A program made the position numbers and the translations under genes. From the IMG/VR virus record IMGVR_UViG_3300047560_001112, positions 1-21,212 of that record: DNA of 21,212 bases; one strand, 5' to 3'. This stretch comes from a virus. The notes beneath the pieces are model-generated. The model was given only the letters and a program-made list of their open reading frames with translations. It ran no database searches and was not told the origin of the DNA. Positions 1 to 21,212 of the stretch are shown one piece after another. Numbering within the stretch: the stretch's first letter is position 1; the number at the start of each line of letters is the position of its first letter.

Positions 1-1
1 T

Positions 2-610
2 ATTGCTCACGTAGAAAAGTGGGTATCAGTCCAGGTAATGAAAGACTACGAACAGATTGTACCTATCGTAGTAGTAGATGCTGTAGCATACTGGGAGCCT
101 CGTAAAGAAGGTCCTGTAAACCTTTCAGAGGTTAAGCAGTGGATTCAGAACCTACGTCGTATTGGATTCGATATGGGCATGGTATCATTTGACCGTTGGA
201 ACTCATTTGATATCCAGAACGAGTTAAAGGCTGTCGGTATTCGTACTGAAACTGTTTCTGTTGCTAAGAAGCATTACGAAGACTTGGCTATGCTTATTTA
301 TGAAGACCGTCTTGTAATGCCTAATATCGAACTTTTGTTCGAAGAGCTTACAGAGCTTAAGATTGTAAAGCAGAACCGTGTAGACCACCCTAGAAAGCTT
401 TCTAAGGACCTTGCGGATGCTGTTTGTGGTGCTGTGTTTGGTGCTATCTCTCATACACCTAGAGACAGAAACACTGTTGTAGAGATTCACGAGTTCCGTG
501 ACCGCAAGCCACAGATTGACTACAACATTGATAATCCTCGCAATGTTATCCATGCTCCAAAAGAGGATGTTGACAGATATTTGCGTCAATTCAACATTGA
601 CGTAATTTAA
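2..610 (+). CDS. Terminase large subunit, C-terminal part (truncated by window edge)
   Basis: This reading frame is open from the first bases of the window to a TAA at 608-610, so 202 residues of a longer protein are visible. The large terminase is the ATP-driven DNA packaging motor at the procapsid portal, and its C-terminal RNase H-like nuclease cuts the genome. The visible part resembles that nuclease domain: an Asp-rich strand near VVVDAVAYWEP, then FDRWNS, a QNELKAVG turn, a HYEDL...IYEDR...MPNI segment, and the closing VDHPRK.SKDLADAVCGAV motif that carries a late acidic residue of the nuclease fold. The ATPase domain would lie to the left, outside the window. The call is by family-pattern recognition. 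It is more secure than for most genes here because several motifs occur in the right order. Confidence 0.85.
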   Translation: MAHVEKWVSVQVMKDYEQIVPIVVVDAVAYWEPRKEGPVNLSEVKQWIQNLRRIGFDMGMVSFDRWNSFDIQNELKAVGIRTETVSVAKKHYEDLAMLIYEDRLVMPNIELLFEELTELKIVKQNRVDHPRKLSKDLADAVCGAVFGAISHTPRDRNTVVEIHEFRDRKPQIDYNIDNPRNVIHAPKEDVDRYLRQFNIDVI

Positions 611-625
611 ACATTGTGGTAGAAT
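597..625 (+). promoter_or_regulatory. Promoter of the nrd operon
   Basis: TTGACG at 597-602, a 17-base spacer, then TAGAAT at 620-625, with TGG directly before the -10 (617-619), which makes it an extended -10 promoter. The -35 lies inside the end of the terminase gene. The start point would be near 632, giving a leader of about 27 bases that contains the GAGAGGAG ribosome-binding site. Confidence 0.7.
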
Positions 626-658
626 AGATATCTAACCCAAATTTAGAGAGGAGTACAA

Positions 659-1055
659 GTGTCTTTGGATATCGTGTACTTCTCTAACTATTCTGGTAAT
701 ACTAAACGCTTTGTAGAGAAGCTAACTAATAATGCAAGGAGAATTCCAATTGACTATAATGCTGATGCTGACACCGTTGGTGTTTGCGTTCCTTATATAC
801 TCGTTGTTCCTACTTACGGAGGCGGTAGCGAAAAGTCAGCGATCCCACGGCAGGTTAGAGCGTTCCTCAACGTACCAGAAAATAGAGAACTCCTCAGAGG
901 AGTAATTGGGACAGGCAACACCAACTTCGGAGAACACTACTGTAAAGCAGCAGAACTAATCTCTGCTAAAACAGGTGTTCCCATCGTAGCCAGGGTAGAA
1001 ATCCTGGGTACACCAGAAGACATAGAACTAATAACAGAAAGGCTGGAGATGTTAA

Positions 1056-1072
<17 letters not shown>
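659..1072 (+). CDS. nrdI: NrdI, flavodoxin-like RNR activator
   Basis: NrdI is the small flavodoxin that supplies superoxide to assemble the Mn(III)2-tyrosyl cofactor of class Ib ribonucleotide reductase. The 137-residue product has the FMN phosphate loop at its N-terminus ([16 protein letters not shown]) and a second flavin loop [16 protein letters not shown] around residues 82-97, as expected for the family and its usual length. The start is GTG, 6 bases after GAGAGGAG. Its end overlaps the nrdE start by 17 bases, which suggests translational coupling. Gene order nrdI-nrdE-nrdF supports the assignment. No nrdH glutaredoxin gene is found beside it. Confidence 0.93.
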
Positions 1073-4138
<3,066 letters not shown>

Positions 4139-4154
4139 GCAAACACACAGGATT

Positions 4155-4181
4155 GGGCAGCTTCGGCTGCCCTTTCTTTTT
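4155..4181 (+). terminator. Intrinsic terminator after nrdF
   Basis: Perfect 7-bp stem GGGCAGC / GCTGCCC (4155-4161 and 4166-4172) with a TTCG tetraloop, then TTTCTTTTTAT. It ends the nrd operon 16 bases after the nrdF stop. Confidence 0.92.
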
Positions 4182-4190
4182 ATACAAACA

Positions 4191-4199
4191 TGGTATAAT
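4191..4199 (+). promoter_or_regulatory. Extended -10 promoter for the PA14 gene
   Basis: TGG followed by a perfect TATAAT (4194-4199), 12 bases after the terminator T-tract. No good -35 is visible at the right distance (CCTTTC), so the extended -10 probably carries recognition. The start point would be near 4206, about 35 bases before the ATT start at 4241. Confidence 0.6.
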
Positions 4200-4240
4200 A
4201 GTTTTGTTAGTGATCCGCACTAACTTTAGGAGACAGGAAG

Positions 4241-6184
4241 ATTAAGCGATTAGCATACTCAACATTAGTTGCATCAATAGTCTTGCTTATGGTATTTTGG
4301 GCTTCACCTGCTCATGCACAGACCAGGGAAGAATATGACCAAGTAGTAGCTGAAGCAGAGGCTAAAGTTTCTGCTGCTCAAAATGCCCTACAACAGGCAG
4401 AGCAAGCGTATCTAGAGGCGGTACAAAGAGGTCAGTCTCTACAGACAGAAATAGATCTTGCACGTCAGGGATTACAGATAGCACAAACAAACTACGAACA
4501 ATTACTTATGCTTGACCCTAACTGGGTTAGACCAACAAAAGACATTCAGGTATCAGAACAAGTCCCTCACACAGTTCAGGTAAGCAACACCACAACAATC
4601 GAAGAAACAGCTTTGATTCCAAGAACGATACAGGTCCCACATACCGAGACTATTCAAACTATTACTCAAGTACCAAGAACCATTGTGGTCCCACATACTG
4701 AGACAATTACGGAAGTGACCCAAGTACCAAGAACAATACTAGTTCCACATACAGAAACAGTCAGAGAGGTAACACTAGTTCCTAGAGAAGTTACTACGCT
4801 GATCCCTGGTGGGCTTACAGCGAAATCCTATAATATGTATGGATATAATAACGCACCACCTTTACCTGGAGAAAACAGATTAGTATCTACACTTAACGTT
4901 CCTAATATTAATTATGATTGGGGTGGCGGACAGATTCTAAACTCAGGACTATATGAAGATGTTATTGTTAATTTTAGTGGAAATATACAGATACCTAGTA
5001 CAGGCACATATGGATTTTACGCACCAGGCGACGACGGAATTAAATTAATTATTGATAACAATACTATTATTAATGACTGGTACGATAAGGGCGGAGGTGG
5101 CTCAACAACATCTCTTTACTTAACAGAGGGTAGCCACACAATAACGCTATGGTTCTATGAGAATGGTGGTGGGGCAAACGTCTGGTTGTACTGGGCAAAG
5201 CCAGGGTATGGCTGGGAGATTGTCCCATCATCATCATTTGGAACACAGACAGTAACAGAGACAGTCTACGATGAAGTTGTAACCTATACTGACGTAACGA
5301 CATACACAGAAGAAATAGTTTATGATCAAGTGATAAATTACATAGATGTGATAACATATACAGAAGAAGTTGTTTATGACGAAGTCATAGAATATACAGA
5401 TGTAACTACATATACAGAGGAAACCGTATACGATTCGGTAACAACGTATAGGGATGTAACCACATATACGGAAGAAGTTATTTACGAAACAGTTTGGCAC
5501 ACAGAGACCGTTCCTGACATGGATGCTGTACAGCCAGAGATACAGAACCCAGAGCTACTCCTGATTGTAAATGAAAGACAAGCCAATTTAGATAGTGCTA
5601 CTGACGCTCAAATTGAAAACTCAAGTATAATAGAAGTAACGTCACAAAACGTATTAACTAAACAGCAGGAGTTAAATGTCGCTCAATCAGAACTGGAAGC
5701 CATTCCACCATTCAGAGAGTTACCACCTACGCCTGAGAAGACCACGGAACCTACTCCAGAGCCAACAGAAAATGTCATTGAACCGCTACCTGAACCAGAG
5801 CAAACAAGTACCCCAGAAGCCCCCACAACAGCCGTAGAACAGGCACAGGCAGAGTTAGAGCAACGTGCTGAACAAAATGACACAGGAGTTTTACCATATA
5901 CATTAGCAGATGCAGTAACAGAAGTTCAAGCAGAAGAAGTATTAGCAGTCCTAACAGACCCCACAGCCCTTGCTGAGGCGTTTTCAGAAGGGGTAGGACA
6001 AACTGTAGCCTTTGTAGGAGAGCTACTTACAGATCCAGGCAAGGCAATATCAGCAGTATTGGAAAATGTATCTCAGGCAGGTCTAGATATGACAGACGAC
6101 CAGCGTGAGAAAGCACAAGAAGTCATCGTGCCTGTGGTAATCGTATCACAAATTGCAAGCATGATGGTAGGGAGAATAAAATGA
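4241..6184 (+). CDS. Secreted coiled-coil / repeat / PA14-like stalk protein, ATT start
   Basis: I do not know a named homologue. From the proposed ATT start the product has 647 residues. Visible parts: signal peptide 1-26 (KR, hydrophobic core, SPAHA then Gln27); coiled coil about 27-88 rich in Ala, Gln and Glu; four 18-residue repeats of VPRTI.VPHTET type (108-179) plus a partial one; a PA14-like beta domain about 190-335 with GDDGIKL; four 18-residue repeats of VYDEVVTYTDVTTYTEE type (340-411) plus a partial one; a second coiled coil about 438-490; a Pro/Glu/Thr linker about 493-540; and a C-terminal hydrophobic stretch ending VGRIK. The start is taken at ATT because AGGAG sits at 4228-4232, 8 bases upstream, and only this start gives a full signal peptide; a TTG at 4283 would remove most of its core. 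PA14 domains often bind carbohydrate. A surface stalk or adhesin, an exclusion protein or a lysis factor are all possible. Arg AGA and Ile ATA are frequent, unlike its neighbours. Confidence 0.75.
   Translation: MKRLAYSTLVASIVLLMVFWASPAHAQTREEYDQVVAEAEAKVSAAQNALQQAEQAYLEAVQRGQSLQTEIDLARQGLQIAQTNYEQLLMLDPNWVRPTKDIQVSEQVPHTVQVSNTTTIEETALIPRTIQVPHTETIQTITQVPRTIVVPHTETITEVTQVPRTILVPHTETVREVTLVPREVTTLIPGGLTAKSYNMYGYNNAPPLPGENRLVSTLNVPNINYDWGGGQILNSGLYEDVIVNFSGNIQIPSTGTYGFYAPGDDGIKLIIDNNTIINDWYDKGGGGSTTSLYLTEGSHTITLWFYENGGGANVWLYWAKPGYGWEIVPSSSFGTQTVTETVYDEVVTYTDVTTYTEEIVYDQVINYIDVITYTEEVVYDEVIEYTDVTTYTEETVYDSVTTYRDVTTYTEEVIYETVWHTETVPDMDAVQPEIQNPELLLIVNERQANLDSATDAQIENSSIIEVTSQNVLTKQQELNVAQSELEAIPPFRELPPTPEKTTEPTPEPTENVIEPLPEPEQTSTPEAPTTAVEQAQAELEQRAEQNDTGVLPYTLADAVTEVQAEEVLAVLTDPTALAEAFSEGVGQTVAFVGELLTDPGKAISAVLENVSQAGLDMTDDQREKAQEVIVPVVIVSQIASMMVGRIK
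4562..4810 (+). repeat. Left 18-residue (54-base) coding repeats
   Basis: Inside the PA14 gene, codons 108-179 hold four repeats of exactly 18 codons that begin V/I-P-H/R-T (starts at 4562, 4616, 4670 and 4724), then a partial fifth beginning VPREV. The pattern alternates hydrophobic and Thr/Glu residues, as in extended beta structure. The first copy is the most divergent. Confidence 0.85.
5258..5518 (+). repeat. Right 18-residue (54-base) coding repeats
   Basis: Codons 340-411 hold four 18-codon repeats of the form E-x-VYD-x-V-x-x-Y-x-DV-x-TYTE (starts at 5258, 5312, 5366 and 5420), then a partial fifth ending HTETVPD. Period and copy number match the left block on the other side of the PA14 domain. 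The partial copy returns to the HTET motif of the left block. Confidence 0.85.
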
Positions 6185-6384
6185 AACTAATTAAATCAAT
6201 ATTCAAATGGATTAAAGAAGTACTAAAAGAGAGTATCAATCAGGTATTCACCCTACTAGGGTTTTTCATCGCATGGCTAACTCTTACAGGGTCTGCTAGA
6301 GATATCGTGGGTATGGCAATCATTTGGTCAACAATCATTTGGCTAATCACAATCAATCTAAGAAAAGATAAGGAGGACAAATAA
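6181..6384 (+). CDS. Small two-helix membrane protein, holin-like
   Basis: The product has 67 residues: an amphipathic basic N-terminus (MKLIKSIFKWIKEVLKE), two hydrophobic segments (about 20-35 and 41-58) joined by a short GSARD turn, and a charged tail RKDKEDK. The size and two-helix layout fit class II holins, but nothing specific proves that role. Its ATG overlaps the stop of the PA14 gene in an ATGA arrangement, so the two are translationally coupled and perhaps act together. Its codon choice (AGA, ATA) is like the PA14 gene rather than the next gene. It overlaps the next start by one base. Confidence 0.75.
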   Translation: MKLIKSIFKWIKEVLKESINQVFTLLGFFIAWLTLTGSARDIVGMAIIWSTIIWLITINLRKDKEDK

Positions 6385-6620
6385 TGAACTACGCAAAAAT
6401 CGCAAAGCGTATGCTTGCACTCTTCATCGTTTCAGCATTGACAACTATCGGTGCTGGTGCTATCATTGGTATTGACACATTACAGACTGCTATCCTAGCA
6501 GGTGTTATGGGTATTGCTAATGTAGTTGAAGACCTTGCTCGTGGCTACCTAAACGACGGAGAGCTATCAGACGAGGAAATCGATGCAGCATTCGTAAACA
6601 ACACACCAGAAGAAGACTAA
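6384..6620 (+). CDS. Small membrane protein, actinophage holin-like
   Basis: This 78-residue protein begins MNYAKIAKRML and has one long hydrophobic region with Gly/Ala-rich faces (about 10-52: ALFIVSALTTIGAGAIIGI, then TAILAGVMGIANVVE), followed by an acidic soluble tail (ELSDEEIDAAF...PEED). Small proteins of this type sit near lysis genes in actinobacteriophages and are usually annotated as holins or left as membrane proteins. It has a good ribosome-binding site (AAGGAGGA, 6369-6376). CGT arginine codons link its base use to the phage core rather than to the PA14 gene just before it. It is the last gene before a promoter-hairpin unit. Confidence 0.75.
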   Translation: MNYAKIAKRMLALFIVSALTTIGAGAIIGIDTLQTAILAGVMGIANVVEDLARGYLNDGELSDEEIDAAFVNNTPEED

Positions 6621-6627
6621 TATCTTC

Positions 6628-6656
6628 TTGACAAGACCCTTTCTAGGCTGTATAAT
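6628..6656 (+). promoter_or_regulatory. Consensus promoter for the 6686 gene
   Basis: TTGACA at 6628-6633, a 17-base spacer and TATAAT at 6651-6656: a perfect sigma70/SigA-type promoter. The start point would be near 6663. The -10 lies in the loop of the inverted repeat 6636-6678. Confidence 0.88.
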
Positions 6657-6682
6657 AGATACATAACCTAGGAAGGGTTTTT
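6636..6682 (+). terminator. Inverted repeat with T-tract surrounding a promoter -10
   Basis: ACCCTTTCTAGG (6636-6647) pairs with CCTAGGAAGGGT (6667-6678) over 12 positions with one G-U pair, followed by TTTTT (6678-6682). On transcripts coming from the holin-like genes it can act as an intrinsic terminator and hide GGAAGGG, the ribosome-binding site of the 6686 gene. Transcripts started at the internal promoter lack the left arm. Confidence 0.65.
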
Positions 6683-6685
6683 GTT

Positions 6686-6886
6686 ATGACGATTGAACAC
6701 AAAGATTTCTCTATTGAAGAATCAAAAGAAGCCATTGAGTGGCTTTACGTGGGTATTGAAAAGGGTTGGATTACAGAGGGTTTCTGTATGACACACGATG
6801 GAGATCCATACATGACTGCTGAAGAAGAAGCAGAGTGGGAAGATGGCGGAGACCCATGTTGCCCTGTAGTAAAATGGCTCGTATAA
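6686..6886 (+). CDS. Small conserved acidic actinophage protein
   Basis: The function is unknown. The product has 66 residues and is strongly acidic, with MTHDGDPYMTAEEEAEWEDG followed by GDPCCPVVKWLV. The adjacent cysteines near the end and the MTHDG...GDPC...PVV pattern recall a small protein often seen in phages of actinobacteria. The ATG follows GGAAGGG by 8 bases. It is a single-gene unit between its own consensus promoter and the tRNA promoter that begins 4 bases after its stop. Confidence 0.75.
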   Translation: MTIEHKDFSIEESKEAIEWLYVGIEKGWITEGFCMTHDGDPYMTAEEEAEWEDGGDPCCPVVKWLV

Positions 6887-6889
6887 TAC

Positions 6890-6918
6890 TTGACAAACAA
6901 AATTAAATAGCGTATAAT
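6890..6918 (+). promoter_or_regulatory. Consensus promoter of the tRNA array
   Basis: TTGACA at 6890-6895, a 17-base spacer, TATAAT at 6913-6918. No gene start follows for over 700 bases, so it most likely drives the tRNA cluster 7026-7627. Confidence 0.88.
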
Positions 6919-7025
6919 AAATATATTAATACCGCATTACTGGTAAGACTACTGCAGAAAAGCTTATTGGGGATGTGTGAGGTCATGACTCTGACGAAGG
7001 TAGGCGTTGTTGTATCCTACCACTT
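6919..7025 (+). other. Untranslated leader of the tRNA transcript
   Basis: About 100 transcribed bases precede the first tRNA. They hold no reading frame and no recognisable tRNA. A 6-bp hairpin GGTAGG / CCTACC (6999-7004 and 7016-7021) ends 4 bases before tRNA-Asn and may be a processing signal or the remnant of another tRNA. Confidence 0.4.
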
Positions 7026-7097
7026 TGATCCATAGCTCAACGGCAGAGCAGAGAGCTGTTAACTCTAAGGTTCCTGGTTCGAATCCAGGTGGGTCAG
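7026..7097 (+). tRNA. tRNA-Asn (GTT)
   Basis: Acceptor TGATCCA pairs with TGGGTCA (7090-7096, one T-G pair). The D arm GCTC/GAGC, anticodon loop CTGTTAA with GTT at 7058-7060, and the T arm around GGTTCGAATCC are all present. The 3' CCA is not encoded. Confidence 0.93.
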
Positions 7098-7260
7098 CGA
7101 TGGTCTAATCAGCCAATCAACTTACTTAGTATGAGTCAACAATCTAAGCGGTACTACTCTGTCAATGTAGACGCAAGCGTAAGCGGAACAAACTTGGTAT
7201 GCACACCAGAATTAAGAACGTGCCAGAGGTGCGGAGGATGATTGCTCCAGAACCTCACAT
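7098..7260 (+). other. Unexplained 163-base spacer within the tRNA array
   Basis: No open frame with a start signal and no T-loop consensus is visible. The purine-rich segments near GTGCCAGAGGTGCGGAGGA and the GCAAGCGTAAGCGG motif could fold locally. It is too long for an ordinary tRNA spacer. It may hold decayed tRNAs or an unrecognised small RNA. Confidence 0.35.
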
Positions 7261-7334
7261 GGCTTCGTAGCTCAGTTGGTTAGAGCACCACCCTGTCACG
7301 GTGGGGGTCGTGGGTTCAAGTCCCATCGGAGTCG
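7261..7334 (+). tRNA. tRNA-Asp (GTC)
   Basis: Acceptor GGCTTCG pairs with CGGAGTC (7327-7333) allowing G-U pairs. The anticodon stem CCACC/GGTGG encloses CTGTCAC, anticodon GTC. The T arm is GTGGGTTCAAGTCCCAT. Discriminator G7334, no encoded CCA. It is followed by a 69-base spacer (7335-7403) with a possible long hairpin GTCCCT / AGGGAC. Confidence 0.94.
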
Positions 7335-7403
7335 CTGTGAGTGATTGGTCCCTCGTCACTCTGGTAACTGCGGATAGTATTTCGTTGCTATTGCAAGGGA
7401 CAT

Positions 7404-7478
<75 letters not shown>

Positions 7479-7479
7479 G

Positions 7480-7552
7480 GGGTCTTTAACTCAGCTGGTA
7501 GAGTGCCACCTTTGCAAGGTGGAAGTCGTGGGTTCGAATCCCACAAGATCCA
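7480..7552 (+). tRNA. tRNA-Ala (TGC)
   Basis: Acceptor GGGTCTT pairs with AAGATCC (7545-7551). Anticodon stem CCACC/GGTGG around TTTGCAA, anticodon TGC. T arm GTGGGTTCGAATCCCAC. Discriminator A. The usual G3-U70 alanine identity pair is present as the third pair (G7482 with T7549). Confidence 0.92.
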
Positions 7553-7555
7553 CAC

Positions 7556-7627
7556 GCCCCCATAGTTTAGTGGTCAGAACCCCAGGTTTTCATCCTGGTA
7601 GCAGGAGTTCGATTCTCCTTGGGGGTG
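7556..7627 (+). tRNA. tRNA-Glu (TTC)
   Basis: Acceptor GCCCCCA pairs with TGGGGGT (7620-7626). Anticodon stem CCAGG/CCTGG around TTTTCAT, anticodon TTC. T arm AGGAGTTCGATTCTCCT. Its T-arm 3' half also complements the ribosome-binding site of the next gene. Confidence 0.93.
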
Positions 7628-7642
7628 CTTTGTTTTATCGTG

Positions 7643-7648
7643 TATAAT
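7643..7648 (+). promoter_or_regulatory. Probable -10 of the first M23 peptidase promoter
   Basis: A perfect TATAAT with no strong -35; TTGGGG at 7619-7624, within the tRNA-Glu end, lies 18 bases upstream. Transcription would start near 7655, just at the AAGGAG ribosome-binding site. Read-through from the tRNA array is the alternative. Confidence 0.5.
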
Positions 7649-7671
7649 TATATAGAAGGAGATGATGCATA

Positions 7672-8517
7672 ATGGCAAAATCACAATACCCAGTAGATGG
7701 GAAACCAGGCAAAGCCTGGAAGGTTACTTCGCCTTTTGGTTGGAGAATGCACCCAATTAAGAAAGTAAAGAAGCATCACAATGGTGTGGACATTTGGCAA
7801 GGAGGGGCGACAACTTATCTTGAGGCATGTTTTGATGGCAAGGTAGTTGCAGTTAAGCCTAACAATGATCCAAACTCAGCAGGACACTCAATTATTGTCC
7901 AGTCAACCGTTATGGGCAAGAAGGTCACATGGACCTACTTCCACATGGTTCCTGGCTCTATTAAGGTTAAGAAGGGGCAGAAGATAGAAGCTGGAACAAT
8001 CGTTGGTAAGATGGGTGAGTCTGGTTTCGCAACAGGTAAGCACCTTCACTGGGAGATCTGGGCAGGTCACCTAAAGGGTCAGCCAATGGCTGGGTTCAAT
8101 ACAGGTAAGGGCTACTACGACCCAATGAAGTTCATGGAAGCAACTATTGCATGGGAGAAGGCAAACGCAGAAGCAGTTAAGCCTACACCAGAAGATGCTC
8201 CTGTAACTGTAGCACCTACTCACTCAGTGCCAGAAGTTCCAACTGTAGCAGTGCCAGAAGAGGCAAAGGTTGTAGACCCAGCAGAGATTGCTGAAGCACC
8301 TAAGCCAGCAGCACCAGCAAAGATGGCTTATCCTGGTAAGTATATCAAGATTGGCTCTAAGGGATCTGCTGTTAAGTACCTACAAACAAAACTAGGTCTT
8401 GAGGCTGATGGGGTATTTGGTCCAGCAACAGCAAACGCAGTTAAGGCTCTTCAGAAGAAGCACAAGCTAGATGCTGACGGAATCGTTGGTCCAAAAACTT
8501 GGTCAAAGTTAGGCTAA
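7672..8517 (+). CDS. M23 peptidase with C-terminal peptidoglycan-binding domain (endolysin)
   Basis: This 281-residue protein probably cuts peptide cross-bridges of the host wall at lysis. Residues 1-150 form a LytM-type M23 domain: His36 and Asp40 in HNGVD and His126 in HLHWE are the expected zinc ligands, with His91 (YFHM) and His124 as catalytic partners. A Pro/Ala/Val/Glu linker follows (about 165-215), then a peptidoglycan_binding_1 domain (219-281) with GSKGSAVKYLQTKLG and two ADG.(F/V)GP(A/K)T loops. There is no signal peptide, so release would need a holin. AAGGAGA lies at 7656-7662, 9 bases before the ATG. Its close paralogue follows at 8583. Confidence 0.93.
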   Translation: MAKSQYPVDGKPGKAWKVTSPFGWRMHPIKKVKKHHNGVDIWQGGATTYLEACFDGKVVAVKPNNDPNSAGHSIIVQSTVMGKKVTWTYFHMVPGSIKVKKGQKIEAGTIVGKMGESGFATGKHLHWEIWAGHLKGQPMAGFNTGKGYYDPMKFMEATIAWEKANAEAVKPTPEDAPVTVAPTHSVPEVPTVAVPEEAKVVDPAEIAEAPKPAAPAKMAYPGKYIKIGSKGSAVKYLQTKLGLEADGVFGPATANAVKALQKKHKLDADGIVGPKTWSKLG

Positions 8518-8532
8518 CCTAAGTAAAAATCG

Positions 8533-8560
8533 TTGAGTACCTCCTTTTATGCTGTACAAT
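8533..8560 (+). promoter_or_regulatory. Promoter of the second M23 gene
   Basis: TTGAGT at 8533-8538, 16-base spacer, TACAAT at 8555-8560. Transcription would start near 8567, inside or just before AAGGAGGT. The -10 lies in the loop of the inverted repeat 8539-8575. Confidence 0.75.
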
Positions 8561-8575
8561 GGTGTAGAAGGAGGT
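8539..8575 (+). promoter_or_regulatory. Inverted repeat that can hide the ribosome-binding site of the second M23 gene
   Basis: ACCTCCTT (8539-8546) is a perfect complement of the ribosome-binding site AAGGAGGT (8568-8575). Pairing can extend inward to 8551/8563 with three G-U pairs, leaving an 11-base loop that contains the -10 TACAAT. Read-through mRNA from the first M23 gene would carry both arms; mRNA from the local promoter carries only the right arm. Confidence 0.7.
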
Positions 8576-8582
8576 CACTCAT

Positions 8583-9209
8583 ATGACTAAAGCACAATTC
8601 CCAATCGATGGGAAACTAGGGAAGGACTTCAAAGTTACTTCCTATATGGGGTGGAGAATCCATCCAACTAAAAAGGTAAAGAAGTTTCACACTGGTACTG
8701 ATATCATTTCAAAGAATCAGCCATGTGTTATTGAAGCACCTTATGATGGCAAGGTTGTCCGTGTCACTCTACATGATGTTAACTATGGAAACTTTGTTAT
8801 CATCCAACACAAAATCCAGGGAAAGTACTATACAACTTTGTATGGTCACATGAAGGACGGATCAGTTAAGGTTAAGGTTGGTCAGAAGATTACTGCTGGT
8901 ACTGCCATTGGAAAAATGGGTACTACAGGAGCTTCAACTGGCGTTCACCTACACTGGGAACTCTGTGCTGGAAAGAAGTGGGTATTCTCAAGAACTGGTA
9001 AAAACTTTATTGAACCAACTAAGTTCTTTACTAATCTTATTGCACTTGAGAAATCTATTGCTACTGCACCTGTAGAAGCATCAGACGCAGACCCAGTTGC
9101 TCCTGCTCCAACTCACGATGACGCTGGTGCTGCTGCTATAGAGGCATCACTAAATGCACCTGTAGCACCTGTTGTTCCTGCGTCAAAGAAATCTAACTTG
9201 CCAAAATAG
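8583..9209 (+). CDS. M23 peptidase, paralogue without wall-binding domain
   Basis: This 208-residue paralogue of the preceding protein has an N-terminal M23 domain alignable without large gaps (compare GWRMHPIKKVKKHHNGVDI with GWRIHPTKKVKKFHTGTDI). The active-site set is complete: His36, Asp40, His89 (YGHM), His122 and His124 (HLHWE). After about residue 155 it has only a low-complexity Ala/Pro/Asp tail (about 165-208), ending KKSNLPK, and no peptidoglycan-binding repeat. It may be a second lysin with different targeting or a virion-associated wall hydrolase. It has its own promoter and a strong ribosome-binding site, AAGGAGGT, 7 bases before the ATG. Confidence 0.92.
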   Translation: MTKAQFPIDGKLGKDFKVTSYMGWRIHPTKKVKKFHTGTDIISKNQPCVIEAPYDGKVVRVTLHDVNYGNFVIIQHKIQGKYYTTLYGHMKDGSVKVKVGQKITAGTAIGKMGTTGASTGVHLHWELCAGKKWVFSRTGKNFIEPTKFFTNLIALEKSIATAPVEASDADPVAPAPTHDDAGAAAIEASLNAPVAPVVPASKKSNLPK

Positions 9210-9226
9210 GTAATTTACGCTATAAT
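9198..9226 (+). promoter_or_regulatory. Promoter of the 9278-12235 gene block
   Basis: TTGCCA at 9198-9203, 17-base spacer, TATAAT at 9221-9226. The -35 overlaps the end of the second M23 gene. The transcript would begin near 9233. Confidence 0.75.
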
Positions 9227-9230
9227 GGTA

Positions 9231-9260
9231 TAGTCCCCCTGGAATGGTCTGGGGGGATTA
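9231..9260 (+). other. Strong hairpin at the 5' end of the 9278 mRNA
   Basis: TAGTCCCCCT (9231-9240) pairs with GGGGGGATTA (9251-9260), ten pairs with two G-U, loop of 10. With a start point near 9233 it would cap the transcript and may stabilise it. No T-tract follows, so it is probably not a terminator. Confidence 0.5.
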
Positions 9261-9277
9261 TCCCTTTAGGAGAGAAA

Positions 9278-9454
9278 ATGCCAACTTATGAATACATTTG
9301 CAGGAAATGCAAAGGTAAGATATCAGATGTTAGATCGATAACAGATCCAGAACCAACACACATCTGTGAAACTTGCGGTATTGAGATGAACAAGATTTTT
9401 AACATTGGTGCTATCACATTCAATGGTAGCGGATTCTATTCAAAGGACAAGTAA
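9278..9454 (+). CDS. FmdB-like zinc ribbon protein
   Basis: This 58-residue protein has the start typical of the FmdB family (MPTYEYIC), two CxxC knuckles (Cys8/Cys11 and Cys30/Cys33) and the family's GSGFYSKD-like ending. FmdB-type zinc ribbons are small putative regulatory or nucleic-acid-binding proteins, and phage versions are common with no proven role. AGGAGAG lies just upstream (9268-9274). The stop overlaps the next ATG in a TAATG junction, so translation is coupled. Confidence 0.85.
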   Translation: MPTYEYICRKCKGKISDVRSITDPEPTHICETCGIEMNKIFNIGAITFNGSGFYSKDK

Positions 9455-9690
9455 TGGTAGAGACAAAAGAGTGGGTACTTCTAGCAACTGATCGTTGCGA
9501 CGAGCCAATGTGTTATGCACAGGCATATGTTCGTTTGCTTGCCTTAGACGGCTTCCTTGATTTCTGTGGACACCACTATGAGAGACACCTAAAGCTTGGA
9601 GCAGGTCCAAAGTTTGACAAGGTATTCTATGAAGTCATAGACGAGCGAGAACGTCTCGTAGAAAATAAGTCACAGGGTGACGATTACTAA
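9454..9690 (+). CDS. DUF7455-like small zinc protein
   Basis: This 78-residue protein has DRCDEPMCYAQAYVRLLALD followed by FLDFCGHHYERH. This matches the pattern of the small actinobacterial and phage family described as DUF7455 (RC..C.AQA.V......FCGHH), which probably binds one zinc through Cys and His. Here the second cysteine of the first knuckle is displaced (RCDEPMC), so the zinc site may be altered. The function is unknown. It is coupled to the FmdB-like gene by TAATG and followed by a weak TATAAT at 9698-9703. Confidence 0.75.
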   Translation: MVETKEWVLLATDRCDEPMCYAQAYVRLLALDGFLDFCGHHYERHLKLGAGPKFDKVFYEVIDERERLVENKSQGDDY

Positions 9691-9719
9691 ATCACTGTAT
9701 AATTAATTTAGGTGTTGTT

Positions 9720-10118
9720 ATGGAATTTTTGATTGGTACAATTGTAGCCTTTGCTGGCATATACATAGTACGCAAAACAACCTTGTCAAATCGGGCAAGC
9801 ATTAAAAAGATTAGTTTGCGTTTTTCACAAAGTAAACTATATGACATTACCAAAGATTTAGTATCACTAGATGGACCATCATTCCCACAAAGAAAGCCAA
9901 GGCAGTCAACCGAGTTTGAGAAGAAGAACTCAACACGAATAGTTTATATGGACGACCAGGCGTGGTGGATTGAGAACGGTGCATTGGTGGTAGCAGGAAT
10001 AACTCCAGAAGGAATGATCGACTTTGAAAATAAAAAAGGGGTTGACACATTCACCATGGATAAGGTACAATTAGACAAGACAATTTTTATTGTTGAAAAG
10101 TTAACGGAAGGACTTTAG
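9720..10118 (+). CDS. Hypothetical protein with N-terminal membrane anchor
   Basis: I do not recognise this 132-residue protein. Residues 3-19 are hydrophobic (FLIGTIVAFAGIYIV) and followed by positive charge, so the rest is predicted to lie in the cytoplasm. The soluble part mixes basic and beta-like stretches (YMDDQAWWIENGALVVAGI) and ends with VDTFTMDKVQLDKTIFIVEK. TATAAT at 9698-9703 could be a promoter -10, and a weak TTTAGG serves as ribosome-binding site. The next gene starts 2 bases after its stop. Confidence 0.65.
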   Translation: MEFLIGTIVAFAGIYIVRKTTLSNRASIKKISLRFSQSKLYDITKDLVSLDGPSFPQRKPRQSTEFEKKNSTRIVYMDDQAWWIENGALVVAGITPEGMIDFENKKGVDTFTMDKVQLDKTIFIVEKLTEGL

Positions 10119-10119
10119 A

Positions 10120-10476
10120 ATGATTGTTGCAATACAAGGCAATCGTAACTTTAACGACTACTCAATCTTCTTGAGAGGTGTAGGCGTTGCTCTGCGTACT
10201 CTCAATGAGAAATTGGAGGACCGTGAGTTTATCGTCTACTCGTCTGGACCAAAGAACATTAACGAATTTACTCTTGAGTTTATGAATGTCAATGAGCGTA
10301 GCTTCAAGGCATATGGAATCAAGACTAAGTTTATTAAGGTTCCACCAAAGTGGTTGGTTGAACACGTTTCAACTATGGACTTTGTACTTTACTTCGGAGT
10401 ACCACGAGAAGATCTTCCAGAACTTGTCAAGGTAGCAGAAGCTAAGGACATTGAAGTAGGAGTATATCGCTACTAA
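10120..10476 (+). CDS. Hypothetical Rossmann-like protein (possibly SLOG/YspA type)
   Basis: The 118-residue product begins MIVAIQGNRNFNDYSIFLRG, a beta strand followed by a Gly-Asn-Arg-x-Phe-x-Asp-Tyr loop. This resembles the start of SLOG/DprA-like nucleotide-binding proteins (GSRxFxDY). Later strands are EFIVYSSGP, a TKFIKVPPKWL segment and MDFVLYFGVP, with a final IEVGVYRY. The fold order is plausible, but sequence support is short, so the family assignment is inference. The ribosome-binding site GGAAGGA lies before the start. Its stop overlaps the next ATG (TAATG). Confidence 0.7.
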   Translation: MIVAIQGNRNFNDYSIFLRGVGVALRTLNEKLEDREFIVYSSGPKNINEFTLEFMNVNERSFKAYGIKTKFIKVPPKWLVEHVSTMDFVLYFGVPREDLPELVKVAEAKDIEVGVYRY

Positions 10477-10847
10477 TGTCTCTAAGCAATAGCGAAAAGT
10501 CTTTCCTGTCTGTTGCACGATATATGGCTACTAAGTCATTGTCTCGTCAACGACATGGAGCTATCATTGTTAAAGGTGGTCGTGTAATTGGCACTGGCTT
10601 TAACAAAGATAGAAACAATCCTTTTATTGTTTCACCTGAGCATATCAAAACACACTGTTCTGTACATGCTGAGGTTGAGGCTATAAGAGATGCTAGTTGG
10701 AACGTAAAGGGAGCTACGCTGTATGTGGCACGAGTTAATCGTCGTGGTAAAGACCAATACAGCAAGCCCTGCAATCGTTGCCAGGTAGTAATTGAAGAAA
10801 CACAAATCAAAAAAGTAATATACACAGAAGGAGAGAATGATGATTGA
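10476..10847 (+). CDS. Zinc-dependent cytidine/deoxycytidylate-type deaminase
   Basis: This 123-residue member of the CDA superfamily has a complete zinc site: His64 and catalytic Glu66 in HAEVEAI, then Cys99 and Cys102 in PCNRC. It also has the GAIIVKGGRVIGTGFN strand-turn typical of the fold. The substrate is not certain. dCMP fits the phage's ThyX and dNMP kinase, because deamination gives dUMP for thymidylate synthesis, but the protein is shorter than classical dCMP deaminases and could act on another nucleotide or RNA base. It is coupled upstream by TAATG and overlaps the next gene by a few bases. Confidence 0.85.
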   Translation: MSLSNSEKSFLSVARYMATKSLSRQRHGAIIVKGGRVIGTGFNKDRNNPFIVSPEHIKTHCSVHAEVEAIRDASWNVKGATLYVARVNRRGKDQYSKPCNRCQVVIEETQIKKVIYTEGENDD

Positions 10848-11058
10848 TTCTCTTGAAGTAATGGAGCAGGTTGTAGATAACAATGATGCTCTATCATGGG
10901 ATGGCTGGACAGTTATTGAAACTAAGTCATCTCCTACAGCATGGATGTCCCCCGAAGGTGCTTACCAGAATGGTAAGTGGGTAATTCGTAAGCGATACGA
11001 ATGGGACAATGGCTGGAATATTCCTAGAAAGTTCACACGAAATGAGTCGCAGAGATGA
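10840..11058 (+). CDS. Hypothetical small protein
   Basis: The function is not recognised. About 72 residues, with a Trp-rich centre (SWDGWTVIE, AWMSPEGAYQNGKWVIRKRYE, WDNGWNIPR). Two in-frame ATGs adjoin (10837 and 10840). The second is preferred because it lies 6 bases after AAGGAG, the first only 3. The beginning overlaps the deaminase gene and the end overlaps the whiB start by 17 bases, so it sits within a tightly coupled operon. Confidence 0.65.
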   Translation: MIDSLEVMEQVVDNNDALSWDGWTVIETKSSPTAWMSPEGAYQNGKWVIRKRYEWDNGWNIPRKFTRNESQR

Positions 11059-11332
11059 ATGGAAAAACGAAGCAGCCTGTGAGGGCTGGGACGTTAATAT
11101 ATTCTTTGACAAGTATGAAGAAGATCCAGAACTCAGACCAGCAGTGGACGAGTATTGTCAGGACTGTCCAGTAGCCAGGATGTGTTTTGCATCTGGTGTC
11201 AGCAACAAAGAATACGGAGTTTGGGGTGGCGTTTATCTTGAAAAGGGTAAAATCTCTAAAGAGTTTAATAGTCATAAAACCAAACAAGACTGGGGCAAGA
11301 CCTGGGAAACACTAACAACGGATAAGGAATAA
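11042..11332 (+). CDS. whiB: WhiB-family iron-sulfur regulator
   Basis: From the ATG at 11042 the protein has 96 residues. WhiB-like proteins bind a [4Fe-4S] cluster and work with the primary sigma factor of actinobacteria. The four cluster cysteines are Cys13 (AACEG), Cys39 and Cys42 (YCQDCPV) and Cys48 (ARMC). The family turn GVWGGV is at 59-64, followed by a basic tail. An in-frame extension to 11009 exists, but the family N-terminus fits the 11042 start. Phage WhiB proteins can interfere with host WhiB control of division or exclude superinfecting phage; which applies here is unknown. It is a strong indicator of an actinobacterial host. Confidence 0.93.
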   Translation: MSRRDEWKNEAACEGWDVNIFFDKYEEDPELRPAVDEYCQDCPVARMCFASGVSNKEYGVWGGVYLEKGKISKEFNSHKTKQDWGKTWETLTTDKE

Positions 11333-11333
11333 A

Positions 11334-11567
11334 ATGTATACAGACGAAATGGCTGAAGCATTCCACGCTATCACACCACCAAATGGCTTTAGCGTGGACT
11401 TATACGACAACGGTCACTTTATCACAATTGTGGTAGATCCAAAGACCATAGTCGGAATCTCTGAAGAGTATGGACAAGAGATTGTTACATATATCAACAG
11501 TGTCAAGAAGGCACTGGAGAGCTTTGGAGCACTTGTGCTAGTTTCTAGAGATGAAGTAAGCGAGTAA
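11334..11567 (+). CDS. Hypothetical small protein
   Basis: A 77-residue product that I do not recognise. It has predicted alternating strand and helix: FSVDLYDNGHFITIVVDP, then IVGISEEYGQEIVTYIN, then a helix VKKALESFG and a last strand ALVLVSRD. No cysteines or obvious catalytic motif. AAGGAAT precedes the ATG by about 4 bases, 1 base after the WhiB stop region. Confidence 0.65.
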   Translation: MYTDEMAEAFHAITPPNGFSVDLYDNGHFITIVVDPKTIVGISEEYGQEIVTYINSVKKALESFGALVLVSRDEVSE

Positions 11568-11571
11568 AAAT

Positions 11572-11946
11572 ATGGACATCTCATTCCTGCTTAATGCAGT
11601 AGCTTATGTTTTTCTTGCTGGGCTAGTAATCTATCTTGTCATTAGAAACATAAGACTAAGAGATTACATAGCAACAAACTCGGTTGATTTTCTAAAACTA
11701 AAAGTAGAATCACAGCACAAAATTGAATTCTTGCAGAATGAACTTAACAAGAGAGAGAACGTCTCAATTGAACAGACAGATGGGTTTGTTAAGTTTATTT
11801 CTGATTCAAGAGAATGGGCATTCGATTACATTGAGAGTGTTCAACAATCCATTCAAGAATTGCAGATAGCAGTTGAGAGTGGATATCCAACAGAAGAGAA
11901 GTTGGCTAAGTTATTTAGTCTTCTTCCAGAAAACAAGGAGAAATAA
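11572..11946 (+). CDS. Membrane-anchored coiled-coil protein, possible spanin-like
   Basis: This 124-residue protein has an N-terminal membrane helix (about 5-24, LLNAVAYVFLAGLVIYLVI), then a long helical region with coiled-coil character (ESQHKIEFLQNELNKRE) and a conserved-looking FVKFISDSREWAFDYIESVQ segment. It lies directly before a holin-like gene, and the single N-terminal anchor plus coiled coil resembles Rz-type lysis accessory proteins, but no family proof is seen. Its stop is one base before the next ATG. Confidence 0.68.
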   Translation: MDISFLLNAVAYVFLAGLVIYLVIRNIRLRDYIATNSVDFLKLKVESQHKIEFLQNELNKRENVSIEQTDGFVKFISDSREWAFDYIESVQQSIQELQIAVESGYPTEEKLAKLFSLLPENKEK

Positions 11947-11947
11947 A

Positions 11948-12235
11948 ATGGATAAGAAGCAACTAGTAGCACTACTTGCATCATACGGACGTAGCCTTCT
12001 GGCTGCAGGAATCGCACTATACGCTGCAGGTGTAACTGACCCAGGTCAGCTTGCTAATGCTCTATGGGCTGCAATCCTCCCAGTAGTCATTCGCTACGTC
12101 AACCCAAACGACCCAAGCTTTGGACGACTTCCAAAGGTTGAGGAGGTAGTTGAGGCGGTATCAAAGGCAAAGGCTCCTGCTAAGAAGCCAGCAACCGCTA
12201 AGGCTCCAGCCAAGAAGACTACTCCAAAGAAGTAG
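11948..12235 (+). CDS. Holin-like membrane protein with Lys/Ala/Pro tail
   Basis: This 95-residue protein starts at the ATG at 11948, 8 bases after AAGGAG. It has two hydrophobic segments (about 6-27, LVALLASYGRSLLAAGIALYAA, and 35-50, LANALWAAILPVVIRYV), then a tail of AKAPAKKP-type repeats that is strongly basic. The shape and the NPNDPSFG segment after the second helix fit actinophage holins. Upstream in-frame extension to 11873 is rejected because it lacks a ribosome-binding site and overlaps the previous gene. Confidence 0.8.
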   Translation: MDKKQLVALLASYGRSLLAAGIALYAAGVTDPGQLANALWAAILPVVIRYVNPNDPSFGRLPKVEEVVEAVSKAKAPAKKPATAKAPAKKTTPKK

Positions 12236-12246
12236 TATAATAGTAC

Positions 12247-12325
12247 CAAGTACGTAGATTTTCCGCATGGACGCTACCTTGGGAAAACATCCTGGACATG
12301 ATGTCAAACTGTCCTTTTCAACTTT
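12247..12325 (+). ncRNA. Candidate structured RNA between holin and dps
   Basis: A TATAAT (12236-12241) overlapping the end of the holin-like gene could start a short RNA. It contains CCAAG...GTAG paired with CTAC...CTTGG (12246-12282 region) and then GGACA / TGTCC (12294-12298 and 12310-12314) followed by TTTTCAACTTTT, a plausible terminator. No -35 is visible, so it may simply be the 3' end of the upstream operon. Confidence 0.4.
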
Positions 12326-12329
12326 TATA

Positions 12330-12338
12330 TGATAGAAT
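12330..12338 (+). promoter_or_regulatory. Extended -10 promoter giving leaderless dps mRNA
   Basis: TGA then TAGAAT (12333-12338), six bases, then the ATG at 12345. The expected start point coincides with the A of ATG, and no ribosome-binding site is present. Confidence 0.7.
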
Positions 12339-12344
12339 AGAGAC

Positions 12345-12788
12345 ATGGAACAATTACTTTCACAACTTAGAGTCCTCCTAGCAGACAACGTTGCACTAGG
12401 AATGAAGGCTCACGGATACCACTGGAATGTGGAATCAGATGATTTTGCACAGCTTCACGAGTTCTTTGGAGAAATCTACGAGAACTACGACGGTGCTACA
12501 GATACATACGCAGAATGGCTTCGTATGCTAAAGGCATACTCACCATACAGACTTACAGACTTCTTTGACCTATCCACAGTTGGAGAGAACGTTATCGTAG
12601 GAGATCCAGAGCCAATGCTTGCTGATCTTTACAATGAAATTGAAATTCACATTGCAAAGCTTATTGAGGCTAGTAATGTTGCTAACGGTCTTGGAGAGTT
12701 TGGTCTTGCCAACTTCCTTGCAGACCGTCAGACAGCCTCTCAGAAGTTCTGCTGGATGCTTCGTGCAAGCATTGAGGTAGAAGACTAA
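12345..12788 (+). CDS. dps: Dps-like ferritin
   Basis: This 147-residue protein has the complete intersubunit ferroxidase signature of Dps: His26 (HWNVE), His38 (LHEFF), Asp53 and Glu57 (DTYAEW), with the same spacings (12, 15, 4) as in the classical enterobacterial protein. Dps dodecamers oxidise and store iron and protect DNA from oxidative damage. No Lys/Arg-rich N-terminal tail is present, so DNA binding of the usual kind is unlikely. In a phage it may protect the replicating genome or shield the iron enzymes of nucleotide synthesis. It has its own leaderless promoter. The stop overlaps the next ATG by TAATG. Confidence 0.9.
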   Translation: MEQLLSQLRVLLADNVALGMKAHGYHWNVESDDFAQLHEFFGEIYENYDGATDTYAEWLRMLKAYSPYRLTDFFDLSTVGENVIVGDPEPMLADLYNEIEIHIAKLIEASNVANGLGEFGLANFLADRQTASQKFCWMLRASIEVED

Positions 12789-13156
12789 TGCCATACCGTG
12801 TTGGTGCTAAGGGTACTAATGGCTGTGGTGGATACCCAGTCGTAAAAGAAGATGGAGAAGTTGTAGGTTGTCACGCAACACGTGCAGAGGCTGATGCCCA
12901 CCTACAGGCACTATATGCCAATGTTCCAGATGCTGAAAAGTCAGAAGTAGCAGGTGCAAACCCATCCTTCACAGTTGATCCTAAATATCCAGGGGTAGGT
13001 ATTAGACGACCAAACAGTGGCACTAGTAGATTTAGAAGTTCTATAGAAAGTAAATACGGTAAAAAGCCTAAGAGCAACCGTAGAGGGCGTTCTGGAGACG
13101 CTACAGGCTCAAGTGGGTCAATCTCCAGTGGTGGACCTGGTGGATCAATGGGATAA
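12788..13156 (+). CDS. Hypothetical protein with GCxGYxVVK...GCHxTRAEADAH motif
   Basis: A 122-residue protein. Residues 12-46 form a compact motif: CGGYPVVKEDGEVVGCH then TRAEADAHLQALYANV. This short unit recurs in actinophage proteins, including some attached to capsid-processing proteases, and its role is unknown. Cys13 and Cys28 could pair or bind metal. The remainder is low-complexity Gly/Ser/Arg/Lys-rich, probably unstructured, ending with a glycine- and serine-rich tail. Coupled to dps by TAATG. Confidence 0.72.
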   Translation: MPYRVGAKGTNGCGGYPVVKEDGEVVGCHATRAEADAHLQALYANVPDAEKSEVAGANPSFTVDPKYPGVGIRRPNSGTSRFRSSIESKYGKKPKSNRRGRSGDATGSSGSISSGGPGGSMG

Positions 13157-13161
13157 TTCCC

Positions 13162-13190
13162 TTGACAAACACCCCAACTTACTGTAAAAT
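13162..13190 (+). promoter_or_regulatory. Promoter of the groES-thyX operon
   Basis: TTGACA at 13162-13167, 17-base spacer, TAAAAT at 13185-13190, five bases after the previous stop. Confidence 0.85.
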
Positions 13191-13221
13191 ATAAGTATCA
13201 AATCAATCGCATAGGAGAGAC

Positions 13222-13398
13222 ATGCACGAAGACTTATGGAGCGTTATTTTTAGCCCAGAACACGTTGTAGCAGAATTATTCTGGAATGGAATATTTTTTG
13301 CTGGTGGTTTTGTGGTATCACGATTCAGAGCATACAAAAAGATTCACAAGTACATCGATGACAAGCACGGTGTAAAACACGAGAAAGATGAATACTAA
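13222..13398 (+). CDS. Small membrane-associated actinophage protein
   Basis: 58 residues. After an acidic, Trp-containing start (MHEDLWSVIFSPEHVVAELF), residues about 17-33 form a short hydrophobic helix (LFWNGIFFAGGFVV), and the tail is basic and His-rich (YKKIHKYIDDKHGVKHEKDEY). The function is unknown. The start has AGGAGAG (13213-13219), 2-3 bases before the ATG at 13222. It is coupled to the groES-like gene by TAATG. Confidence 0.75.
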   Translation: MHEDLWSVIFSPEHVVAELFWNGIFFAGGFVVSRFRAYKKIHKYIDDKHGVKHEKDEY

Positions 13399-13694
13399 TG
13401 TTGAAACCATTGGAAGATCGAATCATTATAAAGACTGAGGGAGATAAAGAGCAGGTAAGTTCATCTGGTCTAATCATTCAGTCTATGAAAGAAACAAAGA
13501 ATACTGGTGAGGTAATTGCTGTAGGTCCAGGAAGAACTCTTCCTAGTGGCATTCAGCTAGAGCCAGATGTTGCCGTAGGCGACAAAGTTCTTTTTAACCC
13601 ACTAGCCACACAGACACTAGAGCATGACGGTCAGGAATATCTGATTGTGTTCTCTAGGGACATTTTGGCGGTACTAGAATCAGTAGGAGAATAA
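13398..13694 (+). CDS. groES: GroES/Cpn10-type co-chaperonin
   Basis: This 98-residue protein matches bacterial GroES in length and motifs: LKPLEDRIIIK at the start, the mobile-loop region about 17-32 (KEQVSSSGLIIQSMKE), then TGEVIAVGPGR, VGDKVLFNP and the final strand DILAVLE. The loop retains the GLIIQ hydrophobic tripeptide that docks on GroEL. No GroEL gene is in the window, so it would work with host GroEL, as T4 gp31 does for capsid folding. Here it sits in a nucleotide-metabolism operon. Confidence 0.93.
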   Translation: MLKPLEDRIIIKTEGDKEQVSSSGLIIQSMKETKNTGEVIAVGPGRTLPSGIQLEPDVAVGDKVLFNPLATQTLEHDGQEYLIVFSRDILAVLESVGE

Positions 13695-13695
13695 C

Positions 13696-13920
13696 ATGAA
13701 CGAGAACAGTACTCAGATTATTAACAATTACCACATTGATGCAATGAGCCTAGTTGGTACACTAGCTGCTCAAGAGCAGGAAAAGATTATTAACGCACTT
13801 AAGGCTGCAAACGTATTGTTTAGCGACAACGGTGAGCTTTTTGCTGTAGCATATGATAACTGGGCAGACCGTGCTGAAGAAGGACACGAGCCAAAAATTT
13901 CATTGAAAAAGGTAGGCTAA
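13696..13920 (+). CDS. Hypothetical small protein
   Basis: The function is not recognised. The 74-residue product begins MNENSTQIINNYHIDAMSLV and continues with a helical AAQEQEKIINALKAANVLF and a final WADRAEEGHEPKISLKK. No metal or nucleotide motif. A ribosome-binding site (GGAG) overlaps the groES stop, and its own stop overlaps the thyX start (TAATG). Confidence 0.65.
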   Translation: MNENSTQIINNYHIDAMSLVGTLAAQEQEKIINALKAANVLFSDNGELFAVAYDNWADRAEEGHEPKISLKKVG

Positions 13921-14633
13921 TGACTACTTATATTAAGTCAATGCCAGAGCCTATTAAAGTATTGGATAAGGGATATGTACGTTTGGTTGATACTCTTGGG
14001 GACGATCTATCTGTCGTTAACGCTGCACGTGTATCTTACGATAAAGAGGTTGCAGAGTTTGGACCCAAAGACGAGAAGCTTATTGGCTTTCTCATTCGTG
14101 AAGGGCACACGTCGCCATTCCGTCATGCAGCACTCACGTTTGAAGTCTACGCACCTCTGTTCGTAGCACGTCAGTGGTGGAAGTATGCTGTAGCATCAAC
14201 ACATGTAGACGAGCAGAATGGATGGAACGAGAGTTCACGTCGTTACATTACTGAGCAGGAAGAGTTCTACGTTCCCAGTGCTTCATCGTGGCGTAGTAAG
14301 CCTGAGAACAGCAAGCAGGGTAGTGGAGAGCCACTGGACTTTACCATTGGACACTATTACACCAACAAGCTAAATGATATTATCAATGAGGGAACTCGTC
14401 TATATCACGAAGCTATGGATGCTGGTATTGCACCAGAGATTGCTCGTCTGTTCCTACCTGCCTATGGCATGTATGTACGCTGGCGTTGGACGGTATCGCT
14501 ACAGGGAGTACTCACATTCCTTGAACAGCGTATGGAGCATGATGCACAGGTAGAGATTCAGCAGTTTGCTTTTGCTGTCAAGGACTTGGCACATGAAGCA
14601 TTCCCAGAAACATTTAAGGCACTACACGTATGA
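13920..14633 (+). CDS. thyX: ThyX-family flavin-dependent thymidylate synthase, atypical motif
   Basis: This 237-residue protein would methylate dUMP to dTMP with FAD and methylene-tetrahydrofolate. Family features: GHTSPFRH (62-69), corresponding to the usual SPFEH region; ARQWW (83-87); NESSRRY (103-109); and the late FLEQRMEHDAQVEI (200-213), which supplies the conserved Arg and Ala-Gln-x-Glu. The usual RHR triad after QWW is replaced by Lys88-Tyr89-Ala90, followed by an insert (about 94-102) before NESSRRY. Related phage ThyX proteins with QWWK are known to me, so this may be a subfamily rather than a broken enzyme. The stop overlaps the dNMP kinase start by ATGA. Confidence 0.88.
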   Translation: MTTYIKSMPEPIKVLDKGYVRLVDTLGDDLSVVNAARVSYDKEVAEFGPKDEKLIGFLIREGHTSPFRHAALTFEVYAPLFVARQWWKYAVASTHVDEQNGWNESSRRYITEQEEFYVPSASSWRSKPENSKQGSGEPLDFTIGHYYTNKLNDIINEGTRLYHEAMDAGIAPEIARLFLPAYGMYVRWRWTVSLQGVLTFLEQRMEHDAQVEIQQFAFAVKDLAHEAFPETFKALHV

Positions 14634-15172
14634 TTATTGGATTAAGCGGATACGCACAAACAGGCAAAGATACTGTAGCACAGCATCTTGTAGAACGCTA
14701 TGGATTTACACGCATTGCATTTGCTGATGCCATTCGTGAAGCACTCCTGGCACTTGACCCATTCGTTCCAGACTATCCTGGCGTTCCAGGCGTAAGGCTA
14801 TCTTGGATAGTTGAAAGGGCTGGATGGGAAGTTGTGAAGCAGGAGTCACCAGAAGTTCGCAGAATGTTACAGCGTTTTGGTACAGAGGTTGCAAGAAACC
14901 AATGGGACCAAGACTTCTGGGTAAATGTTGCAATGAGCAAGGCTTATGGTATTGCTAATGTTGTTATCGCAGATGTTCGCTTTCCAAATGAATATGATGC
15001 AATCAAAGCTAACGGTGGACAGGTGTGGCGTGTGAACAAATTGAATCACAAGCCAGCTAATGATCATCCATCTGAGATTGCCCTAGACGGTCACCAGTTT
15101 GATTGGAACGTCCCAAATTATGGAACCCACGAAGACCTATACGCTATCATAGATGGCATAATGAAGTCTTAG
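14630..15172 (+). CDS. Deoxynucleoside monophosphate kinase
   Basis: This 180-residue P-loop kinase has GYAQTGKDT at residues 7-15 (GxxxxGKDT form), a LID/NMP-binding region with RRMLQRFGTEVARN...DQDFWV, and a DVRFPNE motif near residue 115, all typical of the phage deoxynucleotide monophosphate kinase family (as T4 gp1). It phosphorylates dNMPs to dNDPs, which links ThyX product and DNA breakdown products to the dNTP pool. It overlaps thyX by 4 bases (ATGA) and ends 7 bases before tRNA-Ile. Confidence 0.88.
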   Translation: MIIGLSGYAQTGKDTVAQHLVERYGFTRIAFADAIREALLALDPFVPDYPGVPGVRLSWIVERAGWEVVKQESPEVRRMLQRFGTEVARNQWDQDFWVNVAMSKAYGIANVVIADVRFPNEYDAIKANGGQVWRVNKLNHKPANDHPSEIALDGHQFDWNVPNYGTHEDLYAIIDGIMKS

Positions 15173-15179
15173 TGAGTTC

Positions 15180-15253
15180 GCCCAGGTAGCCTAATTGGTA
15201 AAGGCAGCACTCTTATAAGGTGACGATAGTGGGTTCAAATCCCATCCTGGGTA
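15180..15253 (+). tRNA. tRNA-Ile (TAT)
   Basis: Acceptor GCCCAGG pairs with CCTGGGT (15246-15252). Anticodon stem CACT/GGTG around CTTATAA, anticodon TAT, decoding AUA directly without lysidine. T arm GTGGGTTCAAATCCCAT. Discriminator A. Confidence 0.88.
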
Positions 15254-15257
15254 CTAG

Positions 15258-15330
15258 CCCTCCATAGCTCAGGGGATAGAGCAGAGAACTTCTAATTCTA
15301 AGGTCGTTGGTTCGATTCCAACTGGGGGGA
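15258..15330 (+). tRNA. tRNA-Arg (TCT)
   Basis: Acceptor CCCTCCA pairs with TGGGGGG (15323-15329, one T-G). Anticodon stem AGAA/TTCT around CTTCTAA, anticodon TCT, decoding AGA. T arm GTTGGTTCGATTCCAAC. It ends one base before the stop of the leftward gene. Confidence 0.92.
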
Positions 15331-15331
15331 C

Positions 15332-16081
15332 TTAATAAAGATCAGTATTTACTGGGTCATACTTAAATTTACCAGCAACATATGTTGCTTTAGTTTGACC
15401 AGCATCGTTTGAGTAGAAGACCATACAGGACTCTCCACCACCAGCTTCACCAAACTGCATACGGAATGGATAGTATTGTCCAGCCGTAAGGTTAACAGAT
15501 ACATTAGACCCAACTGATCTAGCACCATGTGCACCACCATTGTCTACAAGGGCATTAGATCTAGTGTAGTTGCCGTGCTTTGCATTGTCACCCATCCACA
15601 AGAACGAGCAGTCATCGGAGATTGTGTAGAAGTTATAGTTTCCAGTCTCAGGAGCAATAAACCATCCAGTCCACTGAAGGCTATATGCTTCATCGTAATT
15701 TAATTGCTGTGCACCAAAACCACCAAAGGTATCAACCAATACAGAAGTTCCATAATTGTTGTCCGCAATGCGTGGATGATTGTCAAAATAAGTAACGTCA
15801 TCATTCATATAGCCAGCATGTTTAGTTCTATAAAGACCATCTGTTCCATATCCAGAAGCCACTACAGTTGGAGTAAGAGTAACAATAGTAGCTTTGTTGA
15901 CGTGATCAGCATTGCCATTAATATCCATTGCACCATACATGTATCCAGAACCAGGTGTTGGCAATTGAATCTGTGCCAAAGTAGGGTCTGGTGGAACAGG
16001 TGGGGTAGACGGACCAAACATAAAACCAGAGGCACTAGCACCTCTAATAAACATATCTCCTGGATTAGATATGTATCCCAT
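15332..16081 (-). CDS. PA14/GLEYA-like protein, possible virion component
   Basis: The 249-residue product has a Pro-rich N-terminal segment (MGYISNPGDMFIRGASASGF, then TPPVPPDPT) and a PA14/GLEYA-like beta domain from about residue 75 to 245. Its signs are the GLYRTKHAGYMNDD start, WTGWFIAPETGNYNFYTISD, DDCSFLWMGD, and a late YYPFRMQFGEAGG followed by FYSNDAG. Such domains bind carbohydrate in yeast adhesins and glycosidases. No signal peptide is visible, unlike the other PA14-type protein, so a tail or capsid role is more likely, but this is inference. AGGAAG precedes the ATG at 16081. The gene follows 2 bases after its partner at 16084. Confidence 0.8.
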   Translation of the reverse strand: MGYISNPGDMFIRGASASGFMFGPSTPPVPPDPTLAQIQLPTPGSGYMYGAMDINGNADHVNKATIVTLTPTVVASGYGTDGLYRTKHAGYMNDDVTYFDNHPRIADNNYGTSVLVDTFGGFGAQQLNYDEAYSLQWTGWFIAPETGNYNFYTISDDCSFLWMGDNAKHGNYTRSNALVDNGGAHGARSVGSNVSVNLTAGQYYPFRMQFGEAGGGESCMVFYSNDAGQTKATYVAGKFKYDPVNTDLY

Positions 16082-16083
16082 GA

Positions 16084-16374
16084 TTACTTCCTATTACCAG
16101 AAGTCTTTAGAACGTATAGAGTAATCCAGTCATCAGCAAAGGCGTAAAGTTCGTCATCTGGACCAAGAGAAAGTGATAATGACATTCCATCAAGAAGCTT
16201 GATTCCATATGTCTCTTCCTCCCACATGTGACGATTACCAATATAGGCAGTGATTCCGTTACCGTTGATGTTCTGAACGATTACTTCGCATGGAGAATTT
16301 GGGGCATTGTTGATATCAACGATAGGGTAAACTCCATCATTACCGACGCTGACGTTTGATTGAAAAGTAGACAT
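16084..16374 (-). CDS. Small beta-rich protein, possible structural or decoration protein
   Basis: This 96-residue protein appears to be all-beta: VSVGNDGVYPIVD, CEVIVQNINGNGITAYIGNR, YGIKLLDGMSLSLSLGPDDELYA and ITLYVLKTSG. The GPDDELYA loop followed by a final strand recalls small head or tail accessory proteins in actinophages, not assigned to a named family. Leaderless start: TATAAT is six bases before the ATG at 16374. It is upstream of and probably co-transcribed with the PA14 gene at 15332. Confidence 0.72.
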   Translation of the reverse strand: MSTFQSNVSVGNDGVYPIVDINNAPNSPCEVIVQNINGNGITAYIGNRHMWEEETYGIKLLDGMSLSLSLGPDDELYAFADDWITLYVLKTSGNRK

Positions 16375-16380
16375 GCTTAT

Positions 16381-16389
16381 ATTATAGCA
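16381..16389 (-). promoter_or_regulatory. Extended -10 promoter, leaderless 16374 gene
   Basis: On the minus strand TGC (16389-16387) and TATAAT (16386-16381), then six bases to the ATG at 16374. No ribosome-binding site. Confidence 0.75.
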
Positions 16390-16392
16390 TAA

Positions 16393-16605
16393 CTATTTAT
16401 CTGATAATTGTTTCCATGCCCAGGAAAGCACTTCAGCAGCTACAACATCATTGGAAGAGTCCTTTTCCTGGATAAGAGTTCTAAGATGTTCAAAGATTCT
16501 TACACGTTCCTGGAGAGCAGACATTCTCATTAGTTCATCAATATCAAGGTCTGTCCTTTTACGCATGGCAACCAGGTCTTCTTCAAGTTCTGAATAATAA
16601 GACAT
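16393..16605 (-). CDS. Small helical protein of the ERVRxxE type
   Basis: 70 residues, almost wholly helical and charged, with MSYYSELEEDLVAMRKR at the start and LQERVRIFEHLRTLIQEKD in the middle, ending VAAEVLSWAWKQLSDK. The central ERVRIFEHLRTL segment resembles ERVRMLESVKTL of the gene at 16761-16958, so the two look like paralogues. The function is unknown. Leaderless start: TGG-TATAAT, six bases, then ATG at 16605. Confidence 0.7.
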   Translation of the reverse strand: MSYYSELEEDLVAMRKRTDLDIDELMRMSALQERVRIFEHLRTLIQEKDSSNDVVAAEVLSWAWKQLSDK

Positions 16606-16611
16606 ATAAAC

Positions 16612-16620
16612 ATTATACCA
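16612..16620 (-). promoter_or_regulatory. Extended -10 promoter, leaderless 16605 gene
   Basis: On the minus strand TGG (16620-16618) and TATAAT (16617-16612), then six bases to the ATG at 16605. It directly follows the T-tail of the terminator at 16623-16651. Confidence 0.75.
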
Positions 16621-16622
16621 TT

Positions 16623-16651
16623 ATAAAAGAAAAGGTCCCATTTCTGGGACC
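16623..16651 (-). terminator. Intrinsic terminator of the leftward 17100-16657 unit
   Basis: GGTCCCA / TGGGACC stem (16634-16640 and 16645-16651) with a 4-base loop. On the minus strand it is followed by TTTTCTTTTAT. It ends the small-gene unit a few bases after the 16657 gene. Confidence 0.88.
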
Positions 16652-16656
16652 TATTT

Positions 16657-16761
16657 CTATTCATCGTAATAGTCTTTATAATGTTTCTTGACTCTATCTG
16701 TCCACCAGACTGCGAGGGCAAGGATGGCAAAACCAATTATTCCTACTAATAGCTCTAACAC
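16657..16761 (-). CDS. Tiny single-helix membrane protein (34 residues)
   Basis: GTG start at 16761, sharing one base with the TAG of the upstream gene; GGGGGA lies just before it. The product is a single hydrophobic helix (LELLVGIIGFAILALAVWW) followed by a charged tail TDRVKKHYKDYYDE. Such a peptide could anchor or regulate a membrane partner; no function is known. It is the last gene before the terminator at 16651-16623. Overlap, the ribosome-binding site and the helix plus charged tail support a real gene. Confidence 0.65.
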   Translation of the reverse strand: MLELLVGIIGFAILALAVWWTDRVKKHYKDYYDE

Positions 16762-16958
16762 TATTCCCCCATAGCAATCTCTAGGGCAAGGAGTTCAAGA
16801 ACTTCCTGGTCAATCTTGCCATCATTATAAAGTGTTTTAACAGACTCAAGCATACGGACACGCTCGTTGATCTTTGTTTCGTTAATCTGCTTTTCGTGAA
16901 TTTCTCGTAGATTCTTTAGTGTTTCACTTAATGAAAGTGTTGCGGTTGATTCCTGCAA
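16761..16958 (-). CDS. Small helical protein of the ERVRxxE type
   Basis: About 65 residues from a TTG start at 16958, which overlaps the end of the preceding leftward gene by 35 bases. AGGAT before the TTG is a modest ribosome-binding site. Helical and charged: LSETLKNLREIHEKQINET, then KINERVRMLESVKTLYNDGK and QEVLELLALEIAMGE. Its centre is similar to the 16605 protein. The function is unknown; the pair may be small adaptor or antitoxin-like proteins, but nothing in the sequence decides this. Confidence 0.62.
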   Translation of the reverse strand: MQESTATLSLSETLKNLREIHEKQINETKINERVRMLESVKTLYNDGKIDQEVLELLALEIAMGE

Positions 16959-17100
16959 GGTATCCTGCCTTCCATGCTTCGCCTTCTTCTTTAGAAGGGG
17001 TGTGTTCCAATGACATTGCCCATTTGAGCATATCTTCTTTTGCTTTTGCCTGGAGCTTTTCCATAGCTCTCTTTACGGCTCTACGTTCTAGTCTAGACAT
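16924..17100 (-). CDS. Small basic helical protein
   Basis: 58 residues from the ATG at 17100 (MSRLERRAVKRAMEKLQAKA, continuing KEDMLKWAMSLEHTPSKEEG). The ending EAWKAGYLAGINRN carries a GYxxG-like element also seen, more developed, at 18099 and 19972. An in-frame ATG at 17154 is rejected because it lies within the -35 of the promoter at 17126-17154, upstream of the start point. The function is unknown. First gene of the leftward unit that ends at 16651. Confidence 0.65.
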   Translation of the reverse strand: MSRLERRAVKRAMEKLQAKAKEDMLKWAMSLEHTPSKEEGEAWKAGYLAGINRNTFIK

Positions 17101-17125
17101 AGTAATCCAATCTCTTAGTACATCT

Positions 17126-17154
17126 ATTATACCAAAAGATGATTGACAAATCAA
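17126..17154 (-). promoter_or_regulatory. Leftward promoter of the 17100-16657 unit
   Basis: On the minus strand TTGATT (17154-17149), 17-base spacer, TATAAT (17131-17126), with TGG before the -10. It overlaps the rightward promoter 17143-17171. Confidence 0.78.
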
Positions 17155-17171
17155 TAGTCAACGTGTATAAT
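17143..17171 (+). promoter_or_regulatory. Rightward consensus promoter overlapping a leftward one
   Basis: TTGACA (17143-17148), 17-base spacer, TATAAT (17166-17171). The transcript would start near 17178, run antisense through the small leftward gene 17290-17171, and could continue into the gene at 17307. Confidence 0.8.
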
Positions 17172-17290
17172 TATAGAGTAACGAGACGACGCTTGGCAGG
17201 ATCAAACATCTTAGGACGTTTCTTAAATGCCTTACCATTCTGTCGGTCTGAGTTACGGATCCCTGATCCTTTACCTTTTTTAGCAGCCAT
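17171..17290 (-). CDS. Tiny very basic protein (39 residues)
   Basis: ATG at 17290, TAA at 17173-17171. The product begins MAAKKGKGSGIRNSDRQNGK and continues AFKKRPKMFDPAKRRLVTL; about a third of its residues are Lys or Arg. Its composition suggests nucleic-acid or virion binding. RPKMFDP..RRLV looks like a conserved core of small actinophage proteins, but this is from memory. The start follows the same TGN-TANNNT-N6-ATG leaderless layout as four other genes here, which is the main support. Its stop overlaps the -10 of the rightward promoter. Confidence 0.62.
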   Translation of the reverse strand: MAAKKGKGSGIRNSDRQNGKAFKKRPKMFDPAKRRLVTL

Positions 17291-17296
17291 ATAGAA

Positions 17297-17305
17297 AGTA
17301 TAACA
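17297..17305 (-). promoter_or_regulatory. Extended -10 promoter, leaderless 17290 gene
   Basis: On the minus strand TGT (17305-17303) and TATACT (17302-17297), then six bases to the ATG at 17290. Confidence 0.68.
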
Positions 17306-17306
17306 C

Positions 17307-17573
17307 ATGACAGAACGATGGGAAGAGCTTTACGGAAAAGCCCTCAAAAGCATCAAGATTGAAAACCCAAGCATGGTACAGCAAATGATTATCAATACAG
17401 CAATTCTTGACGGTGTTCGTAAAGAACGCAAACGTATCTCAGATTGGATTGAGGAAAATCGCAGGTATATTGAGATTGATGAAGGTGTTGGTATCTACCG
17501 TGATAGCTTTGACTCTGAATCACTTCTAAAGTTTATTAACCAGCCTATTGACAAAACAGACGACAGCCTGTAA
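17307..17573 (+). CDS. Hypothetical helical protein
   Basis: 88 residues, mostly helical and charged. The middle has AILDGVRKERKRISDWIEEN, a form often seen in small phage proteins of unknown role, followed by an acidic GVGIYRDSFDSESLLKFINQ. The ATG lies in the 16-base gap after the divergent small gene. No strong ribosome-binding site is seen (AGAAAG only). The nearest good rightward promoter is at 17143-17171, implying a leader of about 130 bases. Confidence 0.68.
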   Translation: MTERWEELYGKALKSIKIENPSMVQQMIINTAILDGVRKERKRISDWIEENRRYIEIDEGVGIYRDSFDSESLLKFINQPIDKTDDSL

Positions 17574-17576
17574 AAT
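17548..17576 (+). promoter_or_regulatory. Promoter for the 17611-18392 genes
   Basis: TTGACA (17548-17553), 17-base spacer, TAAAAT (17571-17576). It overlaps the end of the 17307 gene. Confidence 0.85.
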
Positions 17577-17610
17577 AGATATATAAGGTCCATTAAACGA
17601 GAGAGAACGT

Positions 17611-18099
17611 ATGCAAACCTTTTTACCTTACAAAGACTTCGACAAGTCTGCACAAGCACTAGACAGCAAGCGTCTTAACAAGCAAATCCTAGAGTGCTAC
17701 CAAATCCTCAAAGTTCTATCCAATCCAGACCCACGTGCTGGATGGCGTAACCACCCTGCTGTGAAGATGTGGCGTGGCTTTGAGCACAAGCTGTTTGACT
17801 ACACCATGGCTATGGTTAAAGAAGCAAATGTACGTGGCATTAAGACTGACAAGAATATGGAAAATCTTACCAACCTTCTTAATGTCAACGGTATTGACTG
17901 GAGCTTTGACACTCCAGAGTGGTACACCAATGACATTACTATGCAACGTCTTACCACTACACACAAAGCAAACCTATATAAGAAAGACCCAATCTATTAC
18001 TTTGACTTTTACAGCTCAGTAGCAGAGAGCAACCCATGTTGCCCTAATCGTAAAGAGCCATGCAAGTATTACTGGGTAGCACACGAGGAAGCAGCATAA
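17611..18099 (+). CDS. MSMEG_6728-like protein (Pyr_excise-related)
   Basis: This 162-residue protein begins MQTFLPYKDFDKSAQALDSK with RLNKQ next, then GWRNHPAVKMWRGFEHKLFD. These are hallmarks of an actinobacterial and phage family grouped as MSMEG_6728-like, which I recall as linked to the pyrimidine-dimer glycosylase (T4 endonuclease V) superfamily. A DNA repair role is therefore possible but not shown. Near the C-terminus NPCCPNRKEPCKYYWV adds a cysteine cluster (CC, C). The start has GAGAGAG upstream. Coupled to the next gene by TAATG. Confidence 0.78.
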   Translation: MQTFLPYKDFDKSAQALDSKRLNKQILECYQILKVLSNPDPRAGWRNHPAVKMWRGFEHKLFDYTMAMVKEANVRGIKTDKNMENLTNLLNVNGIDWSFDTPEWYTNDITMQRLTTTHKANLYKKDPIYYFDFYSSVAESNPCCPNRKEPCKYYWVAHEEAA

Positions 18100-18392
18100 T
18101 GAACATCGAAAAGATTACTAAGAAGATTGAGAAGTTTGGCGAAGAAAGTTATGAAGAGGGCTACAGCATTGGATGGGACTCTGGATACGATGCTGGCTAT
18201 GAGTCTGCTTTTAATGAGGGCATTGAGGAACACAAACGAGCAATGACTTTCAGACTTAATTCTCTTTTTGATACATACATGAAGACTAACAAGTTTAAGG
18301 ATGCTCAGAACATTAAAGAGTTGATGGAGTATCTTGGCTGGGAGTTCGATCCAGAAGCATTTGACCGTATTATGAATGGTGAAGACCAGTAA
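18099..18392 (+). CDS. Hypothetical protein with Gly-Tyr repeats
   Basis: 97 residues from the ATG that overlaps the preceding stop. The centre contains a run of Tyr-x-x-Gly-Tyr/Trp units (YEEGYSIGWDSGYDAGYESA, then FNEGI), a period-4 pattern typical of a helix with a Gly/aromatic face. A basic helix before it (EKITKKIEKFG) and an acidic C-terminus. A similar but shorter GYDLGWQHGYEAG unit occurs at 19972. The function is unknown; a long amphipathic helix for oligomerisation is likely. A start at 18060 would overlap the previous gene and is not favoured. Confidence 0.68.
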   Translation: MNIEKITKKIEKFGEESYEEGYSIGWDSGYDAGYESAFNEGIEEHKRAMTFRLNSLFDTYMKTNKFKDAQNIKELMEYLGWEFDPEAFDRIMNGEDQ

Positions 18393-18424
18393 AAGCTCGG
18401 CGGTAAAATAGAGGAACAAAACGC

Positions 18425-18453
18425 TTGACAAGCAAGCGACTATACCTTATAAT
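18425..18453 (+). promoter_or_regulatory. Consensus promoter for 18480-19128
   Basis: TTGACA (18425-18430), 17-base spacer, TATAAT (18448-18453). Confidence 0.88.
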
Positions 18454-18479
18454 AGATATATACCAAACAAGGAGACAAA

Positions 18480-18854
18480 ATGACTGAAGACGAACTACTT
18501 GAAGAATACGAAATCTTTATGGAAGAGTTCCAACCTACCATTTATGAGGTTACTGAAGAAAACCGTGCTATCGTAAAAGAGATCGATCCAAGTCTTGTTT
18601 GGACCTATCACTCCACCTGTGAAAACGATATGCTTTCTCCAGGCTTTAGTGAGTATCGCCCAGACAACTGTTGCTGGCATGAACAGGCTTGGTATGTATC
18701 TAACAAGCCTTGGGATTCCGATGAATCTAGCCAGTGGATACATATGAGTGCAAGCCTACCTTGCCCAGAGTGCAACAAAGACGGAGAGGGAGAGGGAGAC
18801 GAGAACTGTGAAGTATGCGACAGCTACGGATACTACACTTTCTACGTAGACTAA
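18480..18854 (+). CDS. Hypothetical protein with C-terminal CxxC zinc-knuckle
   Basis: 124 residues. An acidic N-terminus (TEDELLEEYEIFMEEF) is followed by a Trp/His-rich centre (SLVWTYHSTCENDM, DNCCWHEQAWYVSNKPW) and a C-terminal CPECNKDGEGEGDENCEVCD with two CxxC pairs, like a DnaJ-type zinc knuckle. A strong ribosome-binding site AAGGAGA lies 5-6 bases before the ATG. The function is unknown, probably zinc-binding. Confidence 0.75.
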   Translation: MTEDELLEEYEIFMEEFQPTIYEVTEENRAIVKEIDPSLVWTYHSTCENDMLSPGFSEYRPDNCCWHEQAWYVSNKPWDSDESSQWIHMSASLPCPECNKDGEGEGDENCEVCDSYGYYTFYVD

Positions 18855-18855
18855 T

Positions 18856-19128
18856 ATGGAAGAAACTACATTTGAAAACAAGGCTCTGATTCTAGCAGAC
18901 CTTTGGCTAAACTTTAGGGACGATGAACAGTTCCAGGATTTCATTGACTACAATGACCTAGGACTTCCACTGGCTTATGCACTTGCCAATGGGATCGTAA
19001 AGCAAACAGAGCGAGCAACCTCATTTGTTGAAGAGACTTTTATGCTCTTGCTTGCAGGTCTTGGGATTGAGCAGGACACTGGCTTTGACACACTTGACGA
19101 TATTTTGTCGGGTACAGTAGAAGACTAG
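18856..19128 (+). CDS. Conserved-looking small acidic protein
   Basis: 90 residues, helical and acidic. LADLWLNFRDDEQFQDFIDY continues NDLGLPLAYALANGIV, then TSFVEETFMLLLAGLGIEQD and TLDDILSG. The DFI.YNDLGLPLAY block recalls a family of unknown function in actinophages. It begins 2 bases after the previous stop without a clear ribosome-binding site. Its 3' end overlaps the leftward 19125-19313 gene by four bases. Confidence 0.75.
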   Translation: MEETTFENKALILADLWLNFRDDEQFQDFIDYNDLGLPLAYALANGIVKQTERATSFVEETFMLLLAGLGIEQDTGFDTLDDILSGTVED

Positions 19129-19313
19129 AGCATATTATCAATGTCTATATCATAAGAGATACCAAATATATCTAACATAGACATCTTTTGCTGTTTGTCA
19201 GCAATTTGATTAACAACTAAATAAAGCTCTTCGCCAGATACTTCTACATCTTCTCCGTTAATGCGGAATGTGTAGTTTCTGTCGGGGAAGATAACATATT
19301 TGAATTTATTCAC
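19125..19313 (-). CDS. Small leftward hypothetical protein, leaderless GTG start
   Basis: 62 residues from the GTG at 19313: VNKFKYVIFPDRNYTFRING, then EDVEVSGEELYLVVNQIADK and a Met-rich SMLDIFGISYDIDIDNML. A longer in-frame start at 19433 is rejected because it runs antisense through the 19339 gene and the segment 5' of the GTG has no support. GTG is six bases after TATAAT (19325-19320) with TGT before it. The function is unknown. Confidence 0.68.
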   Translation of the reverse strand: MNKFKYVIFPDRNYTFRINGEDVEVSGEELYLVVNQIADKQQKMSMLDIFGISYDIDIDNML

Positions 19314-19327
19314 ATAACTATTATAAC
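19300..19327 (+). promoter_or_regulatory. Probable promoter of the 19339 gene
   Basis: TTGAAT (19300-19305), 16-base spacer, TATAAC (19322-19327), just before AGGAGAAA and the ATG at 19339. The -10 shares bases with the leftward -10 at 19320-19325. Confidence 0.5.
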
Positions 19328-19328
19328 A
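19320..19328 (-). promoter_or_regulatory. Extended -10 promoter, leaderless 19313 gene
   Basis: On the minus strand TGT (19328-19326) and TATAAT (19325-19320), then six bases to the GTG at 19313. Confidence 0.7.
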
Positions 19329-19338
19329 GGAGAAACAA

Positions 19339-19590
19339 ATGGAAAACAACACAATCAAGCGAGAGTACACCGCATTCTCAACCCACGCATGGCGTAACTG
19401 GAACGACAACACACCAATGGTATCGTTCAACATGCAGGACGGTCAGGGTAACGAAGCTACCCAGTTCCTTACCGAACAGCAGGTAGAAGAAGTTATTACC
19501 CTTCTTAAGAATGCTATCGTAGAAGCCAAGTCACTGGAAGAACACAAACCATCGGAGCCTACATTGTGGGACGACAACACGCCATTCTAA
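19339..19590 (+). CDS. Hypothetical protein
   Basis: 83 residues: a beta-like first part (REYTAFSTHAWRNWNDNTPM, VSFNMQDG), then a helical FLTEQQVEEVITLLKNAIVEA. The first part could form a small antiparallel sheet. AGGAGAAA precedes the ATG by 5 bases. The stop overlaps the next start by TAATG. The function is unknown. Confidence 0.68.
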   Translation: MENNTIKREYTAFSTHAWRNWNDNTPMVSFNMQDGQGNEATQFLTEQQVEEVITLLKNAIVEAKSLEEHKPSEPTLWDDNTPF

Positions 19591-19988
19591 TGACACCACT
19601 AGAACAAGAGATCGTAAACCTTAGCAAGATATGGTATAACTTTGTGAGTGTAGACCACCACAAAGACCGTGACTGCCACTGGTATATTGAACAGTACTTT
19701 TCTTATGGAGAAGCACCATACTACCAGGCACATCACATGGGATACATTGGTGATATGTTTGACGGTACAAAATGTACAACTCTTGAAGAAGCACAGGAAG
19801 AATTACGAGACAGACTAGCATTAGAGATACACAAGGCAAAGATTTGGGTCAATCGTAATCTTGAAGAAATCAAGAAGATCGAAGCAGACAACTCAGATGA
19901 AATGTACTTTGGTAGCTCAGAAGAATACGAAAGAATGCTCCACTACTTAAACGGTGGGGAATGGATAGAACGTGAAGAAGTTTCTTAA
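19590..19988 (+). CDS. Hypothetical helical protein
   Basis: 132 residues from the ATG at 19590. Aromatic and His-rich middle (DHHKDRDCHWYIEQYFSYGE, APYYQAHHMGYIG), then a long charged helix (EEAQEELRDRLALEIHKAKI). No recognised domain. A possible in-frame start at 19566 lies within the previous gene and is not favoured, as TAATG coupling at 19588-19592 is typical of this genome. Confidence 0.65.
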   Translation: MTPLEQEIVNLSKIWYNFVSVDHHKDRDCHWYIEQYFSYGEAPYYQAHHMGYIGDMFDGTKCTTLEEAQEELRDRLALEIHKAKIWVNRNLEEIKKIEADNSDEMYFGSSEEYERMLHYLNGGEWIEREEVS

Positions 19989-20214
19989 TATATTTAAATG
20001 GCGAGTACGCCTAGTCCAGAAAGGCTATGACCTTGGCTGGCAACACGGTTACGAAGCAGGTATGGTTGAAAGACACAACCAGATTGTTGACGTTGTAACC
20101 GAACATGTCCACGGTATTGATTGGCTCAAGGAAGACATGTTAACAGCACGAGAGATCGTAAAGGTAGTAAAGAATCACCAACCAGAAAAAGAGGTAATCG
20201 GATGGGAGAAGTAA
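19972..20214 (+). CDS. Hypothetical small protein with GYxxGW element
   Basis: 80 residues from a GTG at 19972 that overlaps the end of the previous gene by 17 bases. Basic amphipathic N-terminus (MKKFLNIFKWRVRLVQ), then GYDLGWQHGYEAGMVERHNQ and a charged helix. The Gly/Tyr unit matches that of the gene at 18099, suggesting paralogy or shared structure. The function is unknown. Confidence 0.62.
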   Translation: MKKFLNIFKWRVRLVQKGYDLGWQHGYEAGMVERHNQIVDVVTEHVHGIDWLKEDMLTAREIVKVVKNHQPEKEVIGWEK

Positions 20215-20498
20215 GAGACCTAGTAGAATACTCAGTAATGTTCCAGGACAAGGACCTTCGTAAAACAGGTTGGGTTTGGGATGTAGTTCCTGAGTTAGAT
20301 GAAATCACAGCAGCTCAACATGTACTACAGTTGTCTACCAAACAGGCAAATGAAGAAGACCTGGAAGTGGTTGCTATGGCTAGAGCCAACAAATCTATCT
20401 TCAAAGAAAATGGAATGTACAGGACTATCTATACATCTCAGTTTGAGAAGGTAGATATCCATGCTCCAATTTTCGACGGTATAAAGAATGCCTCGTAA
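20202..20498 (+). CDS. Hypothetical protein
   Basis: 98 residues from the ATG at 20202 with AGAGGT 7 bases upstream. Features: DLVEYSVMFQDKDLRKTGWV, then ITAAQHVLQLSTKQANEEDL and a YRTIYTSQFEK segment. No recognised domain. A longer start at 20121 would lie fully inside the preceding gene. It overlaps the previous gene by 13 bases and is the last substantial gene before the gene-free region. Confidence 0.62.
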   Translation: MGEVRDLVEYSVMFQDKDLRKTGWVWDVVPELDEITAAQHVLQLSTKQANEEDLEVVAMARANKSIFKENGMYRTIYTSQFEKVDIHAPIFDGIKNAS

Positions 20499-20531
20499 TA
20501 CCTATATAACAAATAACCCTATAGGAACTAT

Positions 20532-20597
20532 ATGAACCAAGAAGTCATGTTTTGGATGATTTGGATAGCCCTGATATACCTCATATCAAAGACATAA
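20532..20597 (+). CDS. Putative tiny membrane peptide (21 residues)
   Basis: ATG at 20532 with AGGA upstream, TAA at 20595-20597. The peptide MNQEVMFWMIWIALIYLISK plus Thr is nearly one hydrophobic helix with polar ends. It could be a real small membrane protein, but the surrounding AT-rich DNA gives such frames by chance. Confidence 0.4.
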   Translation: MNQEVMFWMIWIALIYLISKT

Positions 20598-20670
20598 ACC
20601 CATATACGGATTTATATCTACCCTCGGATTTAAACCTCTGTACGGTCATCCTAGGGCTATTCTGATAGGG

Positions 20671-20715
20671 TTTTCCACATAGTTATCCACAGATAAATCT
20701 TACTATTGTTGATAA
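20671..20715. promoter_or_regulatory. Cluster of DnaA-box-like sites
   Basis: TTTTCCACA (20671-20679) and the perfect box TTATCCACA (20683-20691), 12 bases apart on the same strand, and TGTTGATAA (20707-20715), whose complement TTATCAACA has one mismatch to the consensus. AT-rich DNA follows. Confidence 0.6.
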
Positions 20716-20829
20716 CATTTCTCAATAAGAGGATGTTTGGAAAGATATATGGGTAATAGAGCCATTATTAATAGGCTTCGTAATCATTTGCCAAACCCCC
20801 ATATCCCCCAAACCATATATCACACATAT

Positions 20830-20870
20830 CCCGATTTGTCAAGTATGCATAAAATACCCAATTTGTCAAG
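20830..20870. repeat. Two 14-base direct repeats
   Basis: CCCGATTTGTCAAG (20830-20843) and CCCAATTTGTCAAG (20857-20870), one difference, 27 bases start to start. Read on the minus strand each contains TTGACA with AT-rich DNA 17 bases downstream, so tandem leftward promoters are an alternative to iterons. Confidence 0.6.
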
Positions 20871-21016
20871 CTTTTTTACCAAATTGTTATATAAATTCTT
20901 ATTGAAAATCATTCTCATTTTGATCAAATATCAAACAAAATGAATAGAAATATGTACAAAATATACAAAAATCAGGGAAAAATAAGCTGTCTTCGTAATA
21001 GGTGTTTTATGTATAG

Positions 21017-21186
21017 TTATATAGGGGATTTTGGGTATGTTTCGTAATACCCTGGCTACCGCCAGCCCTTCGGGGGTAGATCGTAAAGGAGGATCGTAAA
21101 CCCTATATATACAAACACCATATATACATATACCATATACCTCTGACATTTATCTTATATAGGGGGATTTTGTATATGTTCGTAAT
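21017..21186. repeat. Imperfect direct repeat of about 32 bases
   Basis: TTATATAGGGGATTTTGG... ending TTTCGTAAT (21017-21048) recurs as TTATATAGGGGGATTTTG... ending TTCGTAAT (21155-21186), with a few differences and one-base shifts. Both copies are followed by a GGCTA word. Confidence 0.65.
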
Positions 21187-21212
21187 GTCAGGCTATTTTG
21201 ACAAACATCGTA

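Follow-up and report, generated by a model that had tools for sequence, protein, structure and literature searches.

The window analysed here is a stretch of 21,212 bases, the length of its source, a virus record classed by IMG/VR from an uncultured, aquatic phage, and it carries at 4241..6184 on the plus strand a frame that stays open for 647 codons (all coordinates below are on this strand unless marked otherwise). The gene starts at ATT rather than ATG, with AGGAGACAGGAAG preceding the start, and ends at TGA. Its 647-residue product is ordered as a Sec signal, a helix, the left repeats, a PA14 domain, the right repeats, a second helix, a proline-rich linker and a C-terminal region. The signal peptide (aa 1-26; 4241..4318), recognized from sequence and hydropathy, is expected to be cleaved after AHA and is followed by a coiled-coil helix (aa 29-87; 4325..4501) that is modelled with high pLDDT and is locked in length with its C-terminal counterpart. 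Models, homologue lengths and shuffles define a left block of hexads and 18-residue repeats, predicted as an outgoing beta strand (aa 99-190; 4535..4810), and a corresponding right block, predicted as a returning strand (aa 334-429; 5240..5527), on either side of the PA14 domain (4844..5227), which rests on Pfam and structure comparison. The C-terminal coiled-coil helix (aa 437-486; 5549..5698), mostly with pLDDT above 90, leads into a Pro/Glu/Thr-rich linker of wall-spanning type (5699..5824), which is proline-rich in most members of the family, and then into a conserved region (aa 531-645; 5831..6175) that is kept when the tip domain is exchanged. The chain closes with a hydrophobic segment and basic end at 6122..6181, a membrane anchor by hydropathy, which reaches 1.96 over 19 residues. 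Of the 66 distinct C-termini, 63 carry a hydrophobic 19-mer that gives way to a short and mostly basic tail, which, with the signal peptide, supports the proposal in the initial annotation that the protein is tethered to the membrane. The 647-residue translation contains neither an LPXTG sortase motif nor any cysteine, and hence no lipobox cysteine.

The gene is preceded by a compact set of putative expression signals. A terminator-like hairpin and T-run, GGGCAGC-TTCG-GCTGCCC-TTTCTTTTT, lies after nrdF and ahead of the stalk gene (4155..4182), followed by the TATAAT -10 box (4194..4199) of an extended -10 promoter (TGgTATAAT), and a -10-like box occupies the corresponding place in 61 distinct family contexts. 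A leader hairpin, GTTAGTG-ATCCG-CACTAAC (4206..4224), sits just before the Shine-Dalgarno sequence AGGAG (4228..4232); perfect inverted repeats of at least 5 bp occur in 45 of 61 leaders against a background of 13%, and the stems differ between clades with pairing kept. The start codons were compared over 81 contexts, a handful of which an automatic rule positioned, perhaps inaccurately. In the 59 distinct contexts with a Shine-Dalgarno match the start is ATT (26), TTG (21), ATA (10) or CTG (2) and never ATG, and the few ATG or GTG candidates in the family all lack a Shine-Dalgarno motif; neighbouring genes mostly start with ATG. Members of the L039 type have a stop codon directly before the ATT and no ATG, GTG or TTG within the signal peptide, so that any expression of the gene in these members has to begin at ATT. 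This pattern suggests that the non-ATG starts reflect selected weak initiation, and the product is thus probably made in small amounts.

The start of a holin-like gene encoding two transmembrane segments (6181..6384) overlaps the stop of the stalk gene at ATGA, and a second small membrane gene with a weak holin match (6384..6620; phrog_443, E 0.018) follows, the three genes overlapping in the window at ATGA and TAATG. In 67 of 69 distinct loci the gene immediately after the stalk gene is a homologue of the two-segment holin-like gene, and in loci other than the window the two are often separated by 11-14 bases. A second holin-like gene occurs no more than 1.2 kb away in 57 of the distinct loci. 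Further downstream, profile matches identify an M23 peptidase with a peptidoglycan-binding domain, of endolysin type, at 7672..8517. The M23 peptidase genes at 7672-8517 and 8583-9209 are adjacent, and only the first carries the peptidoglycan-binding domain. M23 or CHAP hydrolases lie downstream in sampled loci; only 14 of 45 loci yielded a window-like M23 gene at a distance of 6.5 kb or less. In 40 of 63 loci terL is at most 2.5 kb upstream. The lysis region of some relatives also contains a gene for a proteasome-subunit-like protein (Ntn hydrolase), at 8142-8663 in L067 and 8598-9176 in L014, with Pfam E values of 8e-6 and 0.002.

The record also carries whiB, thymidylate synthase and ribonucleotide reductase genes, and terL in a close relative has its best counterparts, at about 54%, in Streptomyces and Gordonia phages. 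On the strength of whiB and this terL affinity, the host is probably an actinobacterium. Isolated phages gave only weak and partial matches, none covering most of the protein, and no match to a relative with an exchanged tip; no such gene is annotated near terL in phage Gilson. A scan of genome contigs with the stalk-PA14 region returned 22 pattern matches, none of them a relative, the left block alone as query retrieved only two loci, and no description of this family was found in the literature.

The repeats flanking the PA14 domain are regular on both sides. The left block consists of the 18-residue copies VQVSNTTTIEETALIPRT, IQVPHTETIQTITQVPRT, IVVPHTETITEVTQVPRT and ILVPHTETVREVTLVPRE with partial units at the flanks, and the right block of VYDEVVTYTDVTTYTEEI, VYDQVINYIDVITYTEEV, VYDEVIEYTDVTTYTEET and VYDSVTTYRDVTTYTEEV with a partial IYETVWHTETV. 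Identities at a lag of 18 number 39 of 74 in the left block and 43 of 78 in the right, far above the maxima of 23 and 27, respectively, reached by 5000 shuffles over all lags of 4 to 39. The four repeats plus partials that the initial annotation placed on each side of PA14 are therefore real, as are the helices that it placed outside both blocks, although the 18-residue period is built on an underlying hexad, of type V-P-x-T on the left and E-V-x-x-Y/W on the right. The return of the left-block motif HTET in the last right copy, to which the same annotation had drawn attention, extends no further than the closest relatives (L001-L004), other members having a replacement there; it was rejected as a meaningful feature and, judged from these sequences, is probably chance. 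Counted outward from PA14, proline in the left strand reaches 48% at positions 3 mod 6 and at most 9% elsewhere, and aromatic residues in the right strand reach 64% at positions 3 mod 6 and at most 11% elsewhere. The register of the model sets left prolines and right aromatics opposite each other, and the right strand is acidic (26% Asp/Glu). Hydropathy correlation by register does not favour the modelled register, being lowest there, and only the proline/aromatic phase agrees with it.

Structure prediction with AlphaFold2 yields the same order of elements in two proteins. The model of the window protein (26-row alignment, mean pLDDT 67) has, in model numbering, a helix at 3-61, strands at 73-113 and 118-162, PA14, strands at 310-354 and 359-399, and a helix at 411-460, with all strand ends satisfying i+j=472. 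The model of a homologue with blocks of 56 and 60 residues (29 rows, mean pLDDT 81) has a helix at 3-82, a strand at 94-147, PA14, a strand at 298-351 and a helix at 363-433, with strand ends at i+j=445. The helices are confident, mostly with pLDDT 87-96, whereas confidence in the ribbon is low to moderate (pLDDT 34-82) and pTM is 0.31 and 0.39 for the two models. The models thus reproduce the predicted succession of helix, strand, PA14, strand and helix with mirrored strand ends, and direct contact between left and right strands is inferred from those mirrored boundaries and from the length locking described below.

The homologues, 80 related loci from one scan and more from four others, amount to a natural experiment, with segments far apart in a single chain changing length in concert. 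Left lengths were measured from DPxWxRP to GLxAxxYN and right lengths from IVPxSxF to the conserved xxDxA/PxIxD. The 32 distinct pairs fall into seven left/right classes, 25/30, 38/42, 43/48, 50/53, 56/60, 62/66 and 92/96, in which right minus left is 4 in nearly all pairs and otherwise 3 or 5, and the right lengths are multiples of six except for 53. Of the 5040 possible pairings of the seven classes only one is as tight, and it is the one observed. The window protein (92/96) and its sister L004 (38/42) have PA14 domains that are 97% identical and differ by 54 residues on each side. In a tree of the PA14 domains, where the window is sister to L004, the length classes are scattered, with 56/60 in two separate clades and 62/66 and 38/42 within a mostly 56/60 clade, so that several independent matched changes are needed, their exact number being subject to unresolved forks in the tree. 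The coils show the same pattern: N- and C-terminal coils measure 65/56 in some members and 86/77 in others, a gain of 21 on both sides, and both are shorter by about 7 in the L101-L106 clade. Coil class and ribbon class combine freely, and the two length matches are accordingly not one event. Some relatives have no ribbon, consisting of coils only or a tip domain only.

Length locking is strong evolutionary evidence for a fold of which the structure predictor gives only a faint picture, and it opens the hexad ribbon to direct testing. The initial annotation had the chain going out and back with PA14 at the tip and its coiled coils paired, and named two outcomes that would speak against this fold, a prediction without contact between the repeat blocks and homologues with independently varying repeat numbers. 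Neither the models nor the homologues refuted it; no independent variation was seen in the seven classes, the coils change in step, and the out-and-back stalk is well supported and very probably correct, with strand contact remaining an inference. The stalk is not of fixed length, as had been supposed, and changes among relatives by increments of roughly six residues. Should the ribbon be confirmed, it could serve as a spacer of programmable length.

The PA14 domain matches Pfam PF07691 at aa 202-329 (E=1.9e-9, 37.9 bits against a cut-off of 24), as do all 26 family members. A D-cis-D motif, DDG at aa 264-266, and the loop YENGGGA at aa 306-312 are both invariant, DDG in 29 alignment rows. The nearest solved structures are the RsgI3 PA14 dyad, MpPA14, MhPA14 and the Flo/Epa lectins, with Z of about 12-18. 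DDG falls on the calcium- and sugar-binding Asp136-Asp137 of MhPA14 in the alignment, and the YENGGGA loop parallels its Asp181-Gln182-Gly183 (PMC6650083); this second calcium loop is conserved in the family but has Glu/Asn where MhPA14 carries Asp/Gln. The alignment and the parallel loop make sugar binding by the tip likely, an inference made in the absence of binding data. Essentially only the PA14 part was matched in PDB and VIA comparisons, which are therefore uninformative on whether the ribbon fold is known.

Other relatives carry another PA14/GLEYA type at the tip, or PA14 followed by fibronectin-like segments, and L062 and L066 have an unrelated tip domain, the tips being exchanged while the C-terminal region and the neighbour gene stay. 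Exchangeable tips of this kind may show which host glycans these phages care about. In L110, L113 and L156-L205 very long Ala/Thr-rich coils place PA14 far along chains of up to about 1500 aa, with no ribbon on either side and, in some, an extra domain between the coils. The window encodes a second PA14/GLEYA protein at 15332-16081 on the minus strand (GLEYA E 1e-19), which has no signal peptide, lies beside a 96-aa gene, had no match in isolated phages and is possibly a virion protein. Its similarity to the tip is weak and extends over 82 residues, which provides no evidence that the two bind the same receptor.

The order of elements, the length locking, the anchor, the lectin motif and the neighbourhood are supported by sequence and models, and they can be accommodated in a single scheme. 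The protein would be exported by the Sec pathway and held by its C-terminus as a hairpin stalk, in which the outgoing chain would rise from the membrane region as a helix and continue as a long beta strand of V-P-x-T hexads, the PA14 lectin-type domain would fold at the far end, and an antiparallel strand of E-V-x-x-Y/W hexads would return with its aromatics opposite the prolines. The second helix would close the stalk by pairing with the first, with the proline-rich linker and hydrophobic tail tying it to the membrane, and stalk length would follow from how many hexads and heptads there are, matching numbers being required on both sides. Transcribed from its own putative promoter at the head of the lysis region and initiated at a weak non-ATG codon, the protein would probably be made in low amounts and probably late, the timing being inferred from position only. 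The infected cell would then present the tip at its surface, and there the tip may bind wall or surface glycans and cover phage receptors around lysis, which would reduce re-adsorption and superinfection. The scheme rests on inference for the direct contact between strands, the placement outside the wall, the binding of glycans, the timing and the biological role. Surface display with a lectin tip is likely, with topology that is predicted only. Receptor masking around lysis, taken alone, is the preferred role on the grounds that a varying tip is combined with a constant anchor and neighbour and that the gene stands first in the lysis region, yet it is an inference held tentatively, and nothing directly shows masking over another surface role. 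The whole explanation, a stalked lectin masking glycan receptors around lysis, is considered somewhat better than an even chance.

The main rival to receptor masking is a spanin-like lysis effector, an unlikely but serious possibility, in which the anchored rod would cross the wall and the lectin tip would grip an outer layer such as a capsule, S-layer or glycan coat and so contribute to envelope disruption once holin and endolysin have acted. The adjoining holin-like gene, in overlapping or near frames in 67 of 69 loci, and the hydrolases downstream are in keeping with such a role, and one-protein spanins share the N-terminal export signal, beta-rich middle and C-terminal transmembrane segment (PMC6139136). 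A spanin would, however, be expected to carry the lipobox cysteine that is absent here, the implied actinobacterial host has, as far as known, no lipoprotein-bearing outer membrane, and exchangeable lectin tips are unexpected in a membrane-fusion device. Variation of the tips between phages would suit an aggregation arm, by which infected cells stick to neighbours or particles through the lectin and progeny are released beside new hosts, as PA14 lectins of bacterial and yeast adhesins mediate cell-cell contact (PMC6650083, PMC8092209). The domain type is the sole support for aggregation, and the low amounts suggested by weak start codons count against it, leaving it rather improbable.

Two further explanations have little standing. 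That the protein is a fibre or adsorption protein of the virion with PA14 as its receptor-binding tip is very improbable: given its signal peptide of cleavable type and its C-terminal anchor, it would have been exported before virions assemble, and the gene sits among lysis genes rather than the tail genes that, with the lack of an export signal, would mark a virion fibre. The points in its favour are the second GLEYA/PA14 protein, at 15332-16081, which lacks a signal peptide, and a profile of a major head protein that matches weakly (E 0.0024) and over PA14 only. The low pLDDT in the middle of the ribbon of the window model leaves slim room for two independently folded blocks, whether hairpins, solenoids or disordered tethers, whose matching lengths would be owed only to common descent or to coincidence; this is hard to sustain against seven classes of matched length, with a sister pair among them that differs by 54 on both sides, and against mirrored strand ends without internal turns. 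Receptor masking by a stalked lectin is retained as the working interpretation. A lectin of this kind, encoded by the phage, displayed at the surface and adjustable in reach, would be an additional element of the lysis region in widespread aquatic phages. The broader proposal that this is an adjustable stalk of a new kind is plausible at slightly under even chances; it would consist of a proline-aromatic hexad beta ribbon atop a heptad coiled-coil hairpin, length-matched on both sides, would display exchangeable lectin tips through the host wall, and would be a regular component of the lysis region in a large uncultured group of aquatic actinobacterial phages.

Several known systems share parts of this architecture. 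The stalk-and-knob of bovine ultralong CDR H3 is a two-stranded beta stalk with a domain at its end, and is unrelated to the phage protein, much shorter and disulfide-rich in its knob. The PA14 lectins of RTX adhesins (MpPA14, MhPA14), RsgI3 and the yeast Flo/Epa proteins share the fold and the DDG calcium motif, whereas the phage domain sits at the tip of a phage-encoded hairpin stalk and its sugar binding is inferred. The unimolecular spanin gp11 of phage T1 is likewise a single lysis-region protein with an N-terminal export signal, an extended beta-rich middle and a C-terminal transmembrane segment (PMC6139136), but the protein described here has no lipobox, adds a lectin tip and a coiled-coil base, and belongs to phages of a Gram-positive-type host group. 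In the AhLap split domains of RTX adhesins a ligand-binding domain similarly buds between two halves of a carrier (PMC12077191), which is compact and Ig-like or a beta-roll there and an extended ribbon and coil of adjustable length here. The streptococcal antigen I/II adhesins SpaP and BspA have a Sec signal, an outgoing segment, a variable apical binding domain, a returning segment that pairs with the first into a long stalk, and a C-terminal surface anchor (PMC7732690). They pair an Ala-rich with a Pro-rich segment and are sortase-anchored, whereas the phage-encoded protein would combine a beta ribbon with a helix pair and has no LPXTG, and no sequence relation between them was found. The family is not filed under antigen I/II or the unimolecular spanins, since the LPXTG and lipobox features are not met. 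Paired segments carrying an apical domain are the feature of antigen I/II that is met, by analogy only and with strand contact inferred, and within those limits the family may be said to resemble antigen I/II adhesins in architecture and split-domain adhesins in logic.
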